The position numbers and the translations under genes were made by a program. From Flavobacterium limicola (lineage in GTDB: Bacteria; Bacteroidota; Bacteroidia; Flavobacteriales; Flavobacteriaceae): DNA of 64,000 nt. Below the pieces are notes generated by a model. It had not been told where the DNA came from. It made no database searches and was given only the letters and a program-made list of their open reading frames with translations. Of this stretch, positions 1 through 64,000 are shown in pieces. Position 1 is the first letter of the stretch; each line of letters opens with the position of its first letter. The stretch covers positions 1,240,001-1,304,000 of the forward strand of contig NZ_RBXA01000001.1 in assembly GCF_003634755.1 (NCBI RefSeq), read 5' to 3'.

Positions 1-1
1 T

Positions 2-196
2 CTGCGCAAAAAAATGCCAAATGTGGAAAGACCCTATAAAGCTTTTGGATATCCATTTCTGCCTGCACTTTATCTAATTATCGCCACGGCAATTTGCATT
101 GCTTTGTTGTATACTAAAACGAGTACCAGTGGTTGGGGAGTTTTGATAATGCTGATTGGTATTCCGGTGTATTATTTGACGAAAGCTAAGGAATAG
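2..196 (+). CDS. Amino-acid permease (APC family), C-terminal fragment
   Basis: The reading frame is open from the left edge, so only the last 64 or so residues of a longer membrane protein are present. The tail begins with a basic stretch (LRKK) and an RPYKAFGYP motif followed by two hydrophobic segments, the usual end of bacterial APC-type amino-acid permeases (RPY.A.GYP before the last two helices). The ATG at 14 is an internal methionine, not a start. Family assignment rests on this short tail, and the substrate cannot be told. Confidence 0.6.
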   Translation: MRKKMPNVERPYKAFGYPFLPALYLIIATAICIALLYTKTSTSGWGVLIMLIGIPVYYLTKAKE

Positions 197-536
197 TTTT
201 TTTAATTATGAGTTATGAATTTAAATTAGTCCAGCTTAAATAAACTTATATTTCTTATATGTTAAAAAAAAACATCTAAATATTTATATTCATAATTAGT
301 ATTGCTTTCATGACTTTTAGTAATCAGAGAAAATCTACTTAATCCGCGTCATCTGCATTCTATTTTGTAAAACAATGGCAAATTAACACATAAAAAAATC
401 CGTCTCGTTTTGATAACGCGACGGATTTTCTATTGAATTCAGGTTGGGTTGCGGTTGTCTTAAATTTAAAACTAAGGAGACTAAAAACTAAAACTAAAAA
501 AAATACAACTGCAAGCCACAACCTGTAAACGGCAGG
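197..536. other. Intergenic region between permease and gap
   Basis: This 340-base AT-rich stretch separates the permease end from the end of gap on the other strand. It holds the minus-strand terminator at 395-429. Bases 325-360 are a tract built of similar short phrases (aatctactt, aatccgcgtc, atctgcattc) that reads like a decayed tandem or dispersed repeat. No convincing gene or RNA is seen. Confidence 0.5.
395..429 (-). terminator. Intrinsic terminator of gap
   Basis: A perfect stem (AAAATCCGTC with GACGGATTTT, extended inward by CG/CG after one mismatch) lies about 110 bases past the gap stop codon. On the minus strand it is followed by a run of seven T. Confidence 0.75.
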
Positions 537-1985
537 CTAGTAATACGTAAAACGTCTTACTTTGGCAATATATTTAGCCAATCTAATGACTTGGTGGCTG
601 TAACCGTATTCATTATCATACCAAATGTACAACACGATATTCTTTCCGTCTTTTGAAACAATGGAGGCATTACTATCATAAATGGCAGGCTGTGATGTAC
701 CAACGATATCCGATGAAACCAACTCGTTATTCATCGAGTATTTTATTTGCTCCACTAATTCGCCTTCCAAAGCGTATTTTTTCATGATAGCATTGATTTC
801 TTCAACCGAAGTTGTTCTTGAAACTTCCAGATTCAAAACGACTAATGAACCATTAGGAACTGGCACACGAATTGCATTTGAAGTTAATTTTCCTTCCAAT
901 GACGGCAATGCTTTTGCAACAGCACTTCCGGCACCCGTTTCGGTAATCACCATATTCAAGGCTGCAGCTCTTCCACGACGGTATTTTTTGTGCATATTAT
1001 CGACAAGATTCTGGTCGTTGGTATACGCATGGATGGTCTCCAAATGTCCTTTGACAACCCCTAAAGTGTCTTCAACTGCTTTCAAGATTGGCGTGATGGC
1101 ATTTGTAGTGCAGGATGCCGCTGAGAATATGTTGATTTCGTCAGGATTGTATTCGTTATGGTTTACACCGTGAACAATATTAGGAACTCCTTTTCCGGGA
1201 GCGGTAAGCAATACTTTATCGGTACCTTTAGAAACTAAATGTCTGCTTAAAGCTTCATGTGTGGTAAAAGCTCCTGTGTTGTCAATAACCAAAGCATTGT
1301 CAATTCCGTAATGTGTATAATCAATTTCTTCAGGACCGTTTGCCGTAATGACATGAACGGTGGTTCCGTTGATGATCAGAGCATTATTTTCAGGGTCAGC
1401 AGTTACGGATCCTTGAAAATCACCATGAATAGAATCGTATCGCAACAAGGAAGCTCTTTTTTCAAGAGAAGTAGCATCATTTTTATCGCGTGTTACGATA
1501 GCGCGCAATCGCAATTGACTTCCTTTCCCAGTTTTCGACATTAATTCTCTGGCTAATAAACGACCAATACGCCCAAAACCATACAGCACCACATCTTTTG
1601 GATGAATTTCCTCTGAGTTTTTGGCGTTTTTTAATTTGTCAATTACAAAATACTTTGCGTCAGGATATTTTTCATCTTCTAAACGGTATTCATACGTAAG
1701 TTTTCCAATATCTAATTTTGCAGGTGGCAAATTCAATTCTAAAATAGCTTTTGCAATTTTAACAGAATCAAAGATAGAAATAGGTTTGCCCACAAATTCT
1801 CCGGCATATTCATGCAGGTTGATGATGTCACTGACATTTCGGTCAATTAATTGATTGCGAAATAAGACCATCTCAATGGATTTATCGTACCATAAATCGC
1901 TGATGATTTTAATCAGTTTTACTCCCGCACGTCGCCTGTCGGCTTGAAAAGAAACTTCTTTTTCGTATAAAGTTGTGGTGTCCAT
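537..1985 (-). CDS. gap: Glyceraldehyde-3-phosphate dehydrogenase, long form
   Basis: Interconverts glyceraldehyde 3-phosphate and 1,3-bisphosphoglycerate with NAD(P) in central carbon metabolism. The Rossmann motif GFGRIGR is at residues 136-142 and the catalytic signature ASCTTN carries Cys292. At 482 residues it is about 150 longer than standard GAPDH (about 335); the surplus is an N-terminal domain of about 130 residues with no motif I recognise. Long GAPDHs of this shape are known in Bacteroidetes, usually beside a standard-length copy. Transcribed alone, with a -7 box at 2034-2041 and a terminator at 395-429. Whether it works in glycolysis or gluconeogenesis is not visible. Confidence 0.93.
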   Translation of the reverse strand: MDTTTLYEKEVSFQADRRRAGVKLIKIISDLWYDKSIEMVLFRNQLIDRNVSDIINLHEYAGEFVGKPISIFDSVKIAKAILELNLPPAKLDIGKLTYEYRLEDEKYPDAKYFVIDKLKNAKNSEEIHPKDVVLYGFGRIGRLLARELMSKTGKGSQLRLRAIVTRDKNDATSLEKRASLLRYDSIHGDFQGSVTADPENNALIINGTTVHVITANGPEEIDYTHYGIDNALVIDNTGAFTTHEALSRHLVSKGTDKVLLTAPGKGVPNIVHGVNHNEYNPDEINIFSAASCTTNAITPILKAVEDTLGVVKGHLETIHAYTNDQNLVDNMHKKYRRGRAAALNMVITETGAGSAVAKALPSLEGKLTSNAIRVPVPNGSLVVLNLEVSRTTSVEEINAIMKKYALEGELVEQIKYSMNNELVSSDIVGTSQPAIYDSNASIVSKDGKNIVLYIWYDNEYGYSHQVIRLAKYIAKVRRFTYY

Positions 1986-2033
1986 GTTGAAAATTTAATG
2001 AAAATAAGTTAGTGTATTTTTTAAAATTTGGCG

Positions 2034-2041
2034 CAAAATTA
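2034..2041 (-). promoter_or_regulatory. Candidate -7 box for gap
   Basis: Read on the minus strand this is TAATTTTG, matching the Bacteroidetes -7 consensus TAnnTTTG, about 50 bases upstream of the gap ATG. No clear -33 TTG at the usual spacing. Confidence 0.4.
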
Positions 2042-2092
2042 CCCATTTCAATCGATTTCGTAAGCTATTTTGTGATTTATTTATAAAATAAA

Positions 2093-2121
2093 AAAGCCAT
2101 CTTGTTTTTTAAGATGGCTTT
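2093..2121 (-). terminator. Intrinsic terminator of htrA
   Basis: An 11-bp perfect stem (AAAGCCATCTT and its complement) with a seven-base loop, followed on the minus strand by a T-run, 22 bases past the htrA stop. Confidence 0.85.
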
Positions 2122-2143
2122 AGTTTTTGAAAAAAGGAATGCG

Positions 2144-3544
2144 TTAGAGAATTACACGCAGTATTTCACCGTTTTTATTAATCATTTCAATGCGTACGGT
2201 TTGGTTTTCCTCTTTTTTACTCAAAAGTTTAGAGACCGTTTCCACATCAATAGCTTTGATATTATCAATACTCAAAATAATATTTCCGACCAACTCATCT
2301 TCGTATTGTTTCAAATTTTGGCTGGTAATCGATTTGATCTTTACACCGTAATCAATTTTGAATTTTTTCTTGTCAGCAGCATCAATGTTTTCTAATTCGA
2401 TACCTTTAAATTCTGCATTGAAAAATTCATTTTTGCTCAACACTACTGGAACCACTCTCGTTTTTCCATCTCTGATGTACGTAACCTGCACTTTGTCATT
2501 CGGTCTTTTTGTGTTGATATATCCGGAAAGATCCGCAAACGTAGCAACATTTTGTTCGTCTAATTTGATGATGACATCGCCTTTTTCTAATCCTGATTTT
2601 TCGGCACCGGAATTTTTAGTTACTTTATTAATGTAGAATCCCTGTGTTTGGGAAATTCCGTATTCTTTGGAACTAATGCTATTCAATTCGCCTCCTTCAA
2701 CGCCAAGAATTCCACGCTGCACATTCCCAAATTCCATTAAATCTTCAATGATTTTTCGGGCAATATTCGAAGGAACCGCAAACGAATAACCTACGTAAGA
2801 ACCCGTCATCGAGGAAATCATCGTGTTGATTCCTATCAGTTCACCACGCGTGTTGACTAAGGCGCCACCACTGTTTCCTGGGTTTACCGCAGCATCTGTT
2901 TGTATGAAAGATTGGATTCCGCTGGTGTCTAAATCTCTGGCTTTCGCCGAAACAATTCCGGCAGTTACCGTTGAAGTCAAATTATATGGATTTCCTACAG
3001 CCAAAACCCATTCGCCAATTTTAACCGAATCAGAATTGGCAAAAACAGTATATGGTAATTTCTCGTTGGTGTCAATTTTCAACAAGGCAATGTCCATTTT
3101 AGAATCGGTTCCAATAAGTTTTGCTTGATATGATTTTTTGTTGTTTAAGGTGATTTCAATTTCTGAGGCACCTTTAATCACGTGATTATTGGTTACAATA
3201 TAACCGTCCTCAGAAATGATAACTCCAGAACCTGTTCCCACTTGTTCTTGGGATTGTCCTCCTTTATACCCATAAAAATATTCTAAAATGGGATTTGTAA
3301 TCGTTCTGCGAGAAACGTTTTTTACGTGTACAACCGTATGGATGGTTTTTTCAGCAGCCTCAGTAAAATCAAGTACATCCGATGATAATCCCACTTTTTT
3401 ACCATAAGAATTGGATGTCATGGTAACTGCTGAACTTTTGTCATTAGAAAAATATCCATTGGTGTCAAATAATAATTTGTAAGCTCCAAGAGTAACCGCT
3501 CCGCTTAACAACGAAACTAAAAATAGAGTTGAAAATTTTTTCAT
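2144..3544 (-). CDS. htrA: Periplasmic serine protease/chaperone, DegP/HtrA family
   Basis: Envelope quality-control protease that degrades or refolds damaged exported proteins. A hydrophobic segment at residues 5-24 serves as signal peptide or anchor. The trypsin-like domain has the triad His121 (TNNHVI), Asp151 (KMDIALLKI) and Ser225 (NPGNSGGALV). Two PDZ domains follow, at roughly 265-370 and 375-466. The length of 466 is normal for DegP/DegQ. Monocistronic, with its own terminator at 2093-2121, divergent from dapF. The substrates and the exact DegP/DegQ/DegS type are not decided by sequence. Confidence 0.93.
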   Translation of the reverse strand: MKKFSTLFLVSLLSGAVTLGAYKLLFDTNGYFSNDKSSAVTMTSNSYGKKVGLSSDVLDFTEAAEKTIHTVVHVKNVSRRTITNPILEYFYGYKGGQSQEQVGTGSGVIISEDGYIVTNNHVIKGASEIEITLNNKKSYQAKLIGTDSKMDIALLKIDTNEKLPYTVFANSDSVKIGEWVLAVGNPYNLTSTVTAGIVSAKARDLDTSGIQSFIQTDAAVNPGNSGGALVNTRGELIGINTMISSMTGSYVGYSFAVPSNIARKIIEDLMEFGNVQRGILGVEGGELNSISSKEYGISQTQGFYINKVTKNSGAEKSGLEKGDVIIKLDEQNVATFADLSGYINTKRPNDKVQVTYIRDGKTRVVPVVLSKNEFFNAEFKGIELENIDAADKKKFKIDYGVKIKSITSQNLKQYEDELVGNIILSIDNIKAIDVETVSKLLSKKEENQTVRIEMINKNGEILRVIL

Positions 3545-3652
3545 ATTAAATTCGTTTTTTAAGATATTTACCCGTAAAAATAAAACTAAATTGCTTTTTT
3601 AAAATACAGTTTAACGCTCTTTAACAATGATTAACATTTCATTAATAGTTCG

Positions 3653-3660
3653 TACTTTTG
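3653..3660 (+). promoter_or_regulatory. -7 box for dapF
   Basis: TACTTTTG matches TAnnTTTG exactly and ends 21 bases before the ATG at 3682. It overlaps the TTG at 3658, which argues against an earlier in-frame start there. No good -33 TTG is seen. Confidence 0.55.
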
Positions 3661-3681
3661 TTGGACTCAATACAAATTAAA

Positions 3682-4485
3682 ATGCAACTAGAATTTCATA
3701 AATACCAAGGGACAGGAAATGATTTTGTAATGGTTGATAACCGTTCGGAGTTTTTTCCAAAGGAGAATACACAATTAATCGCGCATTTATGTGATAGACG
3801 TTTTGGAATAGGAGGCGATGGGCTGATTTTATTGGAAAATGACACGATTGCTTCGAATCTCGCAACGGCCACTGATTTCAAAATGGTCTATTACAACTCA
3901 GATGGAAATCAAAGTTCTATGTGTGGCAACGGTGGACGCTGTTTAGTGGCTTTCGCCAAAAAGCTGAACGTAATAGAGAACGAAACTACTTTCATAGCGA
4001 CAGATGGTTTGCATCATGCTACAATTGGCGATGACGGATTGGTTTCACTTCAAATGATTGATGTTGATGAGGTAAAAGTAAATGCAGATTACGTTTTTCT
4101 GAATACGGGTTCGCCGCATCATGTACAACTAGTAGACGATTTAGAAAATTACAATATCAAGGAAAATGGAGCGGCCATTCGATACGGAGATTTATACGGT
4201 AAAGCAGGAAGTAATATCAATTTTGTCAAACAAATTGACGACAACACTTTTTCGTTACGAACGTATGAAAGAGGCGTAGAAGATGAAACGCTTTCTTGCG
4301 GAACAGGAGCGACGGCAGTTGCAATTGCGATGAATGTGCTAGGAAAAACGAATGCTTCCTCTATTGATTTGAATGTTGAAGGCGGAAAATTAGTTGTTTC
4401 TTTTGATAAAAAAGATGGACATTTTACTAATGTTTTCCTGAAAGGACCAGCTGAATTTGTATTTAAAGGAACGATCGAGATTTAA
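3682..4485 (+). CDS. dapF: Diaminopimelate epimerase
   Basis: Converts LL- to meso-diaminopimelate, the last step before meso-DAP is used for peptidoglycan and lysine. The two catalytic cysteines are visible: Cys81 in SSMCGNGGRC and Cys206 in ETLSCGTGATAVA. The N-terminal FHKYQGTGNDF motif is typical. The frame stays open up to a TTG at 3658, but the ATG at 3682 gives the normal N terminus and sits downstream of the -7 box. At 267 residues it is of normal length. It heads a plus-strand run through the GNAT gene, mltG and a DUF2279 gene, so it is linked to cell-wall functions. Confidence 0.96.
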   Translation: MQLEFHKYQGTGNDFVMVDNRSEFFPKENTQLIAHLCDRRFGIGGDGLILLENDTIASNLATATDFKMVYYNSDGNQSSMCGNGGRCLVAFAKKLNVIENETTFIATDGLHHATIGDDGLVSLQMIDVDEVKVNADYVFLNTGSPHHVQLVDDLENYNIKENGAAIRYGDLYGKAGSNINFVKQIDDNTFSLRTYERGVEDETLSCGTGATAVAIAMNVLGKTNASSIDLNVEGGKLVVSFDKKDGHFTNVFLKGPAEFVFKGTIEI

Positions 4486-4508
4486 CTACAAATTAGGAAT
4501 TATAAAAA

Positions 4509-4598
4509 ATGCCAGATTTATCAATTTTAGTATTGTTATTATTTGTTTGTAGCTTTCTTTTTATTCTCAATTCAAAAAAGGTGGATTTTCAAAAATGA
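4509..4598 (+). CDS. Micro-ORF: 29-residue membrane peptide
   Basis: A 29-codon frame opening with ATG in an A-rich context encodes MPDLSILVL followed by a continuous hydrophobic stretch (about residues 5-21) and a basic tail ending SKKVDFQK. This is the outline of a single-pass membrane micropeptide. Its stop overlaps the start of the next micro-ORF by four bases (ATGA at 4595-4598), an arrangement typical of translational coupling. It lies 23 bases after dapF and before a GNAT gene. I recognise no family. Coding status is inferred from organisation only. Confidence 0.4.
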   Translation: MPDLSILVLLLFVCSFLFILNSKKVDFQK

Positions 4599-4687
4599 AT
4601 TATTATTATAAATATCGTTCGATCATTGGTTTTATAATTATTCCTATCGTAATGATAATTTTACTGCTAGCTATTTTTAATAAATAG
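4595..4687 (+). CDS. Micro-ORF: 30-residue membrane peptide, coupled to the previous one
   Basis: A 30-codon frame starts at the ATGA overlap with the preceding micro-ORF. The N terminus is tyrosine-rich and basic (MNYYYKYR), followed by about 18 strongly hydrophobic residues (IIGFIIIPIVMIILLLAI) and a short FNK tail: one membrane helix with a positive inside end. It ends 23 bases before the GNAT gene. No family is recognised. Two consecutive hydrophobic frames with a four-base overlap are less likely by chance than either alone, but AT-rich DNA easily encodes Ile/Leu/Phe runs. Confidence 0.4.
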   Translation: MNYYYKYRSIIGFIIIPIVMIILLLAIFNK

Positions 4688-4710
4688 GTTTTTAATTCGT
4701 AATTATTTAT

Positions 4711-5244
4711 ATGAAAACATTAAAAGGCGATAATATCTATATTCGTGCATTAGAACCCAATGATTTGGAGTTTGTGTATGCCATAGAAAACGACCAGAGC
4801 ATCTGGGAAGTCAGTAATACACATACGCCTTACAGTCGATTTTTAGTCAAACAATATTTAGAAAATGCCCATCAGGATATTTATGAAGCTAAGCAATTGC
4901 GATTGGCTATTTGTCAGGATCAGGATTTTCCCGCTTTGGGTTTAATCGATTTATTTGATTTTGATCCAAAGAATAATAGGGCAGGAGTGGGTATCGTAAT
5001 CCAAAATAACGAAAACCGAAAACAGAATATTGGGTCCGAAGCTTTGGCATTATTAATAGAATATGCTTTTTATAATCTTAATTTACACCAATTATATGCA
5101 AATATTGGTACCGAAAATGAAGCAAGTAAAGCTCTTTTTACTAAATTTGGATTCGAAATAATAGGCGTAAAGAAAGACTGGACCTTCGTCAACGGTATTT
5201 ATAAAGACGAGGCTATTTTTCAATTAATCAATACTAAATTTTAA
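4711..5244 (+). CDS. GNAT-family N-acetyltransferase (RimJ/RimL-like)
   Basis: Transfers an acetyl group from acetyl-CoA to an amine; the substrate is unknown. The 177 residues follow the RimJ/RimL layout: an N-terminal LKGDNIYIRALEPNDLEFVYAIEND strand-helix, a mid-protein strand with GLIDLFDFDPKNNRAGVGI, a pyrophosphate-binding turn replaced by a loose ENRKQNIGSEAL helix start, and a C-terminal NEASKALFTKFGFEIIG acetyl-CoA strand. It sits between dapF and mltG with no terminator, so it may be cotranscribed with cell-wall genes. That placement does not prove a cell-wall substrate. Confidence 0.85.
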   Translation: MKTLKGDNIYIRALEPNDLEFVYAIENDQSIWEVSNTHTPYSRFLVKQYLENAHQDIYEAKQLRLAICQDQDFPALGLIDLFDFDPKNNRAGVGIVIQNNENRKQNIGSEALALLIEYAFYNLNLHQLYANIGTENEASKALFTKFGFEIIGVKKDWTFVNGIYKDEAIFQLINTKF

Positions 5245-5334
5245 AATTTTTAGTTTTGAACAAGTATCAATTAAAAATCAAATAAATAGGAGGAATAGTC
5301 GTATCATTATTCCAGAAAAAAAATAATACCACAT

Positions 5335-6375
5335 ATGAATATCAAGAAAATCATCACTATTACGTCTGTTGTTTTAATATCAATATTAATGATTTACGGA
5401 TTGATTATTTTGCGTCAGATTTTTGCAGCTAATACAAAATTTGCAGATAAAGAAGTGTTTGTCTATGTTCCGACAGATTCTAATTATGAAGATGTCAAGA
5501 AAATAATCGCGCCATATGTAGAGAATATGGATCGTTTTGAAATGGTGGCCAGTAAAAGAGGTTATACTGATAATGTAATTCCGGGGCGTTTTCTATTCAC
5601 AAAAGGAATGAACAGTTATGAGTTGGTAAAAACCTTGAGACTTAATTCGCCTGTAAAATTGGCTTTCAATAATCAGGAACGTGTAGAAAATTTAGCGGGA
5701 CGTGTAGGTTCTCAAATAGAAGCCGACAGTTTATCATTATTGAATACCTTTAAAGATTCTATTTTCTTGAAAGAAAACGGGTTCAATGAAGAGAATATTT
5801 TAGTAATGTTTATTCCGAATACGTATGAGATTTATTGGAACACAACGGCTGAAAAGTTTCGCGATAAAATGATTAAAGAATACCGTAATTTTTGGAATAA
5901 GGAAAGAGTTGCCAAAGCGCAAAAACAAGGGTTAACTCCAATTGAAGCAACGATTCTGGCTTCAATAGTGCATAAAGAATCCGTAAAAAAAGACGAAAGA
6001 CCAAGAATTGCAGGTGTGTATTTGAACCGTTTAAGAGCTGGAATGCCATTGCAGGCTGATCCAACCGTAATATTTGCAATGAAAAAGAAATCGAATGATT
6101 TTAATCAGGTAATCAAAAGAGTTTTTTACAATGATTTGACAATGTCTCATCCTTATAATACATATATTAATGTTGGTCTGCCTCCTGGACCTATTGCTAT
6201 GCCTGACATCACAGCGTTAGAAGCCGTTTTAGATCCTGAGAAAAATAACTTTATTTATTTCTGTGCGAGTGTAGAGCGTTTTGGATATCATGAGTTTGCT
6301 GCTACTTTAGAAGAACACAATAAAAACGCCAAAAAATATTCGGATTGGATCAACAGTCAAGGTGTGAAAAGATAA
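5335..6375 (+). CDS. mltG: Endolytic murein transglycosylase MltG
   Basis: Cleaves nascent glycan strands at the inner membrane and so helps set glycan length. One N-terminal transmembrane helix (about residues 7-29) is followed by a LysM-like region and the YceG catalytic domain. The catalytic glutamate is Glu215 in ASIVHKES, followed by the family motifs LNRLRAGMPLQADPTVIFA and GLPPGPIAMP. The 346 residues are normal. Start ATG at 5335 is the only sensible one. Its stop is two bases before the TTG start of the DUF2279 gene, so the two are probably translationally linked. Confidence 0.94.
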   Translation: MNIKKIITITSVVLISILMIYGLIILRQIFAANTKFADKEVFVYVPTDSNYEDVKKIIAPYVENMDRFEMVASKRGYTDNVIPGRFLFTKGMNSYELVKTLRLNSPVKLAFNNQERVENLAGRVGSQIEADSLSLLNTFKDSIFLKENGFNEENILVMFIPNTYEIYWNTTAEKFRDKMIKEYRNFWNKERVAKAQKQGLTPIEATILASIVHKESVKKDERPRIAGVYLNRLRAGMPLQADPTVIFAMKKKSNDFNQVIKRVFYNDLTMSHPYNTYINVGLPPGPIAMPDITALEAVLDPEKNNFIYFCASVERFGYHEFAATLEEHNKNAKKYSDWINSQGVKR

Positions 6376-6377
6376 TT

Positions 6378-7292
6378 TTGAAATTTAAAGCACTCCTTGT
6401 ATTTTTATTATTTATTGGATTTCAAATTGGTTTCTCACAAAATCGTGAGGAAAGTTTTTTTAAATCCTCCGATTCTTTAAATAAAAAAAGGCAAAATGCC
6501 GTTATCATTTCGGAAGCTGTTTTGGCCACGGGAACATTGATAGGCTTAAACCAACTCTGGTACGCCGAGTATCCCAAATCTGATTTTCATTTTATAAATG
6601 ACAATTCCGAGTGGCTTCAAATGGATAAAGCCGGTCATGTATTTTCGTCGTATCATTTGGGTCGGTTTTGTGCCGAAATGCTACATTGGAGTGGGGCTAC
6701 TAAAAAAAATCAATTGCTTTATGGTGCTGGCCTTGGCTTTGCATTTCTAACAGCCGTTGAGGTTTTAGACGGATATTCATCTGAATGGGGCGCTTCCTCC
6801 GGCGACATCATTGCAAACGCTACTGGAACTGCTTTGTACGTTTCCCAAGAATTAATGTGGCACGAACAACGGATTATACCAAAATTCTCTTTTCATACTA
6901 CAAAATATGCAAGTGAACGACCGGAAGTATTGGGTAGTTCCTTCTCGGAGCAAATTTTAAAAGATTATAACGGACAAACGTATTGGCTTTCGGTCAATTT
7001 ATATTCTTTTGCTAAAGGTTCTAAAATACCAAAATGGCTGAATTTAGCATTGGGTTATGGAGCAGAAGGAATGATCACTGGGAGAACTGAAAATACAACC
7101 GCTTTTATAGCTTCAAATCCACAGCGATTTAGACAATTTTACCTTAGTTTGGATGTCGATTTAACAAAAATTAAGACCAATTCTCATTTTCTAAAGACCG
7201 TTTTTTCTGTTTTTAATACCGTTAAAATTCCTGCACCAACCATCGAATTTGTGCGTTTCAACGATGTAAAATGCCACTTCATCTATTTTTAG
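6378..7292 (+). CDS. DUF2279 family exported protein
   Basis: Unknown function, conserved in Bacteroidetes as predicted periplasmic or outer-membrane-associated protein. The frame is open from 6345 inside mltG, but the TTG at 6378, two bases after the mltG stop, gives a clean signal peptide (KFKALLVFLLFIGF then FSQ). The DUF2279 core is visible: DKAGHVFSSYHLGR, then VEVLDGYSSEWGASSGDIIAN and a C-terminal aromatic-rich part of about 130 residues. His and Asp/Glu residues in the first two motifs recall membrane-embedded enzymes, but no activity is known to me. Expression is likely tied to mltG. Confidence 0.75.
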   Translation: MKFKALLVFLLFIGFQIGFSQNREESFFKSSDSLNKKRQNAVIISEAVLATGTLIGLNQLWYAEYPKSDFHFINDNSEWLQMDKAGHVFSSYHLGRFCAEMLHWSGATKKNQLLYGAGLGFAFLTAVEVLDGYSSEWGASSGDIIANATGTALYVSQELMWHEQRIIPKFSFHTTKYASERPEVLGSSFSEQILKDYNGQTYWLSVNLYSFAKGSKIPKWLNLALGYGAEGMITGRTENTTAFIASNPQRFRQFYLSLDVDLTKIKTNSHFLKTVFSVFNTVKIPAPTIEFVRFNDVKCHFIYF

Positions 7293-7335
7293 AAAAAGTT
7301 TAACTTACTGATTATCAGCATTATTATTTTTGTTG

Positions 7336-7343
7336 TATCTTTG
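7336..7343 (+). promoter_or_regulatory. Candidate -7 box upstream of the lysozyme-like gene
   Basis: TATCTTTG matches TAnnTTTG and ends 47 bases before the ATG at 7391, so this gene probably has its own promoter. A -33 TTG is not obvious. Confidence 0.5.
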
Positions 7344-7390
7344 CGCATAGAAATTTCTTAACGGGACAGCGTTTTGAAGAAAAACAATTT

Positions 7391-8032
7391 ATGATAAAGA
7401 AGTGGTATTTTTACACAAGTCTGACTGTTATTACAGTTTTTTTGAGCTCAGGTTTTAAACCTTTTAATTTAGAAACTAACCCTTGGTTTCTTATCAGTGA
7501 ACAAGATGGAACACACTACTTATATCCATCGGAAGAACAAAGCGAGTACACCAATTTAAACATCCCTTTTACCGGAAATTTCTTTATTGGTTTTAAGGAA
7601 GCCATTGGCTACAGAGAATCGGAGAGTAAATACAAAACAGTTAATTCTCTTGGCTATTTAGGTAAATATCAGTTTGGTATAGAAACATTAAAGTCGGTTG
7701 GAATACATAATAGTTCCGCTTTTTTGAATAGTCCTGAATTGCAAGAAAAAGCATTTATTGCACTTCTGGCAAAAAATAAATGGGAGCTAAAAAAAGAAAT
7801 TGAAAAATATGAGGGTACAATTATGAACGGCATTCGTATAACAGAATCCGGTATATTGGCCGCTGCACATCTTGGAGGAGCTGGGACTGTAAAAAAATAT
7901 TTTAAAAATAAAGGCAAGCGTAATTTTAGAGATGCGTATGGAAGTTCTGTAAAAAGTTATATGAAAATGTTTGGAGGTTATGATACTTCATTTATTGTTG
8001 CAAATGTCAACGCAAACGTCAAGAATATTTAA
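7391..8032 (+). CDS. Secreted lysozyme-like/lytic transglycosylase domain protein
   Basis: Probably acts on peptidoglycan. A signal peptide covers about residues 1-22. The middle carries FFIGFKEAIGYRESESKY with a likely catalytic glutamate, then NSLGYLGKYQFG, a GYLGxYQF motif like that of SLT/goose-lysozyme-fold proteins where the glutamate precedes a Gly-Tyr-Gln-Phe turn. A later GILAAAHLGGAGTVKKYF helix fits the same fold. 213 residues. It follows mltG and the DUF2279 gene but has its own -7 box, and a strong two-way terminator follows. Activity is inferred from motifs only. Confidence 0.65.
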   Translation: MIKKWYFYTSLTVITVFLSSGFKPFNLETNPWFLISEQDGTHYLYPSEEQSEYTNLNIPFTGNFFIGFKEAIGYRESESKYKTVNSLGYLGKYQFGIETLKSVGIHNSSAFLNSPELQEKAFIALLAKNKWELKKEIEKYEGTIMNGIRITESGILAAAHLGGAGTVKKYFKNKGKRNFRDAYGSSVKSYMKMFGGYDTSFIVANVNANVKNI

Positions 8033-8050
8033 TTAGATAGAAGCTCTAAA

Positions 8051-8095
8051 AAAGAAAGAGGCTGCTAAAATTAATTTTTTGCAGCCTCTTTCTTT
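8051..8095. terminator. Bidirectional terminator
   Basis: A 15-bp perfect inverted repeat (AAAGAAAGAGGCTGC with its complement at 8081-8095) with a 15-base loop, lying between two convergent genes and having A- and T-rich flanks on both sides. Confidence 0.9.
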
Positions 8096-8109
8096 TACGT
8101 TAAATGGGA

Positions 8110-8628
8110 TTATTTAGCTTTAATAATTTCCCCATTGGGACGTACCACTAGTTTAATAATTTCTTTATCTTTTTTAATTTTAACGTTATATTGTTTTTTT
8201 ATAATATCTCCCTCTTCTTGTGTGTAAAGAAATTTATCATTTACAATTGTCCAGCCAGGATACGTTCTGTAAATAGAATAGATAACATCACTAGGAAGTC
8301 TTACGTTTTTAAATTCTTCTACAACACGTATTAATTTTCCGTTTTCATTATAAGTAGCAGACAAAGAACCGTTTTTTACTTCCATTACTACAAGATATTC
8401 TTCAGCTCCTTCAGCATCTTTCCCTAGATCATAAGCAATGAATTTTTCTTCTACTATTTTCACTCTTTGGTCCGGATTATTATCAGGGACATAAACTGAA
8501 AAATCAGTTCCAACTCTTTTAATTACTACTCCTGGTAGTTCTTCTATTTTGATTTTTCCTTTTTGAGTTTCTTGAGCATTTGATGCTATTGTGATGCTTA
8601 AAAAAAGTATAATAATAAGTGATTTCAT
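8110..8628 (-). CDS. Secreted PepSY-like protein
   Basis: A 172-residue exported protein with a signal peptide (MKSLIIILFLSITIASNA, cleavage before QE). The C-terminal two thirds have repeated strands of the type YNENGKLIRVVEEFKNV ... LPSDVIYSIYRTYPGWTI, then VKIKKDKEIIKLVVRPNGEI. This is the two-repeat layout of the PepSY-like/BLIP-like small secreted proteins common in Bacteroidetes. Their role is not established; peptidase inhibition or ligand binding has been proposed for the fold. Stands alone between two intergenic regions. Confidence 0.6.
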   Translation of the reverse strand: MKSLIIILFLSITIASNAQETQKGKIKIEELPGVVIKRVGTDFSVYVPDNNPDQRVKIVEEKFIAYDLGKDAEGAEEYLVVMEVKNGSLSATYNENGKLIRVVEEFKNVRLPSDVIYSIYRTYPGWTIVNDKFLYTQEEGDIIKKQYNVKIKKDKEIIKLVVRPNGEIIKAK

Positions 8629-8956
8629 AATATTTAGTTTTAAATTAATTTAATGAGTCATAATACTTGTAATACGCTAATGAATGTTAAGGCTTATCTT
8701 TTCTTCCCCTTTTTTTTAAATGTTTAATTATCTGTTTATCAATGATTTAAAATGTAGATTATCGTAAGTATATGTAAATTTACCTATTTTTTAAAGGCTT
8801 GACTGTTAACGTATTCCATAAACAATGTTAATAAAAGAATAGAATTTCATTTTTTTTTAATAGGATTTAAATTATTTACTTTCAGTGTTTTAACAAAAAA
8901 AAAACACCAATCTTTCGATTGATGCTTTGTATATAATAATTTTTTAGGAGGTGTTT
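8629..8956. other. AT-rich intergenic region
   Basis: This 328-base gap lies between the PepSY-like gene start and the mutB end (both minus). It should contain the promoter of the PepSY-like gene, but I see no exact TAnnTTTG on that strand. The only clear structure is the hairpin at 8895-8921. No open frame of interest. Confidence 0.45.
8895..8921 (-). terminator. Weak terminator after mutB
   Basis: On the minus strand a five-pair stem CAATC/GATTG closed by a GAAA tetraloop is followed by GTG and ten T. It lies about 36 bases past the mutB stop. The stem is short. Confidence 0.5.
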
Positions 8957-11095
8957 TTACTCGAAACTCCCTATCAAAATTTCTAATATTTTAATGGCAG
9001 CTTCACTGATTTTTGTTCCAGGTCCAAATACCGCAACTGCACCGGCATCAAATAAAAATTGATAATCTTGTGCAGGAATTACTCCGCCTACGACCACCAT
9101 AATATCTTCCCGACCGTATTTTTTAAGTTCTTCAATCACTTGTGGTACCAGCGTTTTGTGGCCGGCAGCCAGTGAAGATACCCCTAAAATATGGACATCA
9201 TTTTCTACTGCTTGTTTAGCCGCTTCGGCTGGCGTTTGAAAAAGTGGGCCAATATCAACATCAAAACCAACATCAGCATAACCGGTAGCGACCACTTTGG
9301 CACCACGGTCGTGTCCGTCTTGTCCCATTTTAGCAATCATAATTCTTGGGCGACGTCCTTCTTTTTTAGCGAATTCATCTGCCAGTTGTTTTGCTTTTTC
9401 AAAACTTTTGTCGTCTTTTATTTCTTTGCTATACACACCGCTAAAGGATTTAATTTGTGCTTTGTATCTTCCAAAAACCGTTTCTAGTGCATCGCTGATT
9501 TCTCCTAAGGTTGTTCGGTTTCGGGCCGCTTCAACAGCTATTTCCAATAAATTACCTTCACCGGTTTGAGCACAATGGATTAATTTTTTCAGAGAATTCT
9601 GCACTTTTTCAGTATCTCTGGTGGCTTTGATTCGGTCTAATTGCTCCAGCTGTTGTTTGCGAACCATTTGGTTATCCACATCCAGAATCTGTAAAGGATC
9701 TTCTTTTTCTAATCGGTATTGATTGACACCTACAATAATATCCTGACCGCTGTCTATTCTTGCTTGTTTTCTGGCTGCAGCTTCCTCGATTCTAAGTTTT
9801 GGAATTCCGGATTCAATGGCTTTGGTCATTCCGCCTAGTTCTTCAACTTCTTCGATAAGTTTCCAAGCGTTTTCTGCAATCTCATTCGTTAAACTTTCTA
9901 CGTAGTAACTGCCGGCCCAAGGATCGACTGTTTTGGTGATTTTAGTTTCTTCTTGTAAATAGAGTTGCGTGTTTCGGGCAATTCTAGCCGAGAAATCTGT
10001 TGGTAAAGCGATGGCTTCATCCAAAGCATTGGTATGCAAAGATTGTGTTCCTCCAAAAGCGGCTGCGGCTGCTTCAATACAGGTTCGAGCCACATTGTTA
10101 AAAGGATCTTGCTCTGTTAAACTCCAACCCGAAGTTTGACAATGGGTTCGCAGGGCTAATGATTTATCATCTTTTGGTTCAAATTGTTTGACCAGTTTCG
10201 CCCATATCATTCTTCCCGCACGCATTTTGGCAATTTCCATAAAATGGTTCATTCCAATCGCCCAGAAAAAAGACAGGCGTGGAGCAAATTCATCAATTTT
10301 CATTCCGGTCGCTAATCCTGTTCTGATGTATTCCAGTCCATCGGCCAAAGTGTAAGCCAATTCAATATCAGCAGTGGCTCCCGCTTCTTGCATATGGTAT
10401 CCGGAAATTGAAATTGAGTTGAATTTCGGCATTTTTTTGCTGGTAAATTCAAAAATATCAGCAATGATTTTCATCGAAGGCGTTGGCGGATAAATATACG
10501 TGTTACGCACCATGAACTCTTTTAGAATGTCATTTTGTATCGTACCTGAGAGTAATTCGGGTTTTACGCCTTGTTCTTCGGCGGCGACAATATAGAAAGC
10601 CATAATAGGTAAAACAGCGCCATTCATCGTCATGGAAACGGACATTTCATCCAGCGGAATTTGGTCGAATAATACTTTCATATCTTCCACGGAATCAATT
10701 GCGACTCCCGCTTTTCCTACATCGCCCACTACGCGTTCGTGATCCGAATCATAACCGCGGTGTGTAGGCAAATCAAAAGCGATGGAAAGTCCTTTTTGAC
10801 CCGCAGCCAAATTTCTTCTGTAAAAAGCATTACTTTCTTCAGCGGTCGAAAATCCTGCATATTGACGTACAGTCCATGGTCGGCGGACGTACATTGTGGC
10901 GTAAGGTCCGCGTAAATTTGGTGCAAAACCAGCTCCAAAATTAAGATGAGTAAGATGCTCAATATCTTGTTCTGAATACGTTGGTTTTAGTTCGATTCCC
11001 TCTGCGGTTAGAAAAGTATCAGTCAAAGAATTTTTATTCTCCACTTTCAACGGTGTGCTTTCTAATTTTATATGTTGTAAATCTTTTCTTTTCAT
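8957..11095 (-). CDS. mutB: Methylmalonyl-CoA mutase, large (alpha) subunit
   Basis: Adenosylcobalamin-dependent interconversion of (R)-methylmalonyl-CoA and succinyl-CoA, linking propionate/odd-chain and branched amino-acid breakdown to the citric-acid cycle. The N-terminal TIM barrel contains [18 protein letters not shown]. The C-terminal B12 domain has the DxHxxG motif with cobalt-ligand His595 (DGHDRG), then GPLFQTPAE and the GG of VVVGGVIP. 712 residues, full length. It follows mutA by 67 bases as the last gene of the run udk, DivIC-like, mutA, mutB. The matching GTPase MeaB is at 52417-53508. Confidence 0.96.
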
Positions 11096-11162
11096 TTGTT
11101 AAGTACCAAATTACACGAATGCTGATGAATTTTTAATTTTGATTAGTCTCAATCTCTGAATA

Positions 11163-12527
11163 TTATTCAAGATCTAATCTTTCCTGTTCTATTTTCTCTG
11201 CCAGACGTTTTTCGATTATTGGTGTAATCAATGTTTTTCTTGGTTTGACTTTTACAAAAGGAAACAATTCTAAATCATGTTTCATTTTGTCCTGTTTATT
11301 AGGATGTTTGTTAGTGCCTAATAGAATTTCTTTCCCGGAATCAAATAGTTCCTGAGCTGTATCAGCACTTTCCTGAATTTTCCTTTTGATGATTCCGTCA
11401 TTAAGTTGTTTTAGGAAACCGCCATTTGCCTCAATATCTTTAAATAATGCCAACGCTTTCTCGGCTAATTGATTGGTGAGATTTTCGATATAATAACTGC
11501 CGTCAGCCGGATTATTCACTTTGTCAAAATAACTTTCGTTTTTGAGAATCAACAATTGATTTCGCGCAATTCGGTCACCAAATTCATTGTCTTTGTGGTA
11601 CAACGCATCGTACGGTAAATTTGCAATAGCATCTGCTCCGCCAATAATTGCACTCATACATTCAGTTGTGGTACGCAACATATTTACATTATAATCGTAT
11701 AATGTTTTGTTTCGTTTGGTTGGCGAAACAATAATGTTACAATCCAAGTTGTGGCTGTATTCTTTGGCTATCAGATTAAAAAGTAATCGTAATGCACGCA
11801 GTTTTGCAATTTCAAAAAAGTAATTTGTCCCAACGGCTACTTCAAAAACTATAGGTTGGTTTATATTTTCAATTCGATTGAAATATTCATTGGCTTGTCC
11901 TAAACTATAAGCAATTTGCTGCACCATATTGGCACCTGCATTTTGATACAAAGCAGCATTTATACTGATTAATGACACTGATTTTGTTACTTTTGAAAGT
12001 AAATTCAGGGTGTCAAAATTGCTTTTTTCGTTAGTTACAAACCAGTTTCCATCTTTGGCTAATTGTCCAATTGCATCCAGATTGCAAAAAATAGCAGTAT
12101 TATTTTTCTTTGCGAAAGCATCAATTTTTTTAACGAAATCGATTGAAATAAATCCAAGATTAAAATAAACGTTAACTTTTTCTAATGGTAATTGCTCCAA
12201 AAGATTAGTAATATCAATTGATTCGTTTTCTATTGTAAACCGAAGGCTATCTGCACCACGACTCAAGGTGTCTCGTGCTCTTTCTATTGATTTTTCAACA
12301 TCGTAGACAAAAATGTTTTGGCAAATTTTGAATTCAGTTGCTTTAGTGGAAACAGGAAAAGCTTTAGTGAGTTCATCTTTGTGGTAAAAAGGTTTTACCT
12401 GAATGTCTTCCGGAGAATTCCAAACTAAGGTTTCATTATAATCCGCACCTTTGAGTTCAAATTGGATTTTTTGTTTCCATTGTTTGGAGGAAATGGGATT
12501 GAAATCATCGAAAAGGTTTTTAGCCAT
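11163..12527 (-). CDS. mutA: Methylmalonyl-CoA mutase, small (beta) subunit
   Basis: Non-catalytic partner of MutB in the heterodimeric enzyme. It has the barrel part of the family (ISSKQWKQKIQFELKGADYNETLVW at the start, then GADSLRFTIEN and TNYFFEIAKLRALRLLF) but ends after 454 residues, so it lacks the C-terminal cobalamin-like domain found in longer beta subunits of about 600 residues. The short form is what I would expect in flavobacteria. The reading frame is intact, so this is not a truncation by mutation. Upstream by 48 bases is the DivIC-like gene on the same strand. Confidence 0.92.
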   Translation of the reverse strand: MAKNLFDDFNPISSKQWKQKIQFELKGADYNETLVWNSPEDIQVKPFYHKDELTKAFPVSTKATEFKICQNIFVYDVEKSIERARDTLSRGADSLRFTIENESIDITNLLEQLPLEKVNVYFNLGFISIDFVKKIDAFAKKNNTAIFCNLDAIGQLAKDGNWFVTNEKSNFDTLNLLSKVTKSVSLISINAALYQNAGANMVQQIAYSLGQANEYFNRIENINQPIVFEVAVGTNYFFEIAKLRALRLLFNLIAKEYSHNLDCNIIVSPTKRNKTLYDYNVNMLRTTTECMSAIIGGADAIANLPYDALYHKDNEFGDRIARNQLLILKNESYFDKVNNPADGSYYIENLTNQLAEKALALFKDIEANGGFLKQLNDGIIKRKIQESADTAQELFDSGKEILLGTNKHPNKQDKMKHDLELFPFVKVKPRKTLITPIIEKRLAEKIEQERLDLE

Positions 12528-12575
12528 TTTGTAGTTGATTAAATTATGGTTTTGAATAATTAATAGTTTAATTAT

Positions 12576-12899
12576 TTATTTTTTTTCAATCGTGTCACCT
12601 TCGAATTCGATGATATAAATATCTTCACTATCTTTTTTCATATAGTATTTTTCGCGGGCGTATTTTTCTATTTGTTCTGAATTTTTTAATTGCTTGATGT
12701 TTTCCTGATCCTTTTTTATTTCTTCTTTATAATAGGCTGCGTTATCTTCTAAATCTTCAATTTGCTGGTCTAGAATTCGGTGATCGAAATAGGAATAATT
12801 GTCCAGAAAAATCATCCATGTACAAAAAAACAACAAAACCCAGACATATTTGTTGCTTAAAAATTTAAACCAAGGTTTCTCTTTGTAGGGATTTTTCAT
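12576..12899 (-). CDS. Septum formation initiator, DivIC/FtsB family
   Basis: Small bitopic division protein expected to work with FtsL/FtsQ-type partners at the septum. The 107 residues show a short cytoplasmic N terminus, one transmembrane helix (about 16-30, VWVLLFFCTWMIFL), a coiled coil rich in Glu/Lys/Asn (about 38-75) and the family signature EKYAREKYYMKKDSEDIYIIEF. Preceded by structured element copy D and udk on the same strand, and followed by mutA. The link to the mutase genes looks positional. Confidence 0.88.
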   Translation of the reverse strand: MKNPYKEKPWFKFLSNKYVWVLLFFCTWMIFLDNYSYFDHRILDQQIEDLEDNAAYYKEEIKKDQENIKQLKNSEQIEKYAREKYYMKKDSEDIYIIEFEGDTIEKK

Positions 12900-12910
12900 T
12901 TTATTTTTTT

Positions 12911-13021
12911 TTAGCCCCGATTACAATGGAAATCCTTTTAGTAGGTGATTATGACGAATGAAGATTCACGTACTAAAACATTGCAATCTCGTCTTCAGGA
13001 CGAGACGGGAAATAGCTCCTA
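12911..13021 (-). ncRNA. Structured intergenic element, copy D (Flavo-1 RNA candidate)
   Basis: Read on the minus strand, AGC-TATTT-CCCG (at 13017-13006) pairs with CGGG-GCT (12919-12913), leaving a five-base bulge on the 5' side. Inside are a seven-pair hairpin (TCTCGTC/GACGAGA) and an outer arm TTTTAGTA/TACTAAAA (12936-12943 with 12971-12978). The conserved ends match four other loci in the window. It sits between udk and the DivIC-like gene, in their direction. Whether it is transcribed is unknown. Confidence 0.6.
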
Positions 13022-13050
13022 ATAATAATTCCACTAAAATTACAACTAAA

Positions 13051-13659
13051 TTATAGAATTTTTTGATTTATTACCGCACGAACCACATCAATGGCTACGG
13101 TGTTGTATTTGTCGTTTGGTATTATGATGTCCGCAAATGCCTTAGTTGGTTCAATGAACTGCTCGTGCATTGGCTTCAAAGTAGTTTGATATCTGTTGAT
13201 TACTTCATTCATATCTCGGCCACGTTCCGCGATATCACGTTTCATCCGTCGGATTAATCGCTCGTCAGAATCAGCATGAACATATATTTTTACATCAAAT
13301 AATTCTCTTAATTCTGGATTTGCCAAGATTAAAATTCCTTCGACAATCATCACTTTTCGAGGATGTGTAAAAACAGTATCGTCTGTTCTATTGTGTGTTA
13401 CAAAAGAATAAACGGGTTGATGGATGTTGTTTCCTTCTTTTAATTCCTTGAGATGAGCCACTAATAACGGGAAATCAATGGCACGAGGATGATCAAAATT
13501 AATTAATGCTCTTTCATCAAATGATAGCCCGTGATTTTCTTTGTAATATGAGTCTTGAGAAATAATACCAACTTCAGTTTGTGGTAATTCATTCATAATC
13601 TGATGTACAACGGTTGTTTTTCCGCTTCCTGTACCACCTGCAATTCCTATAATGAGCAT
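13051..13659 (-). CDS. udk: Uridine kinase
   Basis: Phosphorylates uridine and cytidine in pyrimidine salvage. P-loop GIAGGTGSGKTT at residues 5-16, then SQDSYYK and NFDHPRAIDFPLL typical of the nucleoside-binding site, VEGILIL and RLIRRMKRDIAERGRD (lid). The 202 residues are normal. A -7 box (13687-13694) lies about 30 bases upstream. Downstream in the same direction are element D and the DivIC-like gene. Confidence 0.95.
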   Translation of the reverse strand: MLIIGIAGGTGSGKTTVVHQIMNELPQTEVGIISQDSYYKENHGLSFDERALINFDHPRAIDFPLLVAHLKELKEGNNIHQPVYSFVTHNRTDDTVFTHPRKVMIVEGILILANPELRELFDVKIYVHADSDERLIRRMKRDIAERGRDMNEVINRYQTTLKPMHEQFIEPTKAFADIIIPNDKYNTVAIDVVRAVINQKIL

Positions 13660-13686
13660 AAATTTTTTGTTATGTTTTTATCGGAA

Positions 13687-13694
13687 CAAAAATA
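13687..13694 (-). promoter_or_regulatory. Candidate -7 box for udk
   Basis: On the minus strand TATTTTTG matches TAnnTTTG, 27 bases upstream of the udk ATG. No clear -33 partner. Confidence 0.4.
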
Positions 13695-13808
13695 GGAATT
13701 TAATCGGGAGCAGTTTTTCTTTTTTTAAGAAATATTGCTAAATTGCTATATTTATTTAGGGGTTATTAATTGACATTTTTCTATCTTTAGTTTCTAAAAT
13801 TTAAAACA

Positions 13809-14390
13809 TTGTATTCACAAATCAATAAAAACATAAGTCGGTATGTCACTTTTGAACCAAAAGAATTAGAAATTTTCAATTCTTTATTGGAACATAAAAC
13901 GGTTTCTAAGAAAACGATTTTACTTCATGAAGGCGAAATGTGCAATTTTGAAGCTTTTGTCATCAAAGGATGTGTCCGAAAATATTACATTGACGCCAAT
14001 GGTTTTGAAGTAATTCTGCAATTTGCGATTGAAAATGCTTGGGTAAGTGATATTTCTTTCAGTATTTACGAAGATAATCCTAGTAGAGTGTACATTGAAA
14101 CTTTGGAAGATTGTGAATTTTTCCTTTTTAGTCCTGAAACAAAAGAGGAATTATTTTCGAAAGCCCCAAAGTTTGAACGTGCTTTCCGTATTCTGATGCA
14201 ACGAAGTCTTGCCGTTACTCAGGATCGTTTATTTAATACGATTTCTAAATCAGCCACTGAGAAATATTTAGAGTTTCTCGAACATTATCCCACACTTTCA
14301 CAGCGCGTTGCCCAGCATTATATTGCGTCTTATTTGGGAATTTCAGCCGAGTTTCTTAGTAAAATAAGAACTAAAATCGCTAAACTTTAA
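13809..14390 (+). CDS. Crp/Fnr-type transcriptional regulator
   Basis: A 193-residue protein with an N-terminal cNMP-binding-like beta-barrel (KTILLHEGEMCNFEAFVIKGCVRKYYIDANGFEVILQF) and a C-terminal helix-turn-helix (VAQHYIASYLGISAEFLSKIRTKI). The start is a TTG at 13809; no ATG is available before the barrel. It lacks the Fnr iron-sulfur cysteines and the full cAMP-contact motif, so its effector is unknown. It sits directly upstream of pirin and YceI genes on the same strand, and one may guess it controls them. Confidence 0.82.
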   Translation: MYSQINKNISRYVTFEPKELEIFNSLLEHKTVSKKTILLHEGEMCNFEAFVIKGCVRKYYIDANGFEVILQFAIENAWVSDISFSIYEDNPSRVYIETLEDCEFFLFSPETKEELFSKAPKFERAFRILMQRSLAVTQDRLFNTISKSATEKYLEFLEHYPTLSQRVAQHYIASYLGISAEFLSKIRTKIAKL

Positions 14391-14479
14391 ATTCTCGTTT
14401 TTTTCATTTCTTGTCCTAGTTCAATGCATGTGCTTTTTTTTTGACGCAACTTTGCATCATACTATTAAAGAACAGGACA

Positions 14480-15232
14480 ATGGAAAATACAGATAAAATA
14501 ATAGACGGTGCAATTACTAATTCAGTTTTGCATAAATCAAATACTCGCGGTCACGCTAATCATGGTTGGTTAGAATCCTATCATACCTTTAGTTTTGCCA
14601 ATTATCAAAATCCAGAACGGATGAATTTTGGAGTCTTACGCGTTCTAAATGATGACAGAGTCAGCCAAGGAATGGGTTTTGGGAAACATCCACATGATAA
14701 CATGGAAATTATTTCTATTCCGCTCGAAGGTGATTTAGAACACCAAGACAGTATGGGAAATACTACCGTAATCAAGGAAGGTGATATTCAGGCGATGAGC
14801 GCTGGTACCGGAATTTTTCATAGCGAGTACAATAAAAACAAAGATCAGTTGGTTAAATTTTTACAGATTTGGATTTATCCAAATAAAAAAAATGTAACGC
14901 CTCGTTATGACCAAATTACTTTAGATTTAAATGATCGTCACAATAAATTACAGCAAATTTTGTCACCTAATCCAGAAGACGAAGGGGTTTGGATTCATCA
15001 AGATGCTTGGTTTCATATTGGGAAGTTTGACAAGGATTTTTCTACTTCGTACGAATTGAAAAAACCGGGAAATGGAATTTATGCTTTTGTTTTAAAAGGT
15101 GATTTTACAATAGGAAACATCGCTTTAAATGAACGTGACGGATTAGGAATTTGGGATACGAATACAATAAAAATTACCGCTAATTCAGCAAATGCCGAAA
15201 TTTTATTGATGGAAGTTCCAATGCAATTGTAA
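14480..15232 (+). CDS. Pirin family protein
   Basis: Bicupin protein of the pirin/YhhW group, some of which have quercetin 2,3-dioxygenase activity; cellular role unclear. The first cupin holds the metal ligands in FGKHPHDNMEIISIPLEGDLEHQDSMGN plus a later SAGTGIFHSEYN. A second, degenerate cupin occupies about residues 150-245. The frame runs upstream to 14441, but ATG 14480 gives the standard N terminus. 250 residues. The Crp-like gene precedes and a YceI gene follows 39 bases later. Confidence 0.88.
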   Translation: MENTDKIIDGAITNSVLHKSNTRGHANHGWLESYHTFSFANYQNPERMNFGVLRVLNDDRVSQGMGFGKHPHDNMEIISIPLEGDLEHQDSMGNTTVIKEGDIQAMSAGTGIFHSEYNKNKDQLVKFLQIWIYPNKKNVTPRYDQITLDLNDRHNKLQQILSPNPEDEGVWIHQDAWFHIGKFDKDFSTSYELKKPGNGIYAFVLKGDFTIGNIALNERDGLGIWDTNTIKITANSANAEILLMEVPMQL

Positions 15233-15271
15233 TCCATTAAATAATAAAAATAACTAATAAATATCAAAACT

Positions 15272-15802
15272 ATGTCAACAACAAAATGGGTAATTGACCC
15301 AACACATTCAGAAATTGGTTTTAAAGTGAAACACATGATGTTCACTAATGTTTCAGGTAAATTTTCGAAATTTGATGCAACAATTGAAGCAGAAGACAGC
15401 AATTTAGAAAACGCAAAAATTGAATTCACAGGAGCAATTGATTCGATAACAACAGGAAACGCAGATAGAGATGCTCATTTATTGAGTGCTGATTTTTTTG
15501 ATGCTGCACAATTTCCAGAAATTAAATTTAGCGCTACTTCTGTCACTAAAATTAATGAAGGTGAATACGTATTAGTGGGAGATTTGACTTTACACGGCAT
15601 TACAAAATCAGTGGAGTTAGCGGCAGAATACGGAGGATTAATGAAAGATCCTTGGGGAAATACTAAAATGGCACTTGCATTAGAAGGAAAAATTAACAGA
15701 AAAGATTGGGGATTAAACTGGAATTCCGCTCTTGAAACAGGAGGTGTTTTAGTAAGCGAAGAAGTTCGTTTAAACATCGAATTGCAATTTTTGCAACAAT
15801 AA
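15272..15802 (+). CDS. YceI family protein
   Basis: A 176-residue lipocalin-like beta-barrel protein; the family binds isoprenoid or polyprenoid lipids in structures solved for other members. Motifs: WVIDPTHSEIGFKVKHMM at the N terminus, then RDAHLLSADFFDAAQFPEIKF and GDLTLHGITKSVEL. There is no signal peptide, so this copy is probably cytoplasmic, unlike the periplasmic YceI of enterobacteria. It follows pirin closely and likely shares its transcript. Confidence 0.9.
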   Translation: MSTTKWVIDPTHSEIGFKVKHMMFTNVSGKFSKFDATIEAEDSNLENAKIEFTGAIDSITTGNADRDAHLLSADFFDAAQFPEIKFSATSVTKINEGEYVLVGDLTLHGITKSVELAAEYGGLMKDPWGNTKMALALEGKINRKDWGLNWNSALETGGVLVSEEVRLNIELQFLQQ

Positions 15803-15871
15803 TATAAAGTAATTAGACACAAATTTCAAATGAATTATGTCATTTCAGATTTGTGTTTTTTTAAAGATGAA

Positions 15872-16183
15872 ATGATGGAAACCACAAATATTTTATACAT
15901 AGGAAGACATCCGGAAATTCTAGAAACCGTCATCCGATTGATAAATGCAAACGAGAATTGGAATGGAGTAGGCGTTATGAATGATGAGGAAGCGAAGGAA
16001 ATTTTTCTTAAAAAAGATTTTTCTATTGTATTGTTAGGTTCCGGAATTCAGGAAGAAAGTGAAGCTGAATTGTGTGCTTTTTTCAAAAATAAAAATCCAA
16101 ATATTAGGATTGTTCAGCATTATGGAGGTGGCAGTGGTTTACTGAAAAGTGAAATTCTACTTGCCTTGGGAAATACTAAATAG
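15872..16183 (+). CDS. Small receiver-like hypothetical protein
   Basis: About 103 residues beginning MMETTNILYIGRHPEILETVIRLI. The frame stays open to 15830, but the paired ATGs at 15872/15875 fit better. The alternating strand-helix pattern (ILYIGRH, WNGVGVMND, FSIVLLGSGI, NIRIVQHYGGG) resembles a CheY-like fold, yet the acidic pocket and phospho-acceptor aspartate are missing (SIVLLGSG where D would lie). If it is a receiver it is a pseudo-receiver. It ends in a two-way terminator and follows yceI by 70 bases. Confidence 0.55.
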   Translation: MMETTNILYIGRHPEILETVIRLINANENWNGVGVMNDEEAKEIFLKKDFSIVLLGSGIQEESEAELCAFFKNKNPNIRIVQHYGGGSGLLKSEILLALGNTK

Positions 16184-16193
16184 TAGCAGAAAC

Positions 16194-16225
16194 AAAAAGA
16201 GAGCCATTTGAATGACTCTCTTTTT
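16194..16225. terminator. Bidirectional terminator
   Basis: A ten-pair stem AAAAAGAGAG/CTCTCTTTTT (16194-16203 with 16216-16225), with an inner CAT/ATG extension, between convergent genes. Confidence 0.85.
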
Positions 16226-16241
16226 ATTTTATATAAAACTA

Positions 16242-17123
16242 TTATTTATTCTTTTTTGCTTTGATCATCATTTCCAACTGATCCCAAAGTTCTTCTGGAA
16301 TTGCTTCAAGTAAATTGAACTGTCCAGCGCCTTTAAGCCATTCACCACCATCAATTGTAATAACATCACCGTTGATATATGCTGAAAAATCAGAAACTAA
16401 ATAAGCCGCTAGATTGGCTAATTCCTGATGATCTCCCACACGTTTTAACGGCACTTTTTTAGCCATATCAAATTTTTCGGCTAAATCTCCAGGTAACAAT
16501 CGGTCCCACGCACCTTTAGTTGGGAACGGTCCAGGAGCAATTGCATTCGAACGAATTCCGTATTTTGCCCACTCTACCGCGAGACTTCGTGTCATAGCCA
16601 AAACTCCCGCTTTTGCAGTTGCGCTTGGCACCACATAAGCAGAGCCTGTCCAAGCGTAAGTCGTAACGATATTTAAGATAGTAGATGATTTTTGTTTGGT
16701 GTCAATCCAATGTTTTCCAAAAGCAAGTGTACAGTTTTTGGATCCTTTTAAAACGATATCAATTACAGTATCAAAAGCATTAGCAGATAATCTTTCGGTT
16801 GGAGAAATGAAATTTCCGGCAGCATTATTTAATAAAACATCAACTTTACCAAAAGCTTTCAACACTTCTTGCAGCATATTTTCTACTTCTTCATAATGAC
16901 GTACATCACATTGAATAGGCAGACAAGTTCCGCCAGTTTCCGTTTCCAGTTCTGCAGCAGTATTTTTCAGTTTTTCTAAATCGCGTGAAGTAATGGCCAC
17001 TTGCGCACCCAATTCCAAGAAATATTTAGTCATTGCTTTTCCTAAACCGCTTCCGCCTCCGGTTACGACAATCACTTTGCCTTTTAGGGCATCGTCACGT
17101 AACATTTTATCTGTATAGCTCAT
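16242..17123 (-). CDS. SDR oxidoreductase, 2,4-dienoyl-CoA reductase-like
   Basis: Rossmann protein with the TGGGSGLGKA cofactor motif near residues 21-30 and NNAAGNF. The usual SDR YxxxK is replaced by SATAK, while the upstream TTYAWTGSAY keeps a tyrosine. This matches the catalytic layout of mitochondrial/peroxisomal 2,4-dienoyl-CoA reductases (Tyr, Ser, Lys), as does APGPFPTKGAWDRL. It should therefore reduce dienoyl-CoA with NADPH during breakdown of unsaturated fatty acids. 293 residues, monocistronic. Substrate chain length is unknown. Confidence 0.85.
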   Translation of the reverse strand: MSYTDKMLRDDALKGKVIVVTGGGSGLGKAMTKYFLELGAQVAITSRDLEKLKNTAAELETETGGTCLPIQCDVRHYEEVENMLQEVLKAFGKVDVLLNNAAGNFISPTERLSANAFDTVIDIVLKGSKNCTLAFGKHWIDTKQKSSTILNIVTTYAWTGSAYVVPSATAKAGVLAMTRSLAVEWAKYGIRSNAIAPGPFPTKGAWDRLLPGDLAEKFDMAKKVPLKRVGDHQELANLAAYLVSDFSAYINGDVITIDGGEWLKGAGQFNLLEAIPEELWDQLEMMIKAKKNK

Positions 17124-17203
17124 ATTTTTGATATTTTTTTATTGTAAATATAATAAAATTAAATAGTATGCATGCATAATAAAAATAAATTTCAATACCG
17201 ATT

Positions 17204-18331
17204 TTAGATGGCACACAATCTTTTAGCGGCTTCTTCAAGCGTAGCATTGTCTTTGGCGAAGCAAAATCGAATTAATTTCAGGTCTTTTCCATCGGCATAA
17301 AAAGAAGAGATAGGAATTGCAGCAACGCCATGTTCTATAATTAGGCGTTTGCAAAAATCAACATCATTCTCATTTGATATGTTTGCATAAGAAACCACCT
17401 GAAAATAAGTTCCTTCACACGGCATGAGTTTGAAGCGGCTGTCTTTTAATAATTGTCTAAAATAATCCCATTTTTCCTGATATAATTTCCCGATTTCAGA
17501 AACAGAAACAATATCTAAATACTCGCTAATAGCAACCTGACAAATGCTATTGACACTAAAAACTAAAAATTGATGTACTTTTTTGATTTCCTTCATCAAA
17601 TATTCCGGTGCTATTAAGTAACCAATTTTCCATCCCGTAACATGGAATGATTTTCCAAAAGAAGAAGCCATCACACAACGATTCAATAGTTTCTCGCGTG
17701 TATGAGCTGAAATATGTTTCTCCTCGAAAGTGATGTATTCATAGACTTCATCAGAAAGAAGTACGATATCAGGGTATTTTTCGAGTAGCATTTCCAAGGC
17801 TTCAAAATCAGATTCCGTTAAAATTTTCCCCGTTGGATTGTGTGGATTATTGATGATAATCATTTTGGTTTTTGCGGTACACGCTTTTTTGATAATTTCC
17901 CAATTTGGATTGTAATCATCATTCAGTGCTACCCGAACCGGATTTGCGTTGCATAATAATACGGGCGCTTCATAGCAATCATAACTTGGATCTAAGATAA
18001 TCACTTCGTCATTGTTTTTTACCAAAGCTGTTATGGTGGTAAAAATGGCTTGTGTCGCTCCAGCGGTTACCAGTAATTCCGTTTCAGGCTGAATAGTTCT
18101 TCCGTAGGAGTTTTTAATTAGTGTCGCTATTTTTGATAATAACGGTGGATAGCCAGACATTGGCGTGTATTGATGTACATTTTCTTTGGCCAGTTTTGCA
18201 ACAATAGCTGTTAATCGTTCATCAACAGGAAAGTTTGGAAAACCTTGAGAAAGATTGATGGCATTATATTCAGCAGCCATTTTTGACATAACTGTAAAAA
18301 TACTCGTGCTGATATTTGGAAGTTTACTCAT
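17204..18331 (-). CDS. Class I/II aminotransferase, methionine aminotransferase-like
   Basis: PLP-dependent aminotransferase of 375 residues close to the YbdL/kynurenine aminotransferase group. NLSQGFPNFP near residue 27, HQYTPMSGYPPL, NNPHNPTGK (161-169), SDEVYEY (193-199) and the Schiff-base lysine Lys227 in SSFGKSFHVTGWK are all present. YbdL-type enzymes prefer methionine, glutamine and aromatic acids. Ten bases upstream of the ATG is a 20-bp perfect inverted repeat (18341-18384) that could be an operator or the terminator of the gene before it. Confidence 0.88.
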   Translation of the reverse strand: MSKLPNISTSIFTVMSKMAAEYNAINLSQGFPNFPVDERLTAIVAKLAKENVHQYTPMSGYPPLLSKIATLIKNSYGRTIQPETELLVTAGATQAIFTTITALVKNNDEVIILDPSYDCYEAPVLLCNANPVRVALNDDYNPNWEIIKKACTAKTKMIIINNPHNPTGKILTESDFEALEMLLEKYPDIVLLSDEVYEYITFEEKHISAHTREKLLNRCVMASSFGKSFHVTGWKIGYLIAPEYLMKEIKKVHQFLVFSVNSICQVAISEYLDIVSVSEIGKLYQEKWDYFRQLLKDSRFKLMPCEGTYFQVVSYANISNENDVDFCKRLIIEHGVAAIPISSFYADGKDLKLIRFCFAKDNATLEEAAKRLCAI

Positions 18332-18340
18332 AAAAAAATC

Positions 18341-18384
18341 ATTAATTCTAATTATAAAAATAGTTTTTTATAATTAGAATTAAT
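18341..18384. promoter_or_regulatory. 20-bp perfect inverted repeat before the aminotransferase gene
   Basis: Bases 18341-18360 and 18365-18384 are exact complements separated by TAGT. The arms are nearly all A/T with one C/G pair near the outer end. It ends ten bases from the aminotransferase start. It could act as terminator of the upstream RsmI-like gene, as an operator, or as a hairpin in the mRNA leader. Confidence 0.55.
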
Positions 18385-18520
18385 GACTAGAAGTATTGTT
18401 TTATCTTTTTTTAACTCTTTTGATTCAAAAAATTTAAAGTTTACTATTGTTATATCAAATTGTAAGTTCTAGAGTTTTTACTGATATCATTCTTTAATAT
18501 TAATAAAAAACATTTTGAAT

Positions 18521-19243
18521 TTACATCTTGTGAATAATAAAAATTGTAGGTCGTTTATGTAAATCTATTGTTTCTTTTTTCCAAGCCGCAATTTTTTTGG
18601 TTTTGATATATTCTGTAGGCAAGGTAATGTCCGTGGCGATACATAAATGTGTTTCAGGATGTAAAGTTTGGACTAAATCTTCCAGTAATTTATTATTGCG
18701 ATATGGAGTTTCGATGAAAATTTGAGACTGGTTTTTTTCGAAAGAGACTCTTTCCAACGTTTTAAAACTGGCTTTCTTTTCGTCTTTTTCGATAGGTAAA
18801 TAACCATGAAAAGTGAAACTTTGTCCATTCATTCCTGATGCCATCATTGCCAAAAGAATAGAAGAAGGACCAACCAAAGGAATAACTTGAATTCCTTTTT
18901 CATGGGCTAATTTTACAATTACAGCACCAGGATCAGCCACTCCAGGACATCCCGCTTCGCTCATTAAACCCATATTGTGACCTTCTAGTAACGGTTTTAT
19001 GAACTCTAAATGTTCTTTGATTTCGGTGTGTTTGTTTAATACAAAAAGTTTTAACTCGGATTGTTTTTTCTCGGGATTAACACCTTTGATAGATTTACGA
19101 GCTGTTTTGTCGTTTTCAACAATATAATAATCAATGAGGTCAATACTTCTTTTTATGGTTTGTGGCAAAACATCCATAGGATCGCAATCGCCCATTGTGG
19201 TAGGGATTAAATAGAGTTTTCCTAAAACAGCGTTTGGTTTCAT
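18521..19243 (-). CDS. SAM-dependent methyltransferase, RsmI-like (tetrapyrrole methylase fold)
   Basis: A 240-residue TP-methylase-fold protein. LYLIPTTMGD at the N terminus, SEAGCPGVADPGA (the YraL/RsmI signature), VIPLVGPSSILLAMMASG, and FHGYLPIEK are present. RsmI methylates the 2'-O of C1402 in 16S rRNA. This shorter flavobacterial form lacks the C-terminal part of about 40 residues seen in typical RsmI (about 280), so the exact target is less sure. Next gene in the same direction is the aminotransferase. Confidence 0.82.
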   Translation of the reverse strand: MKPNAVLGKLYLIPTTMGDCDPMDVLPQTIKRSIDLIDYYIVENDKTARKSIKGVNPEKKQSELKLFVLNKHTEIKEHLEFIKPLLEGHNMGLMSEAGCPGVADPGAVIVKLAHEKGIQVIPLVGPSSILLAMMASGMNGQSFTFHGYLPIEKDEKKASFKTLERVSFEKNQSQIFIETPYRNNKLLEDLVQTLHPETHLCIATDITLPTEYIKTKKIAAWKKETIDLHKRPTIFIIHKM

Positions 19244-19334
19244 AGGTGTAATTTATGTTCCTAAAAGTGATGTGTTTGTATTATGGTGTGGTGAGGATTG
19301 TGTTATAAACCCAAAGTAATTTTTCTCAGAAAAA

Positions 19335-19802
19335 TTATGCGTGCTTCGCTATTAGTTTTTTTGCAATTATCTCGCAAACTTCATCTAGCATGTTGTAGAC
19401 GATTTCAAAACCGTTTGGTAAACCAAAATAGGGATCAGGAACATCTACTTTTTCATTTGGAAATAATTCATTCAGAATAAGTTGTACTTTTTCTTTTTGT
19501 TGTTGGTTTTTAGCAAGCTGAATTACATCCTCATAATTGGAATTATCCATCACGTAAATGTAATCAAAGGCATCAAAATCAGTTGTGCTGAATTGTCGTC
19601 CTTTTTGATTTGAAATACTGATTTTATTTTTTTTTGCAACAGCAATAGAACGATCATCAGGAGAATGTCCAATGTGCCACGATCCTGTTCCGGCAGAATC
19701 AACTGTGAATTTGCCTTTAGGAAGTTTGGCAGCCAAAATGCCTTCTGCCAATGGAGAACGGCAAATATTCCCTAAACAAACCATTAAGATTTTTATGGAC
19801 AT
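19335..19802 (-). CDS. Low-molecular-weight protein-tyrosine-phosphatase
   Basis: A 155-residue cytoplasmic phosphatase. The CX5R(S) loop is CLGNICRS with Cys9 and Arg15, and the general acid lies in VPDPYFG near residue 121. Length and motif placement are complete. It directly follows dnaA (seven bases) on the same strand, so the two may be cotranscribed. Some relatives dephosphorylate tyrosine kinases for polysaccharide export, but no such genes are nearby. Confidence 0.92.
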   Translation of the reverse strand: MSIKILMVCLGNICRSPLAEGILAAKLPKGKFTVDSAGTGSWHIGHSPDDRSIAVAKKNKISISNQKGRQFSTTDFDAFDYIYVMDNSNYEDVIQLAKNQQQKEKVQLILNELFPNEKVDVPDPYFGLPNGFEIVYNMLDEVCEIIAKKLIAKHA

Positions 19803-19809
19803 GATGCGT

Positions 19810-21237
19810 TTATAGCGTTAATTTTTTATTGATATCTTCCACGAATTTCTTGAACTGTTTGTCAGTAGCCACTAAATTGTCAACGGTTTTACAGGCGTGT
19901 AACACTGTTGCGTGATCGCGATCTCCAATTTGGGAACCAATATTTGCCAAAGAAGCTTTAGTGAATTTTTTTGCAAAAAACATTGCCAATTGTCTGGCTT
20001 GCACCACGTGTCTTTTTCTGGTTTTAGATTGCAAGGTTTCTAAATCTAACTGGAAGTAATCCGAAACAATTTTTTGAATGTAATCGATGGAAATTTCTCG
20101 TTTTACATTTTTTACAAATTTCTCAACAACACTTTTAGCAAGTTCTAATGTGACTTCTTTTTTATTGAATGAAGACTGTGCAATCAAGGAAATAATTGCC
20201 CCTTCCAATTCCCGTACATTTGATTTAATATTACGGGCAACATATTCAATAATTTCTTCTGGAATTTCTACACCGTCTCTATACAATATGTTTTTAAGGA
20301 TAGAAATTCTGGTTTCATAATCCGGTTGGTGTATTTCTGCAGACAATCCCCATTTGAAACGAGATAACAAGCGTTGTTCGATATCCTGCATGTCAACTGG
20401 CGCCTTGTCAGATGTCAAGATTACCTGTTTTCCATTTTGATGTAAATAATTAAATATATGGAAAAATACATCCTGAGTTCCTGATTTTCCAGAAAGGAAC
20501 TGCACATCATCAATAATTAAAACATCAATTAATTGATAAAAATGAATGAAATCATTACGGTTGTTCTTCTTTACAGAATCAATATATTGTTGTGTAAAAA
20601 TTTCGGCAGAGATATACAATACCGTTTTTTCAGGATATTTGTCTTTTATTTCCACACCAATTGCATGTGCCAAATGTGTTTTTCCAAGACCAACTCCACC
20701 AAAAATTAACAAGGGGTTGAATGAAGTGCCGCCAGGTTTATTGGCTACGGCCATACCTGCAGAACGCGCTAATCTATTAGAATCTCCTTCTAGAAAATTG
20801 TCAAAACTGTAATTTGCATTCAGTTGTGATTCAATTTTCAAATTTCGAATTCCTGGAATTACAAAAGGATTTTTTAACTCTGGATTTAAGTTTTTAAATG
20901 GAGCATCAACTTCTTGGGGCTTCATAGGAACTCTATTGGCACTTGGCAATTGTTCCGTAAACGGTTGTTTGTTGCCATAAGTGTTTTCCATTCTGATTTT
21001 ATAAAGTAACTTAGCGTTTTTTCCAAGTTCTTTGGTAAGGGCCACTTTTAATAATTTCACATAGTGTTCTTCTAACCATTCGTAGAAAAATTTACTTGGA
21101 ACTTGAATATATAATGCGTTATCGGTAAGTTCAACTGATTTGATTGGTTCGAACCAAGTTTTGTACGCTTGGTCTTGGATGTTGTCTTTTATGAAAGACA
21201 AACAGTTTTCCCATACTGATTGAGCAGTTTTGTTCAT
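19810..21237 (-). CDS. dnaA: Chromosomal replication initiator DnaA
   Basis: Binds DnaA boxes at oriC and loads the helicase. Four domains: N-terminal DnaB-interaction domain (1-80), a variable linker (85-135), the AAA+ domain with Walker A GGVGLGKTH at 180-188 and Walker B IIDDVQF at 241-247, and a C-terminal helix-turn-helix with GDRDHATVLHACKTV. The 475 residues are full length. The upstream 184 bases are AT-rich with no cluster of consensus DnaA boxes. A -7 box is not clear. Confidence 0.97.
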   Translation of the reverse strand: MNKTAQSVWENCLSFIKDNIQDQAYKTWFEPIKSVELTDNALYIQVPSKFFYEWLEEHYVKLLKVALTKELGKNAKLLYKIRMENTYGNKQPFTEQLPSANRVPMKPQEVDAPFKNLNPELKNPFVIPGIRNLKIESQLNANYSFDNFLEGDSNRLARSAGMAVANKPGGTSFNPLLIFGGVGLGKTHLAHAIGVEIKDKYPEKTVLYISAEIFTQQYIDSVKKNNRNDFIHFYQLIDVLIIDDVQFLSGKSGTQDVFFHIFNYLHQNGKQVILTSDKAPVDMQDIEQRLLSRFKWGLSAEIHQPDYETRISILKNILYRDGVEIPEEIIEYVARNIKSNVRELEGAIISLIAQSSFNKKEVTLELAKSVVEKFVKNVKREISIDYIQKIVSDYFQLDLETLQSKTRKRHVVQARQLAMFFAKKFTKASLANIGSQIGDRDHATVLHACKTVDNLVATDKQFKKFVEDINKKLTL

Positions 21238-21421
21238 ATATTCTATAAAATTTTTTTTAATTGGTAATTGTTATCTTACTAAAAAAAAGATGTTTTGTTA
21301 TTTATTATCGGGGTAACAAATATGTGAACAAATTTCTGTAAAAAAAAATATATAGGGTAATAATTTTACGAATTATTGTTGTAAGGTGCCGCTCAAAATT
21401 TAAATTTTTAATTCATAATTA

Positions 21422-21826
21422 ATGAAAGATCATCAAATAGAAGTTAGGGTTCGATACTCCGAAACAGACCAAATGGGAGTTGTTTATCATGGAAATTATA
21501 TTCCATATTTTGAAATAGGAAGGGTGGAATGGCTTAGAAACAAAGGGATTTCGTATAAGAGCATGGAGGAAAGCGGTATTGCGCTGCCTATAGTTTCCAT
21601 GAATATAAATTATAAAAAATCAGCTCGCTATGATGAGTTGCTTACAGTTCACACCACTTTTAAAAGTCAGACTTCTGTTAAGATAGAATTTGATTGCGCT
21701 ATTTATAATGAATCGGATGAGTTATTAACAACTGCCCAATTTATTTTGGTTTTTATATCCCTAAAAACGGGTCGCCCGACAGTTCCACCTGATTATATTT
21801 TAGATTTGTTAAAAACTATGGAATAA
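21422..21826 (+). CDS. Acyl-CoA thioesterase, YbgC/4HBT family
   Basis: Hot-dog-fold thioesterase of 134 residues that hydrolyses acyl-CoA. The YbgC signature is present: RYSETDQMGVVYHGNYIPYFEIGRVEWL, with Asp16 and His23 as likely catalytic residues and Glu31 on the helix. Divergent from dnaA and convergent with yigZ. The acyl specificity is not visible. Confidence 0.9.
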   Translation: MKDHQIEVRVRYSETDQMGVVYHGNYIPYFEIGRVEWLRNKGISYKSMEESGIALPIVSMNINYKKSARYDELLTVHTTFKSQTSVKIEFDCAIYNESDELLTTAQFILVFISLKTGRPTVPPDYILDLLKTME

Positions 21827-21855
21827 ATTATAAAACAGGCAATTTTGTAACGATA

Positions 21856-22485
21856 TTAAAGTCGATTTATTTCGATTTCAAACATCGAATTAAAAATGTC
21901 GAATACCATTTCGGCATTTTTTTTTCGTGTTTTTATCTCGATTTTACCCATGGGAAGTGAGGTAATTTCATTTATTTCCATTTCCTGGGATACAATTTCC
22001 AACTTCTTTTCCTTGATTACCCGCATCACTTTATTCATGTTTTGGTAATCAAATGAGATGGTGAAATGAATATCTATTGTTTTTTCGACAATTTCACAGG
22101 TCTCAAGAACCATTTGCGCAGTGGTTTTATAGGCAGAAATTAATCCGCCAACGCCTAGTTTTACTCCGCCAAAAATCCGAACCACTACAATGAGTATGTT
22201 TGTAACAGAAAACGACTGTATTTGCCCATAAATAGGCATTCCGGCACTATTGCTGGGTTCTCCATCATCATTTGCTCTGTAGGTTACGATGTCAGCACCT
22301 ATTTGATATGCGTAACAAAAATGTCCTGCATTGGGGTGTTGTTTTCGTAAGGTTTCTATTAGCGGTTTTACTTCTTCTTCTGATTTAATTGGGTAAGCAT
22401 AACCAAAGAATTTGCTATTTTTTTCTTTGAATAATAATTCTTCTGAGGCAAATTCAATAGTATTATAGGTGTCTTTAAATTCCAA
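21856..22485 (-). CDS. yigZ: YigZ/IMPACT family protein
   Basis: A 209-residue protein of the IMPACT family. The N-terminal UPF0029 domain contains NSKFFGYAYPIKSEEEV, HFCYAYQIG, DDGEPSNSAGMPI and RIFGGVKLGVGGLISAYKTTA; a C-terminal EF-G domain V-like DUF1949 follows from about residue 135. The bacterial role is unclear, perhaps translation-related. It lies 11 bases downstream of the HAD gene in the run ribD, HAD, yigZ. Confidence 0.9.
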   Translation of the reverse strand: MEFKDTYNTIEFASEELLFKEKNSKFFGYAYPIKSEEEVKPLIETLRKQHPNAGHFCYAYQIGADIVTYRANDDGEPSNSAGMPIYGQIQSFSVTNILIVVVRIFGGVKLGVGGLISAYKTTAQMVLETCEIVEKTIDIHFTISFDYQNMNKVMRVIKEKKLEIVSQEMEINEITSLPMGKIEIKTRKKNAEMVFDIFNSMFEIEINRL

Positions 22486-22496
22486 AAGCTGCTTTT

Positions 22497-23099
22497 CTAA
22501 ATTATTTTTTTGTCAAATAAATGCACGATATCTTCTTTTCCAACTTGTAAATTCCAGACTTTAAATCCTAATGCATGTGCCGCATCAGTGTTTTCTTTCT
22601 TGTCGTCAATAAATAAGGTGCGTTTTGGGTTTAAATCATGCTTTTTTATGAGACAATTGAAAATTCCTGCTTCAGGTTTTCGCATTCCTAACTCAAAGGA
22701 GAAATAAACTTTTTCAAAGCATTGATAAAAATCTCTGTAAAAAGTCATTCCGGCTTTATGTTGAAATTTATCAATGTGCATTGCATTTGTATTGCTTAGT
22801 AAAAATAGGCGGTATTTTCGTGAAAGCAATTGCAGGAATTCTAATCGGTATAAGGGGAAATCCAATAAAACTGCGTTCCAGGCATTTCTGATATCTTCTA
22901 TCGAAGCATTTGGTAAATGTTTTTGAAAACCATTTATAAATTGAAGTTCGGAAACCTGTCCCTTTTCAAATTTTACATTTAGGTCTTTTAAATCGTCATG
23001 CCATTCATTTAAACCTAACTTTTTAAACTCAATAACCGGTGCTTCCTTATCTAAGTTGATAAAAACATCTCCAAAATCAAAAATTATAGTGTTAATCAT
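22497..23099 (-). CDS. HAD-IA family hydrolase
   Basis: A 200-residue haloacid-dehalogenase-like phosphatase. Motif I is FDFGDVFIN with nucleophile Asp8 and Asp11 in place of the usual DxD, motif II LLSNT, motif III lysine in MRKPEAGIF, motif IV FIDDKKEN. Such FDFGxV proteins belong to a YihX-like group acting on small phosphorylated sugars. The start overlaps the end of ribD by eight bases. Given that overlap, it could act on a riboflavin-pathway phosphate, since the phosphatase step after RibD is often done by HAD enzymes; this is only inference. Confidence 0.85.
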   Translation of the reverse strand: MINTIIFDFGDVFINLDKEAPVIEFKKLGLNEWHDDLKDLNVKFEKGQVSELQFINGFQKHLPNASIEDIRNAWNAVLLDFPLYRLEFLQLLSRKYRLFLLSNTNAMHIDKFQHKAGMTFYRDFYQCFEKVYFSFELGMRKPEAGIFNCLIKKHDLNPKRTLFIDDKKENTDAAHALGFKVWNLQVGKEDIVHLFDKKII

Positions 23100-24135
23100 A
23101 GTTTTTAGATAGTATTAATTCGTCATTACCAATAGATTGTTTTTTGAACTGGTTTTTAGCAATATTAGGAGCCTTAGTTCCTTCCTTAAATTCGACACTT
23201 CCAACAAATATTCGTGCTTCGTCCCAAAGATTGGCATCAATAAAAGTTTGTAAAGTATGCCTGCCGCCTTCAATAATTACGGATTGAATTTGATGTTGAT
23301 ATAGTATTTGCACAATTTGTTCTACTATGTTTTTTTCAAAATCAATTATTTCAAATATAGTGTTTTCTTTTTTAATACTGTTTCTTGATTTTGAAAACAG
23401 GATTGTTTTAGCTTGATTATCAAATATATGGTTGTGTTCAGGAATGCGATTGTTTTGGTCGATAACCAATCGAATCGGATTGTTTCCAGACCAATCGCGT
23501 GCATTCAGTTTTGGATTATCATCAATGGCAGTTTGAGTTCCCACTAGAATAGCTTGTTCCTCCGTTCTCCATTTATGGACTAATTGTCTCGAATATGGAT
23601 TTGTAATCCAGACCGGTTTTTTTTCTAATTTTTCTTTTGGCGCGATAAAACCATCTTGACTTTCGGCCCATTTCAAAATAATATAGGGTCTTTTCTTTTC
23701 GTGAAATGTAAAAAACCTTTTATTAAGTTCATTGCATTCTTCTTCAAGAATTCCTACGGTAACATGTATTCCCGCTTCCATTAGTTTTTTGATTCCGTTT
23801 CCTGCCACTTTTATATTGGGGTCAACAGTTCCAATAACTACATTTGGAATTTTATTCTTTATAATCAAATCACAACAAGGTGGCGTTTTGCCAAAATGAC
23901 TACACGGTTCTAAACTCACATAAATAGTAGCTTTTTTCAACAACGATTTGTCTTTTACAGAATTCACGGCATTTACCTCGGCGTGCGGTTCTCCTGATTT
24001 TTTATGCCAGCCTTCGCCAATGATTTTGTCTTCGTAAACAATAACACTGCCTACCAAAGGATTTGGATACGTTGTTCCCAAACCATTTTTGGCTAATTCG
24101 ATGCATCGTCTGATATATTTTTCATGTATTTTCAC
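23092..24135 (-). CDS. ribD: Bifunctional diaminohydroxyphosphoribosylaminopyrimidine deaminase / uracil reductase
   Basis: Second and third steps of riboflavin synthesis from GTP. The N-terminal zinc deaminase domain shows HAEVNA (51-56) and PCSHFGKTPPCC (77-88); the reductase domain starts around residue 150 with KWAESQDGFIA and includes IEGGRHTLQTF. 347 residues. A -7 box lies five bases upstream of the ATG, so the leader would be almost absent. The HAD gene overlaps its 3' end. Confidence 0.95.
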   Translation of the reverse strand: MKIHEKYIRRCIELAKNGLGTTYPNPLVGSVIVYEDKIIGEGWHKKSGEPHAEVNAVNSVKDKSLLKKATIYVSLEPCSHFGKTPPCCDLIIKNKIPNVVIGTVDPNIKVAGNGIKKLMEAGIHVTVGILEEECNELNKRFFTFHEKKRPYIILKWAESQDGFIAPKEKLEKKPVWITNPYSRQLVHKWRTEEQAILVGTQTAIDDNPKLNARDWSGNNPIRLVIDQNNRIPEHNHIFDNQAKTILFSKSRNSIKKENTIFEIIDFEKNIVEQIVQILYQHQIQSVIIEGGRHTLQTFIDANLWDEARIFVGSVEFKEGTKAPNIAKNQFKKQSIGNDELILSKNYD

Positions 24136-24139
24136 AACA

Positions 24140-24147
24140 CAAAAGTA
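24140..24147 (-). promoter_or_regulatory. Candidate -7 box for ribD
   Basis: TACTTTTG on the minus strand, exact TAnnTTTG, only five bases from the ribD ATG at 24135. If used, the transcript would be leaderless or nearly so. Confidence 0.4.
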
Positions 24148-24160
24148 GTTATTTTGGGTT

Positions 24161-24183
24161 TAGCCCCGAAACTTCGGGATTAG
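24161..24183. repeat. Degenerate fragment of the structured element
   Basis: AGCCCCG at 24162-24168 faces CGGG at 24175-24178, followed by ATTAG, with only six bases between. This equals the closing helix and bulge region of the five structured elements with the inner arm missing and the outer GCT altered. Probably a deletion remnant, in the ribD/acetyltransferase divergent promoter region. Confidence 0.4.
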
Positions 24184-24218
24184 TTTTGAAACTTTCTAAA
24201 ATAACACTAAACAATTTC

Positions 24219-24226
24219 TACTTTTG
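24219..24226 (+). promoter_or_regulatory. -7 box for the acetyltransferase gene
   Basis: TACTTTTG, exact TAnnTTTG, 25 bases upstream of the ATG at 24252. It supports that ATG over the earlier in-frame TTG at 24243. Confidence 0.5.
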
Positions 24227-24251
24227 CATATAAAATTAGTTTTTGAAGAAA

Positions 24252-24737
24252 ATGGAAAATTACAGCATTAGAAAAATAAAAAAAGAGGACAATCAAGCAG
24301 TTGCAGCATTGATAAGAGCCGTTTTTGACGAATTAAACATTCCAAAAGTAGGAACAGCTTATGAAGATCCGTATTTGGATTTAATGTTTGAGGAATACAA
24401 CAAACCTAAATCGGTTTATTATGTTGTAGAAAAGGATGGAAAAATCATAGGTTCTGCCGGTGTTTCACCACTTGAAAATGAAGCGGAAACGATCTGCGAA
24501 CTTCAAAAAATGTATTTTTTACCGGAAACCAGAGGACTTGGAATTGGAAGCCAAATGATGGCTCAATGTTTACAAAGTGCCAAAGATTTTGGTTTTGAAA
24601 AATGCTATTTGGAAACAATGCCTTTTATGCTTGATGCTCAAAAACTGTACAAGAAAGTAGGTTTTGAATACATTTGTTCTCCGATGGGAAGCACGGGTCA
24701 TACCAGTTGTCCTGTTTGGATGTTGAAGGATTTGTAA
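24252..24737 (+). CDS. GNAT-family N-acetyltransferase
   Basis: About 161 residues with the GNAT core: YSIRKIKKEDNQAVAALIRAVF, then IIGSAGVSPL, LQKMYFLPETRGLGIGSQMMAQCL (acetyl-CoA pyrophosphate loop RGLGIGS) and FEKCYLETMPFMLDAQKLYKKVGFEYI. The substrate is unknown; the tail TGHTSCPVWM is common in small flavobacterial GNATs. Transcribed from its own -7 box, divergent from ribD, upstream of prmC by 94 bases. Confidence 0.88.
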   Translation: MENYSIRKIKKEDNQAVAALIRAVFDELNIPKVGTAYEDPYLDLMFEEYNKPKSVYYVVEKDGKIIGSAGVSPLENEAETICELQKMYFLPETRGLGIGSQMMAQCLQSAKDFGFEKCYLETMPFMLDAQKLYKKVGFEYICSPMGSTGHTSCPVWMLKDL

Positions 24738-24831
24738 GAAAGACCGAATTACAAAAACACTTGGAACTTTAATAAACAAAGAGGTTTAGAGAATAAAAGT
24801 AGTTTTTAAATAAGCATTTCAAATAAGAAAA

Positions 24832-25692
24832 ATGAAAATTAAAGAATACAGAACCCAATTTATTCAAGAACTGACTCCAATTTATGATGCTGGAGAAGCA
24901 GAGAGTTTTTTCTATTTAATAGTAGAAGAAAAACATCAATTGAAAAGAATAGACTTGGCGTTGCATCCTGATTTGGTTTTTTCGGAAGCGGAAATTGTAG
25001 TTTGGAACTCGATTTTAGAACAATTGAAACAGGAAATTCCAGTACAATATCTTTTAGGAAAAACGAGTTTTTATGGGTTGGATTTTGAAGTCAATGAGAA
25101 CGTTTTAATTCCAAGACCAGAAACCGAAGAATTAGTCGAATGGATTTTAGAAAGTCAAAAGTCGAGAATCGAAAGTCAAAATATCCGTATTTTGGATATT
25201 GGAACGGGAAGCGGTTGTATCGCCATTTCATTGGCAAAAAATCTTCCAAATACCACAGTTTTTGCCATTGATGTTTCTGAAAAAGCTTTGGCAACAGCCA
25301 AAAGAAATGCAGAAAATAATTCCGTAAACATTACTTTTATCAATCAAAACATTCTTGAAACAGTAGATTTAGAACAACAATTTGATATTATTGTTTCTAA
25401 TCCGCCTTACGTCCGGAATTTAGAAAAGGAAGAAATCAAGAAAAATGTATTGGACAATGAACCGCATTTGGCACTTTTTGTAGAAGATAACGATCCGTTG
25501 ATTTTTTACAAAAAAATAGCCAAATTGGCTCAGAAAAACCTGTCTGAAAACGGACAATTGTACTTTGAAATCAATCAATATTTAGGGAAAGAAATGATTG
25601 ATTTACTCGAAAAAATGAATTTTGCTGCTATCGAGCTACTTAAGGATATTTACGGAAATGACAGGATGATCAGAGCGAGTATGAAAATTTAG
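24832..25692 (+). CDS. prmC: Peptide chain release factor N5-glutamine methyltransferase
   Basis: Methylates the GGQ glutamine of release factors RF1/RF2. N-terminal helical domain (1-75), then the SAM-binding LDIGTGSGCIAISLA (121-135) and the catalytic NPPY at 190-193. RPETEELVEW (95-104) is another family mark. 286 residues, full length. Its 3' end meets the MacB-like gene tail to tail without a clear terminator. Confidence 0.95.
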   Translation: MKIKEYRTQFIQELTPIYDAGEAESFFYLIVEEKHQLKRIDLALHPDLVFSEAEIVVWNSILEQLKQEIPVQYLLGKTSFYGLDFEVNENVLIPRPETEELVEWILESQKSRIESQNIRILDIGTGSGCIAISLAKNLPNTTVFAIDVSEKALATAKRNAENNSVNITFINQNILETVDLEQQFDIIVSNPPYVRNLEKEEIKKNVLDNEPHLALFVEDNDPLIFYKKIAKLAQKNLSENGQLYFEINQYLGKEMIDLLEKMNFAAIELLKDIYGNDRMIRASMKI

Positions 25693-25724
25693 CTTTATGT
25701 AGATTTTCAATTCACTCTTTTCAA

Positions 25725-26969
25725 CTATTCATATCGCAGTGCCTCGATTGGATCAAGCGTAGCCGCTTTTATGGCGGGATACAAGCCGGAAACGATTGCA
25801 ACAATAAAACTGGTTATGAATGCAGCCATAATTGCTCCCCAAGGAATTACAAAAACAAAGTCTACCGCAGTTGCAATACCAAAACCAATTAAGATACCAA
25901 AAATAACACCCACTAATCCGCCTAGTTGACCGATAAGTAAAGTTTCTATAAAAAACTGAAAGGCTATAGTTGTTTTTTTGGCTCCCAAGGCTTTTCGAAC
26001 CCCTATTTCCCTGGTGCGTTCCGTAACTGAAACGATCATAATATTCATCAAAGCGATGGAGGACCCTAGCACGGTAATTATCCCAATAAGCCAAGAGGCA
26101 AATCCAAGATATTGTGTAATGCCTAAAATTCTGTTGATGAGGTCATCGCTTCTGACTACTCCAAAATTATTGTCTTTAATCGGGCTTAACTTGCGAACTC
26201 TACGCATGGTACTCGTAGCATTATCAATGGCTTGTTCTAATAATTCTTTCTTAGAAACCATGATGCTCATCGTGTAATTTATGTTTGGTGCTGTAAACAG
26301 GGAACGTGCCACTTGAATTGGAATTAAGACTCTCAAATCCTGACTGTTGCCAAAAGTGGAACCTTTTTCCTTTAGTACACCAATAACTTTAAACTTGGCT
26401 CCCCGGATAGAGATTGTTTTGTCAATTGGATTTACGTCTTTCAATAATCCTTTTTCAAAGTCAGATCCGACAACACAAACATAAGAATTGTTATCGATAT
26501 CAAAACTTGTAAAGTTTCGTCCTAAACTAGTTTCTAAACCAGAATTAGTGATAAAATGTTGGTCAACACCTACGACCTTAATTTCAGGATCCGTTTTTGT
26601 AGATTCATATTTTACTTCGGCTGTTGATGTTGCCGTAAACGAAAGCGAGGTTTCGGTAAAAGGATAGTTGTATTTGTTTTGAAAAGCTACAGCTTCAGGA
26701 TAAGAAATGATTGGATTTATGATTTCGCGCTCTTCTCCACCACGGTTTCGCGTGGTATTTTCATATTGATTGATGTTGAATGTATTGGCGCCCATGGAGG
26801 CGAAATCAGATGAAATAGTGTTTTCCAAAGCGGAAACAACGGTAAGAATACCTACTAATGCTGTAATTCCAATAGCAATAATCAACACGGTAAGTACGGT
26901 TCGCAACAATTGCGTTCTAATAGAACCTAATGCGATACGGATATTTTCTTTGAATAATTTTAACATCAT
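25725..26969 (-). CDS. ABC transporter permease, MacB/FtsX type
   Basis: Membrane subunit of an ABC exporter or lipoprotein-type transporter. It begins MMLKLFKENIRIALGSIRTQLLRTVLTVLIIAIGITALVGI, the usual MacB_PCD N terminus with the first helix, a large periplasmic domain (about residues 65-270), and three C-terminal helices with the FtsX motif ERTREIGVRKALGAKK. The open frame continues upstream to 27143 through element E, but that part is non-conserved, so the ATG pair at 26969/26966 is chosen. 414 residues. No ATPase gene is adjacent. Confidence 0.87.
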   Translation of the reverse strand: MMLKLFKENIRIALGSIRTQLLRTVLTVLIIAIGITALVGILTVVSALENTISSDFASMGANTFNINQYENTTRNRGGEEREIINPIISYPEAVAFQNKYNYPFTETSLSFTATSTAEVKYESTKTDPEIKVVGVDQHFITNSGLETSLGRNFTSFDIDNNSYVCVVGSDFEKGLLKDVNPIDKTISIRGAKFKVIGVLKEKGSTFGNSQDLRVLIPIQVARSLFTAPNINYTMSIMVSKKELLEQAIDNATSTMRRVRKLSPIKDNNFGVVRSDDLINRILGITQYLGFASWLIGIITVLGSSIALMNIMIVSVTERTREIGVRKALGAKKTTIAFQFFIETLLIGQLGGLVGVIFGILIGFGIATAVDFVFVIPWGAIMAAFITSFIVAIVSGLYPAIKAATLDPIEALRYE

Positions 26970-27048
26970 GCTAGTTTGACACGAAAATACAATTTTTGTT
27001 ACAAATTTTCTTCGGCTAAAAATTAATTTATTATAATCTCTTTTATTT

Positions 27049-27196
27049 GAAGCTATTTCCAGCTTTCCGTTATAATCCAGCAGCAAAAATAATTTGTTTT
27101 CAATTGCCCAAAAGGAGCTTCCTGCGGTCGCTCTTTCAGGCAAGAAAACAATAGTATTTTTTACTGATGTATTTCCGCTTTAATCTGGGCTAGGCA
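27049..27196 (+). ncRNA. Structured intergenic element, copy E (Flavo-1 RNA candidate)
   Basis: AGC-TATTT-CCAG (27051-27062) can pair with CTGG-GCT (27185-27191), again with a five-base bulge. The conserved ends (GCTATTTCCAGCTTTCCGTT and TTTCCGCTTTAATCTGGGCT) match the other copies. The inner arm is longest here, about 120 bases, and folds less clearly. It lies in the divergent region between the MacB-like gene and hisS. Confidence 0.55.
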
Positions 27197-27322
27197 TCGG
27201 GCAATAAAATGCTGAAATTTGTAAACAGAATAATTTTAAAAATAAGATATTTGCAAAGAATTAGAATTTGGAGTTTTTCAACACTTCTGAAATCTAAAAA
27301 TTTAAAATCCAATACTCATACC

Positions 27323-28699
27323 ATGGCATCAAAACCGAGCATTCCGAAAGGAACTAGAGATTTTTCACCAATTGAGGTGGCAAAACGTCAATATATCATC
27401 CAGATTATAAAAAGTAATTTCGAGAAATTCGGATTCCAACCCATAGAAACACCTTCATTTGAAAACTCCGAAACCCTAATGGGGAAATACGGAGAAGAAG
27501 GCGATCGTTTGATTTTTAAAATATTAAATTCCGGAGATTATTTGGCTAAAGCCAATGAAACGCATCTGGAAAATAAAGACAGTACGAAGCTGACGGCCAG
27601 TATTTCCGAGAAAGCCTTGCGGTATGATTTAACCGTTCCGTTTGCGCGTTATGTGGTGCAACACCAAAATGATATTGAATTTCCATTCAAAAGATACCAA
27701 ATTCAGCCGGTTTGGCGTGCAGACCGTCCACAAAAAGGACGTTTTAGAGAGTTTTTTCAATGTGATGCGGATGTGGTAGGTTCTAAATCCTTGTGGCAAG
27801 AAGTGGAATTAGTACAATTATATGACACTGTTTTTACCGCTTTAGGTTTGGCAGGTGTGACCATCAAAATAAATAACAGAAAAATATTATCCGGAATTGC
27901 TGAAGTGATTGGTGCATCGGATAAATTGATTGATTTTACGGTAGCGTTGGATAAGTTGGACAAAATTGGTGAAGACGGTGTCAAAAAAGAAATGATGGAG
28001 AAAGGAATCTCCGATGAAGCGATTCTGAAAGTACAGCCGTTATTTAATTTTACAGGAACTATTTCGGAGAAAATAAACCAACTTTCGGTTTTGCTTGCTG
28101 ATTCACAGGAAGGAATGAAAGGAGTTGAGGAACTTCGTTTTATTTGTGATAATGTTACTGAATTAGGTTTGTCAACCGCAATTTTAGACTTGGATGTAAC
28201 CTTAGCCAGAGGATTGAATTATTATACAGGTGCCATTTTTGAAGTGGCTCCGCCAAAATCAGTTTCGATGGGGTCCATTGGTGGTGGTGGAAGATACGAT
28301 GATTTGACTGGGATTTTTGGATTGAAAAATATGAGTGGCGTTGGAATTTCTTTTGGATTAGACCGAATCTATCTGGTGGTCGAAGAATTGAATTTATTTC
28401 CGGAAACTGTAACTGCAACTTCAAAAGCATTGTTTATCAATTATGGCGAAGCTGGAGCTTTCTATGCGATGAAAGCAATAAAAGAATTGAGAAATTCAAA
28501 CATAAAAGTAGAGTTGTATCCGGATAATACTAAAGTCGCAAAGCAGTTTCAGCATGCGGACAAACGAGGAATTCCTTTTGCTGTAATTGTAGGAGAACAA
28601 GAAATGGCTTCAAATACGTTTTTACTCAAAAATCTAGTCACTGGCGAACAGCTTTCATTAGATTTTGAAAGTTTAAAGCAAAGCTTGTTAGAGTCTTGA
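27323..28699 (+). CDS. hisS: Histidine-tRNA ligase
   Basis: Charges tRNA-His. Class II synthetase core: motif 1 region around [19 protein letters not shown], motif 2 [25 protein letters not shown], histidine motifs [15 protein letters not shown] and [11 protein letters not shown], motif 3 [11 protein letters not shown], and a C-terminal anticodon-binding domain from about residue 365. The frame is open from 27209, but ATG 27323 ([14 protein letters not shown]) is the standard start. 458 residues. Ends in a strong terminator. Confidence 0.96.
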
Positions 28700-28711
28700 T
28701 TTAAAAACATG

Positions 28712-28745
28712 AAAAAAGCTTCGTTTTAGTAAACGAAGCTTTTTT
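28712..28745 (+). terminator. Intrinsic terminator of hisS
   Basis: A 15-bp perfect stem AAAAAAGCTTCGTTT/AAACGAAGCTTTTTT with loop TAGT, 12 bases after the hisS stop. Confidence 0.92.
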
Positions 28746-28918
28746 AGTATAAAGTAAAGCTGAATTAATAATTATTTAAAATGTCTCTAAAAAACATAAT
28801 AACAAAAATATAGAATTTTAATTGAGATAATCTTAAAAATATATTAAAATTTTGACGATTTTAAAATTGTTAAAAAATGGAATGTATTAGAAAATGAAAA
28901 TCAATAAAAAGGTGACAA

Positions 28919-28951
28919 TTTGACATTTTAAAAGAATTGGCAGTACTTTTG
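28919..28951 (+). promoter_or_regulatory. Promoter of grpE-dnaJ
   Basis: TTTG at 28919-28922 and TACTTTTG at 28944-28951, separated by 21 bases, fit the Bacteroidetes TTG / TAnnTTTG promoter. The grpE ATG is 22 bases downstream. No CIRCE-like repeat is seen. Confidence 0.7.
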
Positions 28952-28973
28952 CAATCCAAAAAAAAGAATAAAA

Positions 28974-29549
28974 ATGAAGTTTAAGAATATTTTTAAAAAT
29001 ACAAGTAATATGACTACTGAAAATACAGAAATCGATCAAGAATTACACGAAGTGACATTAGAAAATAATGCCAATGGAGAGCAAATTGTTGTTGAGGATG
29101 AATTAAGTGTTGAAGAACAATTAACACAAGACTTAGCAAAAGAAAAAGATAAGTATTTACGATTATTTGCTGAATTTGAAAATTATAAAAGAAGAACTTC
29201 TAAAGAACGTATAGAGTTGTTTAAAACGGCTAATCAAGAAGTTTTGCTTGCAATGCTTCCTGTATTAGATGATTTCGACAGAGCTTTGGTTGAAATTAAC
29301 AAATCGGATGACGAATTGTTGGCAAAGGGAGTGGAACTTATTCATGAAAAACTTAAAAGCACTTTAGTTTCTAAAGGATTAGAGCAAGTTGATGTAAAAG
29401 CTGGAGACGCTTTTGATGCTGATTTTGCTGAAGCAATCACTCAGATTCCTGCGCCAAAGATGAAGGGGAAAATTGTTGATGTTCTTGAAAAAGGATACAA
29501 ATTAGGAGACAAGATTATTCGTTTTCCAAAAGTTGTAATAGGGCAGTAA
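28974..29549 (+). CDS. grpE: Nucleotide exchange factor GrpE
   Basis: Releases ADP from DnaK. An acidic, disordered N terminus (1-55, rich in Glu/Thr/Asn) precedes the long dimerising helix (about 57-110, with LRLFAEFENYKRRTSKER) and the C-terminal beta domain (GDAFDADFAEAITQIPAP, VVDVLEKGYKLGDKIIRFPKVVIG type ending). 191 residues. An alternative ATG at 29010 would remove 12 residues; the first fits the promoter spacing. Followed by dnaJ after 78 bases holding three palindromes. Confidence 0.95.
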   Translation: MKFKNIFKNTSNMTTENTEIDQELHEVTLENNANGEQIVVEDELSVEEQLTQDLAKEKDKYLRLFAEFENYKRRTSKERIELFKTANQEVLLAMLPVLDDFDRALVEINKSDDELLAKGVELIHEKLKSTLVSKGLEQVDVKAGDAFDADFAEAITQIPAPKMKGKIVDVLEKGYKLGDKIIRFPKVVIGQ

Positions 29550-29555
29550 TAGATT

Positions 29556-29604
29556 CGCGATTAATCGCGTATTTATATCACGCATGGATGCGCACTGCAG
29601 TGCG
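29556..29604. repeat. Three adjacent short palindromes between grpE and dnaJ
   Basis: CGCGATTAATCGCG (29556-29569), CGCATGGATGCG (29581-29592) and CGCACTGCAGTGCG (29591-29604) are each perfect or near-perfect palindromes of 12-14 bases in a 49-base stretch. They are clearly GC-richer than the flanks. They could form mRNA hairpins that tune dnaJ relative to grpE, or be inserted short palindromic repeats. Confidence 0.7.
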
Positions 29605-29627
29605 TCTCAACAAAAGAAAAAATAAAA

Positions 29628-30743
29628 ATGAAAAAAGATTTTTACGAAATATTAGGCATTTCAAAAAATGCTGATGCTGCTGAAATTAAAAAAGCATATA
29701 GAAAAAATGCTTTACAATATCATCCTGACAAAAATCCTGGAGACAAATCGGCAGAAGATAAATTCAAATTAGCTGCTGAAGCTTACGAAGTATTAAGTGA
29801 TCCTCAGAAAAAGGCCAAATACGATCAATATGGGCATCAAGCTTTTGATGGTTCTGGAGGTTTTGGCGGAGGTGGTCACGGCGGTATGAATATGGATGAC
29901 ATTTTCAGTCAGTTTGGCGATATTTTCGGAGGCGGTTTTGGTGGTTTTGGAGGCGGTGGAGGCGGCGGAGTTCGTCGTGCTAAAGGAAGCAACCTTCGTA
30001 TCAAAGTAAAATTGACATTGGAAGAAATTGCCAATGGCGTTGAGAAAAAAGTAAAAGTAAAACGTAAAGTTCAAGCACCTGGAGTTACCTATAAAACGTG
30101 TTCTACATGTAACGGTCAAGGACAAGTGATGCGCGTTACGAATACCATTTTGGGTAGAATGCAATCAGCTTCTACGTGTCCAACATGTAGTGGTTCTGGT
30201 CAAATTTTAGATAAAAAACCATCAGAAGCAGATTCACAAGGAATGATTCTTGAAGATGAAACGGTTTCTATAAAAATACCTGCGGGTGTTGTTGACGGAA
30301 TGCAATTGAAAGTTTCTAATAAAGGAAACGATGCTCCGGGAAACAGTATTCCAGGAGATTTGATTGTTGCAATTGAAGAATTGGAGCATGAGTTCTTGAA
30401 ACGTGAAGGAGAGAATTTGCACTACGATTTATACATCAGTTTTGCTGAAGCGGTTCTTGGAATTTCTAAAGATATCGAAGCTATAAACGGAAAAGTAAGA
30501 ATCAAACTTGAAGAAGGAATTCAATCCGGTAAAATTCTAAGATTAAAAGGAAAAGGAATTCCAAGTATTAATGGCTACGGAAACGGAGATTTATTGGTAC
30601 ATGTAAATGTTTGGACTCCAAAAACATTGAACAAAGAACAAAAACAGTTTTTTGAAAAAAATCTTACGGACGAGAATTTTATTCCAAATCCTGAAAAATC
30701 AGACAAATCATTTTTTGAAAAAGTGAAAGACATGTTTTCATAA
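29628..30743 (+). CDS. dnaJ: Chaperone DnaJ with a reduced zinc region
   Basis: Co-chaperone that stimulates DnaK ATPase and delivers substrates. J domain 1-70 with HPD at 32-34, a Gly/Phe region 75-120, then the Cys region and the two C-terminal beta domains. Only two CxxCxGxG motifs are present, Cys158/Cys161 (CSTCNGQG) and Cys184/Cys187 (CPTCSGSG), where class-A DnaJ has four. The places of motifs 1 and 4 read APGVTYK and KPSEADSQG. This leaves one zinc centre (centre II) instead of two. 371 residues. Shares the grpE transcript and ends in a terminator. Confidence 0.94.
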   Translation: MKKDFYEILGISKNADAAEIKKAYRKNALQYHPDKNPGDKSAEDKFKLAAEAYEVLSDPQKKAKYDQYGHQAFDGSGGFGGGGHGGMNMDDIFSQFGDIFGGGFGGFGGGGGGGVRRAKGSNLRIKVKLTLEEIANGVEKKVKVKRKVQAPGVTYKTCSTCNGQGQVMRVTNTILGRMQSASTCPTCSGSGQILDKKPSEADSQGMILEDETVSIKIPAGVVDGMQLKVSNKGNDAPGNSIPGDLIVAIEELEHEFLKREGENLHYDLYISFAEAVLGISKDIEAINGKVRIKLEEGIQSGKILRLKGKGIPSINGYGNGDLLVHVNVWTPKTLNKEQKQFFEKNLTDENFIPNPEKSDKSFFEKVKDMFS

Positions 30744-30788
30744 TAAAGAGTAGCGATACAATTTTTCGATGCTTTTTAAAATATATTC

Positions 30789-30820
30789 CCCATCCTTGTT
30801 AAAATAAGGATGGGTTTTTT
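30789..30820 (+). terminator. Intrinsic terminator of grpE-dnaJ
   Basis: Nine-pair stem CCCATCCTT/AAGGATGGG followed by six T, 46 bases after the dnaJ stop. Confidence 0.92.
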
Positions 30821-30882
30821 ATGTAACTATTCTAAGTATTTCGGTACTAATTATTTACTTTTACACCAATTAAAAAATAAGC

Positions 30883-31803
30883 ATGAGTAATATTCTTGAA
30901 GTGAATAAAGTTGTCAAGCAATACGGTGATTATGTGGCGCTTAACGAGGTTTCATTAATGGTTCCAAAAGGAAGTATCTACGGACTTTTAGGTCCAAATG
31001 GAGCCGGAAAAACATCACTTATCCGAATTATAAATCAAATTACATTGCCTGATAGCGGTGAAATTATTTTGGATGGTGAAAAATTGCAACCAAAACACGT
31101 TCAATATATAGGCTATTTACCCGAAGAAAGAGGATTGTATAACACGATGAAAGTGGGAGAACAATGCTTGTATTTGGCTCAAATGAAAGGGCTTTCTAAG
31201 GCTGAAGCCAAAAAACAACTCGAGTATTGGTTCGAAAGATTAGAAATTCAAGGCTGGTGGAACAAGAAAATCCAAGAGCTTTCTAAAGGAATGGCCCAAA
31301 AAATTCAGTTTGTAGTTTGCGTTTTGCATAAACCTAAACTGTTGATTTTTGATGAACCTTTTTCTGGTTTTGATCCGGTAAATGCCAATATTATCAAAGA
31401 TGAAATTCTGGCATTGCGAGAAGAAGGAGCAACCATAATTTTCTCTACACACCGTATGGAAAGCGTAGAAGAATTGTGTGACCATATTGCGCTGATTCAT
31501 AAATCGAATAAACTCATTGAAGGAAAACTGGACGATGTTAAAAGAAAATTTAAAACCAATAGTTTTGAAGTGGGTATTTTATCAGATAATGTAGAAGGAT
31601 TGATGTATGCTATTACACAAAAATTCACTGTTGGTCCGGCTAATTTTAAATCATTGAACAACGAATTAAAACTGGAAATTCAACTAGGGAATGCCACGCC
31701 AAATGAGTTATTGAATATTCTCACACAATGCGGACAAGTAACACATTTTGTAGAAAAGATTCCAAGCGTCAATGATATTTTTATTCAAACAGTAACACAA
31801 TAG
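30883..31803 (+). CDS. ABC transporter ATP-binding protein, NatA-like
   Basis: ATPase of an ABC-2 exporter. Walker A GPNGAGKTS near residue 38, Q-loop region, ABC signature LSKGMAQKIQF, Walker B LLIFDEPFSGFDP and H-loop STHRMESVEE are all present. The C-terminal 80 residues form the extra DUF4162-like domain common in NatA/DrrA subunits. 306 residues. The next gene, 85 bases downstream, is the matching ABC-2 permease. The NatAB type exports Na+ in Bacillus, but the substrate here is open. Confidence 0.93.
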   Translation: MSNILEVNKVVKQYGDYVALNEVSLMVPKGSIYGLLGPNGAGKTSLIRIINQITLPDSGEIILDGEKLQPKHVQYIGYLPEERGLYNTMKVGEQCLYLAQMKGLSKAEAKKQLEYWFERLEIQGWWNKKIQELSKGMAQKIQFVVCVLHKPKLLIFDEPFSGFDPVNANIIKDEILALREEGATIIFSTHRMESVEELCDHIALIHKSNKLIEGKLDDVKRKFKTNSFEVGILSDNVEGLMYAITQKFTVGPANFKSLNNELKLEIQLGNATPNELLNILTQCGQVTHFVEKIPSVNDIFIQTVTQ

Positions 31804-31888
31804 ACTTTCTTAGACTTCTTAGATTTCTAGAAAATCTAAAGGTTTATAATCTAACAGTCTAAAATGTCTAACCATCTAACCATCTAAA
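31804..31888. repeat. Self-complementary phrase tract
   Basis: The spacer between the ABC ATPase and permease is built from repeated phrases: (T)TAGACTTCT and TTAGATTTC on the left, and AAATCTAAAG, AATCTAACAG, GTCTAAAATG on the right, which are their complements. TTAGATTT.CTAG.AAATCTAA is near-palindromic in the centre. CTAACCAT is repeated in tandem near the end. It could fold into an imperfect long hairpin inside the operon. Confidence 0.5.
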
Positions 31889-33205
31889 ATGTCCATAGTA
31901 TCATTAATTATAAAAAGGGAGTTTATAGCCAAGGTGCGCAATAAATCTTTTATTGTTATGACTTTTTTAAGTCCGTTACTGTTTGTAGCAATTGCATCAT
32001 TTGTGGCGTATTTAAGTTCCATGAAAGCGGAGACAAAACGAATTGCTATTCATGACGAATCAGGTATGTTTGTAAGGGAATTTACATCGCAGAACAATAA
32101 AAATGAGGAATACAAATACCTTGATTTGTCTTTGATAGATTTAAAATTCCTCAGAGACAGTATCACAAATGAAAGCTATGAAGGATTGTTATTCATTCCA
32201 AAAGCGAGTAATGACAAGGATTTTGAGAGTAAAATCCAATTTATTTCAAACAGCAGTCCCAGTATTTCATTCATTGAAAATGTTCAGGATATAATTGCAA
32301 GTAAACTGACCAAAAATAATTTAGAAAAAGCACATTTAGATACGCTGGCAATAAAAAATGCCCAATCAAAAGTGAATATCAGCTTGACAAAATCATCTGG
32401 TGAAGAAAGTGTCAAAGGACTTAACGAAATCAAAATCGGGATTGGTGGCGCATTTGGGTATCTTATTATGATGTTTATAATCATTTACGGAAACATGGTG
32501 ATGCGAAGTGTCATTGAAGAAAAAACCAGCCGAATTGTAGAAATCATAATTTCCTCAGTGAAACCATTTCAATTGATGATGGGAAAAATCATAGGAACTT
32601 CATTAGCAGGATTATTGCAATTCCTTATTTGGGCAATAATTGGACTATCATTAATGTTTGCAGCCTCCGTATTTTTTGGAGTGAATGTTGGACCAACAGC
32701 AAGAATTTCACCAGAAATGATGCAAACTGCACAGCAAGAAATGACCGGAACTGCCCAAATGTATATTAAGGAATTATGGAATTTACCCATTGCAAGTATC
32801 TTGATTGGATTTGTGATTTACTTCATTGGTGGCTATTTTCTGTACAGTTCATTTTACGCTGCAATAGGCGCCGCAGTTGATAATCAAACGGATTCTCAGC
32901 AATTTTTGTTGCCTATCATCATGCCGTTAATGTTGAGCGTTTACGTTGGATTTTTTACGGTTATCAATGATCCACATGGCACAGTTGCAGTTGTTTTTTC
33001 AATGATTCCGCTGACTTCTCCTATCGTAATGCTAATGCGAATTCCGTTTGGCGTACCTTTGTGGCAAATCGCAATATCCGTAACATTATTATTTGGAAGC
33101 TTCTTTTTTGTAGTTTGGTTTGCTGCAAAAATATACCGAATAGGAATATTAATGTATGGCAAAAAACCAACGTGGAGCGAAATGTACCGCTGGTTGAAAT
33201 ATTAA
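31889..33205 (+). CDS. ABC-2 type transporter permease, NatB-like
   Basis: Membrane half of the exporter with the preceding ATPase. One helix near the N terminus (about 22-44), a large extracytoplasmic domain (about 50-180) and five or six C-terminal helices. GNMVMRSVIEEKTSRIVEIIISSVKPFQLMMGKIIG is the conserved cytoplasmic coupling loop of NatB/ABC-2 proteins. 438 residues. Starts right after the phrase-repeat tract. Element copy A follows 42 bases after the stop. Confidence 0.92.
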   Translation: MSIVSLIIKREFIAKVRNKSFIVMTFLSPLLFVAIASFVAYLSSMKAETKRIAIHDESGMFVREFTSQNNKNEEYKYLDLSLIDLKFLRDSITNESYEGLLFIPKASNDKDFESKIQFISNSSPSISFIENVQDIIASKLTKNNLEKAHLDTLAIKNAQSKVNISLTKSSGEESVKGLNEIKIGIGGAFGYLIMMFIIIYGNMVMRSVIEEKTSRIVEIIISSVKPFQLMMGKIIGTSLAGLLQFLIWAIIGLSLMFAASVFFGVNVGPTARISPEMMQTAQQEMTGTAQMYIKELWNLPIASILIGFVIYFIGGYFLYSSFYAAIGAAVDNQTDSQQFLLPIIMPLMLSVYVGFFTVINDPHGTVAVVFSMIPLTSPIVMLMRIPFGVPLWQIAISVTLLFGSFFFVVWFAAKIYRIGILMYGKKPTWSEMYRWLKY

Positions 33206-33246
33206 ATAAAGCTCGGTTCAGCTTTGTTAAAACTTAATTAATTTAT

Positions 33247-33330
33247 AGAGCTATTTCCCGCTTTCCGTTGCAATCTTTTTATTTTTAAATAAAAATAAAA
33301 AGGATTTTCACTTTAATCGGGGCTAGGGCA
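33247..33330 (+). ncRNA. Structured intergenic element, copy A (Flavo-1 RNA candidate)
   Basis: AGC (33249-33251), bulge TATTT, CCCG (33257-33260) pair with CGGG-GCT (33318-33324). Inside, CTTTTTATTTTT and AAAAATAAAAAG form a 12-13 pair arm around an AA loop. Shortest and cleanest copy, co-oriented with the ABC permease before it and the sigma-54 activator after it. The same closing helix occurs at four other loci with compensatory changes. Confidence 0.6.
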
Positions 33331-33403
33331 TCAGTTTTCAGAAAACGTTGTCTGTTATTAGAAATAAAAATTTTGTGCCTTCGAGCTAAACAAAAATAAA
33401 AAT

Positions 33404-34567
33404 ATGTCAAAAATACTAATCATAGAGGACGAAGCTGCAATTCGCAGAGTACTTACAAAAATACTCTCTGAAGAAAATGACACGTATCAGGTTGAAGAAG
33501 CCGAAGATGGTGTTGCAGGTCTTGAAAAAATAAAGAATAACGATTACGACTTGGTTTTGTGTGATATCAAAATGCCAAAAATGGATGGTGTTGAGGTATT
33601 AGAAGCAGTCAAAAAAATCAAACCCGAAATTCCTATGGTAATGATTTCTGGTCATGGCGATATGGAAACGGCAATCAATACAATGCGTTTGGGAGCGTTT
33701 GATTATATTTCAAAACCACCCGATTTAAACCGATTATTGAATACGGTTCGCAATGCTTTAGACAAAAAACAACTCGTAGTTGAGAATAAAATTCTGAAGA
33801 AAAAAGTCAGCAAGAATTACGAAATGATTGGCGAAAGCGAAGCTATCAATCACATCAAAGTGATGATTGAGAAAGTAGCTCAAACTGAAGCCAGAGTGTT
33901 AATCACGGGACCTAACGGAACCGGTAAAGAATTGGTTGCTCATCAATTACACGAGAAAAGCGAACGCGCTAATTTCCCTTTAATTGAAGTAAACTGTGCT
34001 GCGATTCCATCTGAATTGATAGAAAGTGAATTATTCGGTCACGTAAAAGGAGCGTTTACTTCGGCTGTAAAAGATCGCGCAGGAAAATTTGAAGCTGCGG
34101 ATAAAGGAACTATTTTTTTAGATGAAATTGGTGATATGAGTCTTTCGGCGCAAGCCAAAGTATTGCGTGCTTTACAGGAAAGTATGATCACCAGAGTGGG
34201 AGCGGACAAAGACATCAAAGTCGATGTTCGTGTGGTTGCAGCTACCAATAAAGATTTGAAAGTCGAAATTGCCGAAGGGCGTTTCCGGGAAGATTTGTAC
34301 CATCGTTTGGCAGTGATTTTGATAAAAGTTCCGGCTTTGAATGAAAGACGAGATGATATCCCAATGTTGATTTCACATTTTGCAGACAAGATTGCTTCGG
34401 AGCAAGGGAATGCAGTCAAAAAATTCTCTTCAGCAGCGATTAATTTGTTGAAAGAATACGATTGGACGGGAAACATCCGTGAATTACGAAATGTAGTGGA
34501 ACGTTTGATAATCCTTGGCGGAAGCGAAATTTCCGAAAATGATGTGAAGTTATTTGCGTCGAAATAA
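33404..34567 (+). CDS. Sigma-54-dependent response regulator without DNA-binding domain
   Basis: NtrC-family activator of RpoN promoters. Receiver domain 1-120 with phospho-acceptor Asp54 (LCDIKMP) and Lys104; AAA+ domain about 140-375 with Walker A GPNGTGKE (169-176), the sigma-54-contact loop GAFTSA (216-221) and Walker B FLDEIG (238-243). The protein ends at residue 387 right after VVERLIILGGSEISENDVKLF, where a Fis-type HTH would normally follow. The stop is genuine and no HTH is encoded downstream. It may act from solution, as reported for some other sigma-54 activators. No kinase is adjacent. Confidence 0.93.
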   Translation: MSKILIIEDEAAIRRVLTKILSEENDTYQVEEAEDGVAGLEKIKNNDYDLVLCDIKMPKMDGVEVLEAVKKIKPEIPMVMISGHGDMETAINTMRLGAFDYISKPPDLNRLLNTVRNALDKKQLVVENKILKKKVSKNYEMIGESEAINHIKVMIEKVAQTEARVLITGPNGTGKELVAHQLHEKSERANFPLIEVNCAAIPSELIESELFGHVKGAFTSAVKDRAGKFEAADKGTIFLDEIGDMSLSAQAKVLRALQESMITRVGADKDIKVDVRVVAATNKDLKVEIAEGRFREDLYHRLAVILIKVPALNERRDDIPMLISHFADKIASEQGNAVKKFSSAAINLLKEYDWTGNIRELRNVVERLIILGGSEISENDVKLFASK

Positions 34568-34662
34568 AATTAATTTAATGATTTAAAAATTTAATGATTT
34601 AAAGATTTGGTAATAGTTTTAATCTTTTAGTCTTTTAATTTTTAATCTTTCAATCATAAAAA
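34568..34662. repeat. Self-complementary phrase tract
   Basis: The spacer before the DEAD-like gene repeats TTTAATGATTTAAA-type phrases on its left side and their rough complements (TTTTAATC, TTTAGTC, AATCTTTCAATCAT) on its right. The tract is almost purely A/T. Similar in build to 31804-31888 and to the hairpins near 36.5 and 43.3 kb. Confidence 0.4.
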
Positions 34663-35385
34663 ATGAAACTAAAAAAAATAAACGAAGAGTTACAACAAGC
34701 CTTAATTGAAAACGGTTTGACTGAAGCCAATGCGATGCAAAAAGAAACATTTTCGACACTGAAAAGTGGTTCAGATTGTATTATTATTGCGCCAAAAGGA
34801 AGCGGTAAATCAACGACAATTGTGTTAAATGTAATTCAGAGATTGGCAGGCGCAACCGAAGAATCGCCAAGGGCTTTGATTATTGTTGAAGACAAAGCGA
34901 AAGTATTGGAAATGGAATCACTTTTTGAAAAATACGGAAAGAATTCTAATTTGGAAGTCTACGGTGTTCATGATAAAGGCGACATGGAATATGATAAAAA
35001 TTATATTTCCAGCGGAATTGATGTGTTGATTGGGACTCCAAATAAGTTGAGTGAAATGTTTACTACGGCTGGATTTAACGTAAACCGATTGAAAATGTTT
35101 GTTTTGGATGATGCTGATCCAATCTTGAAATTGCGTCATGAGACAAAAATCATGCGTATTTCGAATAGTATTGTGAGAACCCAACGTATTATTTTTTCGG
35201 AACAATTCACGGAACGAATAGAAGTTCTTGCTGAAAAAATGTTAGAAGAACCTTATGAATTTGATTTTGATGGAGAAGATGAGGAAGAAGACGATGAAGA
35301 TTTTGAAGAGGAAGAAAACTTGGAGGCTGATGCAGAAGAGGATTTTGAGGAATTAGAAGGTGATGAAGAAAACGGTACTAAATAA
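34663..35385 (+). CDS. DEAD-box-like single RecA-lobe protein with acidic tail
   Basis: Contains only the N-terminal RecA lobe of a DEAD-box helicase: a Q-motif-like AMQKETF (24-30), Walker A APKGSGKST, the GTPNKLSEM motif and a motif II reading LDDAD instead of DEAD. Motif III is SEQ rather than SAT. After about residue 195 there is no second helicase lobe but a run of about 45 residues made almost only of Glu and Asp. 240 residues, intact frame. It cannot be a normal two-lobe helicase; an RNA- or ribosome-linked regulatory role is possible. Followed after 16 bases by a DUF2007 gene. Confidence 0.8.
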   Translation: MKLKKINEELQQALIENGLTEANAMQKETFSTLKSGSDCIIIAPKGSGKSTTIVLNVIQRLAGATEESPRALIIVEDKAKVLEMESLFEKYGKNSNLEVYGVHDKGDMEYDKNYISSGIDVLIGTPNKLSEMFTTAGFNVNRLKMFVLDDADPILKLRHETKIMRISNSIVRTQRIIFSEQFTERIEVLAEKMLEEPYEFDFDGEDEEEDDEDFEEEENLEADAEEDFEELEGDEENGTK

Positions 35386-35401
35386 TTAAATAAAGAGTGA
35401 A

Positions 35402-35620
35402 ATGGGATTAATGAAAGTGTTTTCGGGAAGTGAAATTTTAGCAATGGCGTTACAAGAAAAAATTGAAGCTATTGGTGTAAATGTGGTAGTAAAAAATAAT
35501 ATACAATCGGCTCGATTGGGAGGATTTGGAAATTCAGATTTAGCGGTTGAATTGTTTATTCAGGAAACAGAGTTTGCAAAAGTAAACCCTGTTATTGAAG
35601 AATTCAGAATGAGTATTTAA
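35402..35620 (+). CDS. DUF2007 family small protein
   Basis: A 72-residue soluble protein: MKVFSGSEILAMALQEKIEAIGVNVVVKNN ... GFGNSDLAVELFIQETEFAKVNPVIEEF. This beta-alpha-beta layout is DUF2007, often called a putative signal-transducing protein and related to PII-like folds; its role is unknown. It lies between the one-lobed DEAD protein (16 bases) and a Cof-type phosphatase (24 bases) and is probably cotranscribed with both. Confidence 0.82.
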   Translation: MGLMKVFSGSEILAMALQEKIEAIGVNVVVKNNIQSARLGGFGNSDLAVELFIQETEFAKVNPVIEEFRMSI

Positions 35621-35644
35621 TTCATTTACAATAAAAGCAATAGA

Positions 35645-36442
35645 ATGAAATATAAAATGTTGGTTTTGGACATGGATGATACTTTGTTGAACGACAATCA
35701 TACCATTTCAAACGAAAATAAAGTGATGTTATCTAAGGCAAGAGAATTGGGTGTTCATATCGTTTTGGCTTCCGGAAGACCAACTCCAGCGATGATTGCT
35801 TACGCTAAAGAATTACAATTGGATAATTCCTATATGATATCGTATAATGGTGCTGTTATTACAGATTTGAAGGAAGATAAAATCATTTTTGAACAAACGT
35901 TAACCCAAGAACAAATCCATGAATTGTATGATTACAGTTTGAAAAGTGAGACACACATTATTACTTATGTTGATGGGAAAATTGTTAGTGAAACGGATTC
36001 TGAATATATTGAAATCGAAAAAAATATCACAGGTTTGGAACACAATAAAGTAATTAGTTTTAAAGAAGAAGTGCAATCTTCAGCTGTGAAATGTATTTTA
36101 TTGGAAGAGCCAAGTTATTTAAAAGAAGTAGAGAAAGATTTGAAAGCAGCTATGCCGCATCTTAGTGTGAGCATGTCAAAACCTTTTTTTCTTGAAGTAG
36201 CGCAAAATGGAATTGATAAAGGTGCCAGTATCAAATTTTTAGCCGAAAAATTAAATATTCTTCAAAGTGAAATTATTGCTGTAGGAAATGCAGGGAATGA
36301 TTTAACCATGATTGAATATGCTGGATTGGGCGTTTGGGTTGATAATGTAGATCCTGAATTGAGAGATAAAGGAGATTTTATCGTAGCGTCAAATAATAAT
36401 CATGGCGTGGCCGAAGTGGTGAGACGATTTATTTTGAATTAA
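35645..36442 (+). CDS. HAD hydrolase, Cof-type (YidA-like)
   Basis: Type IIB HAD phosphatase of 265 residues acting on phosphorylated sugars or cofactors. Motif I LVLDMDDTLLND (nucleophile Asp9, acid Asp11), motif II LASGRP, motif III lysine in GIDKGASIKFLAEKL, motif IV AVGNAGNDLTMIEYAG. The cap domain spans about 85-185. Last gene of the DEAD-like/DUF2007/HAD group, followed by a long AACCATTAAG-type hairpin that may terminate the transcript. Confidence 0.9.
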   Translation: MKYKMLVLDMDDTLLNDNHTISNENKVMLSKARELGVHIVLASGRPTPAMIAYAKELQLDNSYMISYNGAVITDLKEDKIIFEQTLTQEQIHELYDYSLKSETHIITYVDGKIVSETDSEYIEIEKNITGLEHNKVISFKEEVQSSAVKCILLEEPSYLKEVEKDLKAAMPHLSVSMSKPFFLEVAQNGIDKGASIKFLAEKLNILQSEIIAVGNAGNDLTMIEYAGLGVWVDNVDPELRDKGDFIVASNNNHGVAEVVRRFILN

Positions 36443-36462
36443 TTTTTTTTAAACTATAATTT

Positions 36463-36526
36463 AAACCATTAAGAGATTAAGGTAGTTAAGGAGCAGTTCT
36501 TAATTCACTTAATCTCTTAATGGTTT
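36463..36526. repeat. AACCATTAAG-type long hairpin, copy 1
   Basis: Bases 36463-36481 and 36508-36526 are exact 19-base complements, with a further TTAAG/CTTAA arm inside (36486-36490 with 36499-36503). A T-rich stretch follows. It lies 20 bases after the HAD gene and could terminate it. The second copy near 43.3 kb differs by one compensated pair. Confidence 0.75.
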
Positions 36527-37385
36527 TCCTTTTTTATAAGAAATCCAGTTGCATATACTTGTGTTATTTATAATAAGTAAGTTAATAGTCGATACGATTA
36601 TACGCAATAGCAAAACGATTTATTATAGCCGATTTATAACTTTTACAAAAATCAATGTATACTCGTATTCTTTTCAGGACATCTGTGCGGGGATTCTTCA
36701 AACTTTTTGTCCTTTTCCCAAAACCTCGGATTTGTAAATCGTACTCATAAATAAATAACTAAACTTAATGATTTCGTGGCATACTTGTGTCTTTTTATAA
36801 TAATGATGAGGTGCATTTAGTTTTTAGTTCAAATTAAGATGAAATTCTAAATTATTTTTAAAAATCAAGGTAAAAAGACCACTAAATGTGGTCTTTTTTA
36901 TTGAAATGCATTTAAACGCTATTGCAAGTATTTATTTATTATATGATAATTAATAATTGTTAAAAAAAAACAAAACAAAAAGTCGATAATCAAGAATTTA
37001 GATCGATTATCGCTACTGATGCTTTTTTTTATTGGATTAATTTTGACTTAATATTAACAGTAACACTTTTTTATTAGTACAATTTTAACTTTTAAGATAT
37101 GAAATGTATAGCGTATTGACATAAAATTAAATAGACCGTAATGATTTAGTTTAGTCTTTTTTTGAATTGATGTTCGATATAATACCAATAAATAATGATA
37201 ATTAATTTTTTAAAAAATTGTAAAAACAATCCTTTAATCCTAAAAACATCCTATGTCAAAACCACGAAAAAAACCACCCCAACCCATCGCTAGTTTTAAT
37301 TTACTATAAATACTAGCAAACAAATCAACAAAATGGTGTAATCCGAAAAACCATAATAGAGTAGGATAAAAATAATTTTAATATT
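36527..37385. other. Long intergenic region with an orphan terminator
   Basis: About 860 very AT-rich bases between the HAD gene's hairpin and the orphan lipoprotein gene. A 62-codon frame (36549-36737) has no start context, homology or codon signal that I trust. Visible structures: a strong terminator at 36872-36899, and an 8-bp inverted repeat CGATAATC/GATTATCG (36985-36992 with 37006-37013) followed by a T-run at 37023-37030. An 18-codon proline/lysine-rich frame (37253-37309) precedes the lipoprotein gene. A small RNA or a decayed gene is possible. Confidence 0.45.
36872..36899 (+). terminator. Strong terminator with no gene in front
   Basis: An 11-pair stem AAAAAGACCAC/GTGGTCTTTTT with loop TAAAT and six T following. 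The nearest plus-strand gene ends 430 bases upstream and has its own hairpin, so this may terminate an unannotated small transcript. Confidence 0.8.
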
Positions 37386-38153
37386 ATGAAAATTTTTAAA
37401 TTAAAACACATTGCAGTGGTATTGATAGCAGGACTTTTAGTGTCGTGTACAGCAACAGATACTATGCCAGAAGTTGAACAAAATGCTACTATTGAAACTG
37501 ATGGTTTACCTATAGAAAATGGAACGCATTATGTAATTAATGGCTCTGTTACAAACGATATTAATGCAGTGAAGATAGCTGCTAAAGATGCTTGGAATAT
37601 CCATTATGATTATTCTAAAAATAAAATAGTTATTTCAACAACCCCTTCAGAATTTGAAAAGTATAAAAAAATTGATCTTGAATTTGCTTCAAGATTAAAT
37701 GAAAGTACAATTGAAAAATCAAGTGCTAGAGTTGCAGCTACTGAACTTATACCTGCTTTACCGAGTCATTCTGGCAGACTTGTTTTTTACTACGAGTACG
37801 GTGTAGGAACGAATTTTGATCAAGTGTTTCACTTTGCTCGTCGTGATGTTCCTGATACAAGTGTAGCTTTTGAGTCTATGAGACACGTCAAAGGAGTACA
37901 GGTACCTGATGGTTCTTTCTCTTTTAATGTTGTACTTACTGGTATGTTTTCGTATCCAACAACTTCTACAAATACTTATCAAATACATGTTATTAATCAC
38001 AGTTCAACAAGTAAAACTTTTACTGCTTACGCTGGCAAAAATTATAGCGGTGAATCAAAATCTGTAACGGTTGCCAAATATTCTGATAAGCGTCTTTATG
38101 CGGGGACTTTTAAATTTCAAAATGGTACAAACGTGGCTGATTCCTTCAAATAA
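37386..38153 (+). CDS. Orphan exported lipoprotein
   Basis: A 255-residue protein with a lipoprotein signal (MKIFKLKHIAVVLIAGLLVSC, lipidated Cys21) followed by a Thr/Asp/Glu-rich linker. The second half (about 115-255) is rich in aromatic and Ser/Thr beta-strand segments such as GRLVFYYEYGVGTNFDQVFHFARR and TSTNTYQIHVINHSSTSK. No family is recognised. The next gene, 23 bases downstream, encodes a Cys-rich secreted protein and is surely in the same operon. An immunity, anchoring or partner role for that protein is only a guess. Confidence 0.75.
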   Translation: MKIFKLKHIAVVLIAGLLVSCTATDTMPEVEQNATIETDGLPIENGTHYVINGSVTNDINAVKIAAKDAWNIHYDYSKNKIVISTTPSEFEKYKKIDLEFASRLNESTIEKSSARVAATELIPALPSHSGRLVFYYEYGVGTNFDQVFHFARRDVPDTSVAFESMRHVKGVQVPDGSFSFNVVLTGMFSYPTTSTNTYQIHVINHSSTSKTFTAYAGKNYSGESKSVTVAKYSDKRLYAGTFKFQNGTNVADSFK

Positions 38154-38176
38154 ACTAAATTAAAAAATATTATATT

Positions 38177-38836
38177 ATGAAAAATATTAAATTGTTATTA
38201 GGTGTGCTATTTTTATTTGTATTCCAAGCAAGTGCTGCTACAGTAAATTATGGTAACAAAGAGCTTATTGCTCACATGTCAGTTGATGAAGATGTTATTT
38301 CTTTGTTCGAAAATTCATCAAGAACGGTTATTATAAATTATTTTGCATCGCAAGGTTCTGTAAAATTAACCGATGAACAACAAATTAAAATAAATGCACT
38401 TAAATTACAAAACGAACAATACCGATTGAATATAAATCAAAAATATCCTGCTTATGCAGGTATGAATATTGAAGAGCAACAAAAAATTATGTATACAATT
38501 GGAGCTAATGGTTTAGCAGCTGCATCAGGAGCAAGAGTAATGACTTGTACATCAGGATTTTTGTATGGGGCTGCCAAATGTACAGGTGATGTGGGATCGC
38601 TTCTTGTAAGTTCATGGAAAACACTTAAAGCTGCTGGATGTTTTGTAGCAGCAGTATCTGGCGCAGCAGTTGAAGAAATTGCAAGTGAGGGTATGGCTAC
38701 TGGTATTGTAGCCGCTGAGGCAGCTCCTGTACTAGAGGGTTGTTGGAGTATGGCTGGATTTGATTTTTTAACACAACTACTTGTAACTGGAGCTTGTTAT
38801 ACTGGTGCGGTAGCTGCTTTGTTAGTGTGTATTTAA
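38177..38836 (+). CDS. Secreted protein with Ala/Gly-rich six-cysteine C-terminal domain (bacteriocin-like)
   Basis: 219 residues. Signal peptide 1-20 (LLGVLFLFVFQASA). Residues 21-105 are polar and helical. From residue 108 the composition changes sharply to Ala, Gly, Val and Leu with six cysteines (124, 135, 155, 189, 207, 218), while the first 123 residues have none. The chain ends in AVAALLVCI. A precursor-like N-terminal part with a hydrophobic, disulfide-capable C-terminal domain is the outline of halocin C8-like and some other bacteriocin precursors, but I cannot show homology. Cotranscribed with the orphan lipoprotein; a sensor kinase/regulator pair follows. Confidence 0.7.
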   Translation: MKNIKLLLGVLFLFVFQASAATVNYGNKELIAHMSVDEDVISLFENSSRTVIINYFASQGSVKLTDEQQIKINALKLQNEQYRLNINQKYPAYAGMNIEEQQKIMYTIGANGLAAASGARVMTCTSGFLYGAAKCTGDVGSLLVSSWKTLKAAGCFVAAVSGAAVEEIASEGMATGIVAAEAAPVLEGCWSMAGFDFLTQLLVTGACYTGAVAALLVCI

Positions 38837-38900
38837 ATTAGTATCTCTAGATAATCAAATTTTAAATTTGTGATGTAAATAATTAAATTAATAAACAGTT

Positions 38901-38928
38901 AAAGCCGTCTCAGTTTAGAGACGGTTTT
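38901..38928 (+). terminator. Terminator of the lipoprotein/Cys-rich operon
   Basis: Stem CCGTCTC/GAGACGG (38905-38911 with 38918-38924), extended by A-T and G-T pairs, then TTTT. Its T-tail shares bases with the -33 box of the following promoter. Confidence 0.75.
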
Positions 38929-38954
38929 GCGCTATTAAAATAATCGTATTTTTG
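38926..38954 (+). promoter_or_regulatory. Promoter of the sensor kinase gene
   Basis: TTTG (38926-38929), 17-base spacer, TATTTTTG (38947-38954). It overlaps the tail of the preceding terminator and lies 25 bases before the ATG at 38979. Because the -7 box includes the in-frame TTG at 38952, translation must start downstream. Confidence 0.6.
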
Positions 38955-38978
38955 TATTTTGGGTTTAAAATTACTTCA

Positions 38979-40985
38979 ATGAGACAACTGTTTTTTTTAT
39001 TGGTACTGTTCAATTTTACTGTTTTCTCACAAAACGAGTATCAAAAAAGTGAAGACAGCTTGTATTTTTTAATTAATAATGAATTTAATGATAAAGATAA
39101 AATAAATCATTATGTAGCACTTTGTAGTATTTATAAAAATAGTAATAGTACTAAGCTCAACACTTGTAATGAAAAGCTATTAGAAATTTTAAAAAAAGCT
39201 AATGCGACTAAAGAGTTTGGTCATTATTATAGTAATATAGCCGATTTGCTTAAAAAGTCAGATTATCAGCAGGCCGTTATTTATGCAGAAAAAGCAAATA
39301 AATTGTTTTATGATTATAAGGATTGGGACAATTATATTTTAAACAGTGTAGATTATGCCATTATTCTTTGTAAAAATAATTTAATAGATAAATCAGAAAT
39401 ACTTTTACAAAATACACTGAGTATAGCTTTAAGAAAAAAAAGCAAGCATATTGCTGTTGTTTATTATGGTTTTTGCGACTTGTACAATGGTATAAGTGAT
39501 TATATCAAAGCTTTGAAATATGCAAAAAAAGCATTAGTACTAGAAAAAAACAGTCTGAATAAAGCGAAAATATATTATATCATAAGTCGTATTTATACTT
39601 CAACAAAAAATTATAAAAGAGCATTAGAATACAATGATCTGGCAATTAAAAATTTTAAAGCCAATTCTATTTATAAAATAAACAAAGCAAAAATTTTATA
39701 TTGTATGCAACGTTATAATGAAGCACTTGTAATAGCGCTTGATTATGAAAAAAGCAGCGATAAAACATTCGATTTACTTAATATTTCTTTTTTATCTAAT
39801 TGCTATTATAAAATGAAAAACTATTATCTAGCAAATAAATACATAGATAAAAGATTAAAATTAGGATTTAAAACGAGAATTAACGAGCTAGAATGTAAAA
39901 AGGATAAAGCTAAAATTTGCTTAGCACTTAATGATATACAAACGGCAGAAAAATATATAAATGAATCATTGAATTTTTTAAAAGAAGATGATTATTTTGA
40001 GCTAAAAATAGAAATTTATGAGATTAAAGTAGGAGTAGAAGAAAAGTTAGGAGACTTTGAAAAAGCTTTGTTTTTCAATAAAAAAATAGGTAAAATAAAC
40101 CAAATAAATAATACTAATTTCAATAACAATAAACTACATCAACTGGAGATAGATCTTGATGTTACCGAAAAAGATAATAAAATAAAAAATTTACAAATTG
40201 CACAACTTAAGAAACAAGTAGAAATTAACACAAAAACGGATTACATAATTTATATTTCCATCGCCTTATTTATAGCATTAGTATTTGTGCTTGCCTATAT
40301 TAAAAACTACAATACCATAAAATTAAAAAACCAAATCATAGAAGATGAAAAATCGTTAGTTAAAAAATCATTACTAGAAAAAGAAACCTTACTCAAAGAG
40401 ATACACCACCGTGTCAAGAACAATATGCAACTCGTGATTAGTTTGCTTAAAATACAAGTACGAGACAGTAAGGAATTATCAATAGAAAACTTTATTGAAG
40501 TAAGCGAAAACAGGATACTTTCTATGGCCTTAATTCATGAATACTTGTATGAATCAGAAAATATAAACTATGTAAATTTTGAAGAATATGTAAACAGACT
40601 GAGCAGTTCTATTAGAGGTTCTTTTTCAAATCAAAGCAATATAAAACTAGAAACTCAAATAAATAATTCTCATTTTAATATAGAAACTGCTATTCCGCTT
40701 GGGCTAATTATAAATGAGCTTGTTATTAATGCTTTTAAACATGCATTCATAGGTAAAGACCAAGGGATAATAAAAATTATATTATTTAAAGAACAAGATT
40801 TACATCATTTAGAAATTACTGATAATGGTATAGGTATAGATGCTATTGCCGAAAACGGACAGAGTATAGGTTTAAAAATTGTTAAGTTGCTCGTTTCACA
40901 AATCAACGGCCAAATGCAAATTAAAAAGGATTCTGGTACCCAATTCACCATACAATTTAAAACTATAAAAAATACAAATGAATAA
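38979..40985 (+). CDS. TPR-containing sensor histidine kinase (HisKA_2/HWE type)
   Basis: A 668-residue sensor. Signal peptide (RQLFFLLVLFNFTVFSQ), a periplasmic region of about 400 residues made of TPR-like helix pairs (e.g. DYIKALKYAKKALVL, NYKRALEYNDLAIK), one transmembrane helix about 422-442, then HisKA_2 with phospho-acceptor His476 in KEIHHRVKNN, and a HATPase domain with NELVINAFKHAF (N box) and DNGIGI (G1). The upstream frame to 38952 is excluded by the promoter. The stop overlaps the regulator start by eight bases, so the two are one signalling unit. The ligand is unknown. Confidence 0.93.
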   Translation: MRQLFFLLVLFNFTVFSQNEYQKSEDSLYFLINNEFNDKDKINHYVALCSIYKNSNSTKLNTCNEKLLEILKKANATKEFGHYYSNIADLLKKSDYQQAVIYAEKANKLFYDYKDWDNYILNSVDYAIILCKNNLIDKSEILLQNTLSIALRKKSKHIAVVYYGFCDLYNGISDYIKALKYAKKALVLEKNSLNKAKIYYIISRIYTSTKNYKRALEYNDLAIKNFKANSIYKINKAKILYCMQRYNEALVIALDYEKSSDKTFDLLNISFLSNCYYKMKNYYLANKYIDKRLKLGFKTRINELECKKDKAKICLALNDIQTAEKYINESLNFLKEDDYFELKIEIYEIKVGVEEKLGDFEKALFFNKKIGKINQINNTNFNNNKLHQLEIDLDVTEKDNKIKNLQIAQLKKQVEINTKTDYIIYISIALFIALVFVLAYIKNYNTIKLKNQIIEDEKSLVKKSLLEKETLLKEIHHRVKNNMQLVISLLKIQVRDSKELSIENFIEVSENRILSMALIHEYLYESENINYVNFEEYVNRLSSSIRGSFSNQSNIKLETQINNSHFNIETAIPLGLIINELVINAFKHAFIGKDQGIIKIILFKEQDLHHLEITDNGIGIDAIAENGQSIGLKIVKLLVSQINGQMQIKKDSGTQFTIQFKTIKNTNE

Positions 40986-41730
40986 TAAAATACTAATTGT
41001 AGAAGATGAGCTACTTATCGCGCTAGATATGCAAGGCACGCTAGAAAAGTTAGGATTTGAAGTAATCATCGATGTAACATCTGTAGAACAAGCGATCTTA
41101 TACATAGAAGAGCACCAACCCATGCTTGTTTTGATTGATATTAATTTGAACAAAAACAAAGACGGTACTCATTTAGGACAATACTTGTTACAAAAGGATA
41201 CCATGCCCTATATTTATATAACATCGTATGCAGATAAAAGTACTTTAGACCAAGTAAATGCTACTAGACCAAACGGTTATATTGTAAAACCTTTTAAGGA
41301 TGATGATTTAAAAGCCACAGTTTCGGTGGTTTTAAATAATTATTATCATAAAAAAATAGATGCACTTCGCAATAACGAAAACGAAAACGATCCTGTACCA
41401 CTAAGAATAAGAAAAGTTGTAGATTACATTAACAATCATTTAGACAAGAAAATTGAAATCCACGAACTGGCAACTTTAACAGAGTGGAAGATGGATCATT
41501 TTATACGGCTATTTTCAAAATATCTAAAAACAACGCCCTATCAATACATACTTTCTAGAAAAATAAATAAAGCAAAATCATTACTTGAAGATACTGTGGT
41601 TCCAATCAATGAAATTGTATTTGAGTTGGGTTTTGAAAGTAATAGTAATTTTTATCAAGCTTTTAAAAAAATTACCAATGATACACCAGAAAATTACAGA
41701 AGAAAGCAACAACTCAAGAGTACGAATTAG
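40978..41730 (+). CDS. Response regulator with AraC-type output domain
   Basis: 250 residues. Receiver domain 1-120 with acidic pocket ED (10-11), phospho-acceptor Asp54 (VLIDINL) and Lys104 (GYIVKPF). AraC-family double HTH about 142-245 (IHELATLTEWKMDHFIRLFSKYLKTTPYQYI, then INEIVFELGFESNSNFYQAFKKIT). Partner of the overlapping TPR kinase. The most obvious target is the neighbouring lipoprotein/Cys-rich operon, but no binding site is visible to me. Confidence 0.93.
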   Translation: MNNKILIVEDELLIALDMQGTLEKLGFEVIIDVTSVEQAILYIEEHQPMLVLIDINLNKNKDGTHLGQYLLQKDTMPYIYITSYADKSTLDQVNATRPNGYIVKPFKDDDLKATVSVVLNNYYHKKIDALRNNENENDPVPLRIRKVVDYINNHLDKKIEIHELATLTEWKMDHFIRLFSKYLKTTPYQYILSRKINKAKSLLEDTVVPINEIVFELGFESNSNFYQAFKKITNDTPENYRRKQQLKSTN

Positions 41731-41865
41731 AACTGCAAGCTGGATATGACAAAATCGTGTGGGATTCATGTAATTTTTAAAGACGCTAAAATTGTTATTG
41801 AACTTAGACAAGAAGTAGATTAAACTCTATTGTAAAAGATTTTATCATTAATAGATATTAGTTCG

Positions 41866-41873
41866 TAAATTTG
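41866..41873 (+). promoter_or_regulatory. -7 box for mtaB
   Basis: TAAATTTG, exact TAnnTTTG, 45 bases upstream of ATG 41919. It contains the in-frame TTG at 41871, so the longer reading (16 more residues) is not translated from this promoter. Confidence 0.5.
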
Positions 41874-41918
41874 CATTCTCCATTTTTTGACAACGATTTC
41901 ATTAATGGAGACGATCTT

Positions 41919-43247
41919 ATGAAAAATAGAAAAAAAGTTGCCTTTTATACGCTGGGTTGTAAACTGAATTTTTCAGAAACATCAACCATTGCGAGGAATC
42001 TTCAAGACGAAGGATTTGACCGCGTTGATTTTGAAGAAGTTGCTGATATGTACGTAATTAATACGTGTTCCGTTACTGAAAATGCAGATAAGCAGTTCAA
42101 GCAAGTGGTTCGAAAAGCAATGAAATTGAATGACAAAGCCTTTGTTGCGGCCGTGGGTTGTTATGCGCAATTGAAGCCGGAAGAATTAGCAAGCGTTGAT
42201 GGAGTTGATTTAGTTCTTGGTGCAACTGAAAAATTTAAATTGGCAGATTATATCAATGATTTGTCTAAAAATGATTTTGGCGAAGTACATTCGTGTGAAA
42301 TTGCCGAAGCTGATTTTTATGTGGGAAGTTACTCAATAGGTGACAGAACCCGCGCGTTCTTGAAAGTACAAGATGGTTGTGATTACAAATGTACGTATTG
42401 CACAATTCCATTAGCAAGAGGAATTTCGAGAAGTGATGAACTGGAAAATGTACTGAAAAACGCTTCAGAAATTTCGAAACAAAATATCAAGGAAATTGTT
42501 CTTACTGGTGTAAATATTGGCGATTACGGAAAAGGAGAATTTGGAAATAAAAAACACGAGCATACCTTCTTAGAATTAGTTCAGGAATTAGACAAAGTAG
42601 AAGGAATCGAAAGATTACGAATTTCGTCTATTGAACCCAATTTATTGAAAAATGAAACGATAGAATTTGTATCTAAAAGTAGAACTTTTGTTCCGCATTT
42701 TCACATTCCGCTGCAATCAGGGAGCAATGTCATTCTAAAGTTGATGAAACGCCGTTACCAACGCGAAGTCTATACCGAAAGAGTAAATAAAATTCGCGAA
42801 GTGATTCCGCATGCTTGTATTGGCGTTGATGTGATTGTTGGTTTTCCTGGTGAAACAGATGAACATTTTCTGGAAACCTACCATTTCTTGAATGAAATGA
42901 ATATTTCGTATTTACACGTGTTCACATATTCAGAACGAGATAACACCGAAGCCGCTGCAATGGAAGGAGTTGTTCCTTCTAATGTTCGAGCAAAACGTAG
43001 CAAAATGTTAAGAGGATTATCAGTGAAAAAACGTCGTGCTTTTTACGAAAGCCAATTGGGTAGTAATAGAACTGTTTTGTTCGAAAGTGAAAATAAAGAA
43101 GGATACATTCACGGATTTACTGAAAATTATGTGAAAGTGAAAACACCCTGGAATCCAGAATTAGTCAATACGTTGCATGATATTAATTTGACGAAAATTG
43201 ATGAAGACGGAAGTGTACGAATGGATTTTATTACGGCTTTGGTGTAA
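41919..43247 (+). CDS. mtaB: tRNA t6A37 methylthiotransferase MtaB
   Basis: Radical-SAM enzyme converting t6A to ms2t6A at position 37 of tRNAs. N-terminal UPF0004 domain with cluster cysteines 14, 50 and 81; radical-SAM cysteines 154, 158 and 161 in GCDYKCTYCTIPLARG; IPLQSGSNVILKLMKRRY and a C-terminal TRAM domain (about 375-440). 442 residues from ATG 41919, the normal start (KNRKKVAFYTLGCKLN). Followed by a very long hairpin between convergent genes. Confidence 0.95.
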   Translation: MKNRKKVAFYTLGCKLNFSETSTIARNLQDEGFDRVDFEEVADMYVINTCSVTENADKQFKQVVRKAMKLNDKAFVAAVGCYAQLKPEELASVDGVDLVLGATEKFKLADYINDLSKNDFGEVHSCEIAEADFYVGSYSIGDRTRAFLKVQDGCDYKCTYCTIPLARGISRSDELENVLKNASEISKQNIKEIVLTGVNIGDYGKGEFGNKKHEHTFLELVQELDKVEGIERLRISSIEPNLLKNETIEFVSKSRTFVPHFHIPLQSGSNVILKLMKRRYQREVYTERVNKIREVIPHACIGVDVIVGFPGETDEHFLETYHFLNEMNISYLHVFTYSERDNTEAAAMEGVVPSNVRAKRSKMLRGLSVKKRRAFYESQLGSNRTVLFESENKEGYIHGFTENYVKVKTPWNPELVNTLHDINLTKIDEDGSVRMDFITALV

Positions 43248-43260
43248 TTTTTTTAAACAT

Positions 43261-43367
43261 ATAAGTCATATAAGCAAAAGATTAAAAACCATTAAGGGAT
43301 TAAGTTCATTAAGCTTTACGCTTAATTTTCTTAATCCCTTAATGGTTTAAAAACTTATATGACTTAT
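43261..43367. repeat. AACCATTAAG-type long nested hairpin, copy 2
   Basis: Three nested perfect arms: 43261-43274 with 43354-43367 (14 bp), 43286-43304 with 43330-43348 (19 bp) and 43308-43314 with 43320-43326 (7 bp), 40 pairs in 107 bases. The 19-bp arm equals that of copy 1 (36463-36526) except for an A-T to G-C compensated pair. It fills the space between convergent mtaB and an SDR gene and probably terminates both. Confidence 0.85.
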
Positions 43368-43381
43368 AAGTTTGAAAATTT

Positions 43382-44098
43382 CTACGGATTCGTAGACCAA
43401 ATACTACTGTTTTTGATGAAAACGCGTCGGTTTAGTTTCAGCTGTGCGATGATTAATTCGGCCATGTCTTCTGCCTGCATTACGGTTTCTGGATTGCCGT
43501 CAGTCAATTTTAATTCTTTGGCCATGTCAGTCGCAACAGTGCTTGGCGTTAATGCCGTCACGCGAATATTATGTTTACGAACTTCCTGCATCAATGATTC
43601 CGTTAATCCTAAAACAGCAAATTTTGAAGCACTGTAAGCACTCGTTAACGCATTTCCGCTTAATCCGGCTGTTGAAGAAATGTTGATGATATCACCTGTT
43701 TGTCTTTCGATCATATTTGGCAAAACAGCACGGGTTACATAATACGTTCCCATTAAGTTTACCTGAATGATGCGTTCCCAATCGGTCGGTTCTAATTCTA
43801 AGAATTTTCCAAAAGCAGCTATTCCGGCATTATTGATTAAAATATCAATGGTTCCAAATTCAGCCAGTGCTTTGTCTACGGCAGCGTTTACTGAATTGAT
43901 ATCAGCAACATCAGCGGTTATTGCCAGTGCTTTTACTCTCAAAGAACGCACTTTTGCCGCTACACTGTCTATCTCTTCTTGCGTACGTGCTACTAAAATT
44001 ACATTTACACCTTCTTTGGCTAATGCCAAAGCGATTGCTTTTCCAATTCCTTTTCCTGCGCCGGTGATTAGGGCATTTTTATTTTTTAAATCTGTCAT
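43382..44098 (-). CDS. SDR oxidoreductase, FabG-like 3-ketoacyl-(ACP) reductase
   Basis: Classical SDR of 238 residues: [11 protein letters not shown] (cofactor), NNAGIA, catalytic Ser in INISSTAG and YSASK (Tyr and Lys), then [10 protein letters not shown]. It resembles FabG and NAD(P)-dependent ketoreductases, but it stands apart from fatty-acid genes, so the substrate is uncertain. The frame extends to a TTG at 44119, yet ATG 44098 ([13 protein letters not shown]) is the sensible start. Monocistronic, ended by the long hairpin. Confidence 0.9.
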
Positions 44099-44225
44099 TT
44101 TGTATATTATTTGAGCCAATAAAGGCTTAGTTTACTGTAAAAGTAGTACGTTTTGCAGTTGAAATCTATTTTGATTTTCTATTTAATTTAAATTTAACGT
44201 TCTGTTATTTTGACTGAAATGTAAA

Positions 44226-45062
44226 TTATTTTTTGTCTAAAGTCAATTTGTAAATATCTGTTTCCAAGATTTCTGTGTCCTTGTCTTCACAAAGTAGGAA
44301 CTCGATTTTTTCTTTTGAATTGGCGTATAAAGTTAATCCTTCGAATTTATGGGTGCTGCTAATTTTTTGAGTGAAATCAATCTTCATGGTTTTCAGGTTG
44401 ATGCTCCCTATAAGACTTCCTAAAACTTCGCCATCATCATACGTAGATTCGGTATCTTCGGCTGTAGCCAAAAAATAAATGCTGTTATCGACTAAAATAG
44501 CATCCGTAAAACTACTGCGCACTCCTTTTATTTTAGGGAGTTTGTAGTCGTTTGAAAGAATACTGAAATCATTGGAAAGGTTTTTTCCTTCGATGGTGAA
44601 AAGGACATTTTTATCGGAACTTCCGTTCCCGCGATTCAACAAAAACCAACTTACACCATTAAAGATGGCGCCTTCGAGGTTGAAATCTTCGGATTTTATT
44701 GCTCCAAAATTTTGCATGACTGCATACAAATCGGTGAGGTCATTTGTGGCGATTATCTTTTTATCAGTGAAATTGACTTGTATCATTCGGTTCCTTTTCT
44801 CGGTGGAACCGGAGCCAAAAACATACAAGCTGTCCCCAAAATGGGTTATGGCTTCAAAATCAGCTTTGTCTTTTTTGAGCGTGTTTTCGGTGGGGTTTTC
44901 CAATAACGGATGGCGTTTTAAATCTTTGGAACCCATGTGATATTCGTAAAGAAAACCGCTGTTGTCACCAATAATCAATAGGGAATTGTCTTTGTAAATA
45001 AGTCCTGATGCGGAACCAATGCCGATGATTTGAAATAATAATTCGAGTGTGAATTTTTCCAT
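44226..45062 (-). CDS. Conserved hypothetical protein, probable beta-propeller
   Basis: 278 residues without signal peptide. Repeated strand patterns of the type SASGLIYKDNSLLIIGDNSGFLYEY, HFGDSLYVFGSGSTEKRNRMI, LVDNSIYFLATAEDTES, SSTHKFEGLTLYANSKEKIEFLLCEDKD suggest a propeller or esterase-like-activity-of-phytase-type fold (FEGLTL is frequent there). It may belong to DUF6929, but I am not sure. Divergent from the PPK2 gene across structured element copy C. Confidence 0.55.
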   Translation of the reverse strand: MEKFTLELLFQIIGIGSASGLIYKDNSLLIIGDNSGFLYEYHMGSKDLKRHPLLENPTENTLKKDKADFEAITHFGDSLYVFGSGSTEKRNRMIQVNFTDKKIIATNDLTDLYAVMQNFGAIKSEDFNLEGAIFNGVSWFLLNRGNGSSDKNVLFTIEGKNLSNDFSILSNDYKLPKIKGVRSSFTDAILVDNSIYFLATAEDTESTYDDGEVLGSLIGSINLKTMKIDFTQKISSTHKFEGLTLYANSKEKIEFLLCEDKDTEILETDIYKLTLDKK

Positions 45063-45083
45063 TGTATTTGATTTGTAAACGAG

Positions 45084-45194
45084 TGCCTAGCCCAGATAGT
45101 AGTGAAAATCCTTTCTAGTCCTGAACTTGTTTCAGGATTCTGAAACAAGTTCAGGACTAGAAAGATTGCAACGAATAGCTGGAAAATGCTCCTG
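45084..45194 (-). ncRNA. Structured intergenic element, copy C (Flavo-1 RNA candidate) with 25-bp hairpin
   Basis: On the minus strand AGC-ATTTT-CCAG (45190-45179) pairs with CTGG-GCT (45095-45089). The inner arm is a perfect 25-bp inverted repeat (45111-45135 with 45140-45164) around a four-base loop. The closing helix carries A-T where copies A and D have C-G. It occupies the divergent region between the propeller-like gene and PPK2. Confidence 0.6.
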
Positions 45195-45258
45195 AAATTC
45201 ATCAGGATTAATCCTCATTATTTGTTATATTTGAGTTTACAAAGATAAAATATTTCTT

Positions 45259-46134
45259 ATGAAGTCTATAAACCCCGACGATTTTAAAGTAATTGGCAAA
45301 ATTGATTTGTCCAGTATTCCTACCAACCTATTTAATGGTCATAGCGATGATGAAAAGGAAGAAAAATTAGATAAAGTGCAAGTGAAATTGAGCGAAATAC
45401 AGGATGTGATGTATGCGCACAATCGCTATGGCGTTTTAATTTGTCTGCAAGGAATGGATACCTCGGGCAAGGATAGTTTGATTCGGGAAGTTTTTCAGGA
45501 GTTTAATTCCCGTGGTGTTGTGGTCCACAGTTTTAAAACGCCTAATGCAAGTGAGCTCGAACACGATTATTTGTGGAGACATTATTTGGTTTTGCCTGAA
45601 AAAGGAAAGTTTACGGTTTTTAACCGATCGCATTATGAAAATGTTTTGGTCACAAGAGTGCATCCTGAATATATTATGAATGAAAATTTGCCTGGAATTG
45701 AAACTGTAGCTGATATTACGCCTCAGTTCTGGGAAAATAGGATGGAGCAAATCAATAATTTTGAGAAGCACATTACCCAAAACGGGACTATTATGATGAA
45801 ATTCTATTTGCACATGAGCAAAGAGGAGCAAAGACAGCGCTTGTTACGCCGACTGGAAGAACGAGAACACAATTGGAAATTCTCGACAGGCGATTTGAAA
45901 GAAAGGGATCGTTGGGATGATTATATGCATTATTACGAGGAAGCAATTAGCAAAACAAGTTCAGAATATGCACCTTGGTATGTCATTCCTGCTGATGACA
46001 AGGAAATGGCCAGATATATTGTTGGCAAAATTATTTGGGAAGAAATGCAAAAACACACGGATATTAAAGAGCCTGAAATGGATGAGAAAGTTAGGGAGAA
46101 TATCCAAATGTATAAAGACATGTTGAAGAAATAA
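45259..46134 (+). CDS. ppk2: Polyphosphate kinase 2 family (PPK2)
   Basis: Uses polyphosphate to phosphorylate nucleotides. P-loop QGMDTSGKDS (64-73), then FKTPNASELEHDYLWRHY and FNRSHYENVLVTRVHPEY, which match the lid and Walker B regions of PPK2. KFYLHMSKEEQRQRLLRRL follows. 291 residues, single PPK2 domain, close to class III/class I short enzymes; whether it prefers AMP, ADP or GDP is not decided. Next gene after a terminator is a PhoX-like phosphatase, which hints at phosphate handling. Confidence 0.92.
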   Translation: MKSINPDDFKVIGKIDLSSIPTNLFNGHSDDEKEEKLDKVQVKLSEIQDVMYAHNRYGVLICLQGMDTSGKDSLIREVFQEFNSRGVVVHSFKTPNASELEHDYLWRHYLVLPEKGKFTVFNRSHYENVLVTRVHPEYIMNENLPGIETVADITPQFWENRMEQINNFEKHITQNGTIMMKFYLHMSKEEQRQRLLRRLEEREHNWKFSTGDLKERDRWDDYMHYYEEAISKTSSEYAPWYVIPADDKEMARYIVGKIIWEEMQKHTDIKEPEMDEKVRENIQMYKDMLKK

Positions 46135-46229
46135 GATTAGATTAAATTGCTATTGCATTCTGTGTTAAGCTATATTTATTCTGTAATTACTAAAAAGTTA
46201 GTACGTTAATTAATTGTTTTTTTGAATTG

Positions 46230-46255
46230 AAAACCAACTAAATTGTTGGTTTTTT
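46230..46255 (+). terminator. Intrinsic terminator of ppk2
   Basis: Nine-pair stem AAAACCAAC/GTTGGTTTT with six-base loop and T-run, 95 bases past the stop. Confidence 0.85.
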
Positions 46256-46326
46256 CTTAATATTCTATTCATTCAGGGTTAAAATTCACAGTATTACTTT
46301 GCTGAAAATTTAAACAATCAATCAAA

Positions 46327-47775
46327 ATGAAAAGAATTATTTTACCAATGTTATTTTTAGTATCATTAATCTCATGTGAGAATGATTCTAAATCTTCGAA
46401 TGAAACAACGAGTGTTGTTTTAGCGAATCAATCTGCGACTCCGGTGTTATTGAAAAAGCAAACGGGCTTTGAAAACCTTGAGCTTTTTTCATTGATTGCT
46501 TCTGATGATGTTTTGGCAGGAAGTCCGAATTTTGTTTTTGGAGGTTCTGCGGATGGATCAGGATTATTGAAAAATGCTGATGGTACTTTTACTTTTTTGG
46601 TAAATCACGAAGACAATTTTGCGGTATCAAGAGTAACTTTTGACAAAACATTCAAACCTACAAAAGGAGAATATTTATTGAATTCTAATGGTGGAACTTG
46701 GAGGTTATGTGGCGCTACAATGGCTACGGTTGCTGAACACGGTTTTGGCCCATTGTATTTGACTTGTGGAGAATCTGGTGAAGAATCGCGTACTCATGCC
46801 ATAAATCCTTTTGGAGATGTTGCATCTGCTTCGGTTTCAAAAGAATTACCTGCTTTAGGAAGAATAAGTGCTGAAAATGCTTTACCATTAAAAGCGTCTG
46901 CATTTGCAGGAAAAACGGTAGTTGTCATTGGAGATGATGATTCAGGAACGTATGGCGGTCAAGTGTTTATGTATGTTTCAAACACTGTTGGTGATTTAGC
47001 GAATGGTTCTTTGTACATGATGAAAAGAACGGATGATAATCAGAGAGAGAAAGATATGGTTGTCAATCAAACGTACGGTGTTTCTTTTGTAAAAATTGAG
47101 AACCATACTACAATGACAGGAGCGGCTATAAATGCCTCTGTGAATACATTGAAAGGAATCAAATTTGGAAGAGTAGAGGATTTGGATTATAAAAAAGGTA
47201 CAGATGCCGGAGCAAGAGAAATCTATTTTAATGTTACAGGACAAAATACAACCGGATCCAATGCGGATGCTTCAAGAACGAAATATGGTAGAGTTTACAA
47301 ATTGAATTTGGATGCAAGTAATCCTTTGGTTGGTACTCTTGAAGTAATTCTTGATGGCGATGATCGTACCGGAATTGCTGGGAAATTTCAAAATCCAGAT
47401 AATATCTGTGTGACAAAAAACTACGTTTATGTTCAGGAAGATGCAAATGGATATGGTGATGAAACGCATGACGCTTACATCTATCAATACAACATGGCGA
47501 CAAAACAATTGAAAGTGGTTGTTGAGTTAGACCACCGTCGTTCGGCTACTGATGCCACTAAATATAATGTAGGCGGAACAAGTAAATTTGGAGATTGGGA
47601 ATACGGAGCCATGATTGATGTTTCAGAACAATTGGGGATTGATGATACCTTTTTATTAAGTGTTCAGCCTCATACTTGGAGAGGGACAAAATACAAAGGA
47701 GTAGATGGAGGAACAAATCGTCCAAATGAAGATCAGGCAAGTCAAATCGTTTTAATCAAAGGATTAGCACGATAA
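46327..47775 (+). CDS. PhoX-like (DUF839) lipoprotein, putative phosphatase
   Basis: A 482-residue lipoprotein (MKRIILPMLFLVSLISC, lipidated Cys17). Segments FLVNHEDNFAVSRVTF, GGTWRLCGATMATVAEHGFGPLYLTCGE, RVEDLDYKKG and FQNPDNICVTKNYVYVQED resemble the beta-propeller metal-site strands of PhoX alkaline phosphatases (DUF839), which release phosphate from phosphoesters with Ca/Fe cofactors. The resemblance is by pattern only. It sits between ppk2 and a cytochrome c peroxidase, each with its own terminator. Confidence 0.6.
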   Translation: MKRIILPMLFLVSLISCENDSKSSNETTSVVLANQSATPVLLKKQTGFENLELFSLIASDDVLAGSPNFVFGGSADGSGLLKNADGTFTFLVNHEDNFAVSRVTFDKTFKPTKGEYLLNSNGGTWRLCGATMATVAEHGFGPLYLTCGESGEESRTHAINPFGDVASASVSKELPALGRISAENALPLKASAFAGKTVVVIGDDDSGTYGGQVFMYVSNTVGDLANGSLYMMKRTDDNQREKDMVVNQTYGVSFVKIENHTTMTGAAINASVNTLKGIKFGRVEDLDYKKGTDAGAREIYFNVTGQNTTGSNADASRTKYGRVYKLNLDASNPLVGTLEVILDGDDRTGIAGKFQNPDNICVTKNYVYVQEDANGYGDETHDAYIYQYNMATKQLKVVVELDHRRSATDATKYNVGGTSKFGDWEYGAMIDVSEQLGIDDTFLLSVQPHTWRGTKYKGVDGGTNRPNEDQASQIVLIKGLAR

Positions 47776-47802
47776 TTAACCCAATCATATAGATACAATT
47801 AT

Positions 47803-47835
47803 CCACGGTTTCTTATTAGGAATCGTGGTTTTTGT
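47803..47835 (+). terminator. Terminator after the PhoX-like gene
   Basis: Imperfect stem CCACG/CGTGG with an inner TTC/GAA arm, then a T-rich tail, 28 bases past the stop. Confidence 0.6.
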
Positions 47836-47868
47836 TTTTACAATTTTTTAAAGTTACTCGCATTTATC

Positions 47869-49641
47869 ATGAAAAACAGTTTCATTTTATTGGTTCTAAT
47901 TTTATTGGTCTCTTGCCAAAATGCTATTCCTAAGCATGAAATGGTAAATAATATATTCAAATCAGATATTCTAAAAGTAATTGATGAAGTATCTAAATTG
48001 GAAAATTTAATACAACTGAATACTTCAACAGTGCAGCTCCAGAAACAATTTCTAAAGGCACACAGCAGTTATAAACAATTGGAAACGATCAGTGAATATT
48101 ATTTTCCTGCTGTCTCTAAAGCTATAAATGGTCCAGCCTTGGCAGAATTTGAAGAAAATGATGGAAAGACTTTGCCTCCCGAAGGATTTCAAGTGATTGA
48201 AGAATTTATTTTTCCAACTTATAATCCAAAGTCAAAAGCGGAGTTGTTGAAAGAAATGGGTATTTTATCGGCAAATTTAAAGCGTTTGGACAAAGTGTCA
48301 CAAACAAATGAATTCACAGATTCCCACGTTTTTGATGCCATGCGTTTGGAAGTTTTTAGAATCATAACCTTGGGAATAACCGGATTTGATTCCCAAATTG
48401 CTCAAAAATCTATTCCGGAAGCAGCATCAGTATTAGAAAGCATCGAGAAATATTATAAAATCTATGCGGATAATTCAACCGACGAATCTTTTCAGAAGGT
48501 TTTAAAAACGATTAAAAAAGGTAAGGAATATTTAAAAATGAATACCGATTTTAATGCATTTGACCGCGCTTTTTTTATTCGAGAGATCGCCAATCCGTTA
48601 AGTATCGGTTTGCATAAAACGCAAGTCAGCTTGAAAATTCCTTTTATAAAAGAAACAAGAGGACTGAAAACAACTGCACAGACACTTTTTGATAAAAACG
48701 CTTTTGATGCCGAAGCTTTCTCTGCATTTCCAGATTATGAAACAACGCCTGAAAAAATAGAATTGGGGAAATTATTGTTTAATGATCCTGTTTTATCAGG
48801 AGATAATTCTCGTTCGTGTGCTTCCTGTCACCATTCAGATAAAGCATTTACGGATGGTTTGGAGAAATCAATTTCATTAGACGGTAGGTCTTTGGTAAAA
48901 AGAAATACTCCTACGCTTACTCATATTGCATTTCAGCGTACTTTCTTTTATGACTCCAGAGTCAATTATCTGGAGGACCAAGCTGTAGCGGTAATTACAA
49001 ATGAAAATGAAATGCATGGTTCTTTTGCAAAATCAGTAGTTGCTTTGAAAAAAGAAGTAAGTTATGTTGCCAAGTTCGAAAAGGCATTTCCTAAAACCGA
49101 AATAGATGAATTTGGGATAAAGAACGCATTGGCATCCTATATAAGATCATTGAGTACTTATGATTCAAAGTTTGATGGATTTATGCGGGGAGAGGAAAAA
49201 TTTGATTTAGATGAAATTGCAGGTTTTAATTTATATACCGGAAAAGCAAAATGTGCTACTTGTCATTTTATTCCATTAACAAACGGGACTGTACCTCCAA
49301 GTTTTATAAAATCAGAAAGTGAAGTATTAGGCGTTCCTGATAAGCATAAAAAATTAGATGCTGATTTGGGAAAATTTGAATTAACGAAAGCTGAAATTCA
49401 TCGAAATTCTTTCAAAACACCTACGATAAGAAATGTAGAATTGACGGCACCTTACATGCACAATGGTGTTTTTAAAACACTGGAAGAAGTAATTGATTTT
49501 TACAATGACGGCGGTGGAAACGGATTGGGGTTTAATTTACAAAATCAAACGTTACCAGAAGACAAATTGAATCTTACAGAATTAGAAAAAAAACAGCTTA
49601 TCGCCTTTATGAAAACATTGACGGATAAAAAGTACTATTGA
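47869..49641 (+). CDS. Di-heme cytochrome c peroxidase with N-terminal extension
   Basis: Exported lipoprotein (MKNSFILLVLILLVSC, Cys16) of the CcpA/MauG group, which reduces hydrogen peroxide with electrons from cytochrome c or carries out oxidations. Heme motifs are CASCH (Cys317, Cys320, His321) and CATCH (Cys462, Cys465, His466). The 300 residues before the catalytic part are helical and recall the imelysin-like domains fused to such peroxidases in Bacteroidetes (EYYFPAVSKAINGPALAEFEEND). 590 residues against about 340 for the plain enzyme. Ends in a two-way terminator. Confidence 0.9.
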   Translation: MKNSFILLVLILLVSCQNAIPKHEMVNNIFKSDILKVIDEVSKLENLIQLNTSTVQLQKQFLKAHSSYKQLETISEYYFPAVSKAINGPALAEFEENDGKTLPPEGFQVIEEFIFPTYNPKSKAELLKEMGILSANLKRLDKVSQTNEFTDSHVFDAMRLEVFRIITLGITGFDSQIAQKSIPEAASVLESIEKYYKIYADNSTDESFQKVLKTIKKGKEYLKMNTDFNAFDRAFFIREIANPLSIGLHKTQVSLKIPFIKETRGLKTTAQTLFDKNAFDAEAFSAFPDYETTPEKIELGKLLFNDPVLSGDNSRSCASCHHSDKAFTDGLEKSISLDGRSLVKRNTPTLTHIAFQRTFFYDSRVNYLEDQAVAVITNENEMHGSFAKSVVALKKEVSYVAKFEKAFPKTEIDEFGIKNALASYIRSLSTYDSKFDGFMRGEEKFDLDEIAGFNLYTGKAKCATCHFIPLTNGTVPPSFIKSESEVLGVPDKHKKLDADLGKFELTKAEIHRNSFKTPTIRNVELTAPYMHNGVFKTLEEVIDFYNDGGGNGLGFNLQNQTLPEDKLNLTELEKKQLIAFMKTLTDKKYY

Positions 49642-49649
49642 TAGTAAAC

Positions 49650-49680
49650 AAAAAATGCGCTGAATTTCAGCGCATTTTTT
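49650..49680. terminator. Bidirectional terminator
   Basis: 14-pair stem AAAAAATGCGCTGA/TCAGCGCATTTTTT with three-base loop, between the peroxidase and the convergent barrel gene. Confidence 0.92.
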
Positions 49681-49699
49681 TAACTAATTCAAAACAGTT

Positions 49700-50284
49700 T
49701 TATAGTTCAAAACCATAAGCTAAACGAACACCTACTTGTCCAACTCCTCTACCAAGAGAACCGTTACTGTTTAAACGATCAAAATGATTGTAGTGTGTAT
49801 AGTTCAAAGAAATATCTATGTATTTAGTAGCATAACCTATACTTGGAGATAACAATAAAGAAGTTTTATCTCTGGTATTTTCTACATTACTTGTTGCAAA
49901 TGCTGCACCAGCTTCTCCCATTACGTAAAATTGGTCATTCCATACGAAAGCTTTAAAACCTGCTTTAGCTGGGATGATACCTAAATCTTTTCCTTCTGTT
50001 TGACCAGGAAACCCATCAGCTTTGCTCACAAATAAATTAGTGTAACCTGTAGTCAACGTCAAAGAGTATCTTTTTGATAAATCATATTGTCCTCTTACAT
50101 CTGCACCAAGTGATAATTTGTAAGGATCATTAACTGAATATCCTGCATTTGCACCAACACCTAAACGGAATCCTTGGTCGTAATTTGTTGCTTCATTTGT
50201 TGTTTCTTGCGCTTCTACATTGGTAGCAAACATCATTGCTATTGCTAATACAAATCCTGTTTTAATTTTTCCTGCGATTTTCAT
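49700..50284 (-). CDS. Outer-membrane beta-barrel protein
   Basis: 194 residues from ATG 50284: signal peptide (KIKTGFVLAIAMMFATNVEA), then eight or so amphipathic strands (GFRLGVGANAGYSV, LSLGADVRGQYDL, YSLTLTTGYTNLFV, FKAFVWNDQFYVMGEAGAAF, LLLSPSIGYATKYIDISLNYTHY, VGQVGVRLAYGFEL) ending in an aromatic-poor FEL C terminus. This is the OmpA/OmpW-size porin-like barrel type. The frame upstream to 50338 is unlikely to be translated. Its promoter region also holds the MATE operator candidates. Confidence 0.85.
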   Translation of the reverse strand: MKIAGKIKTGFVLAIAMMFATNVEAQETTNEATNYDQGFRLGVGANAGYSVNDPYKLSLGADVRGQYDLSKRYSLTLTTGYTNLFVSKADGFPGQTEGKDLGIIPAKAGFKAFVWNDQFYVMGEAGAAFATSNVENTRDKTSLLLSPSIGYATKYIDISLNYTHYNHFDRLNSNGSLGRGVGQVGVRLAYGFEL

Positions 50285-50348
50285 AATTGTAATATTTATT
50301 ATTAATTTTTTTGTCATTTTGATTTTTAATTGGTACAAAACAACGGTG

Positions 50349-50356
50349 CAAATGTA
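50349..50356 (-). promoter_or_regulatory. Candidate -7 box for the barrel gene
   Basis: TACATTTG on the minus strand, exact TAnnTTTG, 64 bases upstream of ATG 50284 (which also supports this start over the upstream frame). Confidence 0.45.
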
Positions 50357-50376
50357 TAGCTCGAAATCGCTTGAAA

Positions 50377-50413
50377 TGTTATAGAATTACTTGGTTTTGT
50401 TATAGAATTACTT
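50377..50413. repeat. 21-base-spaced direct repeat upstream of the MATE gene
   Basis: The 16-base sequence TGTTATAGAATTACTT occurs at 50377-50392 and again at 50398-50413, a period of 21 bases, i.e. two helical turns. This spacing suits a protein binding twice on one DNA face between the divergent barrel and MATE genes. Confidence 0.65.
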
Positions 50414-50453
50414 CTTTTAGATGTAATGTTTTAAAAAAGGTTGTTATATATTC

Positions 50454-50471
50454 AATTGTATCGATACAATT
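50454..50471. promoter_or_regulatory. 18-bp perfect palindrome, operator candidate for the MATE gene
   Basis: AATTGTATCGATACAATT is a perfect palindrome with a GTATCGATAC core, 13 bases before the -7 box (50485-50492), so it overlaps where the -33 region would be. A repressor binding there would block the promoter. No regulator gene is adjacent. Confidence 0.6.
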
Positions 50472-50484
50472 CAAAGCTTCTAAT

Positions 50485-50492
50485 TATATTTG
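50485..50492 (+). promoter_or_regulatory. -7 box for the MATE gene
   Basis: TATATTTG, exact TAnnTTTG. It includes the in-frame TTG at 50490, so the start is taken downstream at GTG 50511. Confidence 0.55.
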
Positions 50493-50510
50493 CTCAAAAA
50501 AAGACAAAAA

Positions 50511-51893
50511 GTGAATTTATCTCAGTACTTCAAAGAGTTTTCTTATAATATTAAATTAGCGTATCCCGTAATTTTGGGAATGTTGGGACATACATTAATA
50601 GGAATTGTTGATAATTTCATGGTAGGTAAGTTAGGTTCTACTGAGTTGGCAGCGGTTTCGTTGGGCAACAGTTTTATATTCATAGCTTTATCATTAGGGA
50701 TAGGGTTTTCTACGGCAATTACGCCATTAGTTGCTGAGGCTGATGCTGAAAAAGACGATCAAAAAATCCGCACTACTTTTCACCACGGATTGCTTTTATG
50801 TACGGTTTTAGGAGTTGCATTATTTATTCTGACAGTGCTCTCTAAACAAATTATGTATTTGATGCACCAACCCAAAGAAGTGGCTGATATGGCCGCTCCA
50901 TATATTGACTGGGTGGCGTTTTCATTGATTCCAGTGATTATGTATCAGGGTTACAAACAATTTGCAGATGGTTTAGCCAAAACAAAATATTCGATGTATG
51001 CTATTTTTATGGCAAATGTCGTACATATCTTCTTTAATTATGTACTGATTTACGGAATTTGGATTTTTCCAAAATTAGGGATTCTGGGTGCTGCATTGGG
51101 AACGGTATTGTCCAGAATAATGATGGTGGTTTTTATGCATTACCTAATGAAACGAAATTCGGCTTTAAAAAAATATTTTAAGAATTTCAGTTTCAAAGAA
51201 ATCCGAAAATCAATTCTGAAAAAAATCATCAATCTTGGTTTGCCTTCAGCTATGCAGATGTTGTTTGAAGTAACGTTGTTTACCGCTGCTATTTGGCTTT
51301 CAGGTTCTCTGGGGAAAAATAGTCAGGCTGCCAATCAGATTGCACTTATTCTGGCATCCTCAACTTTTATGGTAGCTATGGGATTAAGTGTTACCGCAAT
51401 GATCCGAGTTAGTCACACAAAAGGAATGAACGATTATAAAAACTTGATTGTCGTGGCAAGATCTATTTTTCTTTTGGCAATTATATTAGAAACGATCTTT
51501 GCGATAATATTTGTGGCATTTCATAATTTTTTACCGCATCTATTCTTGAATATGAGCGATTCGACTCAAATGTTGGATAACGAAGAAATCATCCTAATCA
51601 CTTCAAAATTGCTATTGATTGCGGCCATTTTCCAAATTTCTGATGGAATTCAAGTGGTTGTTTTGGGAGCATTACGTGGTTTGCAAGATGTGAAAATCCC
51701 TATGTATATTACCTTTGTGGCGTATTGGGTTATTGGTTTTCCTATTTCCTATTATTTAGGAAAATACACAGAACTCAAAGCTGTTGGAATTTGGATCGGA
51801 CTTTTAGCGGGATTAACAGCTGCCGCTTTATTTTTGTATATTCGCTTTGCGAGATTGACAAGAAATTTGGTGATGCAAAACGAGAATAAATAA
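50511..51893 (+). CDS. MATE family multidrug efflux transporter
   Basis: Cation-coupled exporter of drugs or metabolites with twelve predicted helices in two MatE repeats (LAYPVILGMLGHTLIGIVDNFMVGKLGSTELAAVSLGNS in the first; KIINLGLPSAMQMLFEVTLFTAAIWLSGSLGKNSQAANQIA in the second). 460 residues from GTG 50511; the frame is open to a TTG at 50490 inside the -7 box. Upstream lie an 18-bp palindrome and a 21-base-period repeat that suggest regulated expression. Two small genes follow on the same strand. Confidence 0.92.
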   Translation: MNLSQYFKEFSYNIKLAYPVILGMLGHTLIGIVDNFMVGKLGSTELAAVSLGNSFIFIALSLGIGFSTAITPLVAEADAEKDDQKIRTTFHHGLLLCTVLGVALFILTVLSKQIMYLMHQPKEVADMAAPYIDWVAFSLIPVIMYQGYKQFADGLAKTKYSMYAIFMANVVHIFFNYVLIYGIWIFPKLGILGAALGTVLSRIMMVVFMHYLMKRNSALKKYFKNFSFKEIRKSILKKIINLGLPSAMQMLFEVTLFTAAIWLSGSLGKNSQAANQIALILASSTFMVAMGLSVTAMIRVSHTKGMNDYKNLIVVARSIFLLAIILETIFAIIFVAFHNFLPHLFLNMSDSTQMLDNEEIILITSKLLLIAAIFQISDGIQVVVLGALRGLQDVKIPMYITFVAYWVIGFPISYYLGKYTELKAVGIWIGLLAGLTAAALFLYIRFARLTRNLVMQNENK

Positions 51894-51921
51894 AATAATA
51901 AATTACTTAAATATTAAATTC

Positions 51922-52149
51922 ATGGAATTACCAAAATTTTTACTAGGCGACAATACTGATTTTCCCGAAGATATTTTCATCATACACCTTGATTACCCAA
52001 GATTTATCATTAATCTTAAAGATGATGAGGTAGAATTTATGGAAGAAGCTGAAGATCTTGACGAGGCAGAATTAAATGCTGAAATGGAAGGATTAATAGT
52101 TCTTGCTAATGAGTTTTATGATAGAGAAATCAAACTTTACGAAGAGTAA
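51922..52149 (+). CDS. Small acidic conserved hypothetical protein
   Basis: 75 residues, strongly acidic (EVEFMEEAEDLDEAELNAEMEGL in the middle), beginning MELPKFLLGDNTDFPEDIFIIHLDYPRFIIN. No signal peptide or known motif. I have the impression that such proteins follow transporter genes in flavobacteria, but no function is known to me. It lies 28 bases after the MATE gene and 32 before the next small membrane gene. Confidence 0.7.
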   Translation: MELPKFLLGDNTDFPEDIFIIHLDYPRFIINLKDDEVEFMEEAEDLDEAELNAEMEGLIVLANEFYDREIKLYEE

Positions 52150-52181
52150 CTAATATTTTGTTTTACTTAACTGATATTCAA

Positions 52182-52412
52182 ATGAAAAATGTATTTATGT
52201 ATTCTATGTTTATTATAGGCACAATGTTCTTAATAGGTGGTGTTTATAATTTTTTACCTTTTGAAATTAAACCAGTTGAAAAGTTTGGAGACGCTTACAA
52301 ATATGGACATGCTGTGGGTTATGTCATAGGTAAGTTTTTAAATATTGTCATTGGTGTAACAATGATTAAATATGGTTACGAAACCTATTTAGAAAGAAAG
52401 ATCATAAAATAA
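52182..52412 (+). CDS. Small membrane protein, two helices
   Basis: About 76 residues from ATG 52182 (the open frame begins at a TTG at 52158). Two hydrophobic segments: about 3-23 (VFMYSMFIIGTMFLIGGVYNF) and 42-62 (GHAVGYVIGKFLNIVIGVTMI), with a short soluble loop between. No family recognised. It ends four bases from the end of meaB on the other strand, without a terminator between. Confidence 0.6.
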   Translation: MKNVFMYSMFIIGTMFLIGGVYNFLPFEIKPVEKFGDAYKYGHAVGYVIGKFLNIVIGVTMIKYGYETYLERKIIK

Positions 52413-52416
52413 TATT

Positions 52417-53508
52417 TTAGTCTTTTTTAAAATACGTTTCCAATAATTTTTGAGCGGCTGCAAAGGGTGAAATTTCATCATTTTGCACCGCTTTTTTAGT
52501 TGATTCCAAAGATTTTTGAATTTCTGGATTGTTGTAAAAATTAGTTTTCAATTGTTCGTTTATGGTTTCCAACATCCAATATTGGTTTTGTTCTTTTCGT
52601 TTTTCAAAGAAATAATTATTCCCTTTTGTCAACTCTAGGAATTTTTGAATGGTTTCCCAAACATCGGATATTCCTTCATGGGTTATGGCGCTGCAGGCTG
52701 CGGTTGTGGGTGTCCAACCTGATTTTTTGGCAGGAAAAAGATGCAATGCTCTATTAAATTCCAGTTTGGCAAGATTGGCTCTTTTGATATTATCTCCATC
52801 GGCTTTGTTGATGACAATAGCATCTGCCATTTCCATGATTCCGCGTTTGATACCTTGTAATTCATCGCCGGCACCAGAAATTTTTAATAAAAGAAAAAAA
52901 TCAACCATACTGTGAACGGCAGTTTCACTTTGACCTACGCCAACCGTTTCTATAATGATGGTATCAAAACCGGCTGCCTCACAAAGCGTTATGGTTTCGC
53001 GGGTTTTTCGAGCCACACCACCTAATGTTTCTCCTGAAGCGGATGGACGTATAAAAGCATTTTTATCTTTGACCAATTCTTCCATTCGGGTTTTATCACC
53101 CAAAATGCTTCCATGCGATATGGTACTACTGGGATCAACGGCAAGTACCGCTACTTTTTTTCCTAAACCAGTCAGGTATTTTCCAAAAGCTTCAATAAAG
53201 GTGCTTTTTCCAACGCCTGGAACGCCGGTAATTCCTATTCTTACAGATTTATTGGCATAAGGTAAGCAGGCATTTATTACTTCGTTGGCTTTCGCCAAAT
53301 GATTGACATTCGTGCTTTCTACTAAAGTAATCGCGCGGCTCAGCGCAGTAATATTTTCGTCTAAAATTCCTTCAACGAGTTCTTTTGCCGAAGGTTGTAT
53401 TTTTCTAAATTTCTGAATATGCCCAACAGCAACTGAGCTGATAATTTCAGGAGCAGAAATTCCGGGTTTTTCGTTTAAGGCGCTTGGATGGTGTTTTTTA
53501 TTTGGCAA
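52417..53508 (-). CDS. meaB: Methylmalonyl-CoA mutase-associated GTPase MeaB
   Basis: G3E-type GTPase (ArgK/MeaB) that protects methylmalonyl-CoA mutase and gates adenosylcobalamin loading. P-loop GVPGVGKST (about 94-102), DPSST and HGSILGDKTRM, ETVGVGQSE (switch II), NKADGDN (NKxD). 363 residues with an extra N-terminal segment. The mutase genes are more than 40 kb away at 8957-12527 in the same orientation, so the set is split rather than in one operon. Start ATG 53508. Confidence 0.94.
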   Translation of the reverse strand: MPNKKHHPSALNEKPGISAPEIISSVAVGHIQKFRKIQPSAKELVEGILDENITALSRAITLVESTNVNHLAKANEVINACLPYANKSVRIGITGVPGVGKSTFIEAFGKYLTGLGKKVAVLAVDPSSTISHGSILGDKTRMEELVKDKNAFIRPSASGETLGGVARKTRETITLCEAAGFDTIIIETVGVGQSETAVHSMVDFFLLLKISGAGDELQGIKRGIMEMADAIVINKADGDNIKRANLAKLEFNRALHLFPAKKSGWTPTTAACSAITHEGISDVWETIQKFLELTKGNNYFFEKRKEQNQYWMLETINEQLKTNFYNNPEIQKSLESTKKAVQNDEISPFAAAQKLLETYFKKD

Positions 53509-53659
53509 AACTATTTTTTAGAATAGTAAAAATAATAAAAACTATCTTGAATAGACAGTCATTCTCTTAAAATGTCATTTCATTTTGATGGCTCTTTTTT
53601 TGCGGAGGATATTTCACAAATTTTATTTTTTTGAAATCATTTTATTTCTCATTAGTCAA

Positions 53660-53667
53660 TATCTTTG
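53660..53667 (+). promoter_or_regulatory. -7 box for the AEC transporter gene
   Basis: TATCTTTG, exact TAnnTTTG, ending seven bases before ATG 53675. A transcript from it would start at or next to the ATG. Confidence 0.5.
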
Positions 53668-53674
53668 CGGTATT

Positions 53675-54586
53675 ATGACCAACTTCATCCTAATCTTTGT
53701 TTTCCTATTCCTTGGAATTATTTTCCAAAATATAAAGGGGTTTCCCGTAAGTATTTATAAGTTGTTAAATAAGATTGTTATTTACATCTGTCTTCCTGCT
53801 TTGGCTTTATATTATATTCCAAAAATAAAATGGAGTACTGAATTATTGTTTCCAATTGGAGTTGCCTGGATTGGGTTTATTGTTTCCTATTTATTTTTTA
53901 GTTTTTTGGGAAGCAAATTCGGTTGGTCTAAAAAACTTATTGGTTGTTTAATTTTAACGGCAGGTTTAGGAAATACTTCCTTTTTGGGTTTCCCAATAAT
54001 TGAAGCATTATATGGGGAAGAAGGTTTGAAAACGGCTATTTTAGTCGATCAACCTGGTTCTTTTGTGGTTCTTTCTACCTTAGGAATTCTAGTGGCAACT
54101 TTATATTCCAGTGGTAATCCAAATGGTTTTCAAATTGCAAAGAAGATTCTCTTTTTTCCGCCATTTATAACTTTTTTGATTGCCTGTTTGATGAATGTTT
54201 TTAATGTCGATTTCCATGAATATTTGCAGCTTTTATTCCAAAAATTGGGAAGTGGAGTAACGCCTTTGGCTTTACTTTCTGTTGGTTTGCAACTACGTTT
54301 TGAACGAAAAAGCCAGCATTGGAAATTCTTAGGACTGGGACTTTTGTATAAATTAATACTGACTCCGGCTCTCATTTACGTGTTGTATGTCGTAATTTTG
54401 CAACAGCATTCTAAAGTTATTCAAGTTGCTATAATGGAGTCGGCTATGGCGCCTATGATAACGGCTTGCATTTTAGCGTCTACACACGGTTTAAAACCCC
54501 GTCTAAGTAGTATGATGATTGGTTTTGGTATCCCATTGTCGTTTGTCACCTTGTTATTTTGGTATTTTGTGGTTCAGTATGTTTAA
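53675..54586 (+). CDS. AEC family transporter (auxin efflux carrier-like)
   Basis: Integral membrane carrier with about ten helices, 303 residues from ATG 53675 (MTNFILIFVFLFLGIIFQ). NKIVIYICLPALALYYIPK, LTAGLGNTSFLGFPIIEALYGEEG and VAIMESAMAPMITACILA are the conserved crossing motifs of the mem_trans family, which moves malonate, malate or related anions in bacteria. The frame extends upstream to 53585, but the -7 box lies inside that extension. 54 bases later is an MFS gene on the same strand. Confidence 0.9.
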   Translation: MTNFILIFVFLFLGIIFQNIKGFPVSIYKLLNKIVIYICLPALALYYIPKIKWSTELLFPIGVAWIGFIVSYLFFSFLGSKFGWSKKLIGCLILTAGLGNTSFLGFPIIEALYGEEGLKTAILVDQPGSFVVLSTLGILVATLYSSGNPNGFQIAKKILFFPPFITFLIACLMNVFNVDFHEYLQLLFQKLGSGVTPLALLSVGLQLRFERKSQHWKFLGLGLLYKLILTPALIYVLYVVILQQHSKVIQVAIMESAMAPMITACILASTHGLKPRLSSMMIGFGIPLSFVTLLFWYFVVQYV

Positions 54587-54640
54587 ATTTTAAAGACCGA
54601 ATCTGAACCTATAATTAGTAATATAGTTTTATTTAAAAAT

Positions 54641-55852
54641 ATGAATTCATCTCTTGATACTGTTTCTAAAACAGAAACAACTCCTATTGCGCAGCAAACT
54701 GTTTATTCCATTCTATTTTCAATCGCATTTGCCCATTTATTGAATGATTTATTGCAAGCGGTAATTCCGGCAGCATATCCTATTTTGAAGGAAAATTTTA
54801 ATTTAACGTTTACACAAATCGGATTAATCACCTTGGCTTATCAATTGGCAGCTTCTATATTGCAGCCTTTGGTAGGTTTGTATACGGATAAAAGACCAAA
54901 GCCTTTTTCTCAAATTTTCGGAATGCTTTTTACTTTATCAGGAATTGTATGTTTGTCGTATGCTTCCAGTTTTGAAATGATTATTATTTCGGTAGTTTTG
55001 GTTGGAATTGGTTCTTCCATTTTTCATCCTGAAGCTTCCCGAATCTCCTTTTTGGCATCTGGCGGAAAGCGTGGTTTGGCACAATCCATTTTTCAGTTGG
55101 GAGGGAATGCCGGAACAGCAATTGGACCATTGTTGGTCGCCTTAATAGTAGTTCCAAATTCACAATATTATATCATTTGGTTTGTAGTTGTTGCCATCAT
55201 CGGATTGATTGTTTTGAGTAGAATTGCACTTTGGTACCAAAACCATTTAAGTTTAAGAAGTGCAAAGAAAACGGTTATCGATTTGCCTAATTTATCCCAA
55301 AAAAAGATAGTAATCTCAGTGGGAATTTTGCTGGTTTTGATATTTTCAAAATTCTTTTACATGGCTAGTATGTCCAGTTATTTTACCTTTTATTTAATCG
55401 AAAAATTTGAACTATCGGTTCAGGAAGCGCAATTTCATTTGGTTTTATTCTTGGCTTCTTGTGCCATTGGAACGTTAATTGGCGGACCGTTAGGTGATAA
55501 ATTCGGAAGAAAATATGTGATTTGGTTTTCTGTCTTGGGAGCAGCGCCTTTCACATTATTGTTGCCGTATGTTGATTTATTTTGGACAGGCGTTTTGTCG
55601 GTTGTAATTGGAATCATAATCTCCTCTGCATTTCCGGCAATCTTGGTTTATGCGCAAGAATTATTGCCTAAAAAGCTCGGAATGGTTTCTGGCCTTTTCT
55701 ATGGTTTTGCCTTTGGAATGGGCGGTTTAGGTTCTGCTTTGTTGGGAAATCTTGCCGATCACACCAGCATAACGTACGTCTATTATCTTTGTGCCTATCT
55801 GCCTTTGATTGGGATTATAGCGCTGTTTTTACCCAATTTAAAGAAAAAATAG
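54641..55852 (+). CDS. MFS transporter, Fsr (fosmidomycin resistance)-like
   Basis: Twelve-helix major-facilitator exporter of 403 residues. SIAFAHLLNDLLQAVIPAAYPILKENFNLTFTQIG at the first helix and LVGLYTDKRPKP (motif A) match the Fsr group; GGKRGLAQSIFQLGGNAGTAIGPLL follows. Fsr proteins export fosmidomycin and similar compounds; the natural substrate here is unknown. It follows the AEC gene and is followed by element copy B. Confidence 0.9.
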   Translation: MNSSLDTVSKTETTPIAQQTVYSILFSIAFAHLLNDLLQAVIPAAYPILKENFNLTFTQIGLITLAYQLAASILQPLVGLYTDKRPKPFSQIFGMLFTLSGIVCLSYASSFEMIIISVVLVGIGSSIFHPEASRISFLASGGKRGLAQSIFQLGGNAGTAIGPLLVALIVVPNSQYYIIWFVVVAIIGLIVLSRIALWYQNHLSLRSAKKTVIDLPNLSQKKIVISVGILLVLIFSKFFYMASMSSYFTFYLIEKFELSVQEAQFHLVLFLASCAIGTLIGGPLGDKFGRKYVIWFSVLGAAPFTLLLPYVDLFWTGVLSVVIGIIISSAFPAILVYAQELLPKKLGMVSGLFYGFAFGMGGLGSALLGNLADHTSITYVYYLCAYLPLIGIIALFLPNLKKK

Positions 55853-55863
55853 CACTTCTTTTT

Positions 55864-55970
55864 AGGAGCTGTTTCCTGCTTTGCACTGTATTCCCGATTT
55901 AGAAAAACTACGGCCGAAAAAGCCTTGTTTTTCTAAATCGGGAGATGCCGTTGCGATCAGGGCTAGGGCA
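55864..55970 (+). ncRNA. Structured intergenic element, copy B (Flavo-1 RNA candidate)
   Basis: AGC-TGTTT-CCTG (55867-55878) pairs with CAGG-GCT (55958-55964); the third pair is T-A where copies A and D have C-G. The inner arm is a perfect 16-bp stem (55892-55907 with 55928-55943) around a 20-base loop that contains a small GGC/GCC hairpin. Located between the MFS gene and the peroxiredoxin gene, same strand as both. Confidence 0.6.
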
Positions 55971-56109
55971 TTTGGTTTTCTCATTGCATTTTTTGGAAGT
56001 ATTTCTTTCTGTTTTTCATAAACATTAGTACAATTTTAAGATTAGTTTTCTTCTTTATTGCTTTTATTTCAATACCTTACAGTGTTACTAATCAATAAAT
56101 TAAATTACT

Positions 56110-56748
56110 ATGGCAACATTACGATTAGGCGATATTGCTCCTGATTTTGAAGCAGAAACGTCACAAGGAAAAATAAAATTTCATGAATGGTTAGGAGATT
56201 CTTGGGGAGTTCTATTCTCCCATCCGGCTGATTTCACACCTGTTTGTACCACTGAGCTAGGAACAGTTGCAAATTATTATCCTGAATTTGAAAAACGAAA
56301 TGTAAAAGTAATCGCATTGAGTGTTGACGGAGTAGATTCGCACATGGAATGGATCAAAGACATCAATGAAACTCAAAATACAACAGTAAACTTCCCGATA
56401 ATTGCCGATGAAGACAAGCATATTGCTGAATTATATGATATGATTCATCCCAATGCGAGTGAGAGTTTCACCGTTCGTTCTGTTTTTATAATTGGACCAG
56501 ACAAGAAAATAAAATTAACATTGACGTATCCAGCATCAACCGGTAGAAATTTTGATGAATTATTGCGTGTAATTGATAGTTTACAATTGACATCTAAATA
56601 TAGCGTAGCAACACCTGCCAACTGGAAAGATGGGGATAAAGTGGTAATCTCGACCTCGGTTAAGGATGAAGATATTGCTGCTAAATTTCCAAAAGGCTAC
56701 GAAAGAATAAAACCTTATTTAAGAATGACACCGCAGCCTAATAAATAG
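56110..56748 (+). CDS. 1-Cys peroxiredoxin (Prx6 type)
   Basis: Thiol peroxidase reducing hydrogen peroxide and organic peroxides. HPADFTPVCTTELG holds the peroxidatic Cys46 and Thr43; it is the only cysteine in the protein, so this is a 1-Cys enzyme. The longer C-terminal domain (about 160-212, YSVATPANWKDGDKVVI, FPKGYERIKPYLR) is typical of the Prx6 class. 212 residues. The electron donor is not evident. Preceded by element copy B and an AT-rich leader, followed by a two-way terminator. Confidence 0.95.
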   Translation: MATLRLGDIAPDFEAETSQGKIKFHEWLGDSWGVLFSHPADFTPVCTTELGTVANYYPEFEKRNVKVIALSVDGVDSHMEWIKDINETQNTTVNFPIIADEDKHIAELYDMIHPNASESFTVRSVFIIGPDKKIKLTLTYPASTGRNFDELLRVIDSLQLTSKYSVATPANWKDGDKVVISTSVKDEDIAAKFPKGYERIKPYLRMTPQPNK

Positions 56749-56770
56749 TAATTTTCAGTATATTTTTTAA

Positions 56771-56813
56771 ATAGAAAAGCAGAATGAATTTATTTTTCAT
56801 TCTGCTTTTCTAT
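56771..56813. terminator. Bidirectional terminator
   Basis: 18-pair perfect inverted repeat (56771-56788 with 56796-56813) with a seven-base loop between convergent genes. Confidence 0.92.
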
Positions 56814-56832
56814 TTTGTAAAAAGTATATTTT

Positions 56833-57714
56833 TTACTTTTTATTGGTAATTAATAACCCGGAAATAATGATTCCCATGCTTATGATTTGGGTGAGCAAAA
56901 TGGCCTGATTAAGAAAAAAATACGCCAGAATCCCACTGAATACAGGAATCAAATAATAAATTAAGGCAGTTTTTGACGTCCCAATTAATCGAATAGCCTC
57001 GTTCCATAAATAAAATGAAATTAAGGAAGCACAAATTCCAACGTATGTGATTACCAAGACTGTTTTAGTGTCAAAAATCACTTTTTTATAATAGATGTCT
57101 TCATATATATAAAAAGGGAACAGTAAAATTGTACCAATTACAAAAACACTGAACAAAAATACTTTTGGGCTTAGTTCATCTGGTTTTTTGCGAACTAATA
57201 TGGTGTAATAAGCAAAAAAGAAGCAAGCCACTAGCATTAATAAATCCCCAATAGTAAAGTTGATATGGAGTAATACTTCTAATGAACCTTTGGAAATAAG
57301 AACTAAAACTCCTGTGATTATGGTTATAATTCCGACTATTTTTATATTGGACACTTTCTCTTTAAAAATAATTCTAGAGAGTACAACAATAAATAACGGA
57401 ATCGAAATGGCGATTAACGATAAATTGACTGCACTTGTTGTTTTTCCTGCAAAGTAAATCAGCGTATTAAAAATTGTGATGCCTAATACTGCTGTAAGCG
57501 TAAGATACCGAATGTGTTTCTTTACAATTTTTAAATTTTCAATAGTGCTTTTTATAGCAAACGGAGCCAAAACGATACAAGCAACTGTCCAGCGCCAAAA
57601 AGCCAATCCAATAGGAGGGATGTGTCCTTTTATGCCACTGGCAATTACCATATTTACGGACCATAGCAAGGTAGCAAATAAGGCAAACAAAACTCCTTTA
57701 GTAGTATTGCTCAT
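56833..57714 (-). CDS. EamA/DMT family transporter
   Basis: Ten-helix drug/metabolite transporter of 293 residues made of two EamA repeats (GVLFALFATLLWSVNMVIAS and, from about residue 150, GDLLMLVACFFFAYYTIL). Export of amino acids or metabolites is usual; the substrate is unknown. Its ATG overlaps the NUDIX stop by one base (TAATG), a sign of translational coupling. Confidence 0.9.
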   Translation of the reverse strand: MSNTTKGVLFALFATLLWSVNMVIASGIKGHIPPIGLAFWRWTVACIVLAPFAIKSTIENLKIVKKHIRYLTLTAVLGITIFNTLIYFAGKTTSAVNLSLIAISIPLFIVVLSRIIFKEKVSNIKIVGIITIITGVLVLISKGSLEVLLHINFTIGDLLMLVACFFFAYYTILVRKKPDELSPKVFLFSVFVIGTILLFPFYIYEDIYYKKVIFDTKTVLVITYVGICASLISFYLWNEAIRLIGTSKTALIYYLIPVFSGILAYFFLNQAILLTQIISMGIIISGLLITNKK

Positions 57715-58295
57715 TAAACCAAATTATGAATTTTTGCGTATTGTAACAACATAATCGTCTTTGCATCTTGCATTTTACCGGATTCAATCATAGCATACGC
57801 TTCGTCAAAAGACATTTCCATCACATCTATATTTTCTTCTTCATGTGCTACGCCTCCGCCATCGCTTACTTTCATAGATTCATCGTATTCACCAACAAAT
57901 AAATATAAAATTTCAGTTACAGCACCTGGAGACATATAGGTTTCCATTACCTTTTTGACTTTAGAAATTCGATATCCTGTTTCTTCTTCGGTTTCTCTAA
58001 TGATGCATTGCTCCGGATTATCTTGGTCTAAAAGTCCTGCACAAACCTCAATCATCATTCCTGTTTCATTTCCGTTAAGATAGGTTGGCAAGCGAAACTG
58101 ACGTGTTAAAATAACTGTTTTTTGCTTTGTATTATAAAGTAAAATGGCAGCTCCGTTTCCTCTATCATAAACTTCTCTTTTTTGGGTAATCCAAGAGTCG
58201 TCTTTTTTTTGATAGTCAAAAGTTACTTTGTTTAAAATATACCAATTGTCTGATAGCAATTCGGTTTTTTGTATTTTAATAATTGGGTTTTTCAT
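57714..58295 (-). CDS. NUDIX hydrolase, NudK/ADP-ribose pyrophosphatase-like
   Basis: Hydrolyses nucleoside diphosphate linked to a moiety X. The Nudix box spans [22 protein letters not shown] with the REtEEETG metal-binding core. The N-terminal [41 protein letters not shown] and [14 protein letters not shown] resemble GDP-mannose/ADP-ribose pyrophosphatases such as NudK. 193 residues. Overlaps the EamA start by one base. Confidence 0.9.
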
Positions 58296-58323
58296 TCGCT
58301 TGGATTGGATTTTTAACTAAAAA

Positions 58324-58349
58324 AAACGTCCCGATTTATCGGGACGTTT
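58324..58349 (-). terminator. Intrinsic terminator of purA
   Basis: 12-pair stem AAACGTCCCGAT/ATCGGGACGTTT with a two-base loop, eight bases past the purA stop, followed by T on the minus strand. Confidence 0.9.
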
Positions 58350-58356
58350 GGTAATC

Positions 58357-59628
58357 TTATTTTAGAATAGTTTGCTTTCTGTCTGGACCTACAGAAACTA
58401 TTTTGATAGGAACTTCCACTTCTTTTTCAATGAATGCAATATATTCTTTCAACTCTGTCGGTAATTCATCATAGGTTGTCATACCAGTCAAATCTTGTTT
58501 CCATCCTTTGAAATCCTGGTATACTGGAGTTACATTTTCTGGTTCGATGTTATAAGGGAAGTGAGAAATTTTCTCTCCTTTATAATTGTATTCCGTACAT
58601 ACTTTTAACGTTTCAAACCCTGAAAGCACATCGCCTTTCATCATCATCAGTTGCGTTACGCCATTAACCTGAACAGCATATTTAAGTGCTACTAAGTCTA
58701 ACCAGCCACAACGTCTTTGTCTTCCGGTTACAGATCCAAATTCGTTTCCTACACGTGCCATAGTTGCACCATCTTCGTCAAAAAGTTCCGTTGGGAACGG
58801 ACCACTTCCTACGCGTGTCACGTAAGCTTTGAAAATTCCGTATACTTCCTTGATTTTATTTGGAGCAATCCCTAAACCGGTACAAGCACCAGCAGCAGTA
58901 GTATTTGATGAAGTTACAAATGGATACGTTCCAAAATCAACATCCAATAATGAACCTTGAGCACCTTCACATAATATTGATTTACCTGCTTTTTGAGCTT
59001 GATGTAAATATTCTTCACTATCAATAAAATCTAATTTTTTTAGTTCTTCGATAGCTTCAAAAAATTCTTTTTCTAATTCTTCTAAATTGTATTGGATAGC
59101 AACATCGTAGAATTTTATCATTGCTTCATGCTTGTCAGCCAAAGCTCTGTAACGATCTGCAAAATCTTCTAATTCAATATCACCTACACGAAGTCCGTTT
59201 CTTCCGGTTTTGTCCATATATGTTGGACCAATTCCTTTTAATGTAGAACCAATTTTTGCTTTCCCTTTAGAAGCTTCAGAAGCGGCGTCTAATAAACGGT
59301 GCGTTGGTAAAATTAAATGCGCTTTTCTTGAAATGATTAATTTGCTTTTGATGTCTAAATTAAATTTTTCAAGACCTTCGATTTCTTTTTGAAAAACTAC
59401 AGGATCAATTACAACTCCATTTCCAATAATGTTTACAGCAGTTTTATGAAAAATACCGGAAGGAATAGTTCTAAGAACATGTTTTATTCCGTCAAATTCC
59501 AAAGTATGCCCTGCGTTTGGACCTCCTTGAAAACGAGCAATAATGTCATAATTTGAAGTTAAAACATCAACAATTTTTCCTTTTCCTTCATCTCCCCATT
59601 GTAATCCTAGTAATAAATCTACCGTCAT
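58357..59628 (-). CDS. purA: Adenylosuccinate synthetase
   Basis: GTP-dependent conversion of IMP and aspartate to adenylosuccinate, the first committed step to AMP. GDEGKGK near residues 12-18, GGPNAGHT, then STLKGIGPTYMDKTGRNG and VTSSNTTAAGACTGLGI, ending in SVGPDRKQTI. 423 residues, full length. A Fur-type regulator gene lies 31 bases upstream on the same strand, so the two are probably cotranscribed. Confidence 0.97.
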   Translation of the reverse strand: MTVDLLLGLQWGDEGKGKIVDVLTSNYDIIARFQGGPNAGHTLEFDGIKHVLRTIPSGIFHKTAVNIIGNGVVIDPVVFQKEIEGLEKFNLDIKSKLIISRKAHLILPTHRLLDAASEASKGKAKIGSTLKGIGPTYMDKTGRNGLRVGDIELEDFADRYRALADKHEAMIKFYDVAIQYNLEELEKEFFEAIEELKKLDFIDSEEYLHQAQKAGKSILCEGAQGSLLDVDFGTYPFVTSSNTTAAGACTGLGIAPNKIKEVYGIFKAYVTRVGSGPFPTELFDEDGATMARVGNEFGSVTGRQRRCGWLDLVALKYAVQVNGVTQLMMMKGDVLSGFETLKVCTEYNYKGEKISHFPYNIEPENVTPVYQDFKGWKQDLTGMTTYDELPTELKEYIAFIEKEVEVPIKIVSVGPDRKQTILK

Positions 59629-59659
59629 TCTGAATGTTATTTGTAGTTAGTTTTTATAT

Positions 59660-60142
59660 TTATGAACGATTTTCTTCGTCCAAGTTGTTCTTTTGTTTCT
59701 TTGTTCCATACAGATACAACGAGTGGTTGGTAATCTCTATATCGAATATTTCTTCAATTGTTTTCTTGATACTTTGAATTCTTGGATCGCAAAACTCAAT
59801 TACTTCACCAGTATCCGTCATGATAATATGATCGTGTTGTTTGTCAAAGTATGATTTTTCGTAATGTGCTTGATTTTGTCCAAATTGGTGTTTGCGCACT
59901 AAAGCACAGTCCAATAATAATTCAATCGTATTGTAAAGGGTGGCCCGACTCACGCGATAGTTTTTGTTTTTCATTTTGATATAGAGGTTTTCTACATCAA
60001 AATGTTCTTCGCTATCGTAAATTTCCTGAAGGATAGCATAACGTTCAGGGGTTTTGCGATGTCCTTTTTTTTCAAGGTACATTGTAAAAACATTTTTTAC
60101 AATTTCTTGGTTTTTGTTGTTGTCTGTGGAAATGAGTGTCAT
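59660..60142 (-). CDS. Fur-family transcriptional regulator lacking the CxxC zinc site
   Basis: 160 residues. Winged helix at about 15-85 ([37 protein letters not shown]) and dimerisation domain with HDH at 103-105. Where Fur, PerR and Zur have a CxxC structural-zinc pair (HDHLICLDCGEV type), this protein reads [12 protein letters not shown], so both cysteines (at 108 and 111) are absent. It may be a Fur or PerR without structural zinc. The metal and targets cannot be told. Encoded just upstream of purA, with a -7 box at 60150-60157. Confidence 0.88.
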
Positions 60143-60149
60143 ATGCTGG

Positions 60150-60157
60150 CAAAGATA
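60150..60157 (-). promoter_or_regulatory. Candidate -7 box for the Fur-type gene
   Basis: On the minus strand TATCTTTG matches TAnnTTTG, seven bases before the ATG at 60142. Tandem TTTAAAC-like phrases lie upstream. Confidence 0.45.
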
Positions 60158-60263
60158 ATTTTTTTAGTTTAAAGTTTAAAGTTTCCGGTTTGTTTAGTTT
60201 CAAGTTTATTCCGTTTGCGTTTAAAAATCCGAAAGACGGACTTCAATAAACAATACCACTTTT

Positions 60264-62486
60264 CTATGTTTTATACTCTCGTGTTACCTTATCGATTCCA
60301 TCAATCTTTTTGATGTTATTAATCATCTTTTTCAAAATCGTATTGTTTTGAACAATTACGGCTACCTGACCGTGAAAAATTCCTGCATCAGTACTCAAAG
60401 AAATACTCTGTATATTCACATGCATGTTATTCGAAATCACTTTTGTCAATTGGTTGGTAAGTCCAAGAACATCCATACCGGTGATGTTTATAATGGCTTT
60501 GAACTCTTCTTGCGATGAATCAATCCATTTTGCTGACATAATTCGGTATGCATAATTCGATTGCATGCCAATTGCGTTTGGACAATCTTTTTTATGCACT
60601 TTTATTCCTTCATTGATTGTTACAAATCCAAAAACGTCATCTCCGGGAATTGGGTTGCAGCAAGGCGATAATTTATAATCCAGCTTGTCGTGTTCTTTTC
60701 CAAAAACGAGCATGTCATAATTACTGCTTATGACTGGTTTGTGAATATCCTCATCCGAGGTGTTGCTTGGCGAGCGTTTCATTTTATTTTTGAAAAAATT
60801 AATGAAAGTATTGCTCTTTTGCGCAGCGTAATCCTTGAGCTGTTGGTTTTCAATAGCACCAATTCCGACTCTATAGAATAAATCCAGGCTTGTTTTTAGT
60901 TTAAAAAAGTTAACTAATTCATTAATTACTTGTTCGCTTAAAGTAATCTTTAAATGTTTTAATTTTCTGGTGAGCAGTTCTTTTCCTTCTTCTCCAATTT
61001 TCTTGGTGTTTTCGTTTAGAACGTTTTTAATTTTTGTTTTAGCTCTCGAAGTCGTCACATAATCCAGCCAGTTGATGGTTGGTTTTTGATGTTGTGAAGT
61101 AATAACTTCTATTTGATCCCCACTTTTCAATTCGAAATTCAAAGGGACTAATTTCCCATTGACACGCGTTCCTCTGGTTCGGATTCCTATTTCGGAGTGA
61201 ATGCTAAACGCAAAATCCAATGAAGTGGCTCCTTTAGGCAATGATTTTATCTCTCCTTTTGGAGTAAAAACAAAAATTTCTTTAGAATATAAATTCATTT
61301 TGAAATCTTCAACAAAATCTACTGCATTTGTTTCGGAATTTTCTAAAGCTTCTTTTAGTAAATTTAACCATACATCCAGACCACTTTCTTCGGTAGCCCC
61401 GTTCTTGTATTTGTAATGTGCGGCATATCCTTTTTCGGCAATTTCATCCATACGCTCGCTTCGAACTTGTACTTCAACCCATCGTCCTTTTGGTCCCATT
61501 ACTGTAATGTGCAAGGCTTCGTACCCGGTAGATTTTGGCGAAGAAATCCAATCGCGCAAACGACTTGGACTCGGTCTGTAATGATCCGTTACTATTGAAT
61601 ATATTTTCCAAGCAACGAATTTCTCTTCATGTGGAGTCGCTTTGTATACGATACGCAACGCAAACTTATCATACACTTCATCAAAACTTACGTTTTGTGC
61701 CTGCATTTTTCTGCGAATAGAATAAATAGATTTTGGACGTCCTTTTATAATATATTCAACTCCTTCGGCATCTAAAGAGGCTTTCAGGACATTAGAAATA
61801 TCTTCGATATAAGCATCTTGCTCTTCTTTAGTTTCTTTTATTTTACTGACAATATCATTGTAAACAGCAGGTTCCGTGTATTTTAAACCTAAGTCTTCCA
61901 GTTTAGTTTTTATGTTATACAAGCCCAATCTATGCGCTAATGGGGCATAAATGTACAGGGTTTCCGATGCGATTTTGGTTTGTTTGTCTTCCTGCATCGA
62001 ATCCATGGTTTGCATGTTGTGCAAACGATCGGCTAGTTTAATCAGAATTACGCGTACATCATCGTTCAACGTCAATATCATTTTACGGAAATTCTCTGCT
62101 TGCATGGAAACATTCAGATCTTTTTGTACCAATGATATTTTTGTTAATCCTTCAACGATTTGAGCCACTTTTGGATTAAACAAACGTTCGATATCCTGAA
62201 CAGTAGTGGGTGTATCTTCTACAACATCGTGCAGTAAGGCAGCAGCAATGGAAGTAGCACCCAAACCTATTTCTGAAGCAACAATTTTTGCGACAGCAAT
62301 GGGATGAAAAATATAGGCTTCGCCGGATTTTCGTCGTTGTTCTTTATGTGCTTCTACGGAAACGTCAAATGCTTTTCGGATGAGTTTTTTATCTTCATCA
62401 CTTAACGTTTGGTAGCTAATACGAAGTAATTCTTTGTATTCTTGAGCAATTGCTTTATTTTCTTTTTCAATATCAATTTCTGTCAT
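60264..62486 (-). CDS. spoT: Bifunctional (p)ppGpp synthetase/hydrolase, Rel/SpoT
   Basis: Controls the stringent-response alarmone (p)ppGpp. Domains in order: HD hydrolase with HDVVEDT, RelA synthetase with GYEALHITVMGPKGRWVEVQVRS, TGS domain (KEIFVFTPKGEIKSLPKGATSLDFAF), helical and zinc-finger-like region with PCCNPIPGDD, and a C-terminal ACT domain. The HD motif looks intact, so hydrolase activity is likely retained. 740 residues from ATG 62486; an ATG five codons earlier (62501) is also possible. Monocistronic. Confidence 0.95.
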   Translation of the reverse strand: MTEIDIEKENKAIAQEYKELLRISYQTLSDEDKKLIRKAFDVSVEAHKEQRRKSGEAYIFHPIAVAKIVASEIGLGATSIAAALLHDVVEDTPTTVQDIERLFNPKVAQIVEGLTKISLVQKDLNVSMQAENFRKMILTLNDDVRVILIKLADRLHNMQTMDSMQEDKQTKIASETLYIYAPLAHRLGLYNIKTKLEDLGLKYTEPAVYNDIVSKIKETKEEQDAYIEDISNVLKASLDAEGVEYIIKGRPKSIYSIRRKMQAQNVSFDEVYDKFALRIVYKATPHEEKFVAWKIYSIVTDHYRPSPSRLRDWISSPKSTGYEALHITVMGPKGRWVEVQVRSERMDEIAEKGYAAHYKYKNGATEESGLDVWLNLLKEALENSETNAVDFVEDFKMNLYSKEIFVFTPKGEIKSLPKGATSLDFAFSIHSEIGIRTRGTRVNGKLVPLNFELKSGDQIEVITSQHQKPTINWLDYVTTSRAKTKIKNVLNENTKKIGEEGKELLTRKLKHLKITLSEQVINELVNFFKLKTSLDLFYRVGIGAIENQQLKDYAAQKSNTFINFFKNKMKRSPSNTSDEDIHKPVISSNYDMLVFGKEHDKLDYKLSPCCNPIPGDDVFGFVTINEGIKVHKKDCPNAIGMQSNYAYRIMSAKWIDSSQEEFKAIINITGMDVLGLTNQLTKVISNNMHVNIQSISLSTDAGIFHGQVAVIVQNNTILKKMINNIKKIDGIDKVTREYKT

Positions 62487-62585
62487 AACGGCATGGTTCA
62501 TTTTCTAAAAATAGAAATTAGTTGGGAGATGTGCAAGTAAAAAAGGGTTTCGTGGTGCAAATAACAAATGTGACATTCAACTTGA

Positions 62586-64000
62586 TTATTGCACTTTACT
62601 AAAATCTAAGTCCTGAAAATCATAACTAAAATCAGTTAGCTCAGAAATAGGCTTCATCGTTAATCGCACGGCTTTTCCAGAGGCATCACATTCAAAAAAT
62701 AAATGGGCATCAGCATGAAAATAGGCATTGTCCCATTTTACCACATAATTAGTGTCTTTGTAGAAAAAAACTTCACCAGTAAGTTGTGGAGAACGTTTTG
62801 AAGCAAAATACAAGCGTCCTTTTTTTTCTGAAAGAACTACTTCTCCAAACCAATTATCTTTGTATGTTCCTATAAAACTTTTGAAATCAATTTTAATTTT
62901 GTCCTTTTTGTTCTTGGCTACGGTTGCCCAAACTTCGTCTGTTACTTTGTCAGCAGAGGCTTCGTTTTCTTTTAAACTCGCACTATAGTTAGTCACATAA
63001 TCCTCGGATTGGATTCCTAAATAACTGTCTTTTATAGTATTGGTAATTGCTCTGAAGGCAGCTCCGGATTGCTGATTGGTCAATACAATAATTCCCAGAT
63101 TCAGTTCTGGTATAAGAGTCACTTGCGTAACAATTCCTTCTAATCCGCCAGTGTGCGTTACTTGTTTGTATCCTTTTACATCACTCAGGAACCAGCCCAA
63201 TCCATAACCACTGAAATGAGTATTGTAAGGAGATCTTGTGGCCGCAGGAATTATGGTTTGTAATTGCCACATTTCTGCATGCTCTTTTTTAGAAAATAAT
63301 TGCTTGTTATCAGCTCCATATTGCCCGTTCTTCATTTGCATTATTGTCCATTTACTCAAATCACTTACACTGGAGTAAATGCCGGCTGCCGCATCAAAAA
63401 GTTGGTTTTGGTAACGTTTGATTACTTTTAGTTTACCGTCAATAGGAACGTGAGGTGCAATAATGTTTGTAGTGTCTTTTAAACGTAAAAAAGAAGCAGC
63501 GCTATGATTCATTTCCAAAGGTTTCATCATGCGTTCTTCTACAAAATCGCACCAGCTCAAACTGCTTGCTTCGCGAATAACTTCTCCGGCAACAATGTAC
63601 AGTAAATTGTCATAATCGTATTGCGTTCTAAATGCCGAAACCGGTTTTAAATATTGTAAATTTTGAATGATATCTTGTGCTGTAAAATTACTTCCGTCAG
63701 GCCAAATCATTAAATCTCCAGCGCCAAGGCCCAATCCACTTCTGTGCGTCAATAAATCCCGAATCGTAAATTCATTCGTTACATAGTCATTATACATCTT
63801 GAAATTAGGAAGGTATTTGATGACTTTATCGTCCCATTTTACTTTTCCTTCATCCACTAACATTGCCAAAGCGGCGCTTGTAAACGCTTTACTATTAGAT
63901 GCAATTCCAAAAAGCGTATTCGCATCCACTTTTTTATTAGTCAAAATAGATTTCACACCATATCCTTTAGTATGAATAATCTTTCCGTCTTTGACTATTG
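62586..64000 (-). CDS. Serine hydrolase, class C beta-lactamase/esterase family (5' truncated by window)
   Basis: At least 471 residues are visible; the frame is open to the right edge and its true start lies beyond it (the GTG at 63956 is internal, preceded in frame by DGKIIHTKGYG). The SxxK nucleophile is in FGIASNSKAF, the tyrosine motif in YDYDNLLY and the third motif is HTGG. A C-terminal DUF3471-like beta domain (about the last 110 residues) follows, as in many Bacteroidetes esterase-type members. Probable hydrolase of esters or peptides, perhaps cell-wall peptides; beta-lactam resistance is not implied. Confidence 0.88.
   Translation of the reverse strand, partial: IVKDGKIIHTKGYGVKSILTNKKVDANTLFGIASNSKAFTSAALAMLVDEGKVKWDDKVIKYLPNFKMYNDYVTNEFTIRDLLTHRSGLGLGAGDLMIWPDGSNFTAQDIIQNLQYLKPVSAFRTQYDYDNLLYIVAGEVIREASSLSWCDFVEERMMKPLEMNHSAASFLRLKDTTNIIAPHVPIDGKLKVIKRYQNQLFDAAAGIYSSVSDLSKWTIMQMKNGQYGADNKQLFSKKEHAEMWQLQTIIPAATRSPYNTHFSGYGLGWFLSDVKGYKQVTHTGGLEGIVTQVTLIPELNLGIIVLTNQQSGAAFRAITNTIKDSYLGIQSEDYVTNYSASLKENEASADKVTDEVWATVAKNKKDKIKIDFKSFIGTYKDNWFGEVVLSEKKGRLYFASKRSPQLTGEVFFYKDTNYVVKWDNAYFHADAHLFFECDASGKAVRLTMKPISELTDFSYDFQDLDFSKVQ

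Follow-up and report, generated by a model that had tools for sequence, protein, structure and literature searches.

Flavo-1 copies between genes of Flavobacterium limicola: a covarying, strand-specific fold that may act as DNA

Five Flavo-1 copies in the window

Five gaps between genes in the 64-kb stretch of Flavobacterium limicola DNA analysed here (the window) are occupied by copies of one element, listed with their neighbours in Table 1. The layout AGC-5nt-CCNG ... CNGGGCT is matched exactly five times, at 13017 (-), 27051 (+), 33249 (+), 45190 (-) and 55867 (+), where first-order Markov sequences of equal composition give 0.015 matches per window and none in which N is paired; the five-copy layout of the preliminary description is thus borne out. 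The bulge is TATTT in three copies, ATTTT in one and TGTTT in one, and all three sequences had been described. Three different Watson-Crick pairs occur at the N position, as had been claimed: C-G in the copies at 12911 and 33247, A-T in those at 27049 and 45084, and T-A in that at 55864. The 2/2/1 split is the one described, and the pairs given to individual copies agree only if the letters A to E used earlier did not follow coordinate order. The inner arms, said to be self-complementary in copies A to D, fold strongly in four of the five window copies, the copy at 27049 being self-complementary only in part.

The sighting was correct, and the family is already known. Flavo-1 RNA (RF01705) had been offered as a guess, and cmscan places three copies above the curated Rfam cut-off of 42 bits (33250-33328, 77.6 bits; 45085-45189, 72.9 bits; 55868-55968, 46.1 bits) and copy B below it (27052-27195, 31.7 bits). 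Copy A gave no Flavo-1 match at E values up to 0.5. Its outer stem and one arm are standard, and 19 nt of the other arm form a separate hairpin, which replaces an arm segment and so puts the copy out of reach of the Rfam model; despite this extra left-arm hairpin, it is a clear member of the family. Flavo-1 was reported from Flavobacteriales by Weinberg et al. 2010 (PMC2864571) with the same sequence and consensus structure, dispersed and tied to no gene. The Rfam entry models just the simpler, type I hairpin (76 positions) and is labelled an sRNA gene; its strand, called the Flavo-1 strand below, is opposite to the one written out in the preliminary description.

Table 1. Flavo-1 copies of the window and the modules within them; the strand is that of the Rfam model.
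Feature	Coordinates	Strand	Description	Neighbouring genes	Basis
Copy A	12913..13017	+	Flavo-1, stem CCCG/CGGG	uridine-kinase-like and divIC-like, tandem	layout match
Small hairpin TCTCGTCTTCAGGACGAGA	12987..13005	.	replaces internal-loop segment of copy A		sequence
Copy B	27051..27191	-	Flavo-1, stem CCAG/CTGG, long apex with nested small palindrome	MacB/FtsX-type permease and hisS, divergent intergenic region	
Nested module AAAGGAGCTTCCTGCGGTCGCTCTTTC	27110..27137	.	within apex of copy B		recurs in other copies
Copy C	33249..33324	-	Flavo-1, outer pair AGC/GCT, bulge TATTT, stem CCCG/CGGG	ABC-2 transporter and sigma-54 response regulator	
Copy D	45089..45190	+	Flavo-1, stem CCAG/CTGG, bulge ATTTT	DUF6929 and PPK2, divergent intergenic region	
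Copy D apex	45111..45164	.	25-bp perfect palindrome		
Copy E	55867..55964	-	Flavo-1, stem CCTG/CAGG, bulge TGTTT	MFS and peroxiredoxin, tandem	

Each of the five copies has an orthologous counterpart, at the corresponding position, in one or both of two species of about 88% nucleotide identity (codes such as G007 and G103 denote sampled relatives). The orthologue of copy A in G007 has a standard arm, CCCGCTTTCCGTTGCAATC, without the small hairpin, which is present in that of G029. Copy B has an intact orthologue in G029 and a decayed one in G007, and its nested module recurs at C1:1156367 of F. limicola and at 847408 of G007. Copy C, the apex of which is A+T-rich, carries an extra module within the arm at the same site in G007. 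At the site of copy D, G007 has CCTG/CAGG instead of CCAG/CTGG, a change on both sides of the stem, and three species have three unrelated self-complementary apices. Copy E has an orthologue in G029. Judged by the response regulator, the named species nearest to this genome is F. fryxellicola, with a protein identity of 97%.

Elsewhere in the window, nt 37333-37367 match the Rfam DUF805b RNA (RF02914, 42.4 bits); the ORF that starts about 20 nt downstream (37386-38153) has no Pfam match.

A covarying fold on one strand

The fold was described from 189 copies of three genomes, parsed to a common frame. Read from the base upward on the Flavo-1 strand, it consists of a CC-N-G/C-N'-GG stem, an A.G mismatch, a T-A pair and a variable pair X-X', followed by a 3x3 loop G-N-A/G-N-A, two pairs R-Y, a second loop that is usually GNA/GNA, and an apical stem. 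All seven structural pairs are kept, the variable ones through covariation. Position N5 is Watson-Crick paired in 181 of the 189 copies (C-G 69, T-A 66, G-C 28, A-T 18), X in 171, R in 140 with a further 34 G-T, and Y in 159. The purine positions are nearly invariant (A7.G in 185, G10.A in 171 and A12.G in 169 of 189), and the middle base of the loop is free. The GNA/GNA loops would presumably form tandem sheared G.A pairs. Purine loops of this type occur, and are stable, in RNA and DNA alike.

At the four variable pairs taken together, Watson-Crick pairing accounts for 651 of the 756 cells (86%), and it drops to 9-26% when the partner is slid by 1-3 columns. Covariation scores of fixed-length arm alignments, the rows of which had been fitted to the frame beforehand, were 0.575 for type I (56 rows) and 0.461 for type II (18 rows, the closing stem having been located by complementarity before scoring), and none of 500 shuffles scored as high. 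Because the rows were pre-parsed and the type II stem was found in this way, the percentage paired leans towards structure, and the count of changes on both sides of a pair is the safer measure. The selected base pairing claimed in the preliminary description is supported by covariation among the 189 copies, and the CCNG/CNGG positions, which it had singled out for a genome-wide check, do covary.

About 19 copies of F. limicola, none of them in the window, belong to a second form, type II, in which GGG/CCC replaces CCNG/CNGG (e.g. L299:1501-1578, and copies on L310, L312 and L324). These are closed by a stem of 5-6 bp outside GGG/CCC, with a second hairpin in between, in the layout GCGTGA-GGGAT...AGCCC-GACCC(hairpin)GGTCACGCC. 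The closing stems display changes on both sides (GCGTGA/TCACGC, GCGTAA/TTACGC, GCACA/TGTGC, GTGTG/CACAC, GCATG/CATGC and GCGCAA/TTGCGC). In type II, a closing stem that covaries and a second hairpin that varies thus join the core in a three-way junction. The bulge of five bases in type I occupies the position of this second arm, and the Rfam model scores just the core that both forms share.

Several further variants were noticed. About 12 F. limicola copies have, in place of the 5-nt bulge, a stretch of about 30 nt, often with TGAAA and ending in TGCTCC (among them C1:1176743, C2:293785, C1:300027, C1:1372582 and C4:203898). A second small repeat, ACGAAGTTCACTGAACTCC...AGTGAAGTAA, recurs inside Flavo-1 arms, in F. 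limicola at C2:385850, C1:1608960 and C3:580937, and in relatives at site C of G007, at site D of G029 and, between CCAA and TC, at the serC-serA sites of G052 and G307. Certain apex palindromes also recur in a lineage-specific manner (GGTCTCGT..ACGAGACC, GCCGGGGTTCGGC, CCGCCGCGGCGG and CCCGAAGnnTCGGG; for example at C1:604143 and C2:454616 of F. limicola, and at 633611 and 636421 of G103), which suggests that apices are exchanged between copies as blocks.

Where pairing fails on the Flavo-1 strand, G-T outnumbers A-C by 55:8 overall and by 19:4 in F. limicola, or by 50:7 and 16:3 when only the four parse-free pairs are counted. In F. limicola the ratio depends on the parse, being 11:9 in the first, 20:11 in a loose and 19:4 in the final parse; the first two mis-registered some arms, and the final parse was used. 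In G103, 30 of the 34 G-T cells are at R13, and a single inherited variant at that position may account for most of its G-T cells. The excess of G-T over A-C indicates that one strand is the selected form, and a preference for G-U over A-C is also expected of an RNA. The copies are not significantly biased in replication strand in either of two complete genomes (permutation p 0.09 and 0.52), nor in their orientation to genes (see below), which makes a strand bias of mutation improbable as the cause of the excess.

Distribution, placement and conservation in place

Flavo-1 was found in 140 of 150 sampled Flavobacterium genomes, at least 29 matches being present in most, so that further copies in related genomes, the absence of which would have told against the preliminary description, do exist. 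Flavobacterium genomes without the element are G018, G020, G033, G058, G076, G084, G085, G087, G123 and G130. Across Flavobacteriales it occurs in 20 of 81 genera sampled. F. limicola has 89 matches, G103 108 and G136 38. None of the 89 F. limicola copies overlaps an ORF of at least 120 aa. Twenty lie in tandem gaps in the sense of the genes and 34 antisense to them, 20 between divergent and 15 between convergent genes. The hint of an antisense bias in F. limicola (20:34) was gone once G103 was added (pooled sense to antisense 35:44, p=0.37), and in the pooled set divergent and convergent gaps have shares similar to those among all gaps between genes in 400 kb. Promoter-like boxes upstream of the copies are not enriched (9 observed, 7.3 expected), and flanking conservation ends sharply at TAGC and GCTCC.

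At orthologous sites the frame is kept and the apex replaced, and the same pattern was seen between G103 and G268 at the sites backed by Rfam coordinates, to which this comparison was confined. The gap between serC and serA could be followed across many species. The two genes were identified by Pfam. In a search of 399 genomes, of which 394 were scored and 50 alleles extracted, the element is present in about 28 parsed species and missing in about 20. Among the latter is G268, which is about 95% identical in both flanks, and G114 has half an element. Over 23 filled species, mean arm identity to G103 is 0.94, compared with 0.70 at fourfold sites, the former value being favoured by the regular expression used to find the arms, which prefers conserved ones. 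Variation in the arms falls mostly at the free loop base, and includes changes on both sides of N5 in G008 and G091.

The haplotype of variable pairs at serC-serA is kept in most species, and two random copies of G103 share a haplotype with a probability of 0.05. This fits selection on the copy in place and not homogenisation by random gene conversion, which is an unlikely cause of the conservation. Empty and filled alleles can be aligned, with intergenic flanks that differ too much to fix the polarity or the boundaries of a target-site duplication. Such conservation, at a site from which sister species have lost the element, is not what an important host function would usually show. The best pair of paralogues in F. 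limicola is 92% identical, and since no pair exceeds this value, no recent spread is apparent in that genome; G103 has some pairs that are 95% identical, with unrelated flanks.

RNA, mobile palindrome or DNA site

Rfam lists Flavo-1 as 'Gene; sRNA', and both the covariation and the G-U-like preference of one strand would suit a small RNA gene, or a structure borne on transcripts, made from the Flavo-1 strand. In F. psychrophilum, some 5' transcribed regions coincide with Flavo-1 matches; the matches there are in the sense or the antisense of transcribed regions, and many lie outside them, in either sense (PMC9723704). The small transcripts that the preliminary description had envisaged also fare badly against the placement in F. 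limicola, with its unbiased orientation to neighbouring genes, lack of promoter enrichment and conservation that stops at the element ends. The 34 copies antisense to both neighbours would need promoters of their own, and the copy number, 38-108 per genome, likewise speaks against such genes. On this evidence an RNA product is considered rather unlikely, and the RNA label doubtful. A bidirectional transcription terminator or mRNA-stability hairpin, for which the intergenic location and the strong hairpin might speak, is very improbable: Rho-independent terminators lie downstream of genes, but the 20 copies between divergent genes, including B and D of the window, have no mRNA end to serve, orientation follows no rule, and the loops and base are conserved far past the needs of a terminator. 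Leaders and terminators conflict with position and orientation, and sRNA promoters were not seen, and a role at the level of DNA is therefore preferred, by exclusion. The preliminary description had allowed for either RNA or single-stranded DNA, of which the evidence rather favours the second.

As DNA, Flavo-1 could be a purely selfish, non-autonomous mobile palindrome of the REP or MITE kind, its fold conserved for transposition only. This would explain the occurrence of dozens of copies between genes, in either orientation, their presence or absence between close species, the swapping of whole apices and small palindromes at orthologous sites, and the 95% identical pairs of G103. Against it stands the serC-serA copy, conserved beyond fourfold sites with its haplotype across about 28 species, as a dead insertion would not be. 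Nor was a mobiliser found. Mobilisation by RAYT or IS200 transposases was considered by reading or scanning about 50 loci across the genus (PF01797 and the F. limicola RAYT as queries) and rejected: these genes are flanked by other REPs, and Flavo-1 was found by cmscan in 3 of 40 scanned loci and by eye in one more, which is about background. Flavo-1-rich genomes without a Y1 transposase match exist (e.g. G004 and G053), as does the reverse, and searches of plasmids and phages gave no Flavo-1 match. A solely selfish origin of the conservation is thus judged improbable.

The reading preferred here, to which we would give about an even chance, is that Flavo-1 copies are chromosomal DNA elements, a strand-specific hairpin maintained by the host and working like a REP element, and not sRNA genes. 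A folded single-stranded docking site for a putative protein is the most likely mechanism. One strand folds into a rod in which short Watson-Crick steps alternate with purine internal loops (A.G, then GNA/GNA); its base is closed in type I by a short stem and a 4-5-nt bulge, and in type II by a stem that covaries and a second hairpin arm. The apex is free to change provided that folding persists, and purifying selection holds the frame site by site, even though whole copies can be missing in close relatives. The folded strand may act as single-stranded DNA that supercoiling extrudes or replication exposes; the protein would recognise the base and the purine loops, and the apex would be a mere spacer or cap. 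Likely roles are those of the REP/BIME type, such as a supercoil or nucleoid boundary, or protein docking between genes. The fuller proposal, of a host-maintained single-stranded hairpin or three-way junction that is recognised through tandem G.A-type loops and under purifying selection at single sites, is put forward more tentatively.

In the broad sense Flavo-1 is REP-like, being of high copy number, intergenic and imperfectly palindromic. With REP, BIME and REPIN elements it shares short intergenic palindromes in dozens to hundreds per genome, mosaics with other palindromes and long persistence. It differs in its length of about 80-140 nt, its purine internal loops and three-way-junction form, and in having no cognate RAYT, those of Flavobacterium carrying different, short REPs. 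Its foot is NTAGC rather than the GTAG or GGAG of REPs, and TAG can be preceded by any of the four bases (T 38, C 31, A 16, G 4). Integron attC sites, compared here by likeness rather than homology, are likewise strand-specific folded DNA with a conserved base, unpaired stem bases and a variable terminal structure; Flavo-1 copies are, in contrast, scattered single sites with different conserved sequences, and neither cassettes nor an integron integrase were seen. The end hairpins of IS200/IS605 elements are also single-stranded and recognised on one strand, but Flavo-1 has no linked TnpA, is not paired as element ends and is uncorrelated with Y1_Tnp across genomes.

Relative to RF01705, the current study adds the type II junction, the purine loop rules, the nested modules, neutrality of orientation and purifying selection on single copies in place, together with evidence that one strand's fold is selected and that the RNA label is doubtful. 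Selection, on this evidence, acts on the fold of one strand at fixed sites, and not on the apex or on the orientation to genes. A widespread family has been filed for more than ten years as an sRNA, probably without acting as RNA. If the fuller proposal holds, Flavo-1 would represent a kind of structured DNA site new to Flavobacteriales; and if the DNA reading is true, catalogues of structured RNAs may contain further DNA elements found through covariation alone.

The only RAYT gene of F. limicola (L031:1396-1947) carries an interrupting TGA codon, and a REP of its own (CTCGTTTGCAACGAG, with the foot TACCTACTT) flanks it. It adjoins a gene for a protein that, by eye, resembles a TIR-type domain.
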